Assembly (NCBI RefSeq): GCF_014651495.1
Contig: NZ_BMWZ01000002.1
Location: forward strand, 186,001-250,000
Reading direction: 5' to 3'
Source: Algibacter mikhailovii
GTDB taxonomy: Bacteria > Bacteroidota > Bacteroidia > Flavobacteriales > Flavobacteriaceae
Length of the DNA stretch: 64,000 nucleotides
A program made the position numbers and the translations under genes. Each line of letters opens with the position of its first letter. Within the stretch, counting starts at the first letter, position 1. The notes beneath the pieces were generated by a model, which worked only from the letters and a program-made list of their open reading frames with translations, made no database searches and was not told where the DNA came from. Positions 1 to 64,000 of this stretch are shown here, piece after piece.

Positions 1-49
1 AAAGATTAATACGATCTTGATACAAGTTCAGGATGACAAAATAAAAAAT

Positions 50-1009
50 ATGTCAGTTTTAGTATATACAGAATCAGAGCAAGGCCAGCTTAAAAAATCA
101 GCTTTAGAAGTAGCTTCTTATGCCAAAGCAGTGGCCAATCAATTAGGAACCACAGTAACTGCCGTTACTATTAACGCAAACAATACAGACGCATTACGCA
201 ACTATGGTGTGGATAAAGCATTATCAGTTAAAAATACGGCTTTAGATAATTTTAACGCGAATACCTACGCCGCTATTATTCAACAAGCCGCAGAACAAGA
301 ATCAGCACAAATCATTGTAATAAGCTCTAGCGCTGATAGTAAATATTTAGCTCCACTACTTGCTGTAGGATTAAATGCAGGATACGCATCAAATGTTGTT
401 GCAACACCTTTAAACACGAGTCCCTTTACAGTAAAACGTAGCGCTTTTACCAATAAAGCTTTTGAAATCACTCAAATTAATACTGAAGTTAAAATTATTG
501 GTGTTTCCAATAATGCATTTGGATTAGTCGAGTCTAGCAGTACAATTTCAGAAGAAGAATTTTCGCCCGCAATTCCTGAATCTAAAATTTCAATAGAATC
601 CATTGACAAAGCAACTGATAAGGTAACTATAGCTGATGCTGAGATAGTAGTTTCAGCAGGAAGAGGTTTAAAAGGTCCTGAAAACTGGGGGATGATTGAA
701 GAACTAGCTGATGTATTAGGCGCAGCTACCGCCTGTTCTAAGCCAGTTTCAGATTTAGGCTGGAGACCTCATGGTGAGCACGTTGGACAAACAGGAAAAC
801 CTGTAGCTTCAAATTTATACATTGCCATTGGTATATCTGGTGCAATACAACATTTAGCCGGTGTTAGTGCTTCAAAAGTAAAAGTTGTAATAAATACAGA
901 CCCTGAAGCTCCATTTTTTAAAGCCGCAGATTATGGCGTAGTTGGAGATGCTTTTCAAGTGGTTCCAGAACTTATAGAAAAATTAAAAGCCTTCAAAGCA
1001 CAGCAATAA
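50..1009 (+). CDS. etfA: Electron transfer flavoprotein alpha subunit
   Basis: The 319-residue product is the alpha subunit of the ETF heterodimer, which takes electrons from acyl-CoA and other dehydrogenases and carries FAD. The C-terminal half holds the family's FAD-binding signature: GRGLKGPENWG, then SDLGWRPHGEHVGQTGK, and GISGAIQHLAGV followed by INTDPEAPFFKAADYG. The N-terminal half (SVLVYTES...) is the usual alpha-beta domain. I chose the ATG at 50 because the frame upstream of it (from a TTG at 17) has no family similarity, while MSVLVYTE is the normal ETF-alpha beginning. The partner etfB would normally lie just upstream, outside the window. Confidence 0.95.
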   Translation: MSVLVYTESEQGQLKKSALEVASYAKAVANQLGTTVTAVTINANNTDALRNYGVDKALSVKNTALDNFNANTYAAIIQQAAEQESAQIIVISSSADSKYLAPLLAVGLNAGYASNVVATPLNTSPFTVKRSAFTNKAFEITQINTEVKIIGVSNNAFGLVESSSTISEEEFSPAIPESKISIESIDKATDKVTIADAEIVVSAGRGLKGPENWGMIEELADVLGAATACSKPVSDLGWRPHGEHVGQTGKPVASNLYIAIGISGAIQHLAGVSASKVKVVINTDPEAPFFKAADYGVVGDAFQVVPELIEKLKAFKAQQ

Positions 1010-1038
1010 ATAATTTTTTATAAATTGTTTAGTACTAT

Positions 1039-1111
1039 AGAACTGCTTAATTTAGCATTTTATACCAAATTCTGCCTTGGCAGTTGGTAAAGTTCTAAAT
1101 TAAACAGTTCT
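1039..1111. repeat. Long nested inverted repeat (cruciform/hairpin)
   Basis: Arms of 17 bases, AGAACTGCTTAATTTAG at 1039-1055 and CTAAATTAAACAGTTCT at 1095-1111, pair with one mismatch. Nested inside them are TACCAA (1063-1068) with TTGGTA (1084-1089) and CTGCC (1072-1076) with GGCAG (1079-1083). It fills most of the gap between etfA and the next gene and is followed by a short T run, so it could end etfA transcription. The size and nesting are larger than the other terminators here. A MITE-like remnant or structured leader is the alternative. Confidence 0.6.
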
Positions 1112-1127
1112 TTACGTTTTTAATATT

Positions 1128-1745
1128 ATGAGTTTAGTCAAATTAAATATAAAGGGAATATCCTACAGCCAAACCCAAAATGGCGCATACGCATTGATTT
1201 TAAATGAAGAAGACGGTGATCGTAAGCTACCCATTGTTATTGGTGCATTTGAGGCACAATCTATTGCTATTGCGTTAGAAAAAGAAATAAGTCCGCCAAG
1301 GCCATTAACACACGATTTATTTAAAAACTTTGCAGATAGATTTGACATTGTAGTTAAACAAGTGATTATTCATAAATTAGTTGATGGTGTATTTTATTCA
1401 AGCTTAATTTGTGAGCGAGATAAAATTGAAGAAATAATTGATGCCAGAACTAGTGATGCCATTGCTTTAGCCTTACGTTTTCAAGCGCCTATTTTTACGT
1501 ATAAGAACATCCTGGACAAAGCGGGAATCTATCTAAAGGTAAACCCGAAAAAAGAGGATGAAGAAAGTCAGGACAGCATACTAATGGATGAATTAGTAGC
1601 CAACGAACTGGAAGTCAATGAAGTCCGCGAAAATTTCCAAGGCAAAACCATTGAGGAACTGCAAAAATTACTTGAAGAAGCTGTAACGAATGAAGATTAT
1701 GAAAAAGCAGCTCATATAAGAGATGAAATTTCAAAACGCGAGTAG
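1128..1745 (+). CDS. Bifunctional nuclease (BFN/DUF151) family protein with UVR motif
   Basis: The 205-residue protein has an N-terminal BFN domain (about residues 1-140; LPIVIGAFEAQSIAIALE, PRPLTHDL, IDARTSDAIALALR), a fold described as having nuclease activity on DNA and RNA in plants and conserved but poorly characterised in bacteria. An acidic linker leads to a UVR motif at the C-terminus (TIEELQKLLEEAVTNEDYEK, then AAHIRDEI), the helical element by which UvrB and UvrC interact. This architecture is standard in Bacteroidota. It lies 16 bp ahead of the nucleoside transporter and may be cotranscribed with it. Its physiological substrate is not known. Confidence 0.88.
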   Translation: MSLVKLNIKGISYSQTQNGAYALILNEEDGDRKLPIVIGAFEAQSIAIALEKEISPPRPLTHDLFKNFADRFDIVVKQVIIHKLVDGVFYSSLICERDKIEEIIDARTSDAIALALRFQAPIFTYKNILDKAGIYLKVNPKKEDEESQDSILMDELVANELEVNEVRENFQGKTIEELQKLLEEAVTNEDYEKAAHIRDEISKRE

Positions 1746-1761
1746 TACTTGCATATAAACT

Positions 1762-3285
1762 ATGAAAAAGCTGTTTTTGTTTTTTGCAATCTGTTTGTTT
1801 TTCTCTACAACAATTAAAGCTCAAAACAGTAAAAACGAAGCCATTTCATCAATTCCCATTCAAGAAACCACTTTAGTGGATTCTACTGAATTAACTTTTG
1901 AAACGCCCATTCAAAACCCAAAACCTAGTGCATTAGAAGAAGCCCCTGTAAAACCGGCAGCACATCCTATCATTCCTAATCAGGGATTCTCCTTAAATAG
2001 TTTATGGCGTGGTATTTTAGGCATGGTATCCTTGATTTTTATTTCATTCCTTTTTAGTAGTAACAGAAAAGCTATTAACTGGAAAATTGTTGGAATAGGC
2101 CTAGCTTTTCAACTTCTCATAGCCATAGGTGTATTAAAAGTAGAAGTCATTAAATCTGCTTTTGAATTTATTGGTGGATTATTTGTAAGTGTTTTGGACT
2201 TTACAAGAGCTGGTAGCAAGTTTTTATTTGAAGGTTTGGTAGTCGATATGGATACTTTTGGTTTTATTTTTGCCTTTCAGGTATTACCTACTATCATTTT
2301 CTTTTCGGCATTAACCTCCGTCCTTTACTATTTCGGTATTATTCAAATAGTGGTAAAAGGTTTTGGATGGCTACTTACTAAACTACTTAAAATTTCTGGA
2401 GCAGAAAGCCTTAGTGTTGCTGGAAATATCTTCTTAGGTCAAACGGAAGCCCCTTTACTTATTAAAGCGTATTTGGAAAAAATGAATAAATCCGAAATGC
2501 TATTGGTTATGATTGGAGGCATGGCAACGGTAGCTGGCGCCGTTCTAGCCGCTTATATAGGGTTTCTTGGAGGCAATGACCCTGCATTACGTTTGTTTTA
2601 TGCCAAACATTTATTAGCAGCCTCTGTCATGGCGGCACCTGGAGCAATTGTCATTTCAAAGATACTTTATCCGCAGGAAGAAGCTGTGAATACTGATGTT
2701 TCTGTGTCACAAGAAAAAATAGGGACTAATTTCCTAGATGCTATTGCCAACGGCACAACAGAAGGCCTAAAATTAGCCGTAAATGTTGGTGCTATGCTTT
2801 TAGTTTTTGTTGCTTTTATAGCTATGTTTAATGGTATTTTAGGATGGGTTGGAGATGTTACCACACTAAATACTTGGGTTGCCGCAAATACTACTTACGA
2901 AAACCTATCATTAGAACTCATTTTAGGTTATACTTTTGCTCCACTGATGTGGCTTATTGGTGTGGCTAAAGAAGACATAGCACTAATGGGTCAACTCTTA
3001 GGAATAAAACTGGCCGCAAGTGAATTTATAGGCTATATCCAATTGGCAGATTTAAAAAATGCCACCAATGCTATTCACCTTAATTATGAAAAATCGATTA
3101 TCATGGCGACCTACATGCTTTGTGGGTTTGCCAATTTTGCATCAATAGGCATTCAAATAGGCGGTATAGGTTCTTTAGCTCCGGGGCAACGAAAAACACT
3201 GTCTCAATTTGGCATGAAGGCCTTAATAGGCGGGACTATTGCCTCCCTAATTTCGGCTACTATAGCAGGCATGATTATAGGGTAA
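1762..3285 (+). CDS. Concentrative nucleoside transporter (CNT/NupC family)
   Basis: A 507-residue inner-membrane nucleoside:cation symporter. The CNT core runs from about residue 80 to the end, with the gate region FIFAFQVLPTIIFFSALTSV, the GQTEAPLLIKAYL substrate loop, and ANFASIGIQIGGIGSLAPGQR near the C-terminus, all diagnostic of the family. Unusually, the core is preceded by a cleavable-looking signal peptide (MKKLFLFFAICLFFSTTIKA) and about 55 Pro/Thr-rich residues, so the mature N-terminus should face the periplasm. It would import nucleosides for salvage. thyA follows 200 bp downstream, a thematic fit but probably its own transcript. Confidence 0.92.
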   Translation: MKKLFLFFAICLFFSTTIKAQNSKNEAISSIPIQETTLVDSTELTFETPIQNPKPSALEEAPVKPAAHPIIPNQGFSLNSLWRGILGMVSLIFISFLFSSNRKAINWKIVGIGLAFQLLIAIGVLKVEVIKSAFEFIGGLFVSVLDFTRAGSKFLFEGLVVDMDTFGFIFAFQVLPTIIFFSALTSVLYYFGIIQIVVKGFGWLLTKLLKISGAESLSVAGNIFLGQTEAPLLIKAYLEKMNKSEMLLVMIGGMATVAGAVLAAYIGFLGGNDPALRLFYAKHLLAASVMAAPGAIVISKILYPQEEAVNTDVSVSQEKIGTNFLDAIANGTTEGLKLAVNVGAMLLVFVAFIAMFNGILGWVGDVTTLNTWVAANTTYENLSLELILGYTFAPLMWLIGVAKEDIALMGQLLGIKLAASEFIGYIQLADLKNATNAIHLNYEKSIIMATYMLCGFANFASIGIQIGGIGSLAPGQRKTLSQFGMKALIGGTIASLISATIAGMIIG

Positions 3286-3485
3286 GCATGTATTAGGAAT
3301 TCTGCATCCTATATAGGAATAACTCATATTGAAAATCTTATAATCTCGTTAATAACTTTTTGATATTATCCCAAACCAAATCCATTAGGTAAGCATCATT
3401 TTTTTTAATTTCGTTTCGCAGATTTTTAACCTGTAATTTTCAACTATTTAAATAAGAGATTCCTTCCTGAGGAAGAATAAGATAT

Positions 3486-4310
3486 ATGCAACAATACCAC
3501 GACTTAGTAAAACACGTTTTAACAAACGGTAATGAGAAAGGCGATAGAACGGGAACAGGGACAAAAAGTGTTTTTGGACATCAAATGCGCTTTGATTTAA
3601 GTGAAGGATTCCCCATGGTAACCACTAAAAAACTTCATTTAAAATCTATTGTTTATGAATTATTATGGTTTCTAAAAGGCGATACTAACACAAAGTATCT
3701 AACTGATAACGGCGTACGTATTTGGAATGAATGGGCGGATGAAAATGGTGACTTAGGACCTGTTTATGGCTACCAATGGCGTAACTGGAATGGCGATGAG
3801 ATTGACCAAATTAAAGAGGTCATTACTGCATTAAAAGAGAATCCAAATAGCAGACGAATGTTAGTCTCTGCTTGGAACCCTTCAGTACTTCCTGATACTT
3901 CCAAGAGTTTCAGTGCAAATGTAGCTAATGGTAAGGCAGCGCTTCCGCCATGTCATGCCTTTTTTCAATTTTATGTGGCTGATGGTAAGCTATCGTGTCA
4001 ACTATACCAACGTAGTGCAGATATATTTTTAGGAGTTCCTTTTAATATTGCATCTTATGCCCTATTCACCATGATGATGGCACAGGTTTGTGGTTATGAG
4101 GCGGGGGAATTTATTCATACGTTTGGCGATGCCCACATTTACAGCAATCATTTTGAACAGTTAGAATTGCAATTATCTAGAGATATTCGGCCATTACCAA
4201 AAATGGTTTTAAATCCAGAAATCAAGGATATTTTTGATTTTGACTTTGAAGATTTTACTTTATTAGACTATAACCCACATCCTCATATAAAAGGCACTGT
4301 GGCTGTTTAA
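3486..4310 (+). CDS. thyA: Thymidylate synthase
   Basis: Converts dUMP to dTMP using 5,10-methylenetetrahydrofolate as methyl donor and reductant. The 274-residue protein has the family landmarks: [13 protein letters not shown] near the N-terminus, the catalytic cysteine in [33 protein letters not shown], and the HIYSNHFEQ nucleotide-binding segment. The length is normal for ThyA, with a short extra loop ([12 protein letters not shown]) before the catalytic Cys. The dihydrofolate it produces is recycled by the DHFR domain encoded 0.7 kb downstream. The two genes are separated by a terminator and a leftward gene, so they are not one operon. Confidence 0.97.
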
Positions 4311-4320
4311 AAAACAAAAA

Positions 4321-4356
4321 AAACACCTTTAAAATAATTAAAGGTGTTTTTTTTTG
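4321..4356. terminator. Bidirectional intrinsic terminator, thyA / CBM48 gene
   Basis: The stem ACACCTTTA (4323-4331) pairs with TAAAGGTGT (4339-4347), flanked by an A run on the left and a run of nine or more T on the right. It sits between two convergent genes and can serve both strands. Confidence 0.88.
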
Positions 4357-4375
4357 TTCGTTTTTATGTTTGAAA

Positions 4376-4672
4376 CTACAGATTTAACACACTGTTTTCT
4401 GCTCCAGCATAATCATTCCATGCATAAGCATCAGCTTCTGTTTCATTAACGTAAACGCCGTCAACAATATATTTAAACTCATAAGAACTTCCTGCTTCTA
4501 AATCAACAGTTCCTTTAAAAGTTCCGTTCTTTAATTTCTTTAAAACTGCTTTTTTCTCATTCCAATCATTAAAAGATCCTACTACAGAAACTTTCTTTGC
4601 TTCTTCTGCAGGTAATGAAAAAGTAACTTTACAAACTGGTTTGCTCTTCAAAAATTGTTTTTTAATAGCCAT
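4376..4672 (-). CDS. Isoamylase early-set (CBM48-like) domain protein
   Basis: A 98-residue single-domain cytoplasmic protein. The core (VCKVTFSLPAEEAKKVSVVG, then SFNDWNEKKAVLKKLKNG and GSSYEFKYIVDG) is the glycogen/starch-binding beta-sandwich of AMPK-beta and the N-terminal E-set domain of glycogen-branching enzymes and isoamylases. The conserved W of FNDWN and the YEFKYIVDG strand are present. There is no catalytic domain, so it probably binds an alpha-glucan or another protein. Stand-alone copies are common in flavobacteria and their role is unknown. A -7-like box lies upstream and a LacI-type palindrome is about 220 bp before its start. Confidence 0.82.
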   Translation of the reverse strand: MAIKKQFLKSKPVCKVTFSLPAEEAKKVSVVGSFNDWNEKKAVLKKLKNGTFKGTVDLEAGSSYEFKYIVDGVYVNETEADAYAWNDYAGAENSVLNL

Positions 4673-4718
4673 AATATAAATTTTTAGGTATTATCTATTT
4701 TAATTGTGTTGTTCGGTG

Positions 4719-4726
4719 CAAATTTA
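4719..4726 (-). promoter_or_regulatory. Candidate -7 box for the CBM48 gene
   Basis: On the minus strand this reads TAAATTTG, a full match to the flavobacterial TAnnTTTG element, 47 bp before the start codon. No clear TTG -33 element was found at the usual distance, so this is a motif match only. Confidence 0.35.
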
Positions 4727-4894
4727 CAAACTATTTTAATCTGAAGCCTATATAAGTCCCTACAGCGCATAAGAATTATCATTTTGTTAATATCTCTTAA
4801 CAAATAATTGTAGTCCATAAAAAAATTGGCATAAATTTTATATTATTATCAATAGATTTTTTATGTTTTTACCTGATTTTCAGCACCTTTAAAT

Positions 4895-4910
4895 TCGAAA
4901 ACGTTTTCGA
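4895..4910. promoter_or_regulatory. LacI-family-like operator palindrome
   Basis: TCGAAAACGTTTTCGA is a perfect 16-bp palindrome with the central CG and GAAAA/TTTTC half-sites typical of LacI/GalR-family operators such as cre sites. It lies 83 bp upstream of the 2TM-DHFR start and 223 bp upstream of the CBM48 start. No LacI-family gene is in the window. A role in regulating the glucan-binding gene would make most biological sense, but this is inference. Confidence 0.55.
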
Positions 4911-4992
4911 AAACCTTCATTTTACTAGTAATTCAACTATCATTATGATGTCAGCAAAAAAATTCTAACTTTACACTCCATATTTTAAAACT

Positions 4993-5910
4993 ATGTTCGG
5001 CAAGAAGAAAACGAATCCATCTATAGACAAAGAACAATTAGAATTATTAGAAAATGCTCAAAAACGTATCAAGCAAAAAAAAGCTTTATATGTCCATTTT
5101 ATTTTCTTTTTAATTGGTAGCGTACTCTTAATTGTTGCCAATACGGTGCTTGGTATTGGCAAGGAATTTACCTTATTTGGTAAAGAGTGGTTCCTCATTG
5201 CTATTTTAGTTTGGTTATTCTTTTTAATCTATCACGTATTTAATGTGTTTGTCACGAATAGATTCTTGGGGAAAGCTTGGGAGCAAAAACAAATGGCTAA
5301 ACTAGTATCAAAACAACAGACACGTATTGAAAAAATAAAATCAAAACTTATCAAAGAAGAAACCTTATTAGCAGAAAGTGAATTACAATCTGAAGCCAAT
5401 GAGAACATTGAAATCAAAAAAACGGGCCTTACCATCATTGTTGCTGCTTCAGAAAACAATGCTATTGGTAAAGGGAATAAACTAATATGGCATCTTAGCG
5501 ATGATTTAAAACGATTCAAAGCATTAACAAACGGCCATCATATTATCATGGGAAGAAAAACTTTTGAAAGTTTCCCTAAGCCGCTTCCTAATAGAACGCA
5601 TGTTGTTATTACACGACAAAGTGATTATAAAGCACCAAAAGGGGTTATTATTGTAAATAGCCTAACTGACGCCCTAGATGCCAGTAGAAGTGATTCTCAA
5701 CCATTTGTTATTGGTGGTGGTGAGATTTACAAACAAGCATTGCCTTTGGCGGACACCCTAGAATTAACTCGGGTACACGAAAACTTTGATGCCGATACGT
5801 TTTTCCCAATTGTTGACGAAAATATTTGGAAGGAAACCGCCAATACATTTCATCAAAAAGATGATAAGCATGATTATGAATTCTCGTTTATTACTTATAC
5901 CAAACAGTAA
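4993..5910 (+). CDS. folA: 2TM domain fused to dihydrofolate reductase
   Basis: A 305-residue fusion. Residues about 14-110 form a 2TM domain: amphipathic helix, two membrane helices (ALYVHFIFFLIGSVLLIVAN; WFLIAILVWLFFLIYHVFNV) and a basic coiled segment. Residues about 144-305 are a full-length DHFR, with LTIIVAASENNAIGKGNKL, the acid-bearing WHLSDDLKRFK, the NADPH-binding IMGRKTFESF and FVIGGGEIYKQAL. It reduces dihydrofolate to tetrahydrofolate, needed by ThyA. The fusion would tether the enzyme to the cytoplasmic face of the inner membrane. Both parts are in one uninterrupted frame with intact motifs, so I read it as a genuine fusion. Confidence 0.93.
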   Translation: MFGKKKTNPSIDKEQLELLENAQKRIKQKKALYVHFIFFLIGSVLLIVANTVLGIGKEFTLFGKEWFLIAILVWLFFLIYHVFNVFVTNRFLGKAWEQKQMAKLVSKQQTRIEKIKSKLIKEETLLAESELQSEANENIEIKKTGLTIIVAASENNAIGKGNKLIWHLSDDLKRFKALTNGHHIIMGRKTFESFPKPLPNRTHVVITRQSDYKAPKGVIIVNSLTDALDASRSDSQPFVIGGGEIYKQALPLADTLELTRVHENFDADTFFPIVDENIWKETANTFHQKDDKHDYEFSFITYTKQ

Positions 5911-5932
5911 GTCATTAATATAGTATTCCATT

Positions 5933-6832
5933 TTATAATTGGATACGGTAAATCAGTTCCAGTTTAAAAAACATACTACCTTGTATTTTAGGATTATTTT
6001 GTTGCCTATCATCGCCAAAGTTAAATGCGATAAATCCAAAATCAATTTTATCACCATAAGTATGTACTTCATAATCATCACTAGCATAGCCAAGCTTGGC
6101 TCTGAGTATGGTATTTTTAAACAATCTATTATATTGTGCATATCCTGCAAATTCTAAAGAGTTTAATTGCACATATTGATTTAAGTCATTTTGTTCTATA
6201 TTAAAACTCCGCCCTATTCCAAAATAACTAAAACCATAAGTAAACTCCCCCGAGGTGTAATTTATATCTACCGAAATAGGCATAAAAATATCCATCTCTA
6301 TTTTTTTATCCTTACTTAAAGAATACCATCCTAAAATAGGCGTGGTATAAAACCCAAAAGCTTCGGAAGAACTATATAAACCAAAACGATATAGAACATT
6401 TTCCCGCTTTTGATATTTTAAAATTCCAAAACCACCCATAAAAAAATCATTACTTGAAACATCATGATAATCGGATGCTATTTTAGGCAAAAAGACTAAA
6501 GTCATTCCCCATCTTTCAGAAAACGTTGAGCTTAAACCTACTTTTAAGGTGGTACTATATAAATTTGTAAAAGGGCTTTCTAAACCATTCTGTGGAGGAT
6601 ACAACTGCAATTTATTTCTGCTAAATATACCGCCAGTGATTATTGCATTGTTTTTATTTAGAACTATTGGGAGGGTTAAATTAGCCTCTAGGGTTGAAAT
6701 ATAGGTACTACCCTCAGCGCCTTCAAAATTATTTTGAAAACTACGACCATAACCTAACTTTAAAACATCAACATAGTCCTGCGAAAAACAGATGATTGGA
6801 AAAAGTAAAATGGTTAAATATAATTTTATCAA
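5933..6832 (-). CDS. DUF6268-type outer membrane beta-barrel protein
   Basis: The 299-residue protein has a Sec signal peptide (MIKLYLTILLFPIICFSQ) and a body of alternating aromatic/polar beta strands ending in ELIYRIQL, whose alternating hydrophobics resemble a terminal barrel strand. The overall pattern (LKLGYGRSFQNNFEG..., GLSSTFSERWGMTLVFLPKI, GIGRSFNI) resembles the DUF6268 barrels of Bacteroidota. No catalytic motif is visible and the function is unknown. It converges on the DHFR gene with a gap of about 20 bp. Confidence 0.72.
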   Translation of the reverse strand: MIKLYLTILLFPIICFSQDYVDVLKLGYGRSFQNNFEGAEGSTYISTLEANLTLPIVLNKNNAIITGGIFSRNKLQLYPPQNGLESPFTNLYSTTLKVGLSSTFSERWGMTLVFLPKIASDYHDVSSNDFFMGGFGILKYQKRENVLYRFGLYSSSEAFGFYTTPILGWYSLSKDKKIEMDIFMPISVDINYTSGEFTYGFSYFGIGRSFNIEQNDLNQYVQLNSLEFAGYAQYNRLFKNTILRAKLGYASDDYEVHTYGDKIDFGFIAFNFGDDRQQNNPKIQGSMFFKLELIYRIQL

Positions 6833-6968
6833 AACACATAATTAAACTTCAATATACTGATTTATTGACAGTTGCAAACACATCGTGTTTTCATAAACCT
6901 AAATAGTTAAACTAGAAATAGAAATCTAATCCCCAAAAATCCTAACTTAGCGAAACAACATCAGCTTT

Positions 6969-8252
6969 ATGAGTAAAAAAATAGGTCTTAAAGAAGCCAT
7001 GTCCATAGGTATTGGAGGAATGGTTGGTGGTGGTATTTTTGCTGTATTGGGTTTAGCGGTTTCTTTATCTAAGGGTGGCACACCCATCGCTTTTCTATTT
7101 GCCGGTGCCATAGCTTTAATCACATCTTATAGTTATGTAAAGCTATCCTTAGCATTTCCAGACCGCGGCGGCACTGTTAAATTTATAAACCAAGGTTTTG
7201 GCAAATCATTATTTAGTGGAGGTATTAACAATTTGCTATGGTTATCCTATATAATTATGCTTTCACTTTATGCCTCGGCATTCGGGTCTTATGCGCCAAA
7301 CTTATTTCAGATTACAGGTACAGCAATGGACTTTCATATTTATGCCACGAGTATTATTATTTTAGCCACTGGCATTAATTATTACAGCATAAAGGTGGTA
7401 GGAAAAATAGAATCTTATGCCGTAATTATTAAGTTAATCATACTGTTATCATTTGTATTCATTGGTGTTTATGGTTTATCAGGCAATCCTAACCTTTCGC
7501 AATTAAACATTTCAAGTTGGGAGGCTCCAATAAGCCTTTTAACTGGGGGCATGGTTATTTTTGTTGCCTATGAAGGCTTTGAGCTAATTGCCAATGCTGC
7601 GCCAGACATCATAAATCCAGAAAAAAACATCCCTAAAGCCTATTTTTATTCAGTACTTTTTGTGATTCTGTTATATGTTATTATTGCCATAGTCACTATA
7701 GGCTCACTCCCTTTTAGTGCTATCGCCACTGCCGAAGATTATGTATTAGCTGAGGCAGCAAAACCAATGCTTGGACAAACAGGCTTTACCATCATTACAA
7801 TTGCCGCCTTAATATCTACCTTTTCTGCAATTAATGCCTCTCTATATGGAGGCAGTCGCGTGAGCTATGAAATTGCAGAAGACGATGAACTACCGCATCA
7901 CTTAACATATCAATTATGGAACCAACCCATAGGTTTATTAATCACAGCTATAGCCACTTTGGTCCTTTCAAACCTTTTAGAATTAGAAAGTATTTCTACC
8001 GCCGGTAGTGTAGGATTCCTATTAATATTCGCCATTGTAAATCTTGTTGCTCTTAAACTTTATAAGCCTATTAAAAGCAACAGAATTGTGCCCTTCATAG
8101 GATTCTTACTTTGTTCTATTTCCTTAATAATTCTAATAAAACAGCAGTACACATCAAATAAGACGGGCGTTATTGTTGCTGTTTCTATAATTGTTTTTTG
8201 CTTTACAGCAGAGCTTATCTACAAGAAACAAAAATCAAGTAAACCTTCTTAA
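6969..8252 (+). CDS. APC-superfamily amino acid permease
   Basis: A 427-residue integral membrane protein with about 12 predicted helices. The first helix carries the APC signature IGIGGMVGGGIFAVLG (broken-helix GxGIF motif), and GGMVIFVAYEGFELIANAAPDIINPEKNIPKA-like text at about residues 195-225 matches TM6 of the family. It would import an amino acid or amine with protons or sodium; the substrate cannot be read from sequence. The FAD oxidoreductase gene follows 37 bp later, so the two may be cotranscribed. Confidence 0.9.
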   Translation: MSKKIGLKEAMSIGIGGMVGGGIFAVLGLAVSLSKGGTPIAFLFAGAIALITSYSYVKLSLAFPDRGGTVKFINQGFGKSLFSGGINNLLWLSYIIMLSLYASAFGSYAPNLFQITGTAMDFHIYATSIIILATGINYYSIKVVGKIESYAVIIKLIILLSFVFIGVYGLSGNPNLSQLNISSWEAPISLLTGGMVIFVAYEGFELIANAAPDIINPEKNIPKAYFYSVLFVILLYVIIAIVTIGSLPFSAIATAEDYVLAEAAKPMLGQTGFTIITIAALISTFSAINASLYGGSRVSYEIAEDDELPHHLTYQLWNQPIGLLITAIATLVLSNLLELESISTAGSVGFLLIFAIVNLVALKLYKPIKSNRIVPFIGFLLCSISLIILIKQQYTSNKTGVIVAVSIIVFCFTAELIYKKQKSSKPS

Positions 8253-8289
8253 GCTATTTCCTCATCCTAAAATTCAGTAATTTCGCCAT

Positions 8290-9846
8290 ATGGTAAAAGA
8301 AATTCAACTTCGTATAACACTTAAGGAGGAAGAACGCAGTGCTATTTTAGTTTCAAAATCAGCGTTAAAACTGGGTATTGATCAAGAAGATATCACTGGC
8401 GTTAAAATTCTTCGAAAATCCATTGATGCTCGAAAACCAAAAATCATATTAAATTATAAAGTTGCTGTATATATAAGAGAAGCTTTACCTCAAAAAAGCG
8501 AATATCATTTTGATTACAAAGACATTTCAAAAGCAAAACCCATTCATATTATTGGTTTTGGCCCTGCTGGAATGTATGCCGCTTTGCGCTGTATAGAACT
8601 AGGCTTTAAACCTATAGTTTTAGAACGCGGTAAGAATGTTCAGGATAGACGGCGCGATTTAAAAGCTATTAACCAAGATCATTTTGTACATGAAGATTCC
8701 AATTATTGCTTTGGAGAGGGTGGCGCTGGAACCTATAGTGATGGCAAACTCTATACTAGAAGTCTAAAACGAGGTGATGTAAGGCGTATTTTTGAAAACC
8801 TCGTATTTCACGGTGCTACGGATCAAATTTTAATTGATGCTCACCCCCATATTGGTACTAATAAATTGCCAAAAGTAGTTCAAAATATTCGTGAGACTAT
8901 TCTAAAATATGGCGGCGAAATTCATTTTGAAACTAGAGTTACTGATTTCGATATAAAAAACAATAAAATTCAATCCATACATCTTCAAAATGGCAATGTA
9001 TTATCTGTTAATCAGGTCATATTGGCTACAGGTCATTCTGCAAGAGATATCTATTATTTACTTCATAAAAAAGAAATCCCTCTTGAAGCAAAGTCATTTG
9101 CCATGGGCGTTCGTGTAGAACATCCGCAACATATTATTGATTCTATTCAATACCATTGCTCAGGGCCTCGTAATGAATTATTACCTGCCGCTTCCTATGG
9201 ATTGGTGCAGCAAGTCAATAATCGGGGCGTTTATTCTTTTTGCATGTGCCCTGGCGGATTTATTGTACCTGCAGCCACAGCTAACGGCGAAGTAGTGGTT
9301 AACGGTATGTCTCCGTCTAAACGAAACAACCGCTTTGCTAATTCTGGTATTGTAGTTGAAATTAATGTGGATACTGATTTACCTAAATATGAACAATTTG
9401 GAGCATTAAAAGGTTTAGAATATCAAAAAAACTTAGAACGCTTAGCTTTCACCTCTGGCGGCCGAAGTCAAGTAGCACCCGCCCAACGTTTAACTGATTT
9501 TGTAACGGGAAAATTATCAAATGATTTGAATGATTGCTCGTATCAACCCGGTTTAAAATCAGCCCCTTTACACTCTTTACTACCTAAATTTATAGGTAGT
9601 AGACTTCGTAAAGGCTTTGATGCTTTTGGCAGAAAGATGAAAGGCTATTATACCGAAGAAGCTAATATTGTAGGTGTGGAATCAAGAACCTCATCGCCCG
9701 TTTCTATACCAAGAACAACCCATTTAACGCACCCTCAAATCACTAACTTATACCCTTGTGGTGAAGGCGGAGGCTATGCTGGTGGCATTGTTTCAGCGGC
9801 TATGGATGGCGAACGATGTGCCGAAGCTGCCTCTCAAAACTTTTAA
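8290..9846 (+). CDS. FAD-dependent dehydrogenase (COG2509 family)
   Basis: The 518-residue protein has an N-terminal helper domain (about 1-90) and then a Rossmann FAD-binding core with the dinucleotide motif IIGFGPAGMYAALRC and VLERGKNVQDRRRD. CFGEGGAGTYSDGKLYTR and the C-terminal YPCGEGGGYAGGIVSAAMDG are landmarks of the COG2509 uncharacterised FAD dehydrogenases. The last matches the flavin-contacting GxGxGGYAGGI segment. It is presumably a soluble flavin oxidoreductase, with electron donor and substrate unknown. The length is usual for the family. It follows the permease closely. Confidence 0.88.
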   Translation: MVKEIQLRITLKEEERSAILVSKSALKLGIDQEDITGVKILRKSIDARKPKIILNYKVAVYIREALPQKSEYHFDYKDISKAKPIHIIGFGPAGMYAALRCIELGFKPIVLERGKNVQDRRRDLKAINQDHFVHEDSNYCFGEGGAGTYSDGKLYTRSLKRGDVRRIFENLVFHGATDQILIDAHPHIGTNKLPKVVQNIRETILKYGGEIHFETRVTDFDIKNNKIQSIHLQNGNVLSVNQVILATGHSARDIYYLLHKKEIPLEAKSFAMGVRVEHPQHIIDSIQYHCSGPRNELLPAASYGLVQQVNNRGVYSFCMCPGGFIVPAATANGEVVVNGMSPSKRNNRFANSGIVVEINVDTDLPKYEQFGALKGLEYQKNLERLAFTSGGRSQVAPAQRLTDFVTGKLSNDLNDCSYQPGLKSAPLHSLLPKFIGSRLRKGFDAFGRKMKGYYTEEANIVGVESRTSSPVSIPRTTHLTHPQITNLYPCGEGGGYAGGIVSAAMDGERCAEAASQNF

Positions 9847-9888
9847 TTTTCTTATCTTAAACAGCCCTATTGTTGCTCAATATTTTTT

Positions 9889-10449
9889 ATGACGGAAAAA
9901 GAAAAAATGATAGCTGGCAAACTATATAACCCTTCTGACGAGGAGTTGTCTCAAGATAGGTATGAAAGTAGATTACTTCAAAATAAGTTTAATTCTCTGG
10001 GAGAGGTTAACAACATGGAACGGGAGAATGTTATGAAGACCCTTATTAAAAATGCCGGAGAGAACTTATATATTGAACCCCCTTTTTATTGTGACTACGG
10101 CTATAATATAAAAGCTGGCAAAAACTTATATATGAATTTTAACTGTTGTGTTTTAGATGTTTCTACAGTAACTTTTGGCGATAATGTGATGCTAGGACCA
10201 AATGTTCAGATATACACAGCAACACATCCACTTCAATTTAAAGCACGTAATAATGGCCTAGAGTATGCCAAACCTATTTGTATTGGTGACAATGTTTGGA
10301 TTGGGGGGCACAGTGTTATTTGTCCAGGCGTATCTATTGGTAACAATGTTGTGATAGGAGCGGGATCGGTGGTGACTAAAAGTTTTTCGAATGATGTTGT
10401 AATCGCAGGAAACCCTGCCAAAATTATTAAAACCATAGATAATACCTAA
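9889..10449 (+). CDS. Sugar O-acetyltransferase (maltose/galactoside acetyltransferase family)
   Basis: A 186-residue left-handed parallel beta-helix enzyme of the LacA/Maa/NodL type. The N-terminal helical segment (MTEKEKMIAGKLYNPSDEEL) is the Maa-type mac domain. Hexapeptide repeats follow, with the catalytic His in QIYTATHPLQ and acetyl-CoA-binding coils (DNVWIGGHSVICPGVSIG, then VVIGAGSVV). It transfers acetyl from acetyl-CoA to a sugar hydroxyl in the cytoplasm; the acceptor sugar is not evident. It is likely separately promoted from fabD, because a -7 box lies between them. Confidence 0.92.
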   Translation: MTEKEKMIAGKLYNPSDEELSQDRYESRLLQNKFNSLGEVNNMERENVMKTLIKNAGENLYIEPPFYCDYGYNIKAGKNLYMNFNCCVLDVSTVTFGDNVMLGPNVQIYTATHPLQFKARNNGLEYAKPICIGDNVWIGGHSVICPGVSIGNNVVIGAGSVVTKSFSNDVVIAGNPAKIIKTIDNT

Positions 10450-10461
10450 ATTTATAATTAT

Positions 10462-10469
10462 TACTTTTG
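10462..10469 (+). promoter_or_regulatory. Candidate -7 box for fabD-lspA
   Basis: TACTTTTG matches TAnnTTTG exactly, 23 bp before the fabD start, giving a very short leader. No clear TTG lies at -33. Confidence 0.45.
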
Positions 10470-10491
10470 CAACACTAAAAAAATAATCCAT

Positions 10492-11385
10492 ATGAACGCA
10501 TATATTTTTCCAGGACAAGGTGCACAGTTTTTAGGAATGGGACTAGATCTCTATGAGAACTCACCTTTAGCTCAAGGTCTATTTGAACAAGCTAATGATA
10601 TTTTAGGTTTTAATATTACTGATATTATGTTTGAAGGGTCTGATGAAGACTTTAAAAAAACCAAAATAGCACAACCCGCAATATTTTTACATTCTGTGAT
10701 TTTAGCCAAAACTTTAGGTGAAAGTTTTAAACCTGATATGGTTGCTGGCCATTCCTTAGGTGAATTTTCTGCTTTAGTAGCCAACGGCACTTTAAATTTT
10801 GAAGACGGATTAAAGCTTGTTTCGCTTAGAGCCAACGCCATGCAAGAAGCGTGCGACTCAAACCCTGGAACAATGGCTGCCGTTCTAGGATTAGATGATG
10901 ATATCGTAGAGAAAATATGCGCCACAACGGAAGGTATTGTAGTGGCTGCAAATTATAATTGTCCAGGGCAATTGGTAATTTCAGGTGAATTAGAAGCTAT
11001 TAATAAAGCCTGTGAAGCGCTAAAAACAGAAGGTGCACGACGCGCATTAGTTTTACGCGTTGGAGGCGCTTTTCACTCCCCGCTAATGGAACCTGCACGA
11101 ACAGCAACAGCCGCAGCCATTGAAAGCACCACATTCAACAAACCAAACTGTCCTATTTATCAAAATGTAACTGGAACTGCAATACTTGATGAATCAGCCA
11201 TAAAAGCAAATCTTATTGCGCAATTAACAGCACCTGTACTTTGGACGCAATCTGTGCAACAAATGATTACCGACGGCGCGACATTATTCACAGAAGTTGG
11301 ACCTGGCAAAGTACTACAAGGACTAGTTAAAAAAATAAATAGAGCTTCTGAAGTAGCTTCTGCAACTTTTGATGCCAATAGCTAA
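10492..11385 (+). CDS. fabD: Malonyl-CoA:ACP transacylase
   Basis: Loads malonyl groups from CoA onto acyl carrier protein for fatty acid synthesis in the cytoplasm. The 297-residue protein begins with the FPGQGAQFLGMG motif and has the nucleophilic serine in VAGHSLGEFSALV. The catalytic His is in GAFHSPLMEPA, and QNVTG and GPGKVLQGLVKK follow near the end. All key residues are intact. lspA begins with the base after the fabD stop codon, so the two are very probably translationally linked in one transcript. Confidence 0.97.
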   Translation: MNAYIFPGQGAQFLGMGLDLYENSPLAQGLFEQANDILGFNITDIMFEGSDEDFKKTKIAQPAIFLHSVILAKTLGESFKPDMVAGHSLGEFSALVANGTLNFEDGLKLVSLRANAMQEACDSNPGTMAAVLGLDDDIVEKICATTEGIVVAANYNCPGQLVISGELEAINKACEALKTEGARRALVLRVGGAFHSPLMEPARTATAAAIESTTFNKPNCPIYQNVTGTAILDESAIKANLIAQLTAPVLWTQSVQQMITDGATLFTEVGPGKVLQGLVKKINRASEVASATFDANS

Positions 11386-11895
11386 ATGAAACTTACAAAA
11401 CGGAATGTTTACATTTTACTAGTCATTATTCTAACTATAGCGGCTGATCAAATTTCAAAAGTCATTGTTAGAGCCAATGTGGTTGGTAGAACGGACTTTA
11501 CACCCAGCGAACGTATATCATTAATAGGTGAATATTTTGTGCTGATGAATGTAGAAAACACCGGAGCATTCTTAGGAATGGGTAGTGATTTAAGCCCAGG
11601 CCTAAGAATTGTTCTATTATTAATCCTTCCTATAATTGTATTGGGCTATGTACTCCTTCATATTTTAAAAGACAAATCATTAGATAATTGGACATTATTT
11701 GCTTTTGCAAGTATTATTGGTGGCGGTATTGCCAATGTCTATGATAGAATTGCATATGGCTCTGTAACTGATTTTCTGTTTATAGACTTAGGAGGTGTTT
11801 TTAAAACTGGAATTTTTAATCTTGCCGATTTATCAGTAACTACAGGTATGGTTATTTTACTCTTGGTAAGCTTCCGAAAGAAGAAAACAGCTTAA
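11386..11895 (+). CDS. lspA: Lipoprotein signal peptidase II
   Basis: A 169-residue inner-membrane aspartic protease that removes the signal peptide of prolipoproteins after lipidation. Four membrane helices are visible. The catalytic aspartates lie in the conserved NVYDRIAYGSVTDFLFIDL block, and NVENTGAFLGMG is the family's periplasmic motif. Its ATG directly abuts the fabD stop. Several predicted lipoproteins in this window (at 24.8, 33.0 and 37.1 kb) would be its substrates. Confidence 0.96.
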   Translation: MKLTKRNVYILLVIILTIAADQISKVIVRANVVGRTDFTPSERISLIGEYFVLMNVENTGAFLGMGSDLSPGLRIVLLLILPIIVLGYVLLHILKDKSLDNWTLFAFASIIGGGIANVYDRIAYGSVTDFLFIDLGGVFKTGIFNLADLSVTTGMVILLLVSFRKKKTA

Positions 11896-11940
11896 AATAA
11901 AGAAGGTTACTAATTTTTTTTAGCAACCTTCTTTATTATC
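11896..11940. terminator. Bidirectional terminator between lspA and galE
   Basis: A 15-bp stem with one mismatch: AATAAAGAAGGTTAC (11896-11910) pairs with GCAACCTTCTTTATT (11923-11937). The loop is a T run and both outer sides are T-rich in the respective direction. It lies between convergent genes. Confidence 0.85.
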
Positions 11941-11951
11941 TGTTTGTTAGA

Positions 11952-12977
11952 TTAGTCATTAGCCCGAACTTTCTGTTCCCATTTCCAAGCAGAATCCATA
12001 GCGTCATCTAATGACAATTTTGTTTTCCAGCCTAATTCATCATTTGCTTTATTGGTGTCAGCATAAGCAGAAATAATATCACCTTCTCTTCGGCCAACAA
12101 TTTTATAATTCAATTTCTTTCCTGAAACTTTCTCAAACGATTTTACCACTTCTAATACTGAGCTTCCTTTACCAGTACCAAGATTAAAGGTTTCATAACT
12201 CGATTTGTTTTTGTTTTGCAATAAACGCCCTAAAGCAATCACATGAGCCTTTGCTAAATCAACTACGTGAATATAATCACGAACACAAGTGCCATCCTCT
12301 GTTGGATAATCATTTCCAAAAACTGATAATTCTTGACGTAAACCTATAGCGGTTTGAGTAATAAAAGGGACCAAATTTTGCGGTACTCCAATAGGCAATT
12401 CTCCAATTTCAACAGACTCATGAGCCCCAATTGGATTAAAATAGCGTAGCGCAATGGCCTTTATTGATGGAACCACCTTACAAGTATCCTTAATAATTTC
12501 TTCACCAATCTGCTTTGTGTTACCATAAGGAGATTCGGCCTGTTTAACAGGAGCATTCTCTGTGATTGGTAATTCATCTGCTTGTCCGTAAACCGTACAA
12601 GAAGAGCTAAAAATAAATGCTGCTGATGGTAACTTCTTTAATTCCTTCAGAATATAAACTAAAGTGCCTATGTTATTTTCATAATACAATAGGGGCTCCT
12701 GTACACTTTCTCCAACGGCCTTACTTGCTGCAAAATGAATCACTCCTGTTATATCATTATGCTTTGCAAAGAACGTTTCAACTCCTGCCCTATCTTTTAA
12801 ATCTAATTTTTCAAAAATTGGTGTTTTCCCCGTGATAGCCGTAATTCCATCTAATACTTTTTCAGAAGAATTTGACAAGTCATCTATAATAACAACCTCA
12901 TATCCTTCATTTTGCAATTCTACAACGGTATGTGACCCTATGAATCCTAAACCACCAGTAACTAATATTTTATCCAT
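11952..12977 (-). CDS. galE: UDP-glucose 4-epimerase
   Basis: Interconverts UDP-glucose and UDP-galactose for envelope polysaccharides and galactose use. The 341-residue extended SDR enzyme has the NAD-binding GGLGFIGSHT, DDLSNSSEKVL, a serine in FSSSCTVYGQ and the catalytic SPYGNTK (YxxxK). RYFNPIGAHESVEIGE and the C-terminal WKWEQK are GalE-like. Its ATG overlaps the end of the upstream aminotransferase gene by 8 bp, so the two are translationally coupled. A related epimerase specificity such as GlcNAc/GalNAc cannot be excluded. Confidence 0.93.
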   Translation of the reverse strand: MDKILVTGGLGFIGSHTVVELQNEGYEVVIIDDLSNSSEKVLDGITAITGKTPIFEKLDLKDRAGVETFFAKHNDITGVIHFAASKAVGESVQEPLLYYENNIGTLVYILKELKKLPSAAFIFSSSCTVYGQADELPITENAPVKQAESPYGNTKQIGEEIIKDTCKVVPSIKAIALRYFNPIGAHESVEIGELPIGVPQNLVPFITQTAIGLRQELSVFGNDYPTEDGTCVRDYIHVVDLAKAHVIALGRLLQNKNKSSYETFNLGTGKGSSVLEVVKSFEKVSGKKLNYKIVGRREGDIISAYADTNKANDELGWKTKLSLDDAMDSAWKWEQKVRAND

Positions 12978-14124
12978 TTATAAAGTTTGTAATTGTTGTT
13001 GTGATATATTCTATTTGTTCGTCATCTAATTCTGTGTGCATTGGTAATGAAATAACATCTTTCACTAATGTATTGGTGACTTCAAAATCCTCCTCATTAT
13101 AACGTTCATCCTCATAGGCTTTTTGTTTATGTAAAGGAATTGGGTAATAAACCCCACATGGAATACCTTTTTCATTTAAATGTTGCACTAAAGCATCCCG
13201 ATCAACACCATGAATTCTCAGGGTGTATTGATGAAACACATGACAATCACATGTATCACATACCCCATCGCAACCACCTACGGTTTTTGGAATAATAATG
13301 CCATCCTGATCTTTAAAAGCAGCATTATATTTTCTAGCTGCAGTTTGTCGTGCTTTATTGTATGTATCTAGGAGCGGAAGCTTTGCATCTAAAACAGCCG
13401 CTTGAATACTATCAAGTCTAGAATTCACACCTACAACATCATGATGATAGCGTTCATACATCCCATGATTAACAATTCCACGAATGGTATGTGCTAAATC
13501 ATCATCATTAGTAAAAATCGCTCCACCATCTCCATAACAACCTAAATTCTTAGAAGGGAAAAAGGATGTAGCCCCTACATGACCAATGGTACCTGCCTTT
13601 ACTTTTTCTCCATTTTTATAGGTATAATTTGCTCCAATAGCTTGGGCATTATCCTCAATAACAAATAAATTATGTTCTTTTGCAATGGCCATTACTGCTT
13701 CCATATTAGCACATTGACCGAACAAATGCACCGGCACTATGGCTTTTGTCTTTGGCGTAATAGCTCTTTTTATAGCTTCAATATTGATATTGAAGTCATC
13801 CTCATTTACATCAACTAAAACTGGGGTTAATTGCAGCAAAGCAATAACCTCAACCGTAGCTGCAAACGTAAAATCGGCGGTAATCACCTCATCGCCTGGT
13901 TTTAAACCAAGGCCCATCATAGCTATTTGCAGAGCATCAGTACCATTAGCACATGGAATAACATGTTTTACACCCAAATATTGCTCTAGATTCTTTTGAA
14001 AATCATGAACTTTTGGACCATTAATAAATGCTGTATTTTCAATTACTTCTTGGATTGAAGGATTAACGACGTCTTTTATATCGTTATACTGACCTTTGAG
14101 GTCAACCATTTGAATTTTTTTCAT
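12970..14124 (-). CDS. DegT/DnrJ/EryC1/StrS-family sugar aminotransferase
   Basis: A 384-residue PLP enzyme that aminates a keto-sugar nucleotide for surface polysaccharide synthesis. The fold-type I landmarks are CANGTDALQIAM, VPVHLFGQCANM, VIEDNAQAIGA and the Schiff-base lysine K192 in TSFFPSKNLGCYGDGGA. PCGVYYPIPLHKQKAY is the family's C-terminal motif. A small cysteine-rich insert is notable: C285, C289, C292 and C294 in the order CDGVCDTCDC, followed by HVFHQYTLR, which could hold a metal. galE is coupled to it by an 8-bp overlap. The sugar product is not determined. Confidence 0.92.
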   Translation of the reverse strand: MKKIQMVDLKGQYNDIKDVVNPSIQEVIENTAFINGPKVHDFQKNLEQYLGVKHVIPCANGTDALQIAMMGLGLKPGDEVITADFTFAATVEVIALLQLTPVLVDVNEDDFNINIEAIKRAITPKTKAIVPVHLFGQCANMEAVMAIAKEHNLFVIEDNAQAIGANYTYKNGEKVKAGTIGHVGATSFFPSKNLGCYGDGGAIFTNDDDLAHTIRGIVNHGMYERYHHDVVGVNSRLDSIQAAVLDAKLPLLDTYNKARQTAARKYNAAFKDQDGIIIPKTVGGCDGVCDTCDCHVFHQYTLRIHGVDRDALVQHLNEKGIPCGVYYPIPLHKQKAYEDERYNEEDFEVTNTLVKDVISLPMHTELDDEQIEYITTTITNFING

Positions 14125-14366
14125 CTAAAAAAAATTATAGTCTGTTATTTTTAGATATAACACAACTAATTCTCTACAATACCCCTAGTGGGCGAAACGA
14201 TTACAAAGCTACAAAAATCATTAACGCCAACCATGAAACCCGTCTTATTTAATCCTTACTTTAGACGCAAACGTTATAGACTACTTCACCTTCAAGAGAA
14301 CGAAACAAATTAAAATTAAGGTTGAATATATTTTAAAGAAATGTATTTTAGCATAAAGAAACTGTT

Positions 14367-15605
14367 TTGAACCTATTATATAATATCGGAATATATCTTC
14401 TTACCTTATTTATTAAGTGTGGCGCATTATTTAATAAAAAGCTTAATAAGGGGGTTCAAGGCAGAAAACACACCTTTAGACTTTTAGAACAAACTATTTC
14501 TGAATCAGACAAAACAATTTGGTTGCATTGTGCTTCGTTGGGAGAATACGAACAAGGTCTGCCTGTTTTTTCCGAACTTAGAAAACAGTACAAGGATCAT
14601 AAAATAATACTAAGTTTTTTTTCTCCGTCAGGGTATGAAATACGGAAAAACACACCAATAGCAGACGTAGTTGTTTACCTGCCTTTAGACTCACAGTCGA
14701 ACGCCAAACGCTTTATAGATTTACTAAAACCAGAACTAAGCGTATTTGTAAAATATGATATCTGGCCTAATTACTTACATGCCTTAAAAGTAAAAAACCT
14801 AAAAGCTATTCTAATTTCGGCAGCCTTTAGAAAAGAGCAACATTATTTTAAGTTTTATGGTGCCCCGTTCAGAAATGCTTTATTCGCCTTTCAGCATATT
14901 TTTACTCAAAACGAGATTTCAAAAGAACTACTCAAATCTATTGGATATACAGAGGCAACAATTTCTGGTGACACCCGTTTTGACCGAGTATCTAATCAAC
15001 TAAAAATTGACAATACATTGGAATTTATCAATGATTTCAAAAATGACACCTTATGTATTGTAGCTGGAAGTACTTGGCCAGAAGACGAATCCTTATTTAT
15101 TGATTTTATTAATAACACCTCTATAAAGGACATAAAATTCATTGTGGCACCTCACAATATAAAGCCAATTCAAATTAAGAGTTTTCAAGAAAAACTAAAT
15201 AAGGCTTCTATTCTATTTTCAGAAAAAGAACAGCAACAGCTCAATGATTATTCCATATTTATTGTTGATACTATCGGTATTCTAACAAAAATCTACAATT
15301 ATGCTGATATTGCTTATGTTGGCGGTGGCATGGGCAATACAGGGTTACACAACGCTTTAGAAGCTGCAGTATTTGGAGTACCTATAATTATTGGCAAAAA
15401 CTATAAAGAATTCCCCGAAGCTCAAGCCATGATTGACGAAGGAGGCATGTTTTCTATTTCATCTCAAAAGCAATTTAACCAAACCCTTAGTACGTTAATA
15501 AATGATGACGAAAAACGCGAGCTTTGCGGTTTAAGAAACAAAGCCTATGTTGAAAAAAACAAAGGCGCTGTTAATCTTGTACTTGATTACCTTAAAATAA
15601 AATAG
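14367..15605 (+). CDS. waaA: 3-deoxy-D-manno-octulosonic acid (Kdo) transferase
   Basis: Attaches Kdo to lipid A precursor at the cytoplasmic face of the inner membrane. The 412-residue GT30 protein has an N-terminal membrane anchor (MNLLYNIGIYLLTLFIKCGA) and the catalytic-acid motif WLHCASLGEYEQG. Later come VKYDIWPNYLHALK, SGDTRFDRV, AGSTWPEDE and the C-terminal GGMGNTGLHNALEAAVFGVP. The start codon is TTG at 14367; no in-frame ATG lies near, and the residues from there match the normal WaaA N-terminus. It is divergent from the aminotransferase-galE pair, also in envelope sugar synthesis. Confidence 0.95.
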   Translation: MNLLYNIGIYLLTLFIKCGALFNKKLNKGVQGRKHTFRLLEQTISESDKTIWLHCASLGEYEQGLPVFSELRKQYKDHKIILSFFSPSGYEIRKNTPIADVVVYLPLDSQSNAKRFIDLLKPELSVFVKYDIWPNYLHALKVKNLKAILISAAFRKEQHYFKFYGAPFRNALFAFQHIFTQNEISKELLKSIGYTEATISGDTRFDRVSNQLKIDNTLEFINDFKNDTLCIVAGSTWPEDESLFIDFINNTSIKDIKFIVAPHNIKPIQIKSFQEKLNKASILFSEKEQQQLNDYSIFIVDTIGILTKIYNYADIAYVGGGMGNTGLHNALEAAVFGVPIIIGKNYKEFPEAQAMIDEGGMFSISSQKQFNQTLSTLINDDEKRELCGLRNKAYVEKNKGAVNLVLDYLKIK

Positions 15606-15627
15606 CCATCAGCTTAGCCTGTTTCTA

Positions 15628-18492
15628 TTAATTTTCTGGAATAAAACCTTTATCACTAGCTAGAACCCATTTATCCAATTCAAAACCATCTTCTCGCATG
15701 GCGAAAGAGATGATATATTCGCCAGACGCTTCAAAATTTAAAGTAATTGTTTGGGCATAACCACAATGGTTTTCGGGGACGCGCTGCGCAGAAGACCAGG
15801 TCCATTTATTTTTCCCTTCACATAACTGTATTCTTTGTCCGCTTTCAGGCCATTCACCATCAACACCCACATGGACGCCATTATCTTCTGGCCCACTGGA
15901 ATACGCTTTGACCCAAACATAGTAAGTCCCTGGATTATTAATTTTTACTTTATACGAAACCAGACCACCAGTTCCTGGTACAGGGAAGAAATTTTCACCT
16001 ACAATTAATTCATCATCATGAGTTACTCTTGTATCTGGTAAAGCCTCAATATAGGCCTGTCCGCTAGCTGACGACGTATGATCGGCGCCTTTTGAGAAGG
16101 GCAAAGGACTTTTCTTTGACCTCAAATACCATTTTCTTGGACTTTCATTGTTAGTATTGTAATGATAATCCTCTGCCTCAACTTCTAAAAGACCGTCCTT
16201 TTCTTCAAAAGCTGAAACTTGTTCTAACTCTTCCTTTAAATTGAACCTTAAGGGATTTAAAGTTAAAGCATGCCAACGCCCCCTCGACCATGCCGATTCA
16301 TCATACTCCGGAATCATACCGTTAGTAACAGCCTTAGATGCTATCTGTAAAGTATCATTCAATTTTAGGTGAATTTTTCCTAGGCTTAATTTTGTTTTTT
16401 TAAATGATTCCGGAACTTTTGGATTTGAAACCGTCTTTAATGGTTTCCCATTGACTTTAATAACATAAATAGATTCTCCATCGTTCTCAGCAACCGTATT
16501 CAAGAATACTGAATAATATCCAGATTCACCTTTAAAGATAGTTTGAGCAGCTGCATATTTATCACGCTGTTCTGTCTTAGCAGCATTAATAGCGAAAGTC
16601 CCTCGTTTTTTCTCTTTATAATACGTAGCCTCTGCCTTATTATCAATCTCAAAATCCTCCAAAGCGTTTAAAATAATGCTGTTTTCAATGTTTGAGGCTG
16701 ATACGACTTTTTTAGATTTATTTTGAATCAAGGCTACCCAGTCTTGATCATTTGTAGGCGGTAATCCTAAGGATACTTTATCACCTCCTTTTAACGTTTT
16801 AACACTTCCCTGTTGGAGTTCACCTCCTATTTTTGGGTTGTACCATTTTACCGAGTACTTAGCTTTGGTATGGGTTAAATCGAGTTTGGTTTCTTTGACT
16901 TCCGGAAGATAAACTACATAAACAGCTCCTTTTTCCGCGAACACAAAATCATGTTCATTTTCAGTTAAGTCATCAGCCGAATGCATTGTTTCAAAAGATA
17001 TATACTTATGAAAAAACTCCATGGCATATCTTGTCTGATCCCATAATATATCACGAGACCGCCAATCTTCACATTTTAAATCATTATGTGCATACTTATA
17101 ACCAAAATACCATTCAACACCAGCGCCTCCTGCCATTAAATTACCCCATAAAACATCTGCTCTTATCTCATTATGTTCGGGATCATCAGCATCAGGTTTT
17201 GCTCCAGTATCAGCGGGTCCTATTTCATCTTGATTGACTACCCAGGGTCTACCAAAATTTTTAGACTCATTAATCCATTTTACAGTAATATCATGTACAT
17301 TATGAGGGTGATGAGTTTGCATTGAAGGACCATCTAAATACTCATAACCTAAAAGTGGTGTTAGAAACAAATCTTGAGCATCTGTATTTGCATGGGTGTG
17401 CAAGGCTATAAAATTTTGATACGGATCATTCTGTTTTATATACTTGGCCATATCTTTTCTATCCTGATCATTTTGACCTTTTGGTGTCCAACTTAATGGT
17501 CCATTTTCTTCACCCAAATTCCAAGTGATGCCTAAGTGATGTGAAAATCTTGCAATGAGCTCCCGATAATACAATTTGCGTTGCACCTTTGTTTCTCCAA
17601 TATCAAGTAATAATTCATTTTCAGTTTCTTGTGTTACAATGTGTAGCATTAAACCTAATTGATCCATATGATCAAAAACCACCTCCCATTGGTCTAGTTT
17701 ACTGCAGTCATAACGGTACCGCTCGTGTTCATTAGTCCATGGCCAAACATCCTTTCCATCACCTTGAATGTTCATTGTTAAAAAATATACGGAGTTCATG
17801 TTTTTAGACGCCAAATAGTTTAACGCTCCAATAATATTTTTTCCTTTGCCATTTTGCCAAGTAGGATCACCCTGCTTCCAATCTTGTGCATGCGGCTCAT
17901 ATTTATGCGAATCTGGTGTTTGGTCAAACTCATAATACCCTAAGAAATTCTCAGGGCTATCTGCCCCGCCCTTTATAAAGGACTCATTGGTGTCTGCATA
18001 TTTCAAATAGCGTTCTCCAACATATTTTAGCCGCCCTTTGGTTCTGAATGCAGTCCCTATTTTATCAGCTTCTCCAATGACAAAACTGCCATTAGCACCG
18101 TCAAAAGCAGTTGGTTCTCCTGCTGAAATATCACTATTTACTGCTATATTTTCACCTTTCCTAAAAGACACCTTATAACTCCATTCCCCAGCTTCATCAG
18201 GCATGAATCTTACTTTCCAAATGTTCCCACTTCGAGCACTTGTCTCTCCTGCATTTCCATCGGCTGCATAAAATCCTGGGACAATATAAGTCTTTGATTT
18301 GTTTGAAAAAACGACGTTTAATCTGTAATTTAAGAAGGGATTATTCTCATCAAACTCATTCAATGTGTCTCCTTCAAAGCTTAAGGTTACTTTATGCCAT
18401 TTTTTTAATTGACCTTCAATTTTAGCGTCTTGCGCATGCACAGAACTTAGGAATAAAACAAATAGTACTGTTGAAACATATAGTTTTTTCAT
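15628..18492 (-). CDS. Secreted DUF5060 glycoside hydrolase with C-terminal binding module
   Basis: A 954-residue exported enzyme. It has a signal peptide (MKKLYVSTVLFVLFLSSVHA), a DUF5060 beta-sandwich at about 25-115 (WHKVTLSFEG... PGFYAADGNAGET... DEAGEWSYKVSF), and a TIM-barrel catalytic region at about 140-540. The probable acid/base is E328 or E329 in TWNLGEENGP and the probable nucleophile E423 in VVNQDEIGP, both placed as in clan GH-A. A beta-rich domain follows, then a C-terminal carbohydrate-binding-like module (LLEVEAEDYHYN... GTYYVWVKAYSSG... DGFELDKWVL). It is the last gene of the acid-sugar operon and probably frees the sugar that the upstream genes consume. DUF5060 often accompanies apiosidase-like domains, but the substrate is not established. 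Confidence 0.8.
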   Translation of the reverse strand: MKKLYVSTVLFVLFLSSVHAQDAKIEGQLKKWHKVTLSFEGDTLNEFDENNPFLNYRLNVVFSNKSKTYIVPGFYAADGNAGETSARSGNIWKVRFMPDEAGEWSYKVSFRKGENIAVNSDISAGEPTAFDGANGSFVIGEADKIGTAFRTKGRLKYVGERYLKYADTNESFIKGGADSPENFLGYYEFDQTPDSHKYEPHAQDWKQGDPTWQNGKGKNIIGALNYLASKNMNSVYFLTMNIQGDGKDVWPWTNEHERYRYDCSKLDQWEVVFDHMDQLGLMLHIVTQETENELLLDIGETKVQRKLYYRELIARFSHHLGITWNLGEENGPLSWTPKGQNDQDRKDMAKYIKQNDPYQNFIALHTHANTDAQDLFLTPLLGYEYLDGPSMQTHHPHNVHDITVKWINESKNFGRPWVVNQDEIGPADTGAKPDADDPEHNEIRADVLWGNLMAGGAGVEWYFGYKYAHNDLKCEDWRSRDILWDQTRYAMEFFHKYISFETMHSADDLTENEHDFVFAEKGAVYVVYLPEVKETKLDLTHTKAKYSVKWYNPKIGGELQQGSVKTLKGGDKVSLGLPPTNDQDWVALIQNKSKKVVSASNIENSIILNALEDFEIDNKAEATYYKEKKRGTFAINAAKTEQRDKYAAAQTIFKGESGYYSVFLNTVAENDGESIYVIKVNGKPLKTVSNPKVPESFKKTKLSLGKIHLKLNDTLQIASKAVTNGMIPEYDESAWSRGRWHALTLNPLRFNLKEELEQVSAFEEKDGLLEVEAEDYHYNTNNESPRKWYLRSKKSPLPFSKGADHTSSASGQAYIEALPDTRVTHDDELIVGENFFPVPGTGGLVSYKVKINNPGTYYVWVKAYSSGPEDNGVHVGVDGEWPESGQRIQLCEGKNKWTWSSAQRVPENHCGYAQTITLNFEASGEYIISFAMREDGFELDKWVLASDKGFIPEN

Positions 18493-18552
18493 GTGGTGGT
18501 ATATTTTAATTGTTTAGTTTAATAGGTTACTTTTCAGCAATGACTTGAAAAG

Positions 18553-19578
18553 TCACAAAAACACGGGCTTATTGAGCTGAGATGATTCATAAACAGCCTC
18601 CTGTGCCTTTAGGGTTTTTAAATATTCATGTCCACTCGTTTCAAAAGGCTGATCGGCTATCATTTTATTCACAAAATCTCTTTGAAATATATAGCAGCAA
18701 TCACCTGCAAAACCAATGTCATTATGTATATAATTATGATTCCTTTCTTTTCTCCCTAATTGTTGAATGGTAATTTGTCCATCCGAATACAATCTTATAG
18801 ATCCTTTTGAACCATCAATTAAATATTCGCCAAAGGTATAACGCTGTTTTTTAAAGTTATTCTCATTAAAACGATTGGCATCCCAAATGGCATGGGCCTT
18901 GTTTTCAAAATTAAGAACCATTAATCCAGAATCTTCACCTTTTATAACAGGATTCAGACGTTTTAAAATAGCATAAACGCTCGCTACTTCTCCAGCATGA
19001 TACCTAAACGTATCAATAAAATGTACGCCTGTTTCATAAATAAGCAACTTTTTATAATCCCTAAAATAGGGTTGTCTTGACAAATAGGCATCATCACCCC
19101 AACCATCACCCATGCGGCTTCTAAAATTCAAACTAAATAAATCTCCTATTGCACCTTGATTGATGATCTTTTTAATTTCCCTATGCCAAGGTTGAAATCT
19201 GAAATTTTCATGAACTACAAATCGAACTCCCTTTTTTGACACATAATCTACAATCTTCTGCGATTCTTCAATAGTAGGTGCCAACGGCTTTTGGCATATA
19301 ATATGAACACCATGATCTGCGGCAAACTTACACATTTCAAAATGTGTTTCTGGCGGGGTTATAATATCAACAAAATCAGGTTTTTCCTGAATAATCATTT
19401 CCTTATAATCGGTGTAATGCTTTTTAACACCATAAGGCTCCATAATGCCTTTAGCCCGTTCAAGGTTTGAATTACATAATGCTGTTATTTCAACCTCAGG
19501 AATACGCGTCCAAGCCTCGTATTGAAACCTACTAAAATAACCCGCTCCTATGGCAACCCCCTTTAATTTACTTTTCAT
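18553..19578 (-). CDS. Gfo/Idh/MocA family oxidoreductase
   Basis: A 341-residue NAD(P)-dependent sugar or cyclitol dehydrogenase. The N-terminal Rossmann domain has KGVAIGAGYFSRFQYEAWTR and the conserved second-domain entry ICQKPLAPTIEESQKIVDY (the family's EKP-type lysine, here QKP). The C-terminal alpha/beta domain carries YETGVHFIDTFRYHAGE (HxxD-type catalytic region). The start overlaps the MFS gene by 11 bp, so the two are coupled. In this operon it could oxidise the free sugar to a lactone or keto-sugar, as D-apiose dehydrogenase of the same family does, but the substrate is inferred only from context. Confidence 0.85.
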   Translation of the reverse strand: MKSKLKGVAIGAGYFSRFQYEAWTRIPEVEITALCNSNLERAKGIMEPYGVKKHYTDYKEMIIQEKPDFVDIITPPETHFEMCKFAADHGVHIICQKPLAPTIEESQKIVDYVSKKGVRFVVHENFRFQPWHREIKKIINQGAIGDLFSLNFRSRMGDGWGDDAYLSRQPYFRDYKKLLIYETGVHFIDTFRYHAGEVASVYAILKRLNPVIKGEDSGLMVLNFENKAHAIWDANRFNENNFKKQRYTFGEYLIDGSKGSIRLYSDGQITIQQLGRKERNHNYIHNDIGFAGDCCYIFQRDFVNKMIADQPFETSGHEYLKTLKAQEAVYESSQLNKPVFL

Positions 19579-20833
19579 ATTTTATTTCTTTTGAAGAATC
19601 CATATACAACCAACATATAATGGCTACCAGACCCAAAAAGGCTGCCACATAGAAAAAAGGCTGCGTTGACCCTGTCCATTCTATGAGATAAGGAAAAGCC
19701 AGCGCTGTGGAAAAAGCACCTAAATTCCCTGCCATATTCATCATGCCCGATACTTTACCGGAGTTTTCTTTTCCAATATCCATACAAAAAGACCAAGAGG
19801 GGCTTAATGTCATGTCTGCCCCAAAAATGGCCACAGATAAGCATAGTACAGCCCCTAAGGCCGTATCCATATACAAGCTTGAAAGTATCCCGGTTACCAC
19901 CAATACGAATCCTACAATAGCAGGTACTTGTCTTGACAACTTCCATTTTCCGGATTTATATATGGCATCCACGGTATAACCAGACACCCAGTTGCCTAAG
20001 GCTCCTGCGAGTAACGGCATCATAGCATAAAAGCCTGTTGTTACTAGATTTAAACTATACTTATCTTTAATATAAGGAAACAACCATGTTAACATAAAAA
20101 AGAAAATAAAATTACTCCCTATATATTGAATCATGGCTAAAATGACATTCTTCGATTTTAGAATTACACCTATTGGCAATTCTACTTTCTTCGCATCGGT
20201 TTCCTTTTGTCTATTTTCAATGATATAATCTTTTTCAAGCTGAGATATACCAGGGTGTTCTTCTGGTTTATTCCTAAAAAGAACATAGAATAACCCAGCA
20301 CAAATAACCCCAATAATACCAAAGAAATAAAAAATAGATCGCCACCCCCAGGCCTCTATTAAATAAGCTACAAGAGGTAATGCAAAGGCTGCACCTAGAC
20401 GAGATCCTGAGAAGTTTATTCCCTGAAAAATCCCGCGTTCCTTCAAGGGTACCCATGAAAAAGCAGCCCGTGAAATATTAGGAAATGCACCAGCTTCTGC
20501 ACCGCCAAAAATAAATCTAAAAAAAAGCATGGACATATAGCTCCATGCTGCTCCAGTTAACGCCGTAAAAAAAGACCATAGCACCATAATAGACGTCATA
20601 ACTTTACGCACACCATATTTATCACCCATGGCACCTCCTGGCACCTGAAACAAAGCATATCCCAGAGCAAAGGCACTGAGCACCCAACCCATTTGAATAT
20701 CAGTTAGATTTAAATCTGCGCTGATGGAATCTTTGGCTGAAGAGATACAAACTCTGTCAATATACAAGAGGAGTGTAATTAAAAAGGAGCCTGCAAAGAA
20801 TCCATAACGTTTGGATGGTACTTTTTTTATCAT
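19568..20833 (-). CDS. MFS transporter, anion:cation symporter (ACS) type
   Basis: A 421-residue 12-helix permease. MGWVLSAFALGYALFQVPGG, then GDKYGVRKVMT, is the MFS loop 2-3 signature in the form seen in hexuronate, galactonate and glucarate carriers. SRAAFSWVPLKERGIFQGIN matches the ACS family's mid-protein motif. It would import an organic or sugar acid across the inner membrane with protons. It lies 5 bp after the DUF1537 kinase gene and overlaps the Gfo/Idh/MocA gene, so it is an integral part of the operon. Specificity cannot be read directly. Confidence 0.88.
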   Translation of the reverse strand: MIKKVPSKRYGFFAGSFLITLLLYIDRVCISSAKDSISADLNLTDIQMGWVLSAFALGYALFQVPGGAMGDKYGVRKVMTSIMVLWSFFTALTGAAWSYMSMLFFRFIFGGAEAGAFPNISRAAFSWVPLKERGIFQGINFSGSRLGAAFALPLVAYLIEAWGWRSIFYFFGIIGVICAGLFYVLFRNKPEEHPGISQLEKDYIIENRQKETDAKKVELPIGVILKSKNVILAMIQYIGSNFIFFFMLTWLFPYIKDKYSLNLVTTGFYAMMPLLAGALGNWVSGYTVDAIYKSGKWKLSRQVPAIVGFVLVVTGILSSLYMDTALGAVLCLSVAIFGADMTLSPSWSFCMDIGKENSGKVSGMMNMAGNLGAFSTALAFPYLIEWTGSTQPFFYVAAFLGLVAIICWLYMDSSKEIKYEK

Positions 20834-20838
20834 GGTGG

Positions 20839-22242
20839 TTAGTTTAGTTTCGTAATTATCTTGAGCAATGTATGTTCATCACCTACATTACCTGGAAATA
20901 CAATATATAATAGCTTAGGGAATTTGGTTTCACTCCCCATTTCCCAAACCGGAATACCAGCTTCAATCTGCCCTAAAACTTTCGATTGTTTCATCCCCAA
21001 TCCATGCAAAGCCAAATCATTTGATGTTATACCTCCTTTTGCTAAAAGATATTTTGGTTTTTCTTTTAAATTTTGGACCAAATACACTAACGCATTAGAT
21101 ACCTGCTTCGCTATATTGATATTTGAACCAGTATCTTTCCCCGTTACTAATTTCCTACTAGTAAATACAATGACATCCTGTCCGTTCTCAAGCTTATTAT
21201 CTATCACCTTTAACAATGCTATTAAGTAAGCCCGGGATTCATTTCCTATCACTTTTGAAACATCAACCTCAACGATGGTATCCGTCGCATAGTGTGTTAA
21301 TGCTTTATGGAGTTGTGATGACGATTTAGGGACATAAGACCCAACTATGGTTAATCCTCCTCGTTTATTGTTGGTGTCAACAATATCATCGACCTTTAAT
21401 AAACCTTTAGGCTTCAACCCAATATAGGAAGGCACAAATGAACTTGAGGTTCTATATATTAAAGATTTTCCTTGAGACTGGGCTTGTAATAAAGCACAGG
21501 TCGCTTTATCTAAATCATAATAATTTAAAGCATTTATTATACAGTGTGCACCCGAAGGTATAGTGATGATATCCTCAACTAAGTCATTAAGGTTTTTGGT
21601 ACGTATATCATGAATAGAAATCGCATAAATGCTATTGGCTTTAATTTTACCATGCGTTTTTTCTTCAATCCATTTTTTTAAATTCGCATGTTTATAACCA
21701 AACGTATGGTCCTGTGAAAATGGTGTCTCATTTACCGGGGTTAAGCCCCCTTCCCGCTGAATATAGTGATTATCATTCACAGTGACTCTTCCGCCCTCAA
21801 ACATCACAGGTATAACCATGGTAACAGCGTCATTTTCACCTACTTCTAGCTGCAGCGTTTCTATCTCAAAAAAATGACCTCTTAAGGTAGAATCACTCCT
21901 GCTTATCAACGTAAAGTCACGATCAACAAGCTTTGATGCCGCTAATATATTTTGTGCAATCTGAGCATATATCGCTTTGGATTGACTGGCTGACAAACTT
22001 CTAGAATTTGTTAGCAAAAAGAAAGTTGGAGTTCTCTTTTTGAATTCATCAACCAAAGTTTGAATTTCCCAGTTGGTTAATAACGGAATATCATAGACGG
22101 TTTGATTTCCTGTAGGATCATCATCTATAACGATGCATGTTTTATCAAGAGATGTAAATAAGGAGTTGTTGGTAGCTCTATAGTCTAGTGATTTATCTTC
22201 TGTTGGTAATAGCCGAATAATGTTTTCTTCTAAAATGCTCAT
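20839..22242 (-). CDS. Four-carbon acid sugar kinase family protein (DUF1537)
   Basis: A 467-residue ATP-dependent kinase of the DUF1537 family, whose characterised members (OtnK, DtnK, DenK, OiaK) phosphorylate tetronates, oxo-tetronates or oxo-isoapionate. The N-terminal domain has IVIDDDPTGNQTVYDIPLLT and the substrate motif RSDSTLRGHFFEIE. The C-terminal nucleotide-binding domain has LAKGGITSNDLALHGLG and YIVFPGNVGDEHTL. Its start overlaps the upstream cyclase gene's stop (TAATG). In related clusters the next enzyme is PdxA2; here the operon instead has an IPMDH-like dehydrogenase. The product is probably a 4-phospho acid sugar. Confidence 0.88.
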   Translation of the reverse strand: MSILEENIIRLLPTEDKSLDYRATNNSLFTSLDKTCIVIDDDPTGNQTVYDIPLLTNWEIQTLVDEFKKRTPTFFLLTNSRSLSASQSKAIYAQIAQNILAASKLVDRDFTLISRSDSTLRGHFFEIETLQLEVGENDAVTMVIPVMFEGGRVTVNDNHYIQREGGLTPVNETPFSQDHTFGYKHANLKKWIEEKTHGKIKANSIYAISIHDIRTKNLNDLVEDIITIPSGAHCIINALNYYDLDKATCALLQAQSQGKSLIYRTSSSFVPSYIGLKPKGLLKVDDIVDTNNKRGGLTIVGSYVPKSSSQLHKALTHYATDTIVEVDVSKVIGNESRAYLIALLKVIDNKLENGQDVIVFTSRKLVTGKDTGSNINIAKQVSNALVYLVQNLKEKPKYLLAKGGITSNDLALHGLGMKQSKVLGQIEAGIPVWEMGSETKFPKLLYIVFPGNVGDEHTLLKIITKLN

Positions 22243-22877
22243 TAATATTTTTCAATTGCTATTACTCTAGCAGGAGAACCATCACCACCACCTATTTTTA
22301 AGGGCAATGCTATAAGTTCAACGCAATTAGAGTTTAGATTTTCAAGATTAGTGAGTCCTTCAATAATAACAACACCTTCTAAAAGAATTTGATGAATTTT
22401 AGTAACCTCATCAATATTATTTAGATCGGCCACTGATGGCGGTTCAACACCAAGCATTTTAACCTCATTTAACACACACCAATGTGCCAATTCTTCAGAA
22501 ATGCGGGGTAATTCATTTCTATATTTAGCTGTATTGACGAATTGCGACCAACCTGTCCAAAAAACAAGGCTATCACCTTTTTGGAATACATCTAGCACAT
22601 CTTGCGGGATATGACTAATCTGAATTAGCCCCTTTGCTCCCAGCGTACGCATATCAATTATCCAAGCTTTACCAACAAAATGGTCTACAGGTATTTGATC
22701 AATAGTTTGATTACTTACATTAAAATGCAAGGGCGCATCCATATGCGTACCACAATGCGAATAAAACGACAAGGTGCTAGCGTTCCAGCCATCATTATCA
22801 ATAGTTTTACTGATTTCCTTAGAGAAACCAGCAAAACTATCTGTATATGTTAATGTAAGATCAACAATATTGTTCAT
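22242..22877 (-). CDS. Cyclase-family (kynurenine formamidase-like) metal hydrolase
   Basis: A 211-residue protein of the cyclase/KynB family. The metal-binding HxGTHxDxPxH-type motif is clear in SHCGTHMDAPLHFN, and GVEPPSVAD and the C-terminal ELIALPLKIGGGDGSPARVIA are family landmarks. Members hydrolyse amides, lactones or similar bonds with a divalent metal. In this acid-sugar operon a lactonase role, opening an aldonolactone made by the oxidoreductase, is plausible but inferred. It begins 6 bp after the dehydrogenase gene and overlaps the kinase gene, so it is translated as part of one mRNA. Confidence 0.85.
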   Translation of the reverse strand: MNNIVDLTLTYTDSFAGFSKEISKTIDNDGWNASTLSFYSHCGTHMDAPLHFNVSNQTIDQIPVDHFVGKAWIIDMRTLGAKGLIQISHIPQDVLDVFQKGDSLVFWTGWSQFVNTAKYRNELPRISEELAHWCVLNEVKMLGVEPPSVADLNNIDEVTKIHQILLEGVVIIEGLTNLENLNSNCVELIALPLKIGGGDGSPARVIAIEKY

Positions 22878-22883
22878 AGAGAA

Positions 22884-23930
22884 CTATAGGTTTTTAATTA
22901 CTGCATCGGCAACATCAGATGTTGTTGCAGAACCACCTAAGTCTACGGTCAAAACACCTTCAGACGTACTTTTATCAATAGCATCCATAATGTTTTGCGC
23001 GGCTTCAATCTCTCCCAAATGCTCTAACATAATGGCTGCAGACCATATTTGTCCATAAGGATTTGCTATATTATTTCCTGCAATATCTGGTGCAGAACCA
23101 TGTATTGGTTCAAACATAGATGGAAACTCCTTCTCAGGATTTACATTTCCACTACCACCAAGACCTAAACTTCCCATAATAGCACCACCTAAATCACTTA
23201 AAATATCACCAAAAAGGTTGGTTGTTAAAACCACATCAAAAATTTCTGGCTTTAAAACAAACATAGCGGTAGAGTTATCAATATACATTTGTTCGTGCTC
23301 AACATCTGGATATTGTTGGGCTACTTCTTTAATCACTCTATCCCAATAGGCCAAACTATTAATTAAGGTATTGGACTTTGTAATATGCGTGACTTTATTT
23401 CTTCTTTTTCTCGCCAATTTAAAGGCATAATGGGCTACACGCTCAATACCTTTTCTTGTAAAAACACTGGTATCTGTACCCATTCCGTTTTCTTCATCTG
23501 GCAAATACTGACCTCCCATTTGAACAAACTCTCCTTCTGTATTCTCTCTAACGATTACAAAATCAATATGTTTTTCAGAACGTAACGGTCTTGTTACACC
23601 AGGGTAAGTTCTTACCGGTCTGTAATTTACGTATTGATTAAACGATGTTCTTACCTTAAAGGTGTAATCTTTTGCAGGAAGGGTATCATCAACTGCTGGT
23701 AATCCTACAGAACCGAAATAAACGGCGTCAAATTTCTTTAAAGTTTCTAAACCATCCTCTGGTAAAAACTCACCATTTTCTAAGTAATAACCTGCTCCCC
23801 AACCAAAAGATTCTGAGCTAATACTAAAACCATGTTTTTCAGCGACTGCTTCTAGCACCCTGTATCCTTGAGGTACAATTTCGTTCCCTATACCATCTCC
23901 TGGTACTACTGCAATGTTGTAATTTTTCAC
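22884..23930 (-). CDS. Isocitrate/isopropylmalate dehydrogenase family enzyme (tartrate/D-malate dehydrogenase-like)
   Basis: A 348-residue NAD- and metal-dependent beta-decarboxylating dehydrogenase. Visible motifs are VVPGDGIGNEIVPQG, VIVRENTEGEF (substrate arginine region), the lysine in THITKSNTLI, the metal site NLFGDILSDLGG and EPIHGSAPDIAGNNIANP in the nucleotide loop. The overall form is nearest to TtuC/DmlA-type tartrate or D-malate dehydrogenases, not leucine-pathway LeuB. It lies 10 bp behind gntR and in front of the DUF1537 kinase operon genes. PdxA2, the usual partner of that kinase, shares this fold, so this enzyme may oxidise and decarboxylate the 4-phospho acid sugar. That role is inference. 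Confidence 0.85.
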   Translation of the reverse strand: MKNYNIAVVPGDGIGNEIVPQGYRVLEAVAEKHGFSISSESFGWGAGYYLENGEFLPEDGLETLKKFDAVYFGSVGLPAVDDTLPAKDYTFKVRTSFNQYVNYRPVRTYPGVTRPLRSEKHIDFVIVRENTEGEFVQMGGQYLPDEENGMGTDTSVFTRKGIERVAHYAFKLARKRRNKVTHITKSNTLINSLAYWDRVIKEVAQQYPDVEHEQMYIDNSTAMFVLKPEIFDVVLTTNLFGDILSDLGGAIMGSLGLGGSGNVNPEKEFPSMFEPIHGSAPDIAGNNIANPYGQIWSAAIMLEHLGEIEAAQNIMDAIDKSTSEGVLTVDLGGSATTSDVADAVIKNL

Positions 23931-23940
23931 TTTTTTGTAT

Positions 23941-24561
23941 TTATTTATTTAATAGTATTCTCGATTTTTCAATATGTTCTCTAGCATATTTTTCCGCTTG
24001 ATCTGCATTCCCGTTTTCTATGGCATTAATAATTTTGAAATGCTCATGTAACGTTTCTTCTGGAGGCCTCACCAGTCCATGCCCTGTCACCTTATCATGA
24101 ATATTGCTAAAGAAATATATCTTATCCAAAGGGGCATTATTGGTTAGTTTAATTAGAAGTGAATGAAAATGTTCATCTGCTCTAGTATAGGCATCCAAAT
24201 CTATATTTGATTGTGAAGAAAAAGGCATAAAGCATGCTTTAAGTTGTTTCACAACGGCTTCGTCCTTTTTTATTGCCAAAACTCTAGCTGCCATACCTTC
24301 AATAGCCTCGCGGCAGATATAAATATCAAATATTTCCTTTTCATCTAAAGACCGCACAAACATCCCTCGTCTTGGTATACTCTCTACAAGATATTCATTC
24401 TCTAAAGCTAATAAGGCTTTCATTAAAGGGGTTCTACTAACCCCTAACAATTCTGATATTTTTTCTTGAACGATTTTCTCGCCCTGCTTAAGCTCTCCAT
24501 TACGAATCATGTCTTTTAAACGCAAATAAATGGGCTGGCTTAAATCTGTATGTTCAATCAT
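23941..24561 (-). CDS. GntR-family transcriptional regulator (FCD/FadR subfamily)
   Basis: The product is 206 residues from the ATG at 24561. The winged helix-turn-helix (about 5-70) has the GntR pattern QPIYLRLKDMIRNGELKQGE, ISELLGVSRTPLMKAL and IPRRGMFVR. The ligand-binding FCD domain follows, with metal-ligand type residues in DAYTRADEHFHSLLI and the final HFKIINAI...HI. An upstream in-frame ATG at 24636 would add 25 residues (including several Cys), but those codons overlap the 28-bp palindrome and have no family similarity, so I prefer 24561. It heads the operon and is expected to sense a pathway intermediate. Confidence 0.9.
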   Translation of the reverse strand: MIEHTDLSQPIYLRLKDMIRNGELKQGEKIVQEKISELLGVSRTPLMKALLALENEYLVESIPRRGMFVRSLDEKEIFDIYICREAIEGMAARVLAIKKDEAVVKQLKACFMPFSSQSNIDLDAYTRADEHFHSLLIKLTNNAPLDKIYFFSNIHDKVTGHGLVRPPEETLHEHFKIINAIENGNADQAEKYAREHIEKSRILLNK

Positions 24562-24570
24562 ATAAAAGTA

Positions 24571-24598
24571 AATTGTGTTTTGTATACAAAACACAATT
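24571..24598. promoter_or_regulatory. Perfect 28-bp palindrome, probable GntR operator
   Basis: The half-site AATTGTGTTTTGTA (24571-24584) is followed directly by its exact complement (24585-24598). The core TTGTATACAA fits FCD-type GntR operators. It lies 10 bp before the gntR start, where a bound repressor would block transcription of the whole operon. Confidence 0.8.
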
Positions 24599-24790
24599 AT
24601 ACAACATTTTATTTTATACCGCAACAAGAAAAACACGAATCACAAGTTATAACAACCTCATAATTAAGCTGTATACGCTTTGTACAAGTGTTTATGTTTT
24701 CGCTAATACATCAATAAAAAGCTGTTTCCTAGTAGTCAAAATAATGGAGATGTGACATGGTATGTCATGATAAATAATTTTAAAATTTCT

Positions 24791-24798
24791 TATTTTTG
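24791..24798 (+). promoter_or_regulatory. Candidate -7 box for the small lipoprotein gene
   Basis: TATTTTTG is a full TAnnTTTG match, 17 bp ahead of the lipoprotein ATG at 24815. The -33 element is not clear. Confidence 0.4.
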
Positions 24799-24814
24799 GT
24801 TAAATTTATGTAAT

Positions 24815-25228
24815 ATGAAACAGTTAATTTCCCTATTTTTCATCGCTTTTTTAGTTCTTGGTTGTAGTAATGATGATGACTATAACGATCACGAGTACCA
24901 CCTAGAATATGTTAACACCGTAAGCGCCGACGTACCAGAGGAATTCGTTTTTGGACGTACTTACCGGATTAATGTCACCATAGAATTACCAAATAGTTGT
25001 TATTTTTTCTACAATCAATATGATTACTTCTATGAAGGCACCTCAAGGCTTATATATCCTATTGGCCATGTAGATGACGGTATTCCGTGCACACCTAATA
25101 TCAGGGAGACAACCTTTTCTATACCCGTACAAGCATTACAGTCAGAACCCTATATTTTCAAATTTTATCAAGGGGAAGATGCAGATGGACAAGATATTTT
25201 CTTGACTATTGAAGTACCGGTTATATAA
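24815..25228 (+). CDS. Small hypothetical lipoprotein
   Basis: A 137-residue protein of unknown function. The N-terminus MKQLISLFFIAFLVLGCSND is a typical lipoprotein signal with the lipidated Cys at residue 17 and an acidic NDDD after it, a Bacteroidota export-to-surface type context. The remaining part is beta-rich (YRINVTIELPNSCYFFYNQ, FSIPVQALQSEPYIFKFYQG) and has two further cysteines that could form a disulfide. I set the start at 24815 because upstream in-frame codons break the signal peptide and overlap the -7 box. It is divergent from the gntR operon and followed by its own terminator. Confidence 0.75.
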   Translation: MKQLISLFFIAFLVLGCSNDDDYNDHEYHLEYVNTVSADVPEEFVFGRTYRINVTIELPNSCYFFYNQYDYFYEGTSRLIYPIGHVDDGIPCTPNIRETTFSIPVQALQSEPYIFKFYQGEDADGQDIFLTIEVPVI

Positions 25229-25310
25229 ACCACTTAAAGGGTATGTGATGCTATCGCATCTCACAACATCCTTAAAAAGAATTAAAGAAATACCAATTGG
25301 TATTAAACTA

Positions 25311-25350
25311 AAAAAAGCCTTTGTCTTAGAAAAAGACAAAGGCTTTTTTT
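25311..25350 (+). terminator. Intrinsic terminator after the lipoprotein gene
   Basis: A 17-bp perfect stem: AAAAAAGCCTTTGTCTT (25311-25327) pairs with AAGACAAAGGCTTTTTT (25333-25349), with a five-base loop and a T run. The A run at the left could also end leftward transcripts. Confidence 0.88.
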
Positions 25351-25517
25351 GTAGTTCATTATTACTCAATAAATATAAAACAGGCGTTTACTATGTGTTA
25401 AAGCGCTGATTTTGAAATCACCTTTTTTAGCCTCACCCTATAATTTGTGTAATTTCACAAGTAGCAGTATCTCTTTTAAACGACTGATTATATTAGATTA
25501 AATCGAGTCTTTTATTA

Positions 25518-27659
25518 CTAGTCTACCCAATGCAACACATCTTTTATAACGGACCAGCGTGGTTCCACAATATGAGCACCCCCACCTTCAATCCAATGCT
25601 CAAATAATTGCTTAATAGTTCCATCTTTTTCCTTAAGTTCTAACCATGTATTTACATAAAGCAGCCAAGTATCGTCTTTTACCAAAGGGTAAGTAGTCGG
25701 AATTTTAATCATATCTGGTTGTAAAACATTTACATTATATGAGGGATAAATGATGGTCCATGCCGACCCAGCTTCTGCCGAGTACAACAGGGCATCCATT
25801 TTTTCTTTGTTCTTCTTAAAAAATGGTCTCGGAGAACTGACTTTAACCAATTCTGCATTAGGTAAAAGCTTTTTTATCTTATCCTTAAAATAGTTGTTTG
25901 TATATCCTATTTTTAAATCCTTTTGAGCTAACAAGGCGCTTTTTGATTTAAATTTGGCCCTATTATAATCGGGTACTATCAATGACGCAGTCTGGTCTAG
26001 ATAGGAATTTGACAAGTTATAACTTTCCAAGCCTTGTGTAGTAGATACTAATCCGGACATTACAATATCTATTTGTCCTCTAAATAATAAAGTTTTTATT
26101 TGGTTGGGTGTAACCGCGTAAAATTCCGGTTTCACACCTAATTCCTCTGCCAAATTATAGGCCATTTCAATATCAAATCCCACCATTTCCGCCTTGTCAT
26201 TTTTAAAAGCAAAAGGCAAATGATTGGCCATATAGCCTACTCGTAACACCCCTCGGTTTTTAATTGTTCTAATCTGATTATAAGATTTTCTCTGGGTCGT
26301 ATCGGAAATTAAAACCGAGACATCTTTAATTTGTCCCGTTTTAAATTCTTTAGATAAATTCATAACTATAAAACTTTCATATTGCTCACTTTCACCTAAA
26401 GCATATGCCAAATAGACCCTTGTTCCAATTAACGCAAATGAAGTTAAAACGATTCCAACTAAGACACCTCGTATTAATCTAGGCCACAATATGTGTATAC
26501 TTCCTACGGTCATTTTTACTGCGATTATAGTTAAAGCAACAAGATGAATGGCTCCTAAAACAACACGAATTCGGTCAGTATAAACGCTAGAAATAATAAA
26601 CAGCTGAAACATTTCTTGAGGCAACTTCATTAAATCTAATAAAAATGGGATTCCCGTAACGGGTGCTACAAAGCTACTAAACAGGGTAGCGCCTACAAAG
26701 GTGATGTTTTCTAGAGCGTTAAAAGAATTGCCCATATACCAACCAACAAAAGGTACAAATACAAAAATGACAAAAGTACCTAAGTTTGGAAAAGGGTAAG
26801 CCAAAGGCATCATAATATCAGCCTTTGCAGAAGTTTCATCATCTCTCCCATCTTTATATCGCATTAATTTTTTAACGTTACTAATAAGCTGTGGCAAGAC
26901 CACAATAATTTTTCCAGTTGCAAAAATGGTTAATAAGGTACTTTTAGTCGCGCCAAACAACTCTTTAGGCTTAATACCTGTGGTTACAGAAATTAATAAA
27001 GGCAGCCAATAGAAGCCCAACAATAATACGGCAATGGTATAAATTATAATATAGGCATGGAGTCGTTGAATCTCATCAAAAGACATGGTGCCCGCATTAT
27101 AAGCTGCGATTGCGAAAACGCCATATGGTGTGATCTTTATCACCATTTTATTTATTTGATTCAAAGCATCTGCAATCACATCCATGCTATGCAGTAGATT
27201 CTTTTTTTGATCTATTTTACTTAATCCAATACCTAAAAAAATACTAAACAAAACAACCGCTGGTACAATGTTTTTAGCCATTGAACCAAATGGGTTGGAA
27301 GGGATATAAAGCTCCAAGAAATTTAAAGGTTGCTCCACGGCAATAATAGATGGTTTAAAAAACGAGGATGCAGACCAACTAGGCAATGCCAAAGGAAGGA
27401 GTACCAATGTTACTACGCCAATGGCTAACAAAAGAAATAAAATTTTCAGACCATTAATGACCAATGCCTTTCCTTCTGTTAAAGACATACGTCCTAAATT
27501 GGCAATGATTGAGACCATGATGTATGGTAAAACAGTCATTTGTAACAACCCTACAAAACCATCACCTATTACTTGAAAAAAAGACACATACTCGCCAAAA
27601 AACAATCCAACTGCAACGCCTAACAAAAGACCAATTATTATTTTCTTAGATAAACTCAT
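25518..27659 (-). CDS. Dicarboxylate/amino acid:cation symporter fused to a periplasmic binding domain
   Basis: A 713-residue fusion. Residues about 1-430 are a DAACS (GltP/DctA) transporter: MTVLPYIMVSIIANLG, a GTFVIFVFVP-like reentrant region and SSFVAPVTGIPFLLDL. Residues about 455-700 form a family 3 solute-binding domain (RGVLRVGYMANHLPFAFKN, VGFDIEMAYNLAEELGV, QIDIVMSGLVST, KIGYTNNYFKDK). The binding domain would sit in the periplasm, tethered to the carrier, and present an amino acid or dicarboxylate to it. The frame is continuous, so this is a real fusion. It is monocistronic in this window. Confidence 0.9.
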   Translation of the reverse strand: MSLSKKIIIGLLLGVAVGLFFGEYVSFFQVIGDGFVGLLQMTVLPYIMVSIIANLGRMSLTEGKALVINGLKILFLLLAIGVVTLVLLPLALPSWSASSFFKPSIIAVEQPLNFLELYIPSNPFGSMAKNIVPAVVLFSIFLGIGLSKIDQKKNLLHSMDVIADALNQINKMVIKITPYGVFAIAAYNAGTMSFDEIQRLHAYIIIYTIAVLLLGFYWLPLLISVTTGIKPKELFGATKSTLLTIFATGKIIVVLPQLISNVKKLMRYKDGRDDETSAKADIMMPLAYPFPNLGTFVIFVFVPFVGWYMGNSFNALENITFVGATLFSSFVAPVTGIPFLLDLMKLPQEMFQLFIISSVYTDRIRVVLGAIHLVALTIIAVKMTVGSIHILWPRLIRGVLVGIVLTSFALIGTRVYLAYALGESEQYESFIVMNLSKEFKTGQIKDVSVLISDTTQRKSYNQIRTIKNRGVLRVGYMANHLPFAFKNDKAEMVGFDIEMAYNLAEELGVKPEFYAVTPNQIKTLLFRGQIDIVMSGLVSTTQGLESYNLSNSYLDQTASLIVPDYNRAKFKSKSALLAQKDLKIGYTNNYFKDKIKKLLPNAELVKVSSPRPFFKKNKEKMDALLYSAEAGSAWTIIYPSYNVNVLQPDMIKIPTTYPLVKDDTWLLYVNTWLELKEKDGTIKQLFEHWIEGGGAHIVEPRWSVIKDVLHWVD

Positions 27660-27925
27660 TGAAATACATTTTCTATAAATTTAAAATAATATTGATATCA
27701 AATTGCAGTAAATCAAAATAATAATGTTTTGGACACACAATATATATTTAATTCAGAGGAATAAAATTATTGTAAAAAAACAATTTTGAATGGTTACATA
27801 TGACACGTATCAGCAACTAAATTTGCTAATTGAGACAGAATAGAAGACAATCAAGTTCGTTACCCTGATTATTAACCCATTACTTTTAAAGATTCCTAGA
27901 TTAAGAAGGATTTATTAGGGCATAA
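27660..27925. other. Intergenic region without a recognisable gene
   Basis: AT-rich sequence upstream of the leftward symporter gene, before the tRNA terminator. I see no ORF of useful size, no repeat and no clear promoter box. Confidence 0.5.
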
Positions 27926-27958
27926 AAAAGCCTTTATCTAATAAAAGATAAAGGCTTT
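27926..27958 (-). terminator. Terminator of the tRNA pair
   Basis: The stem AAAGCCTTTATCT pairs with AGATAAAGGCTTT (27946-27958), with a six-base loop. Read leftward it is followed by a T run. It lies just past the tRNA-Leu 3' end. Confidence 0.82.
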
Positions 27959-27960
27959 AG

Positions 27961-28044
27961 TACTGAAGACGGGACTTGAACCCGTACGTCCTAATGGACA
28001 TTGGATTTTAAGTCCAACGTGTCTACCAATTCCACCACTTCAGC
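27961..28044 (-). tRNA. tRNA-Leu (anticodon UAA)
   Basis: An 84-nt cloverleaf on the minus strand. The acceptor GCTGAAG pairs with CTTCAGT. The D-loop region TGGTAGACAC, the anticodon loop CTTAAAA containing TAA, a long variable arm and the T-arm GGGTTCAAGTCCC are all visible. The long variable arm confirms a class II tRNA, and TAA reads UUA leucine codons. CCA is not encoded. It is 26 bp downstream of tRNA-Gly and probably cotranscribed. Confidence 0.95.
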
Positions 28045-28070
28045 ATTGGTATATTTTAAGAAAGTTTCAG

Positions 28071-28142
28071 AGCGAAAGACGGGATTTGAACCCGCGACCC
28101 CCACCTTGGCAAGGTGATGCTCTACCCCTGAGCTACTTTCGC
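28071..28142 (-). tRNA. tRNA-Gly (anticodon GCC)
   Basis: A 72-nt cloverleaf on the minus strand. The acceptor GCGAAAG pairs with CTTTCGC, the D arm is AGCTCAGGGGTAGAGC, the anticodon stem CACCT/AGGTG encloses TGCCA with GCC, and the T arm is GCGGGTTCGAATCCCGT. The 3' CCA is not encoded. Confidence 0.96.
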
Positions 28143-28239
28143 AGTTTTTTAATGAACATACAACCTCTCGATTGCGGATGCAAATTTAAAATATTTATCC
28201 TAAATCCAAAGGCTTTTAATGAAATAATTAAAAAATATT

Positions 28240-30852
28240 TTAAGCTTGCTTTTTCTTAACCAACATCCGTTTAATTTCATTCAATTTCATTAACGCTTCA
28301 ACCGGAGTAAGTGTATCTATATCAGTATGTAAAATTTCATCTTTGATATTCTCCAATAACGGATCGTCAAGATTGAAAAAACTTAACTGCAAGTCGTCAT
28401 TTAACGTTTTTACCTTGTCTGTTAATTCTTCACTAGAATGTGATTTTTCTAATTTTTCTAAAATTTTGTTTGCTCGCCTTAAAACTTGTTGCGGCATACC
28501 TGCCATTTTAGCCACATGAATACCAAAACTATGTGCGCTTCCTCCTTCAACAAGCTTCCTTAAAAATAGGACATTATCTTTCAGTTCTTTTACCGAAACA
28601 TTGAAGTTTTTTATACGCCCAAAAGTTTCACTCATTTCATTAAGCTCGTGGTAATGCGTTGCAAATAATGTTTTTGGATGTGCAGGATGTTCATGTAAAT
28701 ATTCACTAATGGCCCATGCAATAGAAATACCATCATAGGTACTTGTTCCCCGGCCAATTTCATCCAAAAGGACTAAACTTCTTTTAGATATATTATTAAG
28801 AATGGAAGCGGTTTCATTCATCTCCACCATAAAAGTAGACTCGCCCATAGATATATTATCTGAAGCTCCCACCCTGGTAAAAATCTTATCTACAATACCA
28901 ATCCGCGCTTCCTTTGCCGGGACAAAACTCCCTATTTGAGCCAGTAATACTATTAACGCTGTTTGACGTAATATGGCTGATTTACCGGACATATTAGGTC
29001 CTGTAATCATAATAATTTGTTGACTTGTGCCATCTAGAAAAACATCATTGGCAATATAAGCTTCTCCTATTGGTAATTGCTTTTCAATGACCGGATGACG
29101 CCCATCTTTAATATCTAATTCATTAGAATCATCAAGCATAGGGTATACATAATTATTGTCTTTTGCCAATTGCGAAAAACCACACAAGCAATCTAGCTGC
29201 CCTATTAAATAGGCGTTTTGCTGCACGGCTTTTATATATCGACTCATCCATGCTATTAATTCAGAAAACAATTGCTGTTCAATGGCAAGAATGCGTTCTT
29301 CGGCACCTAGAATTTTGGCTTCATATTCCTTTAGTTCTTCTGTAATATACCGTTCTGCGCTTACTAAGGTTTGTTTTCTAATCCATTCTTCTGGTACTTT
29401 ATCTTTATGCGTATTTCGTACTTCAATGTAGTACCCAAACACATTGTTTGAAGCTATCTTAAGTGAGGTAATCCCCGTACGTTCACTTTCACGCTCTAGC
29501 ATAGCATCCAAATAATCTTTACCCGATTTAGATAAGCCCCGGAGTTCATCCAATTCTGCCGAAAAGCCATTTGCAATACTATTTCCTTTTAAAATGTTTA
29601 CAGGAGCATCTTCATTCAAAGTCTCTTTTATTTTCTCACGAAGGACATCACAACTTTGAAGATTATCTCCAATAATACGCAGTGATTCATTTTCTGCTTT
29701 AGAAGCCTGACTTTTTATAGGAACAATAGCTTCTAATGAATTTTTAAGCTGAATAACCTCCCTGGGATTCACTTTCCCTGTTGCTACTTTTGAGATCAAG
29801 CGTTCTAAATCACCAATTTGTTTAATATGATTTTGAACATTGTGAAGTACAACATCTTTTTTTGTTAAAAAGCTAACGACTTCATGACGTTGTTTTATTT
29901 TTTCAACGTTTTTTAAGGGTAATGCTAACCAACGCTTTAGCAACCGCCCTCCCATGGGAGAAATGGTCTTATCAATCACGTTTAAAAGCGTAACCGCATT
30001 GTTATTTGTGGAATTATAAAGCTCTAAATTTCTTATTGTAAACTTATCCATCCAAACATAATCGTCTTCTGCTATTCTAGAAATGGATGTGATATGCTGT
30101 AATTTATGGTGCTGCGTTTCTCCCAAATAATGCAATATAGACCCCGATGCAATAATCCCTTCATACAGATCTTCAATACCAAAGCCCTTTAAACTTTTAG
30201 TATCAAAATGTTTGGTGAGTGTTTCATAGGCATAATCTGTTTGATACACCCAATCCTCTAAATAAAAAGTATGAAAATCTGGACCAAAAGTTTCATTAAA
30301 TAGCGCTCGCTTCTGTTTAGAGACCAATATTTCGCTTGGACTAAAATTTTGAAGTAATTTATCTATATATTCCGCATTTCCTTGTGAGGTTAAGAACTCT
30401 CCAGTAGAAATATCTAAAAAGGAAATACCTATATATTTCTTATCAAAATAGACAGAACACAAAAAATTGTTTGACTTAGACACTAACACTTCATCATTCA
30501 ATGCCACACCAGGAGTTACCAACTCCGTAACGCCGCGTTTCACAATGGTTTTGGTTTGTTTTGGGTCTTCCAACTGGTCACAAATGGCAACACGTTCTCC
30601 TGCCTTTACTAATTTTGGCAAATAGGTGTTTAATGAATGATGTGGAAATCCAGCTAATTCGGTCTCACTTTCGCTTCCAGCCCCGCGCTTCGTTAAAATA
30701 ATACCTAAAATCCCTGCTGCTTTAACGGCATCACTGCCAAAGGTTTCATAAAAATCACCCACACGAAATAATAATAAAGCATCTGGATACTTTACTTTTA
30801 TAGCATTATACTGCTTCATTAAGGGTGTTACTTTTTTTGCTTTTTTTGCCAA
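28240..30852 (-). CDS. mutS: DNA mismatch repair protein MutS
   Basis: An 870-residue MutS1 that recognises mismatches and starts repair. The mismatch-binding Phe-x-Glu is in [12 protein letters not shown] near the N-terminus. The connector, core and clamp domains follow, and the ATPase carries Walker [16 protein letters not shown], the STFMVEM signature and Walker [17 protein letters not shown], with the ATHYHEL switch. The start is a TTG at 30852; the N-terminal [16 protein letters not shown] is the usual flavobacterial MutS beginning, and the next ATG (the M of LMKQYN) would delete conserved residues. Monocistronic and divergent from the SpoU gene. Confidence 0.97.
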
Positions 30853-30981
30853 GGTTAAAGTGGTTTTTAAATATTACTTTTGTGGAAATTGTAGCATGCA
30901 ATGTACTATTAATTTCATGTGTTTTGAAGTTGATTTTCTATAAGTTATCTACAATTCGAATGAGATTTCAACAATAAAACC

Positions 30982-31521
30982 ATGCGTAAACTTAAAAATA
31001 ACGAATTAGAAAGATTAAGTATTGACGGATTTAAAGCGGCAAAAAAAACACCCATAATTATCATTCTTGATAACATAAGAAGCCTCAATAACATAGGCTC
31101 TGTATTTAGAACTAGTGATGCTTTTTTAGTTGAAAAAATTTACCTCTGCGGCATTACAGCCACACCACCACATAAAGACATTCATAAAACAGCATTAGGA
31201 AGCACCGATACCGTTGCGTGGGAATATGTTGAAAAAACCATGGATTTAGTTAACAAACTAAAAACTGAGCATGTTAAAATATGTGCTATAGAACAAGCCG
31301 AAAAAGCAACCATGCTTAATCGTTTTGAAGTTGAATCAAACCAGAAATATGCGCTAATTTTTGGAAATGAAGTAAAAGGTGTGACGCAGGACATAGTAAG
31401 TTCCAGTGATGCAGTAATTGAAATTCCTCAATTTGGTACCAAACACTCTTTAAACATATCAGTTAGCTGCGGGATTGTTGTTTGGGATTTGTTTAGCAAG
31501 TTATCTACGCTCGAGAACTAG
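30982..31521 (+). CDS. SpoU/TrmH-family RNA 2'-O-methyltransferase
   Basis: A 179-residue SPOUT methyltransferase that methylates a ribose 2'-OH in tRNA or rRNA with SAM. The three family motifs are clear: NIRSLNNIGSVFRTSDAF (motif 1), LIFGNEVKGVTQD (motif 2) and IPQFGTKHSLNISVSCGIVVW (motif 3, trefoil knot). There is no N-terminal L30e-like domain, so it is a minimal form. The target nucleotide cannot be told from sequence. The stop codon shares a base with the GTG start of the next methyltransferase gene, indicating cotranscription. Confidence 0.9.
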   Translation: MRKLKNNELERLSIDGFKAAKKTPIIIILDNIRSLNNIGSVFRTSDAFLVEKIYLCGITATPPHKDIHKTALGSTDTVAWEYVEKTMDLVNKLKTEHVKICAIEQAEKATMLNRFEVESNQKYALIFGNEVKGVTQDIVSSSDAVIEIPQFGTKHSLNISVSCGIVVWDLFSKLSTLEN

Positions 31522-32180
31522 TGAGTAAAAAGTTAAAGACACCCTGGCCCACTAAAGCTGTCATGAATCAAATTTATGACCTACATCTTTGGGGTGGAAG
31601 AGATACTGACTTTTATTCTGGAGCGGGTTCACATCAACTAGATATTATAGAGCCTTATATTAAGGTGGTTACAGACTTTTTAGCGTCTTTTAATCCGCCC
31701 TTAATAGTTTGTGATTTAGGTTGTGGCGATTTTAACATAGGCAAGCAATTGCTTCCATTTACTAAGAAATATATTGCAGTTGACATTGTTGAACCGCTTA
31801 TTAAAAGAAACAGGGCCACTTTTACTGCCGATAATTTAGAATTTCAATGTTTTGATATTGCCAAAGACACACTTCCAAATTGCGACTGTATTATTCTGCG
31901 ACAAGTAATACAACACCTTTCAAACAACGAGATATTACAAATTGTAAAAAAGCTTCGAAATTATAAATACGTTATTCTCACAGAGCACCTTCCTATAGGA
32001 GATTTTACACCTAATAAAAATATTATTTCTGGTCAAGGCATTCGAATAAAACAGCAAAGCGGTGTTGACCTATTACAACCGCCTTTTAATTTAAAAGTAA
32101 AGTCAGAACAGCACTTTGGGTCCCACATATTAGAGGGGAACAAAGGCCTTATTACAACCAAATTATTTACACTCTTTTAG
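31521..32180 (+). CDS. Class I SAM-dependent methyltransferase
   Basis: A 219-residue Rossmann-fold methyltransferase. Motif I is IVCDLGCGDFNIGKQL, with YIAVDIVEPLIKRN (motif II acidic residue) and CIILRQVIQHLSNNEILQIV after it, the last a typical post-II/III segment. The N-terminal WGGRDTDFYSGAGSH motif recurs in small uncharacterised bacterial methyltransferases. The start is a GTG overlapping the last base of the upstream stop codon (TAGTG), so it is coupled to the SpoU gene. The substrate is unknown. Confidence 0.85.
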   Translation: MSKKLKTPWPTKAVMNQIYDLHLWGGRDTDFYSGAGSHQLDIIEPYIKVVTDFLASFNPPLIVCDLGCGDFNIGKQLLPFTKKYIAVDIVEPLIKRNRATFTADNLEFQCFDIAKDTLPNCDCIILRQVIQHLSNNEILQIVKKLRNYKYVILTEHLPIGDFTPNKNIISGQGIRIKQQSGVDLLQPPFNLKVKSEQHFGSHILEGNKGLITTKLFTLF

Positions 32181-32213
32181 TACAAGTAAGTTTTCAAAAT
32201 AATCGATAACCCT

Positions 32214-32762
32214 CTAATCCCAAGATGATAGGCCTATAATTTCACCATTTGGGCCTACAAAGAATGTGTATTTATCTCTAACATAATGTTCGTTTTCTAA
32301 CGCATACCCTTCTGCTTTTAGCTTATCACCAATGGGACCAATATCATTCACTTTAAGCATAAAATGGTTATGGTTCGTATTTCCTACCGGACCAATGGTG
32401 TTCTGAAATTCAGGAGCCGTTAAGGACAAACTTATTTCTAAATCTTCAGCCTTTAATTTCATAACAAGCATCCCTTCTAAACCAGGACCATGAAGCACTT
32501 TAGCGTCGGACATTTTAAACCCAAGGATTTCACGATAGAGTTTTAATGTTTTTTCAAGTTCAAGCACATGAATACAGATATAATTTAAACCAGTAACTCG
32601 AGCCTCTGTTGTTACGTCTTCTTTCTCATTTCCCGATTGTACATTTTGCGAAAAACTAGAACTTATACTGAGCAACACCAATGTCACAATTAGGGTGTAT
32701 TTCCATGTGAGCATAGTAAAAACGTTTTTCTCTTTATTAAGGTTTCCTGTGACAGTTTTCAT
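32214..32762 (-). CDS. Exported VOC (glyoxalase/bleomycin-resistance fold) protein
   Basis: A 182-residue protein with one vicinal-oxygen-chelate domain: TGLNYICIHVLELEKTLKLY (first beta-alpha unit with metal-type His), HFMLKVNDIGPIGDKL and FFVGPNGEIIGL. It is preceded by a signal peptide (LTWKYTLIVTLVLLSISSSF, ending before SQN), so it should be periplasmic, which is unusual for VOC enzymes. The start is uncertain: ATG at 32762 gives an extended N-region, ATG at 32714 gives a tighter signal peptide, and a farther ATG at 32849 is unlikely. Enzyme activity is unknown. Confidence 0.75.
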   Translation of the reverse strand: MKTVTGNLNKEKNVFTMLTWKYTLIVTLVLLSISSSFSQNVQSGNEKEDVTTEARVTGLNYICIHVLELEKTLKLYREILGFKMSDAKVLHGPGLEGMLVMKLKAEDLEISLSLTAPEFQNTIGPVGNTNHNHFMLKVNDIGPIGDKLKAEGYALENEHYVRDKYTFFVGPNGEIIGLSSWD

Positions 32763-32976
32763 GATATATTTCTTTTTAAAAGCGTTAACGAAAATCACTG
32801 CACAACTTATGAAAAAAAAAGATGCCCTAAGATAGTCCCTGCTCCACAATAAGGTCTAATTGACTACAAATAACTGATAAAAAACTTGACAAGTGCTATA
32901 ACACAGAAAAATGGGAATAGGATAAAACAAAAATGTCGTAAAATTACTCTCTAATACATCATTAATTTTTAATGTC

Positions 32977-33870
32977 ATGAATAAAGCATTTTTTTTCATT
33001 CTTTTACTTCTAACATCTTGTTCTCAACTTAAAAATGATAAGATATCTAATGATGAAAAAAACTCTAATTGGCAGGAATTAATCGATAAAGACCTAACAC
33101 AATGGGATGTATTTTTAAGCTACCAGCACCAACCAGGATATGACGGATCACAGCCAAAAGATGCGGATGGAAAACTAATACCTCCTATTGGATTGAATAC
33201 ACCAAGCTACAATGTCTTTACAACATTTCAGGAAGGTAATGAGACCATTATTAAGAATACGGGTGAATTCTATGGCTGTTTAATCACCAAAAAGGTGTTT
33301 AAAAATTATCACTTCCAATTAAAATATAGATGGGGAAATAAAACCTGGGCTTACCGAAAAGATTTATTAAAAGATTCAGGTATTCTATACCATTCCATAG
33401 GACCAATGGGTGTTGAATATTGGCGGTCATGGATGTTATCTCAAGAATTCCAAATTATGGAGGGCCATACAGGTGATTTTTGGAGTCAAAAAAATTCGGC
33501 AATAGACATTAGAGCTTATAAACCGGAATCTGTTTTAACACCTTTGGCTCATGAATCTCAAGACTTTTTGCCAGTGGGCATGAATAGCCCATTTAGAAAC
33601 TATTGCAGGAGAAAAGGTAATTATGAGAAACCCCATGACGAATGGAATACCTTGGATCTTTATTGTTTTGAAGGCCAAAGTCTACATGTTGTAAATGGAG
33701 AGGTTGTTATGATTTTAAGAAACTCTAGATATGTTGATGATAATGGCATAGACGTTCCATTAATTCAAGGTAAGATTCAAATTCAAAGTGAAGCTGCTGA
33801 AATATTTTTTAAAAATATAAGAATAAGGGAAATAGATTCATTAACGCAAGAGCAAAAGAATCTATTTTAA
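32977..33870 (+). CDS. DUF1080 (3-keto-disaccharide hydrolase-like) lipoprotein
   Basis: A 297-residue predicted lipoprotein: signal MNKAFFFILLLLTSCSQ with the lipid Cys at residue 15. The body is a jelly-roll DUF1080 domain: WQELIDKDLTQWDVFLS, FYGCLITKKVFKNYHFQLKY (core strand pair), SGILYHSIGP, QEFQIMEGHTGDFW and WNTLDLYCFEGQSLHVVNGE. Characterised DUF1080 members hydrolyse 3-keto-glycosides, and others probably bind sugars. It is separated from the cupin gene by 127 bp. A carbohydrate role in the cell envelope is likely; the exact reaction is not shown. Confidence 0.85.
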   Translation: MNKAFFFILLLLTSCSQLKNDKISNDEKNSNWQELIDKDLTQWDVFLSYQHQPGYDGSQPKDADGKLIPPIGLNTPSYNVFTTFQEGNETIIKNTGEFYGCLITKKVFKNYHFQLKYRWGNKTWAYRKDLLKDSGILYHSIGPMGVEYWRSWMLSQEFQIMEGHTGDFWSQKNSAIDIRAYKPESVLTPLAHESQDFLPVGMNSPFRNYCRRKGNYEKPHDEWNTLDLYCFEGQSLHVVNGEVVMILRNSRYVDDNGIDVPLIQGKIQIQSEAAEIFFKNIRIREIDSLTQEQKNLF

Positions 33871-33947
33871 AAGCAAAAATCACAGCTCTTTTAAAAACTC
33901 TTTTTTAATCCCCTTTAATTACGCCTAAATGAAATCATGGATTTAAG

Positions 33948-33978
33948 TTGGTCAATTAAGACTTAATACGTAAATTGG
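33948..33978 (+). promoter_or_regulatory. Candidate promoter of the bicupin gene
   Basis: TTG at 33948-33950, a 20-bp spacer and TAAATTGG at 33971-33978 (one mismatch from TAnnTTTG). The -7 part lies inside the adjacent palindrome, so a bound regulator would exclude polymerase. Confidence 0.35.
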
Positions 33979-33988
33979 TTAACCAATT
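33973..33988. promoter_or_regulatory. GntR-type operator palindrome upstream of the cupin gene
   Basis: AATTGGTTAACCAATT is a perfect 16-bp palindrome containing TTGGTTAACCAA, the TnGTnnACnA-type core of GntR-family sites. It lies 9 bp before the bicupin ATG. Its half-site differs from the one before the 24-kb gntR, so another regulator is expected. Confidence 0.6.
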
Positions 33989-33997
33989 ATTCATGTT

Positions 33998-34825
33998 ATG
34001 AGAACCAAGTATATTTCCACATTTTTAGTAGCTCTTTTATTTTCCTTTTCATTTGTTTTTTCTCAAGAAATTCCAATAGAATTTCTTTCAATGGATTTGA
34101 AATCTAATCAAAAAGAACAAAACAAAGAAATCTTAATTAATGAGATTGACGGTGTAAAATCTGAACATATAACCATATCAAGCTCCGTTACCAAAAAAGT
34201 AAAAATCAGCAAATCACACAAAACCATATATTTATTTATTAAGGGTTATGGTAAATTAACCTCTGGTGATAAAACTTATGATATCGTACCAGAGACCATT
34301 ATGCTCCCGAATAATGTTAAGAACATTTCGTTTAAGCCTCTTAATAATGACACCCTTGATTACATTAAAATTACTGTTTTACAAACCCAGCTAGATAAAG
34401 AAGATATAAAAACATTTCCCTCTGAAAATATTAATACCATCTATTTCAAAAAGTTTACGGATTGCAAATCATACACTGAACCTATTAAAAGTCCGCAAAC
34501 AACTAGCAGAACCATATTACCAAATAAATATATCCCGAGAGTTGCCATGGGAACTGTTAAAACTATAGGTCCAGACCAAGTAGGGGCACATGAGCACGCT
34601 ATGTTAGAACAATTGTTTTTAGGACTTAAAGACAACCAAACCATTGTATATGCCGATGATGCCACGGTTGATTTCCCTGAGTACTCATTACTGCACATTC
34701 CGCGCGGTTCCAGCCATTCGGTGAGTGTTAAGGCCAACAATGAAATGTATTATGTTTGGATGGATTTCTTTGTAGACAAAGATGGTGAAGCATGGCTAAA
34801 AACACACAATACTAAAGAGGAATAA
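33998..34825 (+). CDS. Exported bicupin protein
   Basis: A 275-residue protein with a signal peptide (MRTKYISTFLVALLFSFSFV, cleavage near FSQE). Two cupin-like beta-barrels are visible: an N-terminal one (KTIYLFIKGYGKLTSGDKTY, DIVPETIMLPNNV) that lacks the metal histidines, and a C-terminal one with GPDQVGAHEHAMLEQLFLGL (HxH and E metal ligands), then DFPEYSLLHIPRGSSHSVSV holding the later His. Only the second domain looks metal-binding. It could be a sugar-processing or ligand-binding cupin. A GntR-type palindrome sits directly in front, so expression is probably substrate-induced. Confidence 0.75.
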   Translation: MRTKYISTFLVALLFSFSFVFSQEIPIEFLSMDLKSNQKEQNKEILINEIDGVKSEHITISSSVTKKVKISKSHKTIYLFIKGYGKLTSGDKTYDIVPETIMLPNNVKNISFKPLNNDTLDYIKITVLQTQLDKEDIKTFPSENINTIYFKKFTDCKSYTEPIKSPQTTSRTILPNKYIPRVAMGTVKTIGPDQVGAHEHAMLEQLFLGLKDNQTIVYADDATVDFPEYSLLHIPRGSSHSVSVKANNEMYYVWMDFFVDKDGEAWLKTHNTKEE

Positions 34826-35097
34826 TACGGACTTACGTTTTGACAACACAGGTATTATGATTAGAACCGTCTTCCTGATCTGCGTAAAAATCAAAGCCCT
34901 TTATGTTTGTCCACCTTGCTAAAACTACTGTAATTCAAAAGACCTAAACTTTGGAGTCCATAAGATATGTCATAAAATAAAACTCAAATAAATATTTTTT
35001 TCAGCATTAATCTTGTAATTTAGGCATACGCCCTTTTTCCACTCATGAATATTTCCTAGCTTTTAAATGGTTTTTACAACCATCAAAATAATATATC
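34826..35097. other. Intergenic region without a recognisable gene
   Basis: 272 bp of AT-rich sequence between the bicupin and reductase genes. I see no conserved ORF, hairpin with T tail, or clear TAnnTTTG box. Confidence 0.5.
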
Positions 35098-36036
35098 ATG
35101 AAAAAAATAGGCATCATTGGAGGCTCTGGTTTCATCGGAAGCTACAACACAAAGAAATTTTTATTGGAAGGTTATTACGTAAAAGTATCGACTACGGACC
35201 TCTCTAAAAAGGAAAAATATGAGCATTTGAAGGCCTTACCAAATTCTGAAAATTTGGAAATTGTACAACTCAAACTTGAAAACAAAGATGAACTTAAGGA
35301 TTTCTTAGAGGGTTGTGCTATTATTGTGCATGGCGGAACGCCGTTTCAACTGGATTTTACCGACCCAAAAGCAGAATTGTTTGACCCCACCATTATAGGT
35401 ACAGAAAATTTTCTTGCAGCCATTCAAAATGTTCCCAAAGTTGAGAAGGTAGTCTTTGTTGCCTCGGTAGCTGGATTTAACACGCATTTCCCTCTACTTC
35501 CTGGGACCAAAAAAGAGGGTGACCAAGTTGACGAAAACGACCCGCCTTATATGAATGAAGAAGATCACCCCTATGCTCAGGCAAAATTTATAGCCAATCA
35601 AACGGTTGAAAAATTCATTAAAGAGCACCCTAACTTAACCTTTGAAATAACAACAGTATCCCCAACGGGTGTTATGGGTAAAGCGTTATCCGCTAGAAAA
35701 GATTCTACATCTATGGGTTTACAGTACTTATTTAAAAACGAAATTGCGCCAAACCCATTTGTTCAAATGTTTTATGACAACAATATTGATTTTGCCATGG
35801 TAGATGTCGCAGATGTTGCTAATGGTATTTTCAAAGCAGCTACCTCCACAGGAATTCATGGGAAAAACTATTTATTATCTAGTGAAAGCTATAAAATGTC
35901 TGATATCACATTAATGCTAAATCATAAAGCCCCAGAAGGGCAACCTAGTATTATTTATAAAAATGATTTAGCAAAAAAAGAATTAGGTATTGATTTCAAT
36001 TCCGCCCGTATACCATTAAATCAATTTTCAGAATAA
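35098..36036 (+). CDS. NAD(P)-dependent epimerase/reductase (dihydroflavonol-4-reductase-like)
   Basis: A 312-residue extended SDR. The cofactor motif GIIGGSGFIGSYNTKKFLLE is at the N-terminus. VFVASVAGFN supplies the catalytic Ser/Ala position and DHPYAQAKFIANQ the YxxxK pair. VSPTGVMGKALSARKDS and VDVADVANGIFKA match aldehyde/dihydroflavonol reductase-like enzymes more than sugar-nucleotide epimerases. It would reduce a carbonyl in the cytoplasm; the substrate is unknown. It stands alone, followed by a terminator shared with the convergent lipoprotein gene. Confidence 0.85.
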   Translation: MKKIGIIGGSGFIGSYNTKKFLLEGYYVKVSTTDLSKKEKYEHLKALPNSENLEIVQLKLENKDELKDFLEGCAIIVHGGTPFQLDFTDPKAELFDPTIIGTENFLAAIQNVPKVEKVVFVASVAGFNTHFPLLPGTKKEGDQVDENDPPYMNEEDHPYAQAKFIANQTVEKFIKEHPNLTFEITTVSPTGVMGKALSARKDSTSMGLQYLFKNEIAPNPFVQMFYDNNIDFAMVDVADVANGIFKAATSTGIHGKNYLLSSESYKMSDITLMLNHKAPEGQPSIIYKNDLAKKELGIDFNSARIPLNQFSE

Positions 36037-36138
36037 ATTACTTTATGTATGGCACCGTTTAAACTTATAATGCAGGCTTAAAAAACCGTTGTTACAGGTT
36101 CTTAAATAGGCACAATCAAATATCAAATACAAACAAAA

Positions 36139-36168
36139 AAGGCTGTCCCTTCAGACAGCCTTAGTTTT
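36139..36168. terminator. Bidirectional intrinsic terminator
   Basis: AGGCTGTC (36140-36147) pairs with GACAGCCT (36154-36161), loop CCTTCA, with an A run on the left and T run on the right. It separates two convergent genes. Confidence 0.85.
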
Positions 36169-36183
36169 TTATTATATACGAGA

Positions 36184-37116
36184 TTATATCTCAACTTTTT
36201 CATGAGTGGTGTTTGCCCATCTAATTTGAGCTCTGCCACCTTTCACACGATACGCGCCATATCTAATTTTTGATTGTGTTCCTCTGTCAGGATCAGGAAT
36301 ATTCCAATTAAAGGCTTCACCACCAATTATCGCATTACAATAGTGTATTTTTTTAGAGGAATCGCTTGGATCTTCTTTAAAACCTACCTCTAACACAAAA
36401 GAAGTTATTTCATTTTTATTAACTCTTTTAAGCAAAACTACCTCTCTACCGCTTCCTGACCCCCCACGTTCTAATATACGCTCTGCATAAATATCGAAAG
36501 CCACTTGTTTTTCAGCATCTGCTCCCTCTCCAAAAACAGGCTTGGCCAAATACAAACAAATTGCGGGATCTGCAGAACCTCCACCTCCAGTATGCTTTCC
36601 TTTAGCTTGAGCAATATAGCTACCATCTTGACTTGAAGTACCAGTATAACCTGCTTCAAGAATTCTAAAGTCTCCTGTAAATTTTACAAATGATCCTACA
36701 TTAGAGTTAGCTATAGGTAACGAGCGCTCCATTCTGGGTTGTAAGGTAGTCTCAAACTTATTTGAACCGTCCGTAATATTATATATGCCCCAAGTAGTAC
36801 CATCAATAGTGCTCTCTTTATAATTTGCATAACAAGTACGATCATCAATAGTACCTACATTAACTGCGTCAGGTAAATCGTTTGATGTTCTCGTAGCATT
36901 TTCCCCTTCTGAGTTACACGTTGTGTATGTACCCGTATCTTCGTCTGGTATATCTTCAGGCTCTGGTTCTGGTTCTGGATTTGGATTTGGGTCCACTAGT
37001 TCAAATTCATCATCTGACAAAGTAGGTTTGTCATCGGTTGAACAAGACAATACAATAATTGAAAACAAAAACATGACTCCTACAGTCATCCGTTTCATAA
37101 CATTTATTTTTACCAT
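36184..37116 (-). CDS. Lipoprotein with jelly-roll, polysaccharide-lyase-like domain
   Basis: A 310-residue predicted lipoprotein (VMFLFSIIVLSCSTDD, lipid Cys at residue 25), then a Pro/Glu repeat linker (PNPNPEPEPEPED, about 42-55). The C-terminal 230 residues are beta-rich: TLQPRMERSLPIANSNVGSF, GDFRILEAGYTG, SYIAQAKGKHTGGGG and KIRYGAYRVKGGRAQIRW. The pattern recalls alginate-lyase-2/PL7 jelly rolls (RxE strand, Q-x-K/H strand, final YGAY strand), but the canonical QIH catalytic motif is QAK here, so it may be a distinct family or non-catalytic. An ATG at 37098 is an equally good start. Confidence 0.5.
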   Translation of the reverse strand: MVKINVMKRMTVGVMFLFSIIVLSCSTDDKPTLSDDEFELVDPNPNPEPEPEPEDIPDEDTGTYTTCNSEGENATRTSNDLPDAVNVGTIDDRTCYANYKESTIDGTTWGIYNITDGSNKFETTLQPRMERSLPIANSNVGSFVKFTGDFRILEAGYTGTSSQDGSYIAQAKGKHTGGGGSADPAICLYLAKPVFGEGADAEKQVAFDIYAERILERGGSGSGREVVLLKRVNKNEITSFVLEVGFKEDPSDSSKKIHYCNAIIGGEAFNWNIPDPDRGTQSKIRYGAYRVKGGRAQIRWANTTHEKVEI

Positions 37117-37372
37117 AATAAATCAATAATTTTGATAAAAATAGTTTTTTACAGAAGTCGAGCTATCCTGCACTATGCGGTATTTAAGAGTATTTAACTT
37201 AAAATGAAATACAATACTTACGAAATTAACAATGTTTAACCGTTCATCGATTTTAAGAATAAAACAGAGCCTAGACCTAAATTGATTTTAGCCTGTAAAC
37301 AGTCTATTCACACCCTTACCATCTATGAATCATTAAAGAACCTGATTGAACAAATCCAAATGGCATTAAATA
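37117..37372. other. Intergenic region without a recognisable gene
   Basis: 256 bp between two leftward genes. No ORF, terminator hairpin or clear regulatory palindrome was found. Confidence 0.45.
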
Positions 37373-38503
37373 TTAAATGCGGCTTATCTCATCTAATACC
37401 CACAGATAATCTGCTCTATTTTCTACAAAATCTCTATCAGAAATGTCGATAATTTTTACATTAAAATCTTTTTGCGTTTTTAAGAAGTCCAAATAGCCCG
37501 AATTGATTTTCTCTAAATAATCATCGGCAATATTTTGCTCATAATCACGTCCTCGTTTTTTTATGTTTTTCTGTAAACTCTCCGTGTTTTGATATAAATA
37601 AATATACAAATCGGGCTTTCGTAAATCTTTATACATCAAATAGAATAATTTTCTATATAAATTAAATTCATCTTCCTGTAAAGTAATTTTTGAGAAAATG
37701 AGTGATTTAAAGACATCATAATCACTCACTATAAAATTCTTAAACAAATCTAGTTGCGATAAATCATCAGAAATTTGCTGATAGCGATCTGCTAAAAAAG
37801 ACATTTCTAAGGTAAAGGCATACCTATTAGCGTCTTCATAAAACTTTGGTAAAAAAGGATTATCAGCAAAACGCTCTAAAATTAATTTAGCGTTAAAATC
37901 GTTTGAAATTTTAGTTGCTAAACTTGTTTTCCCTGCACCTATATTTCCTTCAATGGCAATATAATTGTGCTTTGACAAACCAAAGGTTTTGCTAGGATTC
38001 TTTAACCATATTTTTATAGGTTCTAAACGCGACGCATCATGACATGCTTCTAATAAAACAGACACTGTTTTTTTTAATTCAGGGTGTTCTACTTTAGAGG
38101 CAATATCATTTAGAGGCAATAAAACAAACTTACGTTTACTCATTTCAGGATGTGGTACCCTTAGACAATCTGTTTTTATAATATTTTGACCTGCAAAAAT
38201 AATATCTAAATCTATTGTTCTAGCCTCATAACCGGCGCCTTCCTTTCGTTCTCTCCCCAAATTAGTTTCAATGGCCAATAAAGTTTCTAAAACACTTTGA
38301 GGATCTAAATCACTTTGTGAAACCAAACAGCAATTAAAAAAATCATCACTTTCAAAACCAAATGCTGGCGACTTATAGACCTTAGATATTAATTGAATAT
38401 TCCCTATTTGCTTGTGAATAGCATCTACTGCGGCTTGAAGATTTTTAACTTTATCTCCTTTATTGCTACCTAATGCGATATGATATATTGAAGGTTTTTT
38501 CAT
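37373..38503 (-). CDS. folK: HPPK (FolK) fused to deoxynucleoside kinase
   Basis: A 376-residue bifunctional fusion. Residues 1 to about 160 are 6-hydroxymethyl-7,8-dihydropterin pyrophosphokinase of folate synthesis (HIALGSNKGDKVKNLQAAVD, VYKSPAFGFESDDFFNCCL, RKEGAGYEARTIDLDIIF, RVPHPEMSKRKFVL). Residues about 178-376 are a deoxynucleoside kinase with P-loop IAIEGNIGAGKTSLA, ERFADNPFLPKFYED and the lid/DRS-type region RGRDYEQNIADDYLEKI. It joins folate synthesis to dNTP salvage. The fusion is widespread in Bacteroidota. It fits with thyA, folA and a nucleoside importer at the other end of the window. Confidence 0.94.
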   Translation of the reverse strand: MKKPSIYHIALGSNKGDKVKNLQAAVDAIHKQIGNIQLISKVYKSPAFGFESDDFFNCCLVSQSDLDPQSVLETLLAIETNLGRERKEGAGYEARTIDLDIIFAGQNIIKTDCLRVPHPEMSKRKFVLLPLNDIASKVEHPELKKTVSVLLEACHDASRLEPIKIWLKNPSKTFGLSKHNYIAIEGNIGAGKTSLATKISNDFNAKLILERFADNPFLPKFYEDANRYAFTLEMSFLADRYQQISDDLSQLDLFKNFIVSDYDVFKSLIFSKITLQEDEFNLYRKLFYLMYKDLRKPDLYIYLYQNTESLQKNIKKRGRDYEQNIADDYLEKINSGYLDFLKTQKDFNVKIIDISDRDFVENRADYLWVLDEISRI

Positions 38504-38573
38504 GGAAAAGCAAAATAACTAAAACAATTATTAATCCATTATATTTACAGAACCTATTTATTCACAATTGTAA

Positions 38574-39299
38574 ATGACTTTAAAAGACAAACTTGCCGCC
38601 CATCGTATTTACATGCTTCTAGGCTCATTATTTATAACCTCGCTTGTTGTTTCGAACCTCATTTTTCAAAAATTCTTTTATTGGTACCCTTTTGATTTTG
38701 AAATATTTGGCAGTAAACTTTTTGAAATCTCTGTTGGTATTTTACCCTACCCTATCACCTTTTTAATTACCGATTTAATAAGTGAAATTTATGGTAAGAA
38801 ACGTGCTAATGACGTTGTTGTTACAGGAATTTTTGCATCGTTGTTTTCACTTCTAATTATAAAAATGGGCACTGTAGTTCCTGCAACACCCTGGTCTTAT
38901 GTTAGCAATGAAACATTTCAAATCGTATTTGGAAATTCAATGATTGCTGTTTTTGCTAGCATGCTCACCTATTTATTTGCGCAATTTATTGACATTCAAA
39001 TATATCATTTCTGGAAGCGCCTTACCCAAGGCAAACATTTATGGCTACGTAATAATTTCTCTACCTGGTTTTCTCAATTTGTGGATACATTCACTATTGT
39101 ATTTCTACTTTGTTCTTTTGGCATTATTGACTGGGCCAACTTTAAAGGATTACTCATTAGTGGCTTTATTTTTAAAGTATTAATTGCTGTGATAGACACA
39201 CCTTTTCTATACTTAGGCGTTTATTTATTTAGAAGACGTTTCAAATTAAAGGTTAATGAAGAAATTGATTTACTGGAATCAGATGTGATCGAGCAATAA
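38574..39299 (+). CDS. Queuosine precursor transporter (YhhQ/VUT family)
   Basis: A 241-residue six-helix membrane protein of the VUT/YhhQ family, which imports preQ0, preQ1 or related deazaguanines for tRNA queuosine. Landmarks are SLFITSLVVSNLIFQKFFYW, LPYPITFLITDLISEIYGKK and AQFIDIQIYHFWKRLTQGKH followed by LRNNFSTWFSQFVDTF. The very short leader (70 bp) shows no preQ1 riboswitch. It is divergent from folK-dNK. Export direction or another substrate is unlikely but not excluded. Confidence 0.9.
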   Translation: MTLKDKLAAHRIYMLLGSLFITSLVVSNLIFQKFFYWYPFDFEIFGSKLFEISVGILPYPITFLITDLISEIYGKKRANDVVVTGIFASLFSLLIIKMGTVVPATPWSYVSNETFQIVFGNSMIAVFASMLTYLFAQFIDIQIYHFWKRLTQGKHLWLRNNFSTWFSQFVDTFTIVFLLCSFGIIDWANFKGLLISGFIFKVLIAVIDTPFLYLGVYLFRRRFKLKVNEEIDLLESDVIEQ

Positions 39300-39427
39300 C
39301 ATTTGGGTAAAAGTTTTATTAAACTTTTCATTTCATTCAACTAAAACAAGCTTCTGTTCGTAAATACTTCTGAACTGCATCATGTATTTAATAATGCTAT
39401 TAAATGCAAAAAACTATAACTCACCCC

Positions 39428-42097
39428 ATGAAGAAAGCTTTTAAAATTATAAGCCTTACAGTTCTTATCGTCCTAACACTTTTAATTGGCATTCCCTTTG
39501 CCTTTCAAAGCCAAATACAAGACCTGATTAAACAGTTTATAAATCAAAACCTTAACGCTCAGGTAGAATTTGATGATGTAAGTCTGAGTTTTATTAAAAG
39601 CTTCCCCCAAGCTCAGGTTAGTATAAGCGACTTAGAGATTTCTAATTTCGCCCCCTTTAAAGATGAAACTTTGGCTGCAGTAAAAGACATCGATTTCACA
39701 ATGTCCCTTAAAGAATTATTCAAAATCGGAAATGAAGAACCCATTATTATAAACTCTATTTATCTTAATGAAGTGCTTTTAACTCTAAAAACGGACTCCC
39801 TTGGCCACACTAATTACGACATTACTAAAGAAAATATTAATGACGCTACCACCGAAGAAGAAACCAGCAACTTTGTTTTTAGCATTAGAGACTATAGCAT
39901 AAATAATAGTACGCTAACCTACATTGATGAAATTTCAAAAATGCTTTTTCATATAACTGATTTAAATCATGAAGGACATGGTACGTTTTCATCTGAAATT
40001 TCAGAACTAAATACAACAAGCAATGCCCATGTTAGTTTCATTATGGACAGTACCAAATACTTAAGTAATATACCAATTAAGCTTGATGCCTTAATTAATC
40101 TGGATTTAGCAAATAATAAATACACCTTTAAAGACAACAAAGGTTTAATTAATGATTTACCGCTTCATTTTGAAGGTTATATAAAGCAACTTGATAACGG
40201 TCAAGAGATGGATATTTCTTTTGAAAACCCAGAATCTGATTTTAAAAATTTTTTGGCTATAATCCCCAAAACACATTCTAAAAATATCGAAGCTGTAGAA
40301 ACCACAGGAGATTTCAAAATTAAGGGTTTGATAAAAGGTATAAGCTCAGATGAAACTATTCCAACCCTTGATATAAGTATTACCTCAAATAATGCGTCTT
40401 TTAAATATCCCGAATTACCAAAACGCGTTAGCAATATCACTATTAATACGGTTATAAAAAACTCAACCGGCCGCATTGACGACACATATATTGATATTAA
40501 AGCACTCGATTTTAAAATTGACAAAAATGTATTTAAATCATCGGCAACATTAAAAAATATCGCAAATAATATGATGGTCAATGCACATATAGATGGTACT
40601 TTAAATTTAGGTGATGTTTCTAAAGTATATCCTATTGCGTTGGAACATGAATTGCATGGTATTTTAAAGGGCAATCTTAATACAAGGTTCGACATGAATG
40701 CCTTAGACACGAATGCTTATGATCGCATAAAAAATGATGGTTCGGCAAGTATTACAGATTTCGTTTTTTATTCTGAAGACATGGTCAATCCAATGGTTAT
40801 TTCAGAAGCTAAAATAACATTTAATCCCACTACAGTAAACCTAGATTCATTTAAAGCTACAACTGGTGAAAGCGATATAGATGCTGAAGGTAGCTTAAAC
40901 AATTTTCTTGGATTTTTATTTAGCTATAGACCTCTTAAGGGGCAATTCAAAGTGAATTCTAATTTCTTTAGGGTTAGTGATTTTACGTCCGAAGATGAAG
41001 CTTCAACTACAAATAAAAATACAGAAGATTCAGAATCTCTTAAAATCCCAGATTTTTTAGATTGCACCATAAACGCTAAAGCCGAAACTGTAGTTTATGA
41101 TAATCTAAACCTAAAATCGCTACAGGGTAACCTATATATAAAAAATCAAAAAGCAACTTTAGAAAATATGACTTCTAGCATATTTGACGGTGCTCTATCC
41201 TTATCTGGCGCTGTTTCCACAAAAGAAAAAACACCAAGTTTCAGCCTAAACCTTAAGGCCAAAAATTTTGATATCTCTAAATCCTTTAATGCATTAGAAT
41301 TATTTCAAAACTTAGCACCTATTGCCAAGATTCTCGATGGAAAATTAAACACAGACCTAAACCTATCTGGTCATTTAAACAAAGATTTTTCCCCAGACCT
41401 AAACACGCTATCTGGTGATGCTAAAACCGAATTACTTGCTAACAAAATAGGCACAAATCAGGATGATTTAATCACAAAGCTTGATGATGCACTGCGCTTT
41501 ATAGATTTTAGTAAACTCGATTTAAAAGCACTAAAGGTACAGGTAGAATTTGCAGATGGCCAAGTAGCCGTAAAACCGTTCGATTTTAAATATAAAGATA
41601 TTGACATAGAAGTTTCCGGAACTCACGGTTTTGATAAAACCATAAACTATAATGCCGTGTTTCATGTGCCCGCTACATATTTAGGTGGAGATATAAATAA
41701 ACTAATTAAAAGCATCAACGATAATGAAATTAATAAAATATCTATTCCGGTAACCGCAAATATTGGAGGTACTTATACAAACCCTGCTGTAAAATCTGAC
41801 TTATCTAATAGTGTTTCGGTTTTATCTGAACAACTTATTGAAATTCAGAAACAAAAACTATTAAATCAAGGAAAAGATGAAGTGAATATCCTAATCCATG
41901 GTGTGATTGGAGGAAACCAAACAAAAACAGATTCCATAAAAAAAGAACAAAATAATACTCTTGAACATGTTCTAAATGATTTTATGAAATCAAATAATAC
42001 ATCAAAAGACTCAACAAAAACAGGCCAAACTTCAGGGACTGTTAAAACTGTATTAGGGGGTTTATTCAAAAAAAAGAAAACCGATACGGTAAATTAA
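39428..42097 (+). CDS. AsmA-like envelope protein
   Basis: An 889-residue protein anchored by one N-terminal membrane helix (MKKAFKIISLTVLIVLTLLI), with a large periplasmic body of repeated beta-strand units. The N-terminal AsmA segment (LNAQVEFDDVSLSFIKSFPQ, then AQVSISDLEISN) and the AsmA-like C-terminal region (LDGKLNTDLNLSGHL, ALKVQVEFADGQVAVKPFDF and GTYTNPAVKSDLS) are clear. AsmA/TamB-type proteins form hydrophobic grooves thought to carry phospholipids between membranes. An in-frame ATG at 39404 exists, but 39428 gives the normal signal anchor. Function is inferred from family. Confidence 0.85.
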   Translation: MKKAFKIISLTVLIVLTLLIGIPFAFQSQIQDLIKQFINQNLNAQVEFDDVSLSFIKSFPQAQVSISDLEISNFAPFKDETLAAVKDIDFTMSLKELFKIGNEEPIIINSIYLNEVLLTLKTDSLGHTNYDITKENINDATTEEETSNFVFSIRDYSINNSTLTYIDEISKMLFHITDLNHEGHGTFSSEISELNTTSNAHVSFIMDSTKYLSNIPIKLDALINLDLANNKYTFKDNKGLINDLPLHFEGYIKQLDNGQEMDISFENPESDFKNFLAIIPKTHSKNIEAVETTGDFKIKGLIKGISSDETIPTLDISITSNNASFKYPELPKRVSNITINTVIKNSTGRIDDTYIDIKALDFKIDKNVFKSSATLKNIANNMMVNAHIDGTLNLGDVSKVYPIALEHELHGILKGNLNTRFDMNALDTNAYDRIKNDGSASITDFVFYSEDMVNPMVISEAKITFNPTTVNLDSFKATTGESDIDAEGSLNNFLGFLFSYRPLKGQFKVNSNFFRVSDFTSEDEASTTNKNTEDSESLKIPDFLDCTINAKAETVVYDNLNLKSLQGNLYIKNQKATLENMTSSIFDGALSLSGAVSTKEKTPSFSLNLKAKNFDISKSFNALELFQNLAPIAKILDGKLNTDLNLSGHLNKDFSPDLNTLSGDAKTELLANKIGTNQDDLITKLDDALRFIDFSKLDLKALKVQVEFADGQVAVKPFDFKYKDIDIEVSGTHGFDKTINYNAVFHVPATYLGGDINKLIKSINDNEINKISIPVTANIGGTYTNPAVKSDLSNSVSVLSEQLIEIQKQKLLNQGKDEVNILIHGVIGGNQTKTDSIKKEQNNTLEHVLNDFMKSNNTSKDSTKTGQTSGTVKTVLGGLFKKKKTDTVN

Positions 42098-42139
42098 TAA
42101 TACAAACAGTATCAACTAATTAAAAAAACAATTATTTAT

Positions 42140-42170
42140 TTGGTTTTCTAAATAAAAATACAGAATTTTG
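42140..42170 (+). promoter_or_regulatory. Candidate promoter of rpsU
   Basis: TTG at 42140-42142, a 20-bp spacer and GAATTTTG at 42163-42170 (one mismatch from TAnnTTTG), 49 bp before the rpsU ATG. Confidence 0.4.
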
Positions 42171-42219
42171 CCATCCCTTTGAAAGGACACATTAAGATAA
42201 AAAATTAAGTACCATATAT

Positions 42220-42414
42220 ATGTTAAAAATTATTGTTAAAGACGGCGAAAACATAGAACGCGCATTAAAGCGTTACAAAAGAAAACACAGAAATATTAAA
42301 GTGATGCAGAACCTAAGAGATGGTCAGTTTTTCACTAAACCTTCTGTTAAAAGACGTCGTGAAATCCAAAAAGCAGGTTATATTCAAGGCTTAAGAGATC
42401 AAGAAGACATATAA
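42220..42414 (+). CDS. rpsU: 30S ribosomal protein S21
   Basis: A 64-residue basic ribosomal protein that helps the 30S subunit base-pair with mRNA. MLKIIVKDGENIERALKRYK, FFTKPSVKRRREIQKAGYIQ and the C-terminal GLRDQEDI are the Bacteroidota form. S21 is linked with translation initiation, and in this phylum with the unusual anti-Shine-Dalgarno sequestration. The gene has its own promoter-like boxes and terminator. Confidence 0.96.
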   Translation: MLKIIVKDGENIERALKRYKRKHRNIKVMQNLRDGQFFTKPSVKRRREIQKAGYIQGLRDQEDI

Positions 42415-42435
42415 TTTTTTTCAATAAAAAATTAT

Positions 42436-42472
42436 AAAACCATTTACTGATATAAGTAAATGGTTTTTTTTT
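42436..42472 (+). terminator. Intrinsic terminator of rpsU
   Basis: AAAACCATTTACT (42436-42448) pairs exactly with AGTAAATGGTTTT (42455-42467), six-base loop, followed by a T run. Confidence 0.9.
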
Positions 42473-42535
42473 GCCCGCTATCTAGATAATTAAATTTAAA
42501 ATCTTAAATACCTTATGTAAGTTTTCGTAATTTCT

Positions 42536-43174
42536 TTGCACAAAAGATACGTGACCTTAGTTTACTTATTTATAGGACTATTTACTTCCACCTTAGGTGC
42601 CCTGCCTTTGGGAGCGTCGAACATTGCCGTAATAAATACTACATTAAAGGAAAATGCTAATCAAGCATTTAAAATAGCAATTACTGCAGGAATTGCTGAA
42701 GTTATACTATCCTACTATGCTCTTTATAACAACCAAACGATTAAGGATTATTTTTATGATAATGAATGGATTCAAATTTTAATTGCCGTCCTTCTCCTAG
42801 CAGCAGGCAGTATATTATTATTCAAAAGAAAATCTAAAAACTATTCTCAAAAAAAAAAAGTCAAAACATCAAAATATGCTACCGGTTTTTTACTAGGCGT
42901 ATTAAATCCTCCTGTTCTCATTTATTGGGTTATTGCCTTTGGAATTATAAATAACAGCCTCCTACTCTTATCTCTTAAATCATCCGTCTCCATTTTATTT
43001 TTATTCTTTTCAGGAGTTTATTTAGGAAAAATTTTAACCTTATATGGTTACAGCAAAATTAGTGGTATTGTAAAACGTAAAATTAGCTCTGGAAATAGCA
43101 CCACAAATAAGGTCACAGGTATACTATTAATAGGCATTAGCTTCATTCAATTTTTAAAGCTATATATCTTTTAA
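42536..43174 (+). CDS. LysE-family transporter
   Basis: A 212-residue six-helix inner-membrane exporter of the LysE/RhtB type. LFTSTLGALPLGASNIAVIN is the first-helix signature (usually PGP, here PLG), and GFLLGVLNPPVLIYWVIAFG is the second conserved block with the NP motif. It probably exports an amino acid or similar metabolite. The reading frame opens at a TTG (42536); an in-frame GTG at 42551 is also possible and would fit a -7 box (TTTCTTTG, ending near 42537). The end overlaps the convergent DUF2797 gene by 4 bp. Confidence 0.82.
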   Translation: MHKRYVTLVYLFIGLFTSTLGALPLGASNIAVINTTLKENANQAFKIAITAGIAEVILSYYALYNNQTIKDYFYDNEWIQILIAVLLLAAGSILLFKRKSKNYSQKKKVKTSKYATGFLLGVLNPPVLIYWVIAFGIINNSLLLLSLKSSVSILFLFFSGVYLGKILTLYGYSKISGIVKRKISSGNSTTNKVTGILLIGISFIQFLKLYIF

Positions 43175-43965
43175 TTTACTGATATATTTACTACCAAACC
43201 TTCATTTGCCCTAATATTAAAAACGGTTTGATCTTCAAAAATTAAATATTGTCCTTTTATCCCAACCAATTTCCCGGAATACCTCTGAGACTTTATAATA
43301 TTTAAACTTTTTGGTTTCTCAGGATATTTATTCACCGGAAATTCTAAGTGGGTTTCCTTATTGTTTCCTATATAATAATCTACAGCTTCCTTTGGAATAT
43401 ATTGAGACAAACGGTCGCGCCATTCCGCCAAGTTTTCGTCTTCAATATCGTTTTTAAGCATTTTTCTCCAATTGGTTTTATCTGCTACATGACCTTTCAA
43501 AGCCACCTCAGTAATGCCTGCTAAATATCTGTTTGGAACTTCTACAATTTCAATAGCCTCATGAGCGCCTTGATCAATCCACCTGGTTGGCACCTGACTT
43601 TTTCTGGTCACCCCCACCTTCACATTACTAGAATTAGCCAAATACACAATATGCGGCTGTAATTGCGCCTTTTTTTCATACTCCAAATCACGGTCTTCTT
43701 TTCCTAGATGTGCGGTACTTAATTCCGGTCTCATAATCCAATCTCCCGCTTTTGCGGTATCATAAAAACATTGCCTATCAAAACCCTGTCTAAAAATAGG
43801 CTTATCTAATCCGCAATTAAGGCATTGGTATTTAACAAATTCTAAGGTGATGTTATTGTTCAATAATTGATTCATATTGAGAAAGTCATTTTCAAACACT
43901 AAATAGTACTGAATAGGACTTGCCAATTCTGTTGTCATTTTTGTTAAAACACCTTGGTAGGTCAT
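43171..43965 (-). CDS. DUF2797 domain protein
   Basis: A 264-residue protein of unknown function, conserved in Bacteroidota and other phyla. The N-terminal part has a zinc-type cysteine cluster (YQCLNCGLDKPIFRQGFDRQ, then CF). A middle region has LQPHIVYLANSSNVKVGVTR and PTRWIDQGAHEAIEIVEVPN, reminiscent of a GIY-YIG-like nuclease fold, followed by a conserved tail (GIKGQYLIFEDQTVFNIR). It is divergent from the GH3 gene (42 bp between starts). I cannot assign an activity. Confidence 0.8.
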   Translation of the reverse strand: MTYQGVLTKMTTELASPIQYYLVFENDFLNMNQLLNNNITLEFVKYQCLNCGLDKPIFRQGFDRQCFYDTAKAGDWIMRPELSTAHLGKEDRDLEYEKKAQLQPHIVYLANSSNVKVGVTRKSQVPTRWIDQGAHEAIEIVEVPNRYLAGITEVALKGHVADKTNWRKMLKNDIEDENLAEWRDRLSQYIPKEAVDYYIGNNKETHLEFPVNKYPEKPKSLNIIKSQRYSGKLVGIKGQYLIFEDQTVFNIRANEGLVVNISVN

Positions 43966-44007
43966 AAAAAAAAGTATTATTTTTAAATTCTTAAAGATAT
44001 AATAAAT

Positions 44008-45522
44008 ATGCCAATACCTATAGTAAATTCAATTGCTTCTTGGTTTTTAAAAAAGCGATTTCATCAAATAGAATTGTTTATAAAATACCCAAATGAAGTC
44101 CAAAATGAATTGCTATTAAGTTTAATTGACTTTGCACAAAATACAGAAATTGGCAAACAATATGATTTTGCCACCATTAAAAACTATAAAACTTTTGCTG
44201 AACGTGTCCCCATTAAAAATTATGAAGGCTGGCAAGATCTCATAGAACGTTCTAGACAAGGCCAGAGCAATATCTTTTGGCCCAGCCCCATAAAGTGGTT
44301 TGCCAAATCTAGTGGCACAACGCGAGCTAAAAGTAAATTCATACCTGTGAGTTTAGAATCTCTTGAAAATTGCCACTACGCAGCTAGTAAAGACTTACTC
44401 TGTATGTATCTAAACAACAATGAAGATTCGCAATTGTTTACAGGGAAAAGTTTACGCTTAGGAGGAAGCAAAGAATTATACAAAGAAAACGGTACTGTTT
44501 TTGGGGATTTATCAGCCATACTCATTGATAATATGCCTTTTTGGGCAGAATTTAGCAGTACCCCTGGAAATAAAGTTTCCTTAATGAGTGACTGGGAACA
44601 TAAAATGCAAGCTATAGTTAATGAAACCATTCAAGAAAACGTAACCAGCCTTGCTGGGGTACCGTCTTGGATGTTAGTCCTACTTAACAATGTTCTAGAA
44701 TCCACAAATAAGAGCAGTTTACACGAAGTTTGGCCGAATCTTGAAGTTTATTTTCATGGTGGCGTGAGTTTCACACCGTACAAAGATCAATACAAAAATA
44801 TTCTACCAAATAAAGATTTTAAGTATTATGAAATTTATAATGCTTCGGAAGGATTTTTCGCTATTCAAGATCGTAATGATTCAAATGAACTATTATTAAT
44901 GCTTGATTACGGTATATTTTATGAGTTTATTCCAATGAGTATTTATGCGACCTCAAATGAAAAGGCAATCCCCTTAAGTGAAGTTCAATTAAATGAAAAC
45001 TATGCGGTCATCATTACAACAAATGCCGGACTTTGGCGCTATAAAATTGGGGATACGGTAAGATTCACCTCTTTAAATCCTTACAAAATTAAAGTATCTG
45101 GTAGAACAAAGCACCACATCAATGTTTTTGGGGAAGAACTAATCATTGAAAACGCAGAAGATGCTCTAAAAAAAGTATGTAGACATACCAATGCTGAAAT
45201 TGTTGATTTCACTGCTGCCCCCATTTTCATGGAAGGCAAAGAGAAAGGTGCCCATGAATGGTTGATTGAATTTAAAACGCCGCCCAAAGACATTAATGAC
45301 TTCAATGAGCTATTTGATAACACCTTAAAATCAATAAATTCAGATTATGAAGCCAAACGCTATAATAGCATTACACTAAATAAGCCAAAAATCAATATTG
45401 CGCGACATCATTTATTTTATGATTGGCTAAAACAGAACAATAAATTAGGCGGGCAACACAAAATACCAAGATTATCCAATACACGAGAATATATGGATGA
45501 ACTTTTAAAACTGAACAGATAA
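44008..45522 (+). CDS. GH3 auxin-responsive promoter family acyl-acid amido synthetase
   Basis: A 504-residue member of the ANL adenylating superfamily in the GH3 branch. These enzymes activate a carboxylic acid with ATP and link it to an amino acid. Motifs are IKWFAKSSGTTRAKSKFIPV (P-loop-like SSGTT), YEIYNASEGFFAIQD, LWRYKIGDTVRFTS and KVSGRTKHHINVFGEELI (C-terminal hinge). Plant members conjugate hormones; bacterial ones are largely uncharacterised. It stands alone, with 42 bp to the divergent DUF2797 start. The acid and amino acid used are unknown. Confidence 0.88.
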   Translation: MPIPIVNSIASWFLKKRFHQIELFIKYPNEVQNELLLSLIDFAQNTEIGKQYDFATIKNYKTFAERVPIKNYEGWQDLIERSRQGQSNIFWPSPIKWFAKSSGTTRAKSKFIPVSLESLENCHYAASKDLLCMYLNNNEDSQLFTGKSLRLGGSKELYKENGTVFGDLSAILIDNMPFWAEFSSTPGNKVSLMSDWEHKMQAIVNETIQENVTSLAGVPSWMLVLLNNVLESTNKSSLHEVWPNLEVYFHGGVSFTPYKDQYKNILPNKDFKYYEIYNASEGFFAIQDRNDSNELLLMLDYGIFYEFIPMSIYATSNEKAIPLSEVQLNENYAVIITTNAGLWRYKIGDTVRFTSLNPYKIKVSGRTKHHINVFGEELIIENAEDALKKVCRHTNAEIVDFTAAPIFMEGKEKGAHEWLIEFKTPPKDINDFNELFDNTLKSINSDYEAKRYNSITLNKPKINIARHHLFYDWLKQNNKLGGQHKIPRLSNTREYMDELLKLNR

Positions 45523-45647
45523 GTTTACCACCTAAATACAAAAATTTTAACTTACCGAATTAAACTGCTATTAATCCAAAAAATATGTAATCATCTCTCA
45601 TCTGCTATATATTTATCCTATAGTTTCACCCAAATCTCCCAAGATAA

Positions 45648-46676
45648 ATGAAAGCAATCATTGCATGTTTTTTAGGACTAGCTTTTAGCATAAGTTTTAG
45701 TCAAGCCTCTTTAGATCCTATTCCTATTAATGAAGAATCGACACCCTCATTAGAAGTAAGTTCAAACATTGGAACAAATGGGTTTAATTTTAAGGTAATA
45801 AATGCGGGTATTAACACAAAATATTCTGAAATTGGAACAGACGTTTACCGAGATAGGCTTGTTTTAGTTTCTTCAAAAAAAATAGGAGGTGCTGCCAAAA
45901 TTGACCCCAATACCAATGAAGCTTATACAGAGTTATTCTGCTCTGACATCTCAGAAAATGGCTCATTATCAAGATCCCTTTTGTTTTCCAGAATATTAAA
46001 CACCAAAGACAGTGAAGATCATTTAGCGTTTTCACAAGATCAACAGACAGTTTACTATACAAGAAGTGATAAAAAGAACTCTCTAGAATTCAAACTTTAC
46101 AAAGCCAATCTGCAAGAGGGTACAAGTGGTATATGGATTAATCACATCCTTGTAAGCCTGAATAAACCAAATATTTCTATTGAAACCCCATTTATTAACA
46201 AAACTGGCAACAGACTCTATTTTTCTTCCAATATGCCCGGAGGCCACGGCGGTTTTGATTTATATGTTTCTGAAATTAACATAGACGGTACATTAGAAAC
46301 ACCTGTTAATTTAGGAAGCGCTATAAATACTGATAAAGATGAAAAATACCCAGCCCTTTCTTTAGATAACAAACACCTGTTTTTCTCGTCTAAAGGCCAT
46401 GAAAACATGGGCGGTTATGATGTATTTAAAAGTACCATTTCTGATAATGAATATGGCTCCCCAACAAACTTAGGAACTACCTTAAATACGCCATTTGATG
46501 AAATAGCCTATTTCTTAATTGCGAATAATATAGGCTATGTTAGTTCTAATCGTAGTGGAGGAAATGGTGGTTATGATATTTTTACGGTTACCAATATAGA
46601 CGCTACGCAAACGTTATCAGATAATATGCTAGAAGTGAAAAACAAACAGAAAAATACTACTATAACAATTCAGTAA
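45648..46676 (+). CDS. Exported PD40/WD40-like beta-propeller protein
   Basis: A 342-residue protein with a signal peptide (MKAIIACFLGLAFSISFSQ) and PD40 propeller repeats. Three clear blades share the YFSSNxxGGxGGxD pattern: NRLYFSSNMPGGHGGFDLYV, HLFFSSKGHENMGGYDVF and IGYVSSNRSGGNGGYDIF, about 50-60 residues apart. Such repeats usually precede an OmpA domain in Bacteroidota proteins, but none follows here. It is probably a periplasmic or outer-membrane scaffold. Monocistronic. Confidence 0.82.
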   Translation: MKAIIACFLGLAFSISFSQASLDPIPINEESTPSLEVSSNIGTNGFNFKVINAGINTKYSEIGTDVYRDRLVLVSSKKIGGAAKIDPNTNEAYTELFCSDISENGSLSRSLLFSRILNTKDSEDHLAFSQDQQTVYYTRSDKKNSLEFKLYKANLQEGTSGIWINHILVSLNKPNISIETPFINKTGNRLYFSSNMPGGHGGFDLYVSEINIDGTLETPVNLGSAINTDKDEKYPALSLDNKHLFFSSKGHENMGGYDVFKSTISDNEYGSPTNLGTTLNTPFDEIAYFLIANNIGYVSSNRSGGNGGYDIFTVTNIDATQTLSDNMLEVKNKQKNTTITIQ

Positions 46677-47050
46677 GCTAGCAACTTAGAGTTTCCAATA
46701 AAAGTCTTAAGTAATAATTATAGCATAAAGATTAGAATACACAATATAAAAGCCTTTCATAGGTCTTCCGGATAATAACATTATAGATTTTGAGACGGTC
46801 TATTACAGAAAAATAAATATAGTTTAAGGACTGTTTTATTGGAACCGTTTAAACACACAGCAATAAGGCCTTTTGACGAGTATTTCATCTTATAATCTAA
46901 AAGACAATTAAAACCTTTTGCACTATAAATTAATAAGTATACCTTTAAATAGTTTTGATAGATAAATAGTAAAAAACCTTTAAAAATTTCTAATTCCCTC
47001 TTGAGATTTTCAAAAGTAAATGCATATCCATTATTAATTAGTATCCATGA
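46677..47050. other. Intergenic region, no supported gene
   Basis: About 370 bp between the PD40 gene and the clpX terminator. The only open frame (46781-47059, leftward, 92 codons) starts inside the terminator and has no family-like features, so I do not call it. Confidence 0.5.
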
Positions 47051-47078
47051 AAAAGCCACACAAATGTGTGGCTTTTTT
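47051..47078. terminator. Intrinsic terminator of clpX
   Basis: AAAAGCCACACA (47051-47062) pairs with TGTGTGGCTTTT (47065-47076). On the minus strand a T run follows, 60 bp after the clpX stop; it could act on both strands. Confidence 0.85.
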
Positions 47079-47110
47079 AAATAATCTATTTTATAAATCC
47101 TATAAAACGT

Positions 47111-48343
47111 TTAAGAAACCGCTTTTAGCTTCTTAATTGTCGATTTGGATAATTTATTCTCAGCATATGCTTTTGTAACATTCAACACCTTATCCTCAGT
47201 ACTGGGTAATTCAAACATAGCGTCTGTTAAAATCTCTTCACAAAGAGAACGTAAACCCCTTGCCCCTAACTTATACTCAATAGCTTTATTAACTATAAAA
47301 TCTAAAGCACCATCCGTGATTTTAAAATCTATTTTATCCATTTCAAACAACTTTTTATATTGCTTGATAATGGCATTTTTAGGTTCTGTTAAAATGGCTC
47401 TTAAGGTATCAGCATCTAAAGGATCCATATATGCTAACACAGGTAAACGACCAATAATTTCTGGAATTAAGCCAAAATCTTTTAAATCACTAGGAATAAT
47501 ATATTGCAATAAGTGATCTTGATCTACAACATCATCAGACATTGAGGCACTGTAACCTACAGCCTGCATATTAAGGCGCTTAGAAATCACACGATCAATA
47601 CCATCAAAGGCGCCGCCAGCAACAAATAAGATGTTTTCAGTGTTAACCTCAATAAACTTTTGATCTGGATGCTTCCTACCTCCTTTTGGCGGCACGTTGA
47701 CAACAGTCCCTTCTAAAAGTTTTAACAATGCCTGTTGAACACCTTCACCCGAAACATCTCTGGTAATTGATGGGTTATCACTTTTACGAGCAATTTTATC
47801 AATTTCATCAATAAAGACAATTCCCTTTTCAGCTTTTTCCAAATTATAATCAGCAGCTTGTAAGAGCCTAGTTAAGATACTTTCAACATCCTCTCCTACA
47901 TATCCCGCTTCAGTCAATACAGTAGCATCAACAATAGCTAATGGTACGTTTAACATTTTAGCTATAGTTTTAGCCATTAAAGTTTTACCCGTTCCAGTTT
48001 GACCAACCATGATGATATTACTCTTTTGAATTTCTATATCATCCTTAGTAGGCACCTGCAATAATCTTTTGTAGTGATTATAAACAGCCACAGACATCAC
48101 CTTTTTTGTTACGGTCTGCCCAATTATGTATTCATCAAGAAATTTCTTTATTTGTTGTGGCTTGCGTAGCTTTAATTCAGCCGACAAATCACTACTATCA
48201 TTTTGCTTAGATTCTTCTAAAACTATCCCATGGGCTTGCTCAATACACCTATCACAAATATGCGCATCTAAACCTGCTATCAATAGGTTCGTCTCTGGCT
48301 TTTTTCTACCACAAAATGAACATTCTAACTCTTCTTTTGCCAT
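47111..48343 (-). CDS. clpX: ATP-dependent Clp protease ATP-binding subunit ClpX
   Basis: A 410-residue AAA+ unfoldase that feeds substrates to ClpP. The N-terminal zinc-binding domain has [11 protein letters not shown]... CDRC. The ATPase has Walker [14 protein letters not shown], Walker [18 protein letters not shown], the pore loop [12 protein letters not shown] and the sensor region [17 protein letters not shown]. It lies 72 bp behind clpP, consistent with the usual tig-clpP-clpX order on one strand. Confidence 0.98.
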
Positions 48344-48415
48344 TAATCTAACTTTCTTTTAAATATGATATACTAAACCCTTCTATAGCAATCTTATAAA
48401 ATTACAACTTTTTAT

Positions 48416-49090
48416 TTAATTTCGTGTCAATATCTCGTCAATCATACCATATTCTTTCGCCTTATCAGACTTCATCCAATAGTCTCTATCACTATCTTGA
48501 TACACTTTGTCGTAATCTTGACCAGAATGCTTACTAATAATCTTATATAGTTCTTCCTTTAAAATCAATATTTCCCTAGCCGTAATTTCAATATCACTAG
48601 CTTGACCTTGCGCACCACCTAATGGCTGATGAATCATGACGCGTGAATGTGTAAGACCGCTACGTTTTCCTTTTGCTCCTGCACATAATAATACTGCACC
48701 CATAGAGGCCGCCATACCGGTACAAATAGTTGCAACATCTGGCTTAATAAACTGCATGGTATCATAAATCCCTAATCCAGCATAAACACTACCGCCTGGA
48801 GAATTAATATATATTTGAATATCTTTATTTGCATCTGTACTCTCTAAAAACAATAGTTGAGCTTGTACAATATTTGCCACTTGGTCATTGATTCCTGTTC
48901 CTAAAAAAATGATTCTATCCATCATTAAGCGAGAGAAAACATCAAAAACAGCAATATTCATCTGACGTTCCTCAATGATATTTGGAGTCAGATTAGTTGG
49001 ATACATACTACTTATTATTTTATTATAATATGTACTACTAATCCCCTGATCTTTTATGGCGAATTTTTCAAATTCTTTTGCGTAATCCAT
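48416..49090 (-). CDS. clpP: ATP-dependent Clp protease proteolytic subunit ClpP
   Basis: A 224-residue serine protease that forms the tetradecameric chamber used by ClpX. The catalytic Ser is in [13 protein letters not shown], the His in [13 protein letters not shown] and the Asp in the D-containing [10 protein letters not shown] region. The oxyanion strand [10 protein letters not shown] is intact. The N-terminus is about 20 residues longer than in E. coli, as expected for a propeptide. It sits between tig and clpX. Confidence 0.97.
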
Positions 49091-49174
49091 AGTTTTTTAA
49101 AATTATTTTTGATTAAAATATTGACTTTCAGCAAGATGCGCTAACAGCCTATTTAATTACGATTTATACATAAT

Positions 49175-49206
49175 AAAAAAGCGCTTAAACCGAACGATTT
49201 AAGCGC
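49175..49206 (-). terminator. Intrinsic terminator of tig
   Basis: GCGCTTAAA (49181-49189) pairs with TTTAAGCGC (49198-49206); leftward a T run follows. It implies that clpP-clpX can be transcribed separately from tig. Confidence 0.85.
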
Positions 49207-49231
49207 ATAAATATAAGCAATTATTCCTTAC

Positions 49232-50560
49232 CTATTTATCACCATAAACTTCTTTAACAAAGTTTTCATAACTTAATTCTTTAACCTTAAGATTGGCTTT
49301 TTCTTTATAAACCTCTAAAAGTTTTTGGCTAATTAGCTGCTCAGAAATTCTACGTGCCTCATCTTGATTAGACAATACACGTGCCGCAATATCCTCTAAT
49401 TCTTTATCTGAAGGATTCATTTGACCAAATTGAGCCATCTGCCCTTTAATCATTTCTTTAGCGTGATTCTTAATATCGTCCATGGTTACTTGGACATTAT
49501 TATCTGCTATTAGCTTTCCTTCTATCAATTGATAACGAAGGCTTTTTTCAGACTTTTCATACTCCTCCGTAGCCTCATCAATATTCATTTCTTTTTCACC
49601 AGAAGTTTGCATCCATTTCTTTAAAAACTCAGCTGGTAAATCAAATTTGGTGTTTTCTACTAAATATTCAGTAACATCATTTAAAAACTTTTGATCTGCT
49701 TGTTGTACAAACTGCTTTTCAGCATCTTCTTTTATTTTTGATCTTAGCTCCGTTACAGAAGTCACTTTTTCTTGAGGAAAAAGTTTGTCAAACAATTCCT
49801 GATCTAAATCTGCTAACTGACGTTCATTTATTTCACTTATTGTGAAATTCACTTCAATATCAAGTCCATGAACAGCATCATGATCTAATTTTAAAGCGTG
49901 CATTAAATCATGCTCATCATCAAAAAGACCTTTAGTTTTCAATGTAACTACGTCACCTACTTTAGCGCCAACAAATAATTTTGCAGTAGATTTACCTTTA
50001 AATTTATCTAAAGTTAAAGTGACTGTATTATCAATTTCTTTTTCTTCGTTAGTATAAGCTCCAGTAATTTCACTGTCCTTAACAACTACCTCTTGCGGTA
50101 CTAATTTCCCGTATTGCTTTTGAATACGCTCAATTTGCTCGTCAATCATTTTATCATCGGCAATGATATCATACTTTGTAATTGCCTTTTTGCTTTTAAG
50201 CTCTACCTCAAATTCAGGTGCTAAACCTAATTCGAATTCAAATGAAAATGCATCCGCATCCCAGTTAATATCATCCTGAGGCTTTGGCAATGGCTGTCCA
50301 AGAACATCAAGCTTTTCTTCAGTCAAATATTTATTAAGCGCATCTTGCAACAACTTATTAACCTCATCAACTAAAACAGCTTTTCCATACTGTTTCTTCA
50401 CCATGCCCATTGGCACATGTCCTTTTCTAAATCCAGGAATGTTTGCTGTTTTACGGTAGTCTGTTAATATCTTCTCAACTTTATCACTATAATCCTCTTT
50501 AGCGATATCTACTTTTACTACAGCATTTAATGCATCAACGTTTTCTCTTGTAATATTCAT
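49232..50560 (-). CDS. tig: Trigger factor
   Basis: A 442-residue ribosome-associated chaperone. The N-terminal ribosome-binding domain carries the GFRKGHVP signature (here NIPGFRKGHVPMGMVKKQYG). The central PPIase-type domain is degenerate, as usual in Bacteroidota, and the C-terminal chaperone arms (KKWMQTSGEKEMNIDEATEE and later helices) complete the protein. Its placement before clpP-clpX links folding and proteolysis. A terminator follows at 49.18 kb. Confidence 0.95.
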   Translation of the reverse strand: MNITRENVDALNAVVKVDIAKEDYSDKVEKILTDYRKTANIPGFRKGHVPMGMVKKQYGKAVLVDEVNKLLQDALNKYLTEEKLDVLGQPLPKPQDDINWDADAFSFEFELGLAPEFEVELKSKKAITKYDIIADDKMIDEQIERIQKQYGKLVPQEVVVKDSEITGAYTNEEKEIDNTVTLTLDKFKGKSTAKLFVGAKVGDVVTLKTKGLFDDEHDLMHALKLDHDAVHGLDIEVNFTISEINERQLADLDQELFDKLFPQEKVTSVTELRSKIKEDAEKQFVQQADQKFLNDVTEYLVENTKFDLPAEFLKKWMQTSGEKEMNIDEATEEYEKSEKSLRYQLIEGKLIADNNVQVTMDDIKNHAKEMIKGQMAQFGQMNPSDKELEDIAARVLSNQDEARRISEQLISQKLLEVYKEKANLKVKELSYENFVKEVYGDK

Positions 50561-50641
50561 TTTAAATGATATAAAGCCTTAAATCAGGCATTTAACAATA
50601 AGGCTTTTTATTAAAAAAACCTAAAACCCATATAACCAAAA

Positions 50642-50676
50642 TTGGGATGCAAAAATAATATATTTTTACATCCCAA
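50642..50676 (-). terminator. Hairpin downstream of the holin-like gene
   Basis: TTGGGATGCAAAAATA (50642-50657) pairs with TATTTTTACATCCCAA (50661-50676) with one mismatch. It lies 28 bp past the end of the leftward holin-like gene and probably ends that transcript. Confidence 0.75.
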
Positions 50677-50703
50677 CAAAGTTTTTAATTACTTGATTTT
50701 TAG

Positions 50704-51051
50704 CTAGTATTTATCCTCCTTTAAAAGTGAATAAAGTATAGATTCTAGAATAGACAATAGGATGCTAAACAGTAATGCTGTCCATATACTGCTCACTGTA
50801 AACCCGTCGATTAAATTACCCGCTAATACTATTATTAAGGCATTAATTATGAGTAAAAACAAACCCAAAGTTAACACCGTTATTGGCAGTGTAAAAATGA
50901 CCAAAATAGGTTTTACAAATAAATTTAACAAGGCTAACACTATAGACACAATAATTGCGGTTGTATATCCATCAACATTTACACCTGGCAAAACATGAGC
51001 TAAAATAAATACAGCTACTGCAGATAACAAGACCTTAAGAATGAGTTTCAT
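50704..51051 (-). CDS. Phage holin family membrane protein (4-TMS, PF04020-like)
   Basis: A 115-residue protein almost wholly made of four membrane helices (LILKVLLSAVAVFILAHVLP; AIIVSIVLALLNLFVKPILV; VLTLGLFLLIINALIIVLA; ALLFSILLSILESILYSLL), with the VNVDGYTTAI loop and NLFVKPIL block of the superfamily IV holin-like family. Members are chromosomal, not phage genes; their role in the envelope is unknown. I chose the ATG at 51051, since the upstream extension overlaps the hydrolase stop and has no family similarity. Confidence 0.85.
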   Translation of the reverse strand: MKLILKVLLSAVAVFILAHVLPGVNVDGYTTAIIVSIVLALLNLFVKPILVIFTLPITVLTLGLFLLIINALIIVLAGNLIDGFTVSSIWTALLFSILLSILESILYSLLKEDKY

Positions 51052-51082
51052 TTTATTATTTTTCTTAAAAGTACAAAATATT

Positions 51083-51847
51083 TTAACAAACAAAACCAAT
51101 TACAGCCTCAAAAAAATCTTTTGGATTTTCGGCATGCAACCAATGACCAGCATTTGAAATAGTAACTATTTTAGCTTGTGAAAAATGACTATTTATAATA
51201 TTTTCATCTCCAACTCCAATATATTCTGACCGATCTCCTCTTAAAAAGATTGTTCCTTTATCAAATCTAAGATAACTTGGTAATGACTCTCCAACTTCGG
51301 CTACTTCATTCTTTAAAATTGGCAAATTAATTCTCAAGCCCAATTGCCCTTTCTCTACCCAATATAAATTCTTAAGCAAAAATTGTCGCGTTCCGAAATC
51401 AGAAACATGGGCGCTTAATATTTTATCTGCTTCGCCTCTACTTTTTATCACCGAAAAATCTAAAGCACTTAAACCCTCTAGGATAGCATCATGATGCACA
51501 GGATAAAATCTAGGTGAAATATCAGCCACTATTAATTTTGAAACAAGTTCTGGATATTCAGCAGCAAATAGCATAGCCGTTTTCCCGCCCATAGAATGTC
51601 CCAACAAAACAATATCCTTGAGCTTATGTATATCACAATAATGCTTTAAATCTTCTGCAAGCACTTCATAATTAAAAGCATCATCATGAAAACTTCTTCC
51701 ATGATTTCTCTGATCTACCAAGTGCACTTGAAATCCTTTTTCACTGAATTGACTTCCTAAGGTTTTCCAATTATCACTCATCCCCAAAAAACCATGCAAA
51801 ATAACAAATGGTTTTCCTTCTCCTATTATATTTGAATGTAGTAACAT
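51083..51847 (-). CDS. Alpha/beta hydrolase (YbfF-like esterase)
   Basis: A 254-residue serine hydrolase. The nucleophile elbow is LLGHSMGGKTAML, the oxyanion region VILHGFLGMSDNWKTLGSQF, the acid in FLRGDRSEYI and the His in ISNAGHWLHAENP. The last block is the YbfF type. It probably cleaves thioesters or short-chain esters. Its start shares a base with the pdxJ stop, so it is cotranscribed with pdxJ. Confidence 0.9.
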   Translation of the reverse strand: MLLHSNIIGEGKPFVILHGFLGMSDNWKTLGSQFSEKGFQVHLVDQRNHGRSFHDDAFNYEVLAEDLKHYCDIHKLKDIVLLGHSMGGKTAMLFAAEYPELVSKLIVADISPRFYPVHHDAILEGLSALDFSVIKSRGEADKILSAHVSDFGTRQFLLKNLYWVEKGQLGLRINLPILKNEVAEVGESLPSYLRFDKGTIFLRGDRSEYIGVGDENIINSHFSQAKIVTISNAGHWLHAENPKDFFEAVIGFVC

Positions 51848-52560
51848 TATTTCAGTTTATGTAAATACATTTGAATTACATTTTCAATACCCAAGTATAA
51901 GCTTTCTGCAATTAAAGCATGACCTATAGAAACTTCGAGAAGATTTGGGATATTATCCTTAAAAAACTTGATGTTATCTAAAGACAAATCATGCCCTGCA
52001 TTAATTCCAAGACCTAAATTAGCGGCTAACTTAGCACTTTCATTAAAGGGCTTTATAGCATCCATATTACCCAAACCATATTGATGAGCATAAGACTCTG
52101 TGTACAATTCTATTCTATCTGCTCCTACGGCTTTAGCGCCTTCAATTTGCTTTAAAACCGGATCTACAAATACTGATGTTCTTATACCATTGGCCTGAAA
52201 TTCCTTAATAACAACAGACAAAAAATCCTTATGCTTAATGGTATCCCAACCGGCATTACTGGTTATCGCGTCAACAGCATCAGGCACCAAAGTAACTTGA
52301 GTTGGCTTCACTTCCAAAACTAAATTTACGAAAGATTCAACAGGATTACCTTCAATATTGTACTCCGTATAAACCTCTGATTTCAAATCTCGTGCATCCT
52401 GATATCTAATATGTCTCTCATCAGGCCTAGGGTGAATTGTTACCCCTTCAGCTCCAAAACGCTGTACATCTTTTGCAAACTGAACCACGTTAGGCACATC
52501 ACCACCTCTTGAGTTTCGCAGGGTAGCTATCTTGTTAATGTTCACACTTAGCTTTGTCAT
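51847..52560 (-). CDS. pdxJ: Pyridoxine 5'-phosphate synthase
   Basis: A 237-residue TIM-barrel enzyme that condenses 3-amino-2-oxopropyl phosphate with deoxyxylulose 5-phosphate to make vitamin B6 phosphate. Landmarks are KLSVNINKIATLRNSRGGD, GVTIHPRPDERHIRYQDARD, FVDPVLKQIEGAKAVGADRI, ELYTESYAH and GINAGHDLSLDN. All match PdxJ. It heads the leftward pdxJ-hydrolase-holin-like unit, with a TAnnTTTG box just upstream. Confidence 0.97.
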   Translation of the reverse strand: MTKLSVNINKIATLRNSRGGDVPNVVQFAKDVQRFGAEGVTIHPRPDERHIRYQDARDLKSEVYTEYNIEGNPVESFVNLVLEVKPTQVTLVPDAVDAITSNAGWDTIKHKDFLSVVIKEFQANGIRTSVFVDPVLKQIEGAKAVGADRIELYTESYAHQYGLGNMDAIKPFNESAKLAANLGLGINAGHDLSLDNIKFFKDNIPNLLEVSIGHALIAESLYLGIENVIQMYLHKLK

Positions 52561-52577
52561 AAATATAATTTAATAGG

Positions 52578-52585
52578 CAAAAATA
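52578..52585 (-). promoter_or_regulatory. Candidate -7 box for pdxJ
   Basis: The minus strand reads TATTTTTG, a full TAnnTTTG match, 18 bp before the pdxJ ATG. No clear -33 TTG was found. Confidence 0.45.
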
Positions 52586-52624
52586 CAAAGTACAACGAGC
52601 ATACATCCTTTTTTTTTGATTAAT

Positions 52625-52656
52625 TTGCAACCATATAGAGCAAGGCTTTAATTTTG
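52625..52656 (+). promoter_or_regulatory. Candidate promoter for the CBS-nadK genes
   Basis: TTG at 52625-52627, a 21-bp spacer and TAATTTTG at 52649-52656 (full TAnnTTTG match). It directs transcription rightward from the space shared with pdxJ. Confidence 0.55.
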
Positions 52657-52709
52657 ATCGAAACGATTTTTACAAGAATTTCGCCTTTATTTATTGAAAA
52701 GCAAAACAA

Positions 52710-53369
52710 ATGAAACTTTCAGAATTTATTATTAACGATATAAAACCTGTAAATAGCATGAGTAAAATCAAGGATTTACAAATGCTATTTAATCAATTGA
52801 CATTTTCTCATGTTCCTGTTGAAGATGACAATAAAACATATTTGGGCAGTTTCTCAGAAACAGATGCGCATTGCTGTGAAAGCGACAAACAACTGCTGGA
52901 TTACAGGTATTCTTTTGAAGACTTTTTTGTTAGAGACACAACAATTTTACTTGATATTATTGAAGCTTTCGCCATAAACTCCACCAACATTATGCCGGTC
53001 TTAAATGCTCGAAATGAGTATCTAGGTTATTATGAATTGAATGACATGATAAACCTTCTTGGAGAATCCCCTTTTTTTAGCGAAGTAGGAGGCGTACTTG
53101 TTGTTGAGAAAGGTATTAATGACTACTCCTTTAGCGAGTTAAGTCAGATTGTTGAATCTAACGATGGAAAACTTTTAGGGGCCTTTATTTCAAAAATGAA
53201 CACTGATTTAGTTCAGATCACTATTAAAATTGGCGGAGCTGGTCTTAATGATATTATTCAAACATTTAGAAGATATAGTTACAACATTCTTTCTGGACAT
53301 GAAGAGGATGGTTACCTAGAAACCCTTAAAGAGCGTTCTGATTATTTGAATAAATACTTAAACATTTAA
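52710..53369 (+). CDS. CBS domain-containing protein
   Basis: A 219-residue protein with a CBS pair at about residues 1-125 (IINDIKPVNSMSKIKDLQML... FSHVPVEDDNKTYLGSFSET; FFVRDTTILLDIIEAFAINS... IMPVLNARNEYLGYYELND). An ACT-like C-terminal region follows (VEKGINDYSFSELSQIVESN, LVQITIKIGGAGLNDIIQTF). Such AcuB-like proteins sense adenine nucleotides or other ligands. It is 3 bp from nadK, so a regulatory link with NAD(P) metabolism is possible. Confidence 0.86.
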   Translation: MKLSEFIINDIKPVNSMSKIKDLQMLFNQLTFSHVPVEDDNKTYLGSFSETDAHCCESDKQLLDYRYSFEDFFVRDTTILLDIIEAFAINSTNIMPVLNARNEYLGYYELNDMINLLGESPFFSEVGGVLVVEKGINDYSFSELSQIVESNDGKLLGAFISKMNTDLVQITIKIGGAGLNDIIQTFRRYSYNILSGHEEDGYLETLKERSDYLNKYLNI

Positions 53370-53372
53370 CCT

Positions 53373-54269
53373 ATGAAAGTTGCAGTTTTTGGCCGATTCT
53401 ATAACGAGCGCACAACAAATTCCGTTGAAAGACTTTCTAAGTTTCTACTTAACAAAAAGATAGAGGTTTGTATAGAACAAGATTTCTTTGATCTATTAAC
53501 TACTGAGCACTCTAAAGAGGCTGGAAATAACGTTTTTTTTGCCGACTTTAAAACTTTTAAAGCTTTAGACACTTCATTTGACTTTCTAGTAAGCATTGGA
53601 GGAGATGGCACTATTTTAAGAGCCATCACATTTGTAAAAGATATAGATATTCCAATTATTGGAATTAATACAGGACGTCTGGGCTTTTTAGCAACCATAC
53701 AGGTTGATGCCATTGAAAACGCATTACAAAACATAATAGATGGTAAATACAAAATTTCAGAAAGAAGTCTTTTAGCAGTAGAAACTTCTCCCGAGAACAA
53801 AGACATCACCGATTTAAGTTTTGCACTTAATGAAGTTGCTGTAAGTAGAAAAAACACCACCTCCATGATTACCGTTGAAACACATCTTGATGGGGAGTAT
53901 TTGACCTCATATTGGAGTGATGGCTTAATTGTGTCTACCCCAACAGGGTCAACAGGATACTCTCTGAGTTGTGGAGGCCCGGTCATTACACCTGGAACCA
54001 ATAGTTTTGCACTAACCCCTATTGCGCCGCATAACTTAAGTGCACGGCCTTTAATCATACCAGATTCTACAGAAATACACCTTAGAGTTAGCGGAAGAGA
54101 GGAAAGCCATTTAGTATCGTTAGACTCCAGAATTGCGACCCTAGAAAATGAAACACTCATTAAAATCAAGAAAGCCGATTTTAAAATTAAAATGATAGAC
54201 CTCCTAAATGAAAGCTTCCTAATCACCCTTAGAAAAAAGTTACTCTGGGGAGAAGATAAGAGAAACTAA
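53373..54269 (+). CDS. nadK: NAD kinase
   Basis: A 298-residue cytoplasmic enzyme that phosphorylates NAD to NADP. The GGDGT motif is in VSIGGDGTILRAI, with INTGRLGFLATI, NEVAVSR and the second conserved block IVSTPTGSTGYSLSCGGPVI. IAPHNLSARPLIIPD completes the signature. It is directly behind the CBS gene and the two form a short operon. Confidence 0.97.
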   Translation: MKVAVFGRFYNERTTNSVERLSKFLLNKKIEVCIEQDFFDLLTTEHSKEAGNNVFFADFKTFKALDTSFDFLVSIGGDGTILRAITFVKDIDIPIIGINTGRLGFLATIQVDAIENALQNIIDGKYKISERSLLAVETSPENKDITDLSFALNEVAVSRKNTTSMITVETHLDGEYLTSYWSDGLIVSTPTGSTGYSLSCGGPVITPGTNSFALTPIAPHNLSARPLIIPDSTEIHLRVSGREESHLVSLDSRIATLENETLIKIKKADFKIKMIDLLNESFLITLRKKLLWGEDKRN

Positions 54270-54355
54270 GTCTCTAAAAAAACAATATTTCTGCAATTTT
54301 CTTGTTTTACACCAAGAGTATTTAGCTCAAATTATCATGGGCTCATCTTATTTAT

Positions 54356-54363
54356 TATATTTG
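54356..54363 (+). promoter_or_regulatory. Candidate -7 box for the DUF6089-uppS-bamA run
   Basis: TATATTTG is a full TAnnTTTG match 18 bp before the DUF6089 gene ATG. No clear -33 TTG was found. Confidence 0.45.
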
Positions 54364-54380
54364 CAAACTTTTGAATACTT

Positions 54381-55067
54381 ATGAGACATTTAACCATATT
54401 GATTTTAAGCATTTTAACTATTAACTTTAGTTATTCTCAAATTCATGAAATTGGCGGTTTTGCCGGTGGAAGCAATTTAATTGGTGACGTAGGTGCCACT
54501 AATTATATTGCGCCCAACGCTCCATCTCTTGGGCTATTGTACAAATGGAATAGAAGTGTAAGACATTCTTGGCGAGCTTCTATTATCTATTCAGACTTAA
54601 AAGCATATGACTCAAAATCAGATGACCCAAGACGTCAACAAAGAGACTATTCGTTTGATTCTAATATGTTAGAGTTTTCTGCCGGTATGGAATTTACTTT
54701 TATTGACTTTGATTTACATTCGGGAGACAAGGTTTACACACCTTATCTCTATGGCGGCCTTAGCACTGCAAGACACAATAACTACTATTTTTTAAATGGT
54801 GCTCAAAGACCCGAAAACACCAAAAGCTGGGCTTTTGGTATCCCAGGGGCTATAGGTTTTAAGGCCAGTTTTATAGACCATATTGTATTAGGTATAGAAA
54901 TTGGAGCACGTTATACGTTCTCTGATAATATTGATGGAAACAATCCAAAAAACCCAGAATACCAACAATACAAGTTTGGAAATATTAACAACAATGACTG
55001 GTATGTGTTTTCAGGTTTTACTTTAACCTATACATTTGGACAAAACCCTTGCTATTGCGTAGATTAA
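54381..55067 (+). CDS. DUF6089 outer membrane beta-barrel protein
   Basis: A 228-residue protein with a signal peptide (MRHLTILILSILTINFSYSQ) and an eight-stranded-type small barrel (EIGGFAGGSNLIGDVGATNY, FSAGMEFTFIDFDLHSG, TPYLYGGLSTARHN, IEIGARYTFSDNIDG) ending in WYVFSGFTLTYTFGQNPCYC. The family is restricted to Bacteroidota and nearly always lies directly before uppS and bamA, suggesting a part in outer-membrane assembly. uppS begins 1 bp after its stop. Confidence 0.9.
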   Translation: MRHLTILILSILTINFSYSQIHEIGGFAGGSNLIGDVGATNYIAPNAPSLGLLYKWNRSVRHSWRASIIYSDLKAYDSKSDDPRRQQRDYSFDSNMLEFSAGMEFTFIDFDLHSGDKVYTPYLYGGLSTARHNNYYFLNGAQRPENTKSWAFGIPGAIGFKASFIDHIVLGIEIGARYTFSDNIDGNNPKNPEYQQYKFGNINNNDWYVFSGFTLTYTFGQNPCYCVD

Positions 55068-55068
55068 A

Positions 55069-55809
55069 ATGGATTTAAAAGAACGTATACTAACAAAGAA
55101 ACTACCACAGCACATTGCTATCATAATGGATGGTAATGGCCGTTGGGCGAAACAAAAAGGACTAATACGCGCTATTGGCCATGAAAACGGCACTAAATCT
55201 GTAAGACAAACAGTTGAAGGTTGTGCTGAATTAGGTGTTAAAAATCTAACCTTGTATGCCTTTTCAACCGAAAATTGGAATAGGCCAAAGCTTGAGGTCA
55301 AGACCCTCATGAAGCTTTTAGTCTCTTCTCTAAAAAAAGAAATTAAAACACTTCAAGATAATGATATTAAACTATCGGCAATAGGGTCTTTAAACACCTT
55401 GCCACAGAAAGTTCATAAAGAACTTCTTGAAGTTATAGAAAGCACCAAGAACAATACAAGAATGACATTAACATTGGCATTAAGCTATGGTTCTAGAGAA
55501 GAAATAGTAAACACTATCAAGGAAATTAGTAATAAAGTTAAAAATAATATAATTTCGCCGGAAATAATTGATGAATCAATTATAAATGAGCATCTTTACA
55601 CGCGAAATTTACCAGACGTAGATTTGCTTATTAGAACTAGTGGGGAGCAGCGTATTAGCAACTTTTTATTATGGCAAATTGCTTATGCTGAATTATTTTT
55701 TACAAATGTTTTGTGGCCAGATTTCACAAAACAGCATTTGTATGAAGCAATTATTGAATATCAAAAAAGAGAACGACGATTTGGGAAAACGAGTGAACAA
55801 CTTAGTTAA
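55069..55809 (+). CDS. uppS: Isoprenyl transferase (undecaprenyl diphosphate synthase)
   Basis: A 246-residue cis-prenyltransferase that builds the C55 lipid carrier for peptidoglycan and O-antigen. The diagnostic motifs are HIAIIMDGNGRWAKQKGLIR, IGHENGTKSVRQTVEG, NLTLYAFSTENWNRP and LIRTSGEQRISNFLLWQIAY, with LWPDF near the end. Complete. The 3' end overlaps the probable bamA start by 17 bp, coupling lipid-carrier synthesis to outer-membrane assembly. Confidence 0.97.
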   Translation: MDLKERILTKKLPQHIAIIMDGNGRWAKQKGLIRAIGHENGTKSVRQTVEGCAELGVKNLTLYAFSTENWNRPKLEVKTLMKLLVSSLKKEIKTLQDNDIKLSAIGSLNTLPQKVHKELLEVIESTKNNTRMTLTLALSYGSREEIVNTIKEISNKVKNNIISPEIIDESIINEHLYTRNLPDVDLLIRTSGEQRISNFLLWQIAYAELFFTNVLWPDFTKQHLYEAIIEYQKRERRFGKTSEQLS

Positions 55810-58381
55810 TATTTTACCTATTACCACATATTTAAAGTATTGCCTAGCTATAATTCTTTTTATTAGCTGCTATCATATTGAAGCCCAAGAACTCAAAGGA
55901 AAATATACTATTGGGGGTATATCGGTTGCTGGTAACACCTCTTTTAGCGAACAAACCATTATAACCTACTCTGGCTTAAGCAAAGGGAAAGAAGTATCCA
56001 TTCCTGGAGAAGAAATAAGCACGGCTATTAAAAAGCTTTGGAATTCAAAATTATTCAATGATATTGAAGTTTACGTTACTAAAGTTGAAGATAAAGTTGC
56101 CTTTTTAGAAATAAGGCTATCAGACTTACCTCAAATCAATGAAGTTAAAGTCAATGGTGTAAAGAAAAGTGAACAAGAAAAAGTCATAAAAGAAAATACA
56201 CTTACAAGAGGGGTTAAGGTTACTGAAAACCTGCTAACAAATACCAAAAATTTTATAGAGAAGAAATACAAAAAAAAGGGGTTTGTTAATACCAAAGTTT
56301 ATATCAATGCCATAGACGTTCAAGACTCATTAGAAACAGCTAGAGTTAATTTATTGGTTAATATTGACCAAGGTAAAAAAGTAAAAATTAAAGACATTAC
56401 ATTTAACGGTAATGACGTTTTAAGCGATGATAAGCTTAGAAAAAGTATGAAAAGCACTAAGAAAATTATGCGTCTTAGAGTTTGGAAACGTTCTAAATTT
56501 ATTGATTCTGCCTATCAAGCGGACTTGGGTCATGTTATTGATACTTATAAAGAAAATGGATATAGAGATGCCAGAATCATATCAGATAGCATCATTAGAA
56601 ATAATGATAAAACAATCTCTCTTCAAATTAATGTAAATGAAGGGGAGCTGTATAAATTTGGTAATATCAACTTTATTGGTAATACCGTTTATTCTAATGA
56701 GTATTTAAGTAGAATTTTACGTATTAACAAAGGGGACACATACAACGGTATTCTTTTACAAAAGCGAATTGCAGACGCCTCGAAACCAGATGCCTTTGAT
56801 ATTACAAATCAGTATCAAAACAACGGGTATTTGTTTTCAAGTGTAAACTCTGTTGAAGTTAATGCAGATAACAATATCATTGATATTGAAATTAGAATAT
56901 CAGAAGGTAAACCGGCCTATTTTAATAACGTTAGTGTTATTGGTAATGAAAAGACCAATGACCACGTAATATATAGAGAATTAAGAACGCGTCCTGGCCA
57001 GCTCTATAGTAAGGCCAATGTTGTTCGTACGGTTCGAGAACTTGGGCAACTAGGCTTTTTTGAGGCACAAGAAATCACACCTAACTTTATAAACCCCAAT
57101 CCTAATGAGGGAACCATTGACATGGAATATTCGGTAAAGGAAACTGGATCCAGTCAAATTGAACTACAAGGTGGTTATGGTGGCGGTGGTTTTATTGGTA
57201 CTTTAGGACTTTCTTTTAATAACTTTTCTATTAAAGATATCTTTAAAAAAGACGCCTATAAGCCAATACCTATGGGTGACGGTCAAAAATTAGCTTTACG
57301 TTTACAGGCTAGTAGATTTTATCAAACCTATAGTTTTTCATTTTCCGAACCTTGGCTAGGAGGAAAACGTCCAGTTCAATTTTCTTCTTCATTATCACAT
57401 ACAAGACAATTTTTATACAATCCCGTTACCAGAGATGCTGATAAAAGTAGAAGTTTTAACATTACTGGTATAACGTTTGGATTAGCAAAGCGCCTTACGG
57501 TACCAGATGATTTCTTTACCTTATCACAGGCTATTAGCTACCAGCGCTATGACTTGAACAACTATAACACCGGATTATTTACCTTTGGAGATGGATATTC
57601 AAACAACCTTTCATATACTATTGGTATAAGCAGAAATAATACGAGTGTCGACCCTATATACCCAGTAGCGGGCTCTAGCTTTTCTGCTAGCCTTAAATTT
57701 TCTCCGCCTTGGTCATTACTTGATGGTGTAGATTACACCGCCTTAAAAAATGAGCGTGAAGAGAATCAAGCCATTCAACGTGATGTTAATAGTACGCCCA
57801 AAGAAGTTGCAGAGGCTACTACCAGAATCTCCGAAATTGACCAAGAACGTTATAGATGGCTAGAATTTTATAAAATTAAGTTCAAAGGAGAATGGTATAC
57901 ACAAATAACTAAAAATTTAGTCCTTAGACCGCTTGTAGAATTTGGCTTTTTAGGAGCTTATAATAATGATAGAGGTGTAATTCCTTTTGAACGCTTCTTT
58001 GTTGGTGGTGATGGTCTTGGTAACTATAGTCTTGATGGAAGAGAGGCTATTCAATTACGTGGTTACCCTAACCAATCATTATCGAGTGTAGATGGAGGTA
58101 CTATTTATAATAAATTTTCTTTAGAGTTACGTTATCCAATAACCTTGAAATCATCAGCCAAAATTTATGGTCTTGGCTTTTTAGAAGCGGGTTCATCATT
58201 TGGTGAATTTAAAGATTACAACCCTTTTGATTTAAATCGTTCAGCGGGTGTTGGTCTTCGTATATTTATGCCTGCTTTTGGATTATTGGGGATAGATTTC
58301 GGTTATGGGTTTGACCCTCTACCTGGTTTAGTAACGCCTAACGGATGGGAAACGCACTTTATCATTGGACAACAGTTTTAA
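55793..58381 (+). CDS. bamA: Outer membrane protein assembly factor BamA
   Basis: An 862-residue Omp85 protein that inserts beta-barrels into the outer membrane. The signal peptide (NILPITTYLKYCLAIILFIS) precedes five POTRA domains (for example KGKYTIGGISVAGNTSFSEQ, EVKVNGVKKSEQEKVIKENT, YKFGNINFIGNTVYSNEYLS). A C-terminal 16-strand barrel follows, with RFFVGGDGLGNYSLDGREAI and LRGYP (the VRGY-type lid) and a final aromatic strand ending in GQQF. I chose the GTG at 55793, giving the signal peptide a normal N-region. The longer frame from an ATG at 55640 lies inside uppS and is not credible. Confidence 0.95.
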   Translation: MNNLVNILPITTYLKYCLAIILFISCYHIEAQELKGKYTIGGISVAGNTSFSEQTIITYSGLSKGKEVSIPGEEISTAIKKLWNSKLFNDIEVYVTKVEDKVAFLEIRLSDLPQINEVKVNGVKKSEQEKVIKENTLTRGVKVTENLLTNTKNFIEKKYKKKGFVNTKVYINAIDVQDSLETARVNLLVNIDQGKKVKIKDITFNGNDVLSDDKLRKSMKSTKKIMRLRVWKRSKFIDSAYQADLGHVIDTYKENGYRDARIISDSIIRNNDKTISLQINVNEGELYKFGNINFIGNTVYSNEYLSRILRINKGDTYNGILLQKRIADASKPDAFDITNQYQNNGYLFSSVNSVEVNADNNIIDIEIRISEGKPAYFNNVSVIGNEKTNDHVIYRELRTRPGQLYSKANVVRTVRELGQLGFFEAQEITPNFINPNPNEGTIDMEYSVKETGSSQIELQGGYGGGGFIGTLGLSFNNFSIKDIFKKDAYKPIPMGDGQKLALRLQASRFYQTYSFSFSEPWLGGKRPVQFSSSLSHTRQFLYNPVTRDADKSRSFNITGITFGLAKRLTVPDDFFTLSQAISYQRYDLNNYNTGLFTFGDGYSNNLSYTIGISRNNTSVDPIYPVAGSSFSASLKFSPPWSLLDGVDYTALKNEREENQAIQRDVNSTPKEVAEATTRISEIDQERYRWLEFYKIKFKGEWYTQITKNLVLRPLVEFGFLGAYNNDRGVIPFERFFVGGDGLGNYSLDGREAIQLRGYPNQSLSSVDGGTIYNKFSLELRYPITLKSSAKIYGLGFLEAGSSFGEFKDYNPFDLNRSAGVGLRIFMPAFGLLGIDFGYGFDPLPGLVTPNGWETHFIIGQQF

Positions 58382-58395
58382 ACATAAAAATTAAT

Positions 58396-58412
58396 TTGGC
58401 ACGATATTTTCT
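58396..58412 (+). promoter_or_regulatory. Possible sigma-54 (-24/-12) promoter
   Basis: TTGGCACG at 58396-58403 matches the -24 element exactly, and after four bases TTTCT (58408-58412) differs from the -12 TTGCW by one base. The GG-to-C spacing is correct. It would read into the ompH pair. Confidence 0.4.
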
Positions 58413-58466
58413 TTTAACACTTTAATGATTTGCATGGGAATTAAAATTTTTAATAATATATTTCGT

Positions 58467-58474
58467 TAGTTTTG
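58467..58474 (+). promoter_or_regulatory. Candidate -7 box for ompH genes
   Basis: TAGTTTTG is a full TAnnTTTG match, 83 bp before the first ompH ATG, downstream of the possible sigma-54 site. Confidence 0.4.
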
Positions 58475-58556
58475 AAGAATAAGTCTAAAAAGACAGAAAG
58501 AGACGCCCTGTTTTTTTGAGATTTATAAAGCCACCAATTATAAAACATTAAAACAG

Positions 58557-59564
58557 ATGAAAAATAAGGTTCTTTTTTTACTGACACTAGTTTTTATGTC
58601 TGCTCTGTCATTACATGCGCAGCGCGGTGTAAGAATTGGCTATATAGATACTGAATATATCTTAGAAAACGTTCCTGAATATCAAGAAGCATCAGCACAG
58701 CTTGACGCTAGAGCACAAAAATGGAAGAATGAGATTCAAGGTAAACTTTCAACTGTTGCACAAAAAAGAAAAGATCTGAGCAACGAAAAAGCTTTGTTAA
58801 CCCAAGAATTAATTGATGAACGTCAAGAGGATATTGATTTTGAAGAAAACGAAATATTAGATTATCAACAGAAACGGTTTGGGCCTAATGGCGACTTATT
58901 TATTCAAAAAAGGTCATTAATGCAACCTATTCAAGATCAAATTTTTTCTGCCGTTCAAGATATTGCAAGTGGTAAAAAATATGATTTCATTTTTGATAAA
59001 TCATCGGATGCTGTCATGTTATTTTCAGCAAAACAGTATGATTTAAGCGAACAAATTTTAAGAAGCATAAAAAGAACATCAAAAAGAACGCAAGCACAAT
59101 CAAAAGCAGCACGAAAAGAAGCCGAGAATGAGGAGTTAATTCCTGAAATTAATGAAGAAAAAGAGGCTAGAGAAAAGGCGCTAGAGGAAAAGAAAGTAGC
59201 TCGCGAAAGTGCTATTGAAAAAGCTAGGCAAGAAAAATTAGCGGCACGTGAGGCCAAAGTTAAAGCCTCAGAAGAAAGACGAAGAAAAATATTAGAAGAT
59301 CGAGAAAAAGCAAAACAATCGAAACTAGAGTCCAGAAGTGCAACGACAGAAGCCATAGTCACTGAAGGCGCAGGTGATCTTCAAAAAGCTACTGCTGATG
59401 AGAAAGTCGCTGAACCTAAAACAAGAGAACAGCTTATTGAAGAAAATAGACAACGAAAATTAAAAGAACGCGAAGAAAGAAAAAAAGCACTGGAAGAAAG
59501 AAAAAGAAAAATACTAGAAGATCGCCAAAAGGCTAAAGACAGTATAAACGCAAGTAGAAAATAA
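58557..59564 (+). CDS. OmpH/Skp family periplasmic chaperone with a charged C-terminal extension
   Basis: A 335-residue exported protein. The signal peptide (MKNKVLFLLTLVFMSALSLHA) and OmpH domain (RIGYIDTEYILENVPEYQEA, then a long coiled coil, ILDYQQKRFGPNGDLFIQKR, KYDFIFDKSSDAVMLF) fill about 1-175. Residues about 185-335 form a Lys/Glu/Arg-rich helix that holds a 40-residue repeat (221-260 and 295-334; both carry RKILEDR-KAK). Skp chaperones guide outer-membrane proteins to BamA, encoded just upstream. The extension is about as long as the domain itself. Confidence 0.9.
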   Translation: MKNKVLFLLTLVFMSALSLHAQRGVRIGYIDTEYILENVPEYQEASAQLDARAQKWKNEIQGKLSTVAQKRKDLSNEKALLTQELIDERQEDIDFEENEILDYQQKRFGPNGDLFIQKRSLMQPIQDQIFSAVQDIASGKKYDFIFDKSSDAVMLFSAKQYDLSEQILRSIKRTSKRTQAQSKAARKEAENEELIPEINEEKEAREKALEEKKVARESAIEKARQEKLAAREAKVKASEERRRKILEDREKAKQSKLESRSATTEAIVTEGAGDLQKATADEKVAEPKTREQLIEENRQRKLKEREERKKALEERKRKILEDRQKAKDSINASRK

Positions 59565-59594
59565 ATTTATAACACACTTAACACTTATTTAAAA

Positions 59595-60095
59595 ATGAAA
59601 CAATTAAAAACTCTATTATTAGCAACTGCATTATGTTTTGTAACCGTTAGTTTGACACAAGCACAAAGCAAAATTGCTCATATAAACACGCAAGAGTTAA
59701 TTGCAGCTATGCCTGAAGCTAAAGCAGCACAAACGGAGATTGAAACATTGGGAAAAACATATCAAACAGATATTCAAGCTTCCATTACTGAATACCAAAA
59801 TACAGTAAAACAATATGAAGCTGAAGCCGCTACAAAAACTGATGAAGAAAATCAAAAAAGAGGTTTAGAATTACAAGAAAAGCAACAACGTATTCAACAA
59901 TTTAGATCAGATGCACAACAAGACATCGCTAAAAAAGAAGCTGAATTGTTTAAACCTATTCAAGAAAAAGCAATGGCAGCTATAAATACTGTCGCTAAAG
60001 AAAAAGGGTATCAATATGTTTTAGATAGAGCTACTTTAATTGTTGCCGAAGGTGATGATATATTAGCTGATGTAAAGAAAAACTTAGGCATCTAA
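59595..60095 (+). CDS. OmpH/Skp family periplasmic chaperone
   Basis: A 166-residue protein of ordinary Skp length: signal peptide (MKQLKTLLLATALCFVTVSL, cleaved near AQA/QS), SKIAHINTQELIAAMPEAKA, a long coiled coil (IQASITEYQNTVKQYEAEAA) and the closing KEKGYQYVLDRATLIVAEGD. It holds unfolded outer-membrane proteins in the periplasm for BamA. It is 30 bp after the longer OmpH gene, so the two are paralogues in one transcript, and is followed by a terminator. Confidence 0.94.
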   Translation: MKQLKTLLLATALCFVTVSLTQAQSKIAHINTQELIAAMPEAKAAQTEIETLGKTYQTDIQASITEYQNTVKQYEAEAATKTDEENQKRGLELQEKQQRIQQFRSDAQQDIAKKEAELFKPIQEKAMAAINTVAKEKGYQYVLDRATLIVAEGDDILADVKKNLGI

Positions 60096-60117
60096 AACTT
60101 TTACAATATTACATGCT

Positions 60118-60149
60118 AAAAGCTGCCTTATTCAAGGCAGCTTTTTTTT
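60118..60149 (+). terminator. Intrinsic terminator after the ompH pair
   Basis: AAAAGCTGCCTT (60118-60129) pairs with AAGGCAGCTTTT (60134-60145), four-base loop, followed by T residues. It separates the uppS-bamA-ompH run from murI. Confidence 0.92.
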
Positions 60150-60320
60150 GTTTCAATGATGACATTCTTCTTTAAATAATAGTTGCTCTAGGTAAACTGT
60201 TTTACTTAATTCTTTAATTTATGATGTAACTATAACAATGACTCTATTTAATTTTTATATTTTGTAATAAATTATTAGCATTATTGTCCTTTTAAGTAAT
60301 CCTTACCAAGTTGTTCTAAA

Positions 60321-61100
60321 ATGAGTACAAACCCTATAGGTATTTTTGATTCTGGTGTAGGTGGCACCTCCATTTGGAAAGAGATTCAATTACTTTTACC
60401 CAATGAAAACTCTATCTATCTAGCAGATAGCAGAAATGCGCCATATGGTCCTAAGGGTAAAAATGCAATTATTGACTTATGCGTTAAAAATACGGAATAC
60501 CTTCTTCAACGAAATTGCAAACTTATTGTAGTGGCATGCAATACTGCTACAACAAATGCTATAGACTATCTAAGACAAACTTATAACATTCCTTTTATAG
60601 GCATTGAGCCAGCCATAAAACCTGCTGCCTTACAAACTAAAACCAATGCTGTAGGTATTTTAGCTACTGAAGGTACTTTAAGTAGTGAACTTTTTTCAAA
60701 GACTTCTAACTTATTTGCTAGTCATGTTTTGGTTGTTGAGCAAAATGGTAATGGTATTGTGGAACTTATAGAAAGTGGAAAATTATATTCTCCTGAAATG
60801 GAATCGCTATTACACCTTTATCTTGAACCTATGATTAAGGCGAATATTGATTATTTAGTATTGGGTTGCACCCATTATCCGTATTTAATACCTCTACTTA
60901 TTAACATATTACCTAATCATGTTAGGATTATTGATTCTGGTGAAGCTGTTGCGAAACAAACAAAATCCATATTAACACAAAATAATCTACTAAACCAGAA
61001 AAAACTTACAACAAAACATTTCTTTTTTACTAATGGTGATCCTGCCATTTTGAAGTCCTTATTAGGCCAAAAGCATCATGTAGAGGATAGATATTTTTAA
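60321..61100 (+). CDS. murI: Glutamate racemase
   Basis: A 259-residue cofactor-independent racemase giving D-glutamate for peptidoglycan. The catalytic cysteines lie in VVACNTATTNAIDYLR and LVLGCTHYPYLIPLL; the N-terminal GIFDSGVGGTSIWKEI and YLADSRNAPYGPKGK are standard. It has its own spacer of 170 bp after the ompH terminator, so it is likely separately transcribed. Confidence 0.96.
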   Translation: MSTNPIGIFDSGVGGTSIWKEIQLLLPNENSIYLADSRNAPYGPKGKNAIIDLCVKNTEYLLQRNCKLIVVACNTATTNAIDYLRQTYNIPFIGIEPAIKPAALQTKTNAVGILATEGTLSSELFSKTSNLFASHVLVVEQNGNGIVELIESGKLYSPEMESLLHLYLEPMIKANIDYLVLGCTHYPYLIPLLINILPNHVRIIDSGEAVAKQTKSILTQNNLLNQKKLTTKHFFFTNGDPAILKSLLGQKHHVEDRYF

Positions 61101-61151
61101 AAATTAACAAATGTTAACAAAAAAAACACAACACTCTATTTTTTAGCACTT

Positions 61152-61187
61152 TACATTTGTTTTCTTTGTAAAAAAAAACTACATTTG
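61152..61187 (+). promoter_or_regulatory. Twin -7 boxes upstream of the response-regulator-like gene
   Basis: TACATTTG occurs at 61152-61159 and again at 61180-61187, both full TAnnTTTG matches. The TTG inside the first copy (61157-61159) is 20 bp before the second and can act as its -33 element. Confidence 0.5.
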
Positions 61188-61285
61188 AGCATGTATCTAT
61201 CATACATGTAAAGTTTTGAAACTCATTAAAATGCAGCTCCCTTAGGCGCCAATTATAGTAACTCATTTTGATAAATTATCATTAT

Positions 61286-61960
61286 ATGTTACCAATAATA
61301 AATACTTTCATTATTAATGAGCATCAAATTACTGCTCAAGCTTATAAAAATATACTTATCTCAAATCAAAAGGACTTAAAGTTAAGACTAAATACATACG
61401 TCTTAAATGATATTTCTTCGACTATTGAAAACTTTAAGAAGAGCTCTTCCCTTCCCGAGTATCACCTACTTATTTTAGACACAAATGTGACATTTAATAG
61501 TACTGATAAGATAAATTCTATTGAAAAGTTATGTCTATTTATCAAACAAAAGTCACCTCAAACAAAACTGATAATTACAACTTCGAGTAAAAATAATTTA
61601 AGATTAATTAATTTATTAACTCGAGTGAATCCAGATGGTCTTCTGGTTAAATCGGACATTACAAATCTTGATCTTTCATCTGCGATTAGACGATTATTAA
61701 GCGGAAATCCTTACTACAGTAGTTCTGTACTAAAACTTTTTAGAAAAAAAATAGCCCAAAATATAATTTTAGATTCTATAGATACCGAAATACTCAAAGA
61801 GTTATCAAACGGTTCAAAAATGATGGAATTATTAAAAATAATTCCTCTAACCAAATCAGGGATTGAAAAAAGAAAACGGCGGTTAAAACAAATTTTCCAT
61901 ACCAAAACTAATAGTGATCGTGAGTTAGTCTTATCAGCAAAAGAACAAGGCTTTCTATAA
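61286..61960 (+). CDS. Divergent response-regulator-like protein (NarL-type layout)
   Basis: A 224-residue protein. The N-terminal part (about 1-135) looks like a receiver domain: INTFIINEHQITAQAYKNIL at the acid-pocket position (NEH where DDH is usual), YHLLILDTNV with a possible phospho-acceptor Asp, TKLIITTSS (switch Thr/Ser) and PDGLLVKSD (conserved Lys). The C-terminus resembles a LuxR-type HTH (DTEILKELSNGSKMMELLKI, SGIEKRKRRLKQIF). The acidic pocket is partly lost, so phosphorylation is uncertain. No histidine kinase is near. I set the start at the ATG 61286; a TTG at 61268 is weaker. It precedes the protease gene by 315 bp. Confidence 0.65.
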   Translation: MLPIINTFIINEHQITAQAYKNILISNQKDLKLRLNTYVLNDISSTIENFKKSSSLPEYHLLILDTNVTFNSTDKINSIEKLCLFIKQKSPQTKLIITTSSKNNLRLINLLTRVNPDGLLVKSDITNLDLSSAIRRLLSGNPYYSSSVLKLFRKKIAQNIILDSIDTEILKELSNGSKMMELLKIIPLTKSGIEKRKRRLKQIFHTKTNSDRELVLSAKEQGFL

Positions 61961-62275
61961 TTTTACACTTTCGCTTCCTTTTAGTACACAATTCACATTT
62001 TAGATAAAATACATAAGCTATATCTTTAACAACTCATTGGTTTTATAAATAGTCTATGTATATCATCAAGCGATACAAGTAAAACACACCGCGTCTATTT
62101 ATTAACCAATACCGCAATACAGTTAAAACCATTGTAATACCATAACGCGTAATTCGTCTCCCTAAAGACTTCTTAAAAAGTTTTAGTCTAAAACATGTTA
62201 TTAAACTAATTAACTGATATAAGGAGTATGGTGAAAATCCTTCAAAGAGTAACCCTAACAAGTAATTCAATTAAA
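61961..62275. other. Intergenic region before the M6 protease gene
   Basis: 315 bp with no credible ORF. A leftward open frame (62043-62270) has no family-like features and a codon use unlike its neighbours. No clear hairpin terminator or TAnnTTTG box was seen. Confidence 0.45.
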
Positions 62276-63841
62276 ATGAAAAGACACGATGAATGCCGTT
62301 GTATATGTCCGCCTTCGCCACAACTTGAGGAGAAAATTAAAAGTACAAAACAGAAAATACTCGGGGAAGCTGGATTTGAAGATATTGATGATATCGATAT
62401 TTTAGATATGAGTACATTTACTTTAATAATTAACAGACCCAAAAAAACGCGTGCTCATGATCATGTCATGTCTGCCTCAAGAGCCCCAGTAACAGGAACA
62501 AAAAGAGCGTTAGTACTCTTGGTAGATTTCTCGGATAAATCGGCAGTGAAAAACCAAGCTCATTTTAACAACCTCTTGTTTTCCCAAAACACTTATTCAA
62601 CGGGTAGTATGCGCGATTTTTATAAGGAAGCATCCTATGGAAAATTAGATGTTACTGGTGCCGTAAAAGGACAGAATGGCGTTACTCCAGGATGGTTTAG
62701 AGCACCAAGAGCAAAATCTTATTACACGAATAATGATTTTGGCCATGGTTCTTACCCCCGAAATGCACAGAAGCTTGTTGAGGATGTTATTGATTTAGCA
62801 GCCCCTCATGTTAATTTTAGTCCTTATGACAATGATGGCGATGGCTTTGTAGAAGCCTTGATTGTTATTTGTGCTGGATCTGGAGGTGAAGCTACTGGAA
62901 ACAAATCAGATTTTTGGTCTCACAAATGGGGTATTTCTCCAAAAACTGTTAATGGGGTTAAAATAAACAAATATTTTATGGCTCCTGAAGATGGTAGAGT
63001 GGGCGTAATGGCTCATGAATTAGGACATTTACTTTGTGGCTTACCTGATCTTTATGACACAGATTACAGCTCAAAAGGCACAGGTAAATGGGACCTTATG
63101 GCCGGCGGAAGCTGGAATAATGGAGGGCATACACCAGCACATCCCTCAGCTTGGTGTAAGGTCAAATGCGGTTGGGTTACACCTACAACTGTTTTTAATG
63201 ACACAAAAAATATTACTTTAAAACCATACCATGTTAATCAAGATATCATAAAACTACCCATAGGGAATGCGAATAGTAAAGAATATTTCTTGCTTTCAAA
63301 CCGACAAAAGCATGGGTTTGATAAAAACATCCCTGGAGAAGGTATGATTATAGAACATATTGACGACCATAAAGGAAATAACACCAATGAAAATCATTAT
63401 TTAGTAGATATAGAGCAGGCAGATGGTCAAAGACACCTTAACACCAATACTAATAGCGGAGACGCAAATGACACTTTTCCTTCAGGAAGTAACAACGCTT
63501 TTACACAGACTTCAAACCCAAACAGTAAGACCTATGCAGGATCAGACTCAAAGGTGAAAGTGACCGCTATCGCTAAATCTGGCAGTAATATTACCGCTAC
63601 CGTCTCTAGTGGATCAGGAGGCACTTCATGGGTAACAAAAAAGGTAACACGAACATACGCCTCACCGCATTCCAAAAATGCTTGGGCTAATCTTCAATCT
63701 ATTGGATGGCGAAAAATTGAAGGAACTTCTATAGATGGTGTTACTAATCTTTTTGTTCTCTTAAATGAAGCTCGAGTTAAAAATAAAATGGTTACCGCTA
63801 GCATAGACAATAATTTTATAAAAATTGCTTATTTAAATTAG
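62276..63841 (+). CDS. M6-family metalloprotease with C-terminal repeat domain
   Basis: A 521-residue zinc peptidase. The catalytic motif HELGH is at residues 247-251, followed by the M6 Met-turn region LCGLPDLYD and WDLMAGGSW. A calcium-type loop (YDNDGDGFVEAL) precedes it. Residues about 459-521 form a separate module (RTYASPHSKNAWANLQSIGW) that recurs in the next gene. The N-terminus (MKRHDECRCICPPSPQ) is Cys-rich and not a Sec signal, which is odd for a family that is usually secreted. I chose the ATG at 62276, as the extension from 62228 adds nothing M6-like. Confidence 0.88.
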   Translation: MKRHDECRCICPPSPQLEEKIKSTKQKILGEAGFEDIDDIDILDMSTFTLIINRPKKTRAHDHVMSASRAPVTGTKRALVLLVDFSDKSAVKNQAHFNNLLFSQNTYSTGSMRDFYKEASYGKLDVTGAVKGQNGVTPGWFRAPRAKSYYTNNDFGHGSYPRNAQKLVEDVIDLAAPHVNFSPYDNDGDGFVEALIVICAGSGGEATGNKSDFWSHKWGISPKTVNGVKINKYFMAPEDGRVGVMAHELGHLLCGLPDLYDTDYSSKGTGKWDLMAGGSWNNGGHTPAHPSAWCKVKCGWVTPTTVFNDTKNITLKPYHVNQDIIKLPIGNANSKEYFLLSNRQKHGFDKNIPGEGMIIEHIDDHKGNNTNENHYLVDIEQADGQRHLNTNTNSGDANDTFPSGSNNAFTQTSNPNSKTYAGSDSKVKVTAIAKSGSNITATVSSGSGGTSWVTKKVTRTYASPHSKNAWANLQSIGWRKIEGTSIDGVTNLFVLLNEARVKNKMVTASIDNNFIKIAYLN

Positions 63842-63903
63842 ACCAGTGTCAATTTCAGTAATAATAAAATCAAAAAATAATTAATCCTTTAAAAATATAT
63901 ATT

Positions 63904-64000
63904 ATGAATTTTTCTAATAAACAAGTTTTAAGAACTTATGCATCACCTCATTCAAAAAATGCCTGGGCAAATATTCAGAGTATTGGATGGAGAAAAGTAG
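63904..64000 (+). CDS. Partial gene repeating the C-terminal domain of the M6 protease
   Basis: The ATG at 63904 opens a frame that runs off the window edge (32 codons). After MNFSNKQVL it reads RTYASPHSKNAWANIQSIGW then RKV, which differs from the protease's C-terminal module in only two of 23 residues (L to I, V for I). About eleven further codons differ silently, so the protein, not the DNA, is conserved. It is probably a small stand-alone form of that domain. The function is unknown. Confidence 0.75.
   Translation, partial: MNFSNKQVLRTYASPHSKNAWANIQSIGWRKV

Follow-up and report, generated by a model that had tools for sequence, protein, structure and literature searches.

A conserved sugar-acid operon of Algibacter mikhailovii pairs a DUF1537 kinase with an isopropylmalate dehydrogenase-fold enzyme that has phenylalanine in place of the catalytic tyrosine

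Introduction

D-apiose is a rare branched sugar of pectin and aquatic plants, and its oxidative degradation, by enzymes of the ApsD, ApnL, ApnO, OiaK and OiaX type, was reportedly described by Carter et al. in 2018. The D-threonate route runs with DtnK and PdxA2. PdxA belongs to the wider fold class of the isocitrate and isopropylmalate dehydrogenases (IDH/IPMDH), in which a catalytic tyrosine protonates the carbon after decarboxylation. According to PMC11747546 and PMC6302742, D-apiose is processed by a dehydrogenase, a lactonase, an oxidoisomerase, a kinase and a (RuBisCO-like) decarboxylase, which the former source names D-apiose dehydrogenase, D-apionolactonase, D-apionate oxidoisomerase, 3-oxoisoapionate kinase and 3-oxoisoapionate-4-phosphate decarboxylase. 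PMC10971088 names both DtnK and DenK.

Here we analyse an operon of Algibacter mikhailovii that shares elements with both routes. Like the D-apiose route, it combines in one cluster a Gfo dehydrogenase of the same subfamily, a candidate lactonase, an oxidoreductase of the NAD type and a DUF1537 kinase, together with a GH140-like glycosidase. However, its lactonase candidate from the cyclase family is unrelated in sequence, an IPMDH-fold enzyme without the catalytic tyrosine would take the place of the PGDH_C/KARI-like oxidoisomerase, the kinase comes from a distant DUF1537 subfamily and there is no RuBisCO-like decarboxylase. With the D-threonate route it shares a DUF1537 kinase and a partner enzyme from the broad IDH/IPMDH/PdxA fold class, but this partner is a PF00180 protein that, depending on the lineage, is sister to DmlA or groups with LeuB.

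Results

Layout and conservation of the operon

The window, that is the whole analysed stretch of 64,000 nucleotides, contains seven tightly packed genes on the minus strand. The leftward operon described in an earlier note on this DNA is reproduced by the open reading frame ends (gaps of 10, 6, −1, 5, −11 and 60 bp), and domain matches agree with all of its gene identities: a GntR regulator, an IPMDH-like enzyme, a cyclase, a DUF1537 kinase, an MFS carrier, a Gfo/Idh/MocA oxidoreductase and a DUF5060 glycosidase. The GntR/FCD-family regulator is confirmed by its domains (GntR 3.6e-16, FCD 8.8e-18), but its end at 24598 is not, as the gene spans 23941..24561 from the first ATG or extends to 24636 as an open frame.

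The kinase is present in 22 of 299 genomes of the family (window included; kinase E up to 1e-20), and the order IPMDH-like gene, cyclase, DUF1537, MFS is common to all 22. The Gfo gene follows in 21 of the 22 short loci and was seen in the longer locus (L043) of the last genome; one genome, G051 (L011/L032), has a disrupted IPMDH-like frame. The module recurs in Bacteroidota, Verrucomicrobiota and Planctomycetota. Regulator and glycosidase, counted in 20 fetched loci of 11–20 kb each, are less fixed: the catalytic domain of the glycosidase occurs in 10 loci and its C-terminal remnant alone in 1, while a GntR homologue is found in 10 and a second regulator cluster, whose L031 member is LacI-type by Pfam, in 9, with both in 1 locus and neither in 2. 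The neighbouring genes vary between loci (a GH78 rhamnosidase and an ulvan-lyase-like gene by Pfam in L031; genes for xylose and arabinose and KduI-like ones by eye) and do not single out apiose. The operon is conserved and not a local accident, and the module is probably a conserved catabolic set that degrades a sugar by way of its oxidation to a sugar acid.

None of 105 loci carries PdxA beside the module (tblastn with the genome's own PdxA, which lies at C2:584608, about 375 kb from the operon), which agrees with the earlier view of a conserved acid-sugar operon that pairs DUF1537 with an IPMDH-like partner instead of PdxA. A RuBisCO-like gene was likewise found in 0 of 105 loci, and PF00016 had no match in the genome (controls positive in 5/14). 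PF16896, representing the PGDH_C-type oxidoisomerase, had no match in the genome and none in the control genomes either, and tblastn with the L130 protein detected such an oxidoisomerase in none of the 52 module loci, a set that includes three duplicates.

Two IPMDH-fold lineages without the catalytic tyrosine

The dehydrogenase (22884..23930, GTG start; Iso_dh PF00180, 4e-93) has Phe135 (EGEFVQ) at the position of the catalytic tyrosine. Phenylalanine is found there in 40/40 rows of its kind, type I, and in 6/6 readable rows of a second lineage, type II. Tyrosine is present in DmlA, 3flk, 1vlc and 1w0d and is kept in 27/27 other PF00180 rows from Bacteroidota and in 6/6 other such rows from type II hosts. 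The window enzyme exceeds the cut-off of the tartrate dehydrogenase model TIGR02089 (476.6 versus 470.4 bits), its nearest solved structure is the P. putida tartrate dehydrogenase 3flk, and it is 48% identical to DmlA. The grouping with D-malate/tartrate dehydrogenase that the earlier note had considered holds as far as a sister relationship to E. coli DmlA and P. putida TDH is concerned (96/94), but type I forms a separate clade (100/99) that lacks the tyrosine and lies outside the DmlA/TDH clade (100/100). The loop also differs, reading DDTLPAxDYTF where the tartrate/D-malate enzyme has PDHISLWGSLL. Type II is located elsewhere in the LeuB tree, grouped with LeuB, and a single origin of both phenylalanine types is rejected (p-AU 0.00037, Tyr/Phe column left out). 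Two separate IPMDH-fold lineages fill the same operon slot, each with phenylalanine for tyrosine.

Among 395 genomes of the phylum, all five type I enzymes (window included) lie in the sugar module. Three type II enzymes occur among 288 Verrucomicrobia genomes; one is that of L064 and the two new ones are also in the module. One type II enzyme with phenylalanine (L208) lies outside any module, which counts against the explanation we prefer below. The three substrate-binding arginines are kept in both types (40/40, 6/6); Lys185 and three aspartates are also kept, as in tartrate/D-malate dehydrogenase. In type I, positions 81 and 82 are Asp in 40/40 rows, and position 87 is Lys or Arg, which could hold a phosphate, in 39/40 rows; in type II position 87 is a gap (6/6). 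The arginines and the basic residue would suit a ligand with two carboxylates or a phosphate, again an argument against our preferred explanation. Overall, the substrate loop does not decide between the routes.

Kinase, cyclase and carrier

The kinase (20839..22242) has SBD_N (7.8e-42) and NBD_C (4.9e-32) domains, both over the cut-off, and belongs to the DDDPTG-type subfamily. It reaches 50.5 bits with the D-threonate kinase model NF047819, far under the cut-off of 450. Of 80 named loci, one (L055) has a kinase of this type next to a gene resembling the oxidoisomerase. We found no description of the pairing of the kinase with an IPMDH-like enzyme in open-access papers, in line with the suggestion that the pairing may be undescribed. 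The cyclase-family metal hydrolase, the proposed lactonase (22242..22877; Cyclase PF04199, 5.8e-27), has kynurenine formamidase and isatin hydrolase as nearest structures, and its GTHMDAP motif is invariant in 20 rows. Kinase and cyclase gave no convincing blastp match to the kinase and lactonase of the apiose cluster, which counts against apiose. The MFS carrier (19568..20833; MFS_1, 2.8e-63) is nearest to the D-galactonate-transporter subfamily 2A0114 (TIGR00893), which agrees with the proposed ACS type though the score is below the cut-off (253.9 of 395 bits). An ACS-type carrier suggests that an acid and not a neutral sugar is imported, and this too speaks against apiose.

Gfo oxidoreductase

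The nearest solved structure to the oxidoreductase (18553..19578; GFO_IDH_MocA) is 5uhw, which we take to be a D-apiose dehydrogenase (2.5e-43; next structure 1e-19). A Rhizobium homologue of the 5uhw type (93% identical) adjoins RuBisCO-like, DUF1537 and PGDH_C/KARI-like genes, a context that would correspond to the D-apiose gene set. Six module Gfo proteins, the apiose type and two alphaproteobacterial Gfo proteins fall into a single clade (100/99) that excludes 10 of the 11 other Gfo proteins of the genome, and the module Gfo of L064 groups with the apiose type (95/92). However, the window protein is 40% identical to plasmid-encoded Gfo proteins of Aminobacter and Antarctobacter versus 30–33% to the apiose type, and these closer relatives lie in a different pathway, which counts against apiose.

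Glycosidase

The glycoside hydrolase (15628..18492) has DUF5060, a GH140-like TIM barrel and Collagen_bind_2, a weak GH115_C match under its cut-off and, by eye, an N-terminal signal. Its structure model (pLDDT 88.9) fits the GH140 apiosidase 8t9w with Z 32.6 (rmsd 2.9 over 373 residues) and BT_1012 (5msy) with Z 31.2 (rmsd 3.0 over 381), followed by 3kzs and 4qfu, titled GH5 (30.4), 4n0r and ManDH5 (28.0) and further folds at 23.8 or less, with beta-glucuronidases among the lower matches (Z about 19). On this model, GH140 is the best fold match for catalytic and C-terminal domain, and fold alone shows no specificity. Collagen_bind_2 occurs in 20 of 21 members of the glycosidase family. The differences from GH140 include an identity of about 16%, the DUF5060 domain in front, and a WNLGEEN stretch that aligns with the GH140 GGD motif solely in a non-significant profile alignment. 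With E-values of up to 5 allowed, Apiosidase PF13204 matches five of the 21 members (best 1.9e-6), but not the window glycosidase itself. This counts against apiose, and so do further results: hhalign of the glycosidase family with GH140 was not significant (probability 1.6%), Foldseek ranks ManDH5 and 4n0r above GH140 by E-value, and the classical apiosidase co-occurs only weakly with the module (7/22 module genomes versus 44/277, Fisher p 0.07).

Discussion

Our preferred explanation, to which we give a probability of roughly 0.4, is that the module degrades D-apiose or a closely related branched sugar, with the IPMDH-fold enzyme replacing D-apionate oxidoisomerase and the kinase acting after it. 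The substrate, each of the reactions and the question of which of these two enzymes acts first are matters of inference. The secreted GH140-like glycosidase would free the sugar, the MFS carrier would take up this sugar or the corresponding acid, the Gfo enzyme would oxidise C1 to the lactone and the cyclase-family hydrolase would open this to (2R)-apionate. The earlier order of glycosidase, oxidoreductase and lactonase appears plausible. The IPMDH-fold enzyme may then oxidise the (2R)-hydroxyl with NAD+ to an oxo-acid, directly or with a ketol-acid shift, which in the known route is the task of D-apionate oxidoisomerase. Because the tyrosine is missing, we propose that this enzyme lacks the usual beta-decarboxylation activity. 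The DUF1537 kinase would phosphorylate the oxo-acid, which would lose CO2 and enter the pentose-phosphate pool. The scheme has no gene for this final loss of CO2, which counts against it. We put forward only tentatively that both lineages were recruited independently and, each losing its tyrosine, turned from oxidative decarboxylases into non-decarboxylating sugar-acid dehydrogenases or oxidoisomerases analogous to D-apionate oxidoisomerase. To our knowledge, no such chemistry is known for the IDH/IPMDH fold.

In the route of the earlier note, the kinase acts on a tetronate-type acid, and the resulting phospho-acid is oxidatively decarboxylated (tetronate 4-phosphate to DHAP) by the IPMDH-like enzyme, which stands in for PdxA2. 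Both enzymes are constant neighbours without a PdxA or RuBisCO-like gene alongside, the conserved arginines and the basic residue 87 of type I would fit, and threonate 4-phosphate is tartrate with one carboxylate replaced. This decarboxylation is possible, but we favour it less because phenylalanine replaces the tyrosine, a change acquired twice, and because glycosidase fold and Gfo subfamily point to apiose, in whose known route phosphorylation comes after the oxidation step. In addition, type II lacks position 87, the kinase scores far below the D-threonate kinase cut-off and no glycoside source of a tetronate is evident. We regard this route as unlikely. A rather improbable variant retains the proposed chemistry, oxidation without the tyrosine followed by DUF1537 phosphorylation, on a different sugar acid: tyrosine loss and synteny are independent of apiose and the closer Gfo relatives belong to another pathway, but the fold of the glycosidase and the subfamily of the Gfo enzyme speak for apiose.

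A shade less probable again is a uronate route, in which the glycosidase frees a uronic acid that the ACS carrier imports. Gfo and cyclase would convert it to the aldarate, which the IPMDH-like enzyme would shorten by one carbon, leaving a new terminal CH2OH as the target of the kinase. The carrier type, the ulvan-lyase-like gene (L031), the KduI-like genes (L042), a sulfatase-type cluster in 10/44 loci (one member by Pfam) and the beta-glucuronidase fold matches are consistent with it, but these neighbours are not constant, GH140 matches the fold far better and a six-carbon aldarate is without the malate-type 1,4-diacid expected by the IDH/IPMDH fold. That an ordinary D-malate/tartrate dehydrogenase was caught in a sugar operon is very unlikely: despite the TIGR02089 score and the sister position to DmlA and TDH, the enzymes form their own clade, have lost the tyrosine and lie in the module in 5/5 cases, and a second, separate lineage in the same slot shows the same loss.

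The window enzyme passes the NCBI cut-off for tartrate dehydrogenase without possessing the catalytic tyrosine and in a different pathway, which is a warning of naming errors. If our preferred explanation is true, the module would offer a natural experiment, with two losses of the same catalytic residue in a single fold under one pathway, and it would represent a new breakdown of a sugar acid, perhaps from D-apiose, in marine Bacteroidota and Verrucomicrobiota.

Operon structure and conservation

An operon of seven leftward open reading frames with gaps of 10, 6, -1, 5, -11 and 60 bases, as described in an earlier note, is borne out by the ORF positions in the window, and domain searches returned the protein families named there for all seven genes. 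For GntR the reading frame itself stands, with its first ATG at 24561 instead of the proposed end at 24598. The N-terminus of the glycosidase appears signal-like by eye.

At E values up to 1e-20, the DUF1537 kinase was found in 22 of 299 genomes of the family, window included, and the order IPMDH-like enzyme, cyclase, kinase and MFS carrier is common to all 22, with the IPMDH-like frame broken in one of the family genomes (G051). The Gfo gene follows in 21 of the 22 short loci and was seen in a longer locus (L043) for the remaining genome. Among 20 loci of 11-20 kb, 10 carry GntR and 9 a different regulator cluster, called LacI-type from the Pfam match of one member; one locus carries both and two carry neither. 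The catalytic domain of the glycosidase is encoded in 10 of these 20 loci and a C-terminal remnant in one more. At positions 11413-12546 of the Algibacter onchidii locus L024 (same contig as L044), the glycosidase gene is cut to its C-terminal part, corresponding to residues 604-954 of the window protein, and the catalytic domain is gone. The module in L024 also adjoins a 96% identical copy of a 713-residue ORF (window 25518-27659, minus strand) in which SBP_bac_3, a domain for extracellular solute binding, is fused to a sodium:dicarboxylate symporter domain.

Searching the named genomes with an alignment of the kinase confirmed at least 586 loci, of which the best 80 were analysed. IPMDH-like and cyclase genes occur in 27 of these 80, accompanied by MFS and Gfo genes in 24, and the glycosidase occurs in 14; by record title, the module hosts among them are Bacteroidota, Verrucomicrobiota and Planctomycetota (Thermogutta, Sedimentisphaerales). 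The pairing of DUF1537 and IPMDH-like genes is conserved across phyla, and the operon observation is confirmed in a stronger form than originally claimed. No description of a DUF1537 pairing with IPMDH or tartrate dehydrogenase was found in the literature searched, which was mostly open-access. A 3-keto-disaccharide hydrolase (PF06439) lies beside the module glycosidase in two loci, L112 (2725-3621, tested) and L038 (18067-18726, by eye).

Three duplicate contigs (L044=L024, L089=L040 and L102=L042) were dropped from the kinase tree and the neighbour counts, and further genome overlaps between the searched sets are possible.

Two lineages of the IPMDH-like enzyme

The IPMDH-like protein of the window scores 476.6 bits, above the tartrate dehydrogenase cut-off of 470.4, and its closest solved structure is the tartrate dehydrogenase of P. 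putida. To call the locus a tartrate dehydrogenase operon would conflict with a feature that was tested, the catalytic Tyr. Enzymes of the window's kind (type I; 61-95% identical to the window protein) occur in Bacteroidota and in locus L050, and a second lineage in the same slot (type II; 37-40% identity) occurs in Verrucomicrobiota and Thermogutta. At the catalytic-Tyr column of IDH/IPMDH, Phe is found in 40/40 type I rows, a count that includes the window and the three duplicates, and in 6/6 readable type II rows; the unreadable gene of L067 was left out of this count and of the tree, and the frame-broken gene of L032 is absent from the alignment. Phe also occupies this position in three further type I loci, in one further type II paralogue (L199) and in two new type II loci, while five other Phe rows from type II hosts are genes counted before. 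Tyr is present in E. coli DmlA, 3flk, 1vlc and 1w0d, in all 27 other PF00180 rows from Bacteroidota and in all six from type II hosts. The catalytic Tyr protonates the carbon following decarboxylation. On this role the literature searched yielded nothing usable, and the accessible portion of PMC7511310 is silent on the Tyr.

For 44 rows a maximum-likelihood tree was computed with the catalytic-Tyr column removed; its 17 type I and 9 type II rows had been selected by hand from those available. In it, type I is sister to DmlA/TDH (support 96/94) and type II clusters with LeuB rows (87/78). On this tree the Phe/Tyr distribution amounts to two changes, and a single clade of both types is rejected for the same 44 rows without the Tyr column (p-AU 0.00037). 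All five type I enzymes in a sample of 395 genomes of the phylum (at least 61% identity, window included) lie in the module in the same order, and the next-best two rows (L191, L192) are, by eye, LeuB genes in leucine operons. Among 288 Verrucomicrobia genomes, type II occurs in three: one is the known module locus L064, and the two new ones also lie in the module. In genome G679, a second Phe-type gene (L208, 8741-9769) lies on the contig of L118, about 37 kb from that module, and the 20 kb of sequence analysed there contain none of its partner genes.

The three Arg that bind the substrate, Lys185 and three Asp are retained in both types. In the loop over the beta substituent, type I has Asp at 81 and 82 (40/40), Lys/Arg at 87 (39/40) and Thr at 90 (40/40), and type II has a gap at positions 87-90. 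The notion of a type I substrate loop devoid of a basic residue was ruled out by position 87.

Glycosidase and Gfo oxidoreductase

A sequence comparison of the glycosidase with the PDB gave nothing significant (best E 0.043). A first AF2 model from 10 sequences was poor (pLDDT 58) and was replaced by one from 21 relatives (pLDDT 88.9). Structure comparison ranked GH140 apiosidases at the top (8t9w, Z 32.6 over 373 residues, rmsd 2.9; BT_1012 5msy, Z 31.2), followed by 3kzs and 4qfu, titled GH5 (Z 30.4), and by BVU_0362 and the mannanase ManDH5 (Z 28.0), the alignment extending over the N-terminal domain too; all other folds reached Z 23.8 or less. The order by Foldseek E-value differs, with ManDH5 and BVU_0362 above GH140. 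PF13204 was matched by 5 of 21 family members, the window protein not among them, comparison of the family profile with the GH140 alignment (hhalign) was not significant, and classical GH140 co-occurs only weakly with module genomes (p 0.07). The glycosidase is GH140-like in its modelled fold.

The best solved relative of the window Gfo is 5uhw (2.5e-43; next 1e-19), one of the structures 5uhw to 5uib that we take to be of D-apiose dehydrogenase; a literature search by these codes returned nothing on a D-apiose dehydrogenase paper. Rhizobium lusitanum encodes a protein 93% identical to the 5uhw Gfo, next to a RuBisCO-like protein, a DUF1537 kinase, a PGDH_C/KARI-like protein and a 628-residue protein that has no Pfam match. 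RuBisCO-like proteins belong to the D-apiose route according to the accessible text of PMC6302742, and for a marine strain growing on D-apiose the corresponding part of PMC11747546 lists dehydrogenase, lactonase, oxidoisomerase, kinase and decarboxylase steps, with gene families unnamed.

In the Gfo tree, a single clade (100/99) unites six module proteins with the apiose type and with two alphaproteobacterial Gfo. The genome has 11 further Gfo matches; 10 of them fall outside this clade, and the eleventh, a weak one (L223), was left out of the tree. The module Gfo of L064 groups with the apiose type (95/92). The window Gfo is 40% identical to the alphaproteobacterial pair versus 30-33% to the apiose type, and this closer kinship counts against the apiose assignment. 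The pair, from Aminobacter and Antarctobacter plasmids (L126, L127), are the closest plasmid Gfo relatives. Their common cluster contains TPP enzymes, an epimerase-type protein, a xylose-isomerase-like TIM barrel and a protein of 222-224 residues, whose L126 copy has no Pfam match.

Kinase and cyclase

The module kinase is of the DDDPTG type, and blastp of the window protein against the apiose-cluster kinase and E. coli YgbK gave no match. In a quick tree of 101 rows, module kinases fall mostly into two blocks, one per IPMDH-like type, both mixed with loci without a visible IPMDH-like gene, some of them cut by contig ends (nine label changes). A viral_contigs scan found no kinase relatives, and a plasmid search gave seven records, none above 36.3% identity, from Firmicutes, Actinobacteria and Deinococcus. 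Other DDDPTG kinases lie near YgbJ-like genes in 6 of 105 loci, and one lies beside an oxidoisomerase-like gene (L055). In L055, L057, L062, L068, L073, L085, L087, L088 and L120 (Chloroflexi, Firmicutes and others), DDDPTG kinases lie near genes that by eye resemble split transketolases (clusters c13 and c15); these loci apparently represent a different acid-sugar route. The cyclase is closest to kynurenine formamidase and may act as the lactonase.

Possible substrates

The earlier note had placed the kinase first and had the IPMDH-like enzyme oxidatively decarboxylate the phospho-acid. Lys/Arg 87 of type I is in favour of this route and the gap at that position in type II counts against it; we do not favour the exact reaction proposed there. 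Aceric acid was set aside as substrate, since its C5 is a methyl and leaves the kinase without a site. A letter-motif scan near the modules for RpiB, TpiA, RuBisCO-like and PdxA genes was uninformative and tblastn was used instead; the genome holds no RuBisCO-like gene, and the decarboxylation step is left with no gene assigned to it.

The explanation that we prefer is a D-apiose-like route in which a Tyr-less IPMDH-fold enzyme replaces the D-apionate oxidoisomerase and the kinase acts after it. D-apionate is a (2R)-hydroxy acid, and (2R) is the configuration oxidised by IPMDH and D-malate dehydrogenase. The IPMDH-fold enzyme would oxidise the (2R)-hydroxyl of D-apionate, which has no beta-carboxylate, so that the Tyr would not be needed. 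Lys/Arg 87 in type I slightly lowered our estimate for this route as a whole, to a little under two in five, and slightly raised that for the phospho-acid route, which we consider less probable. As a working hypothesis, the locus is a D-apiose operon, in which oxidation of D-apionate brings together the Phe residue, the modelled fold of the glycosidase and the subfamily to which the Gfo belongs.
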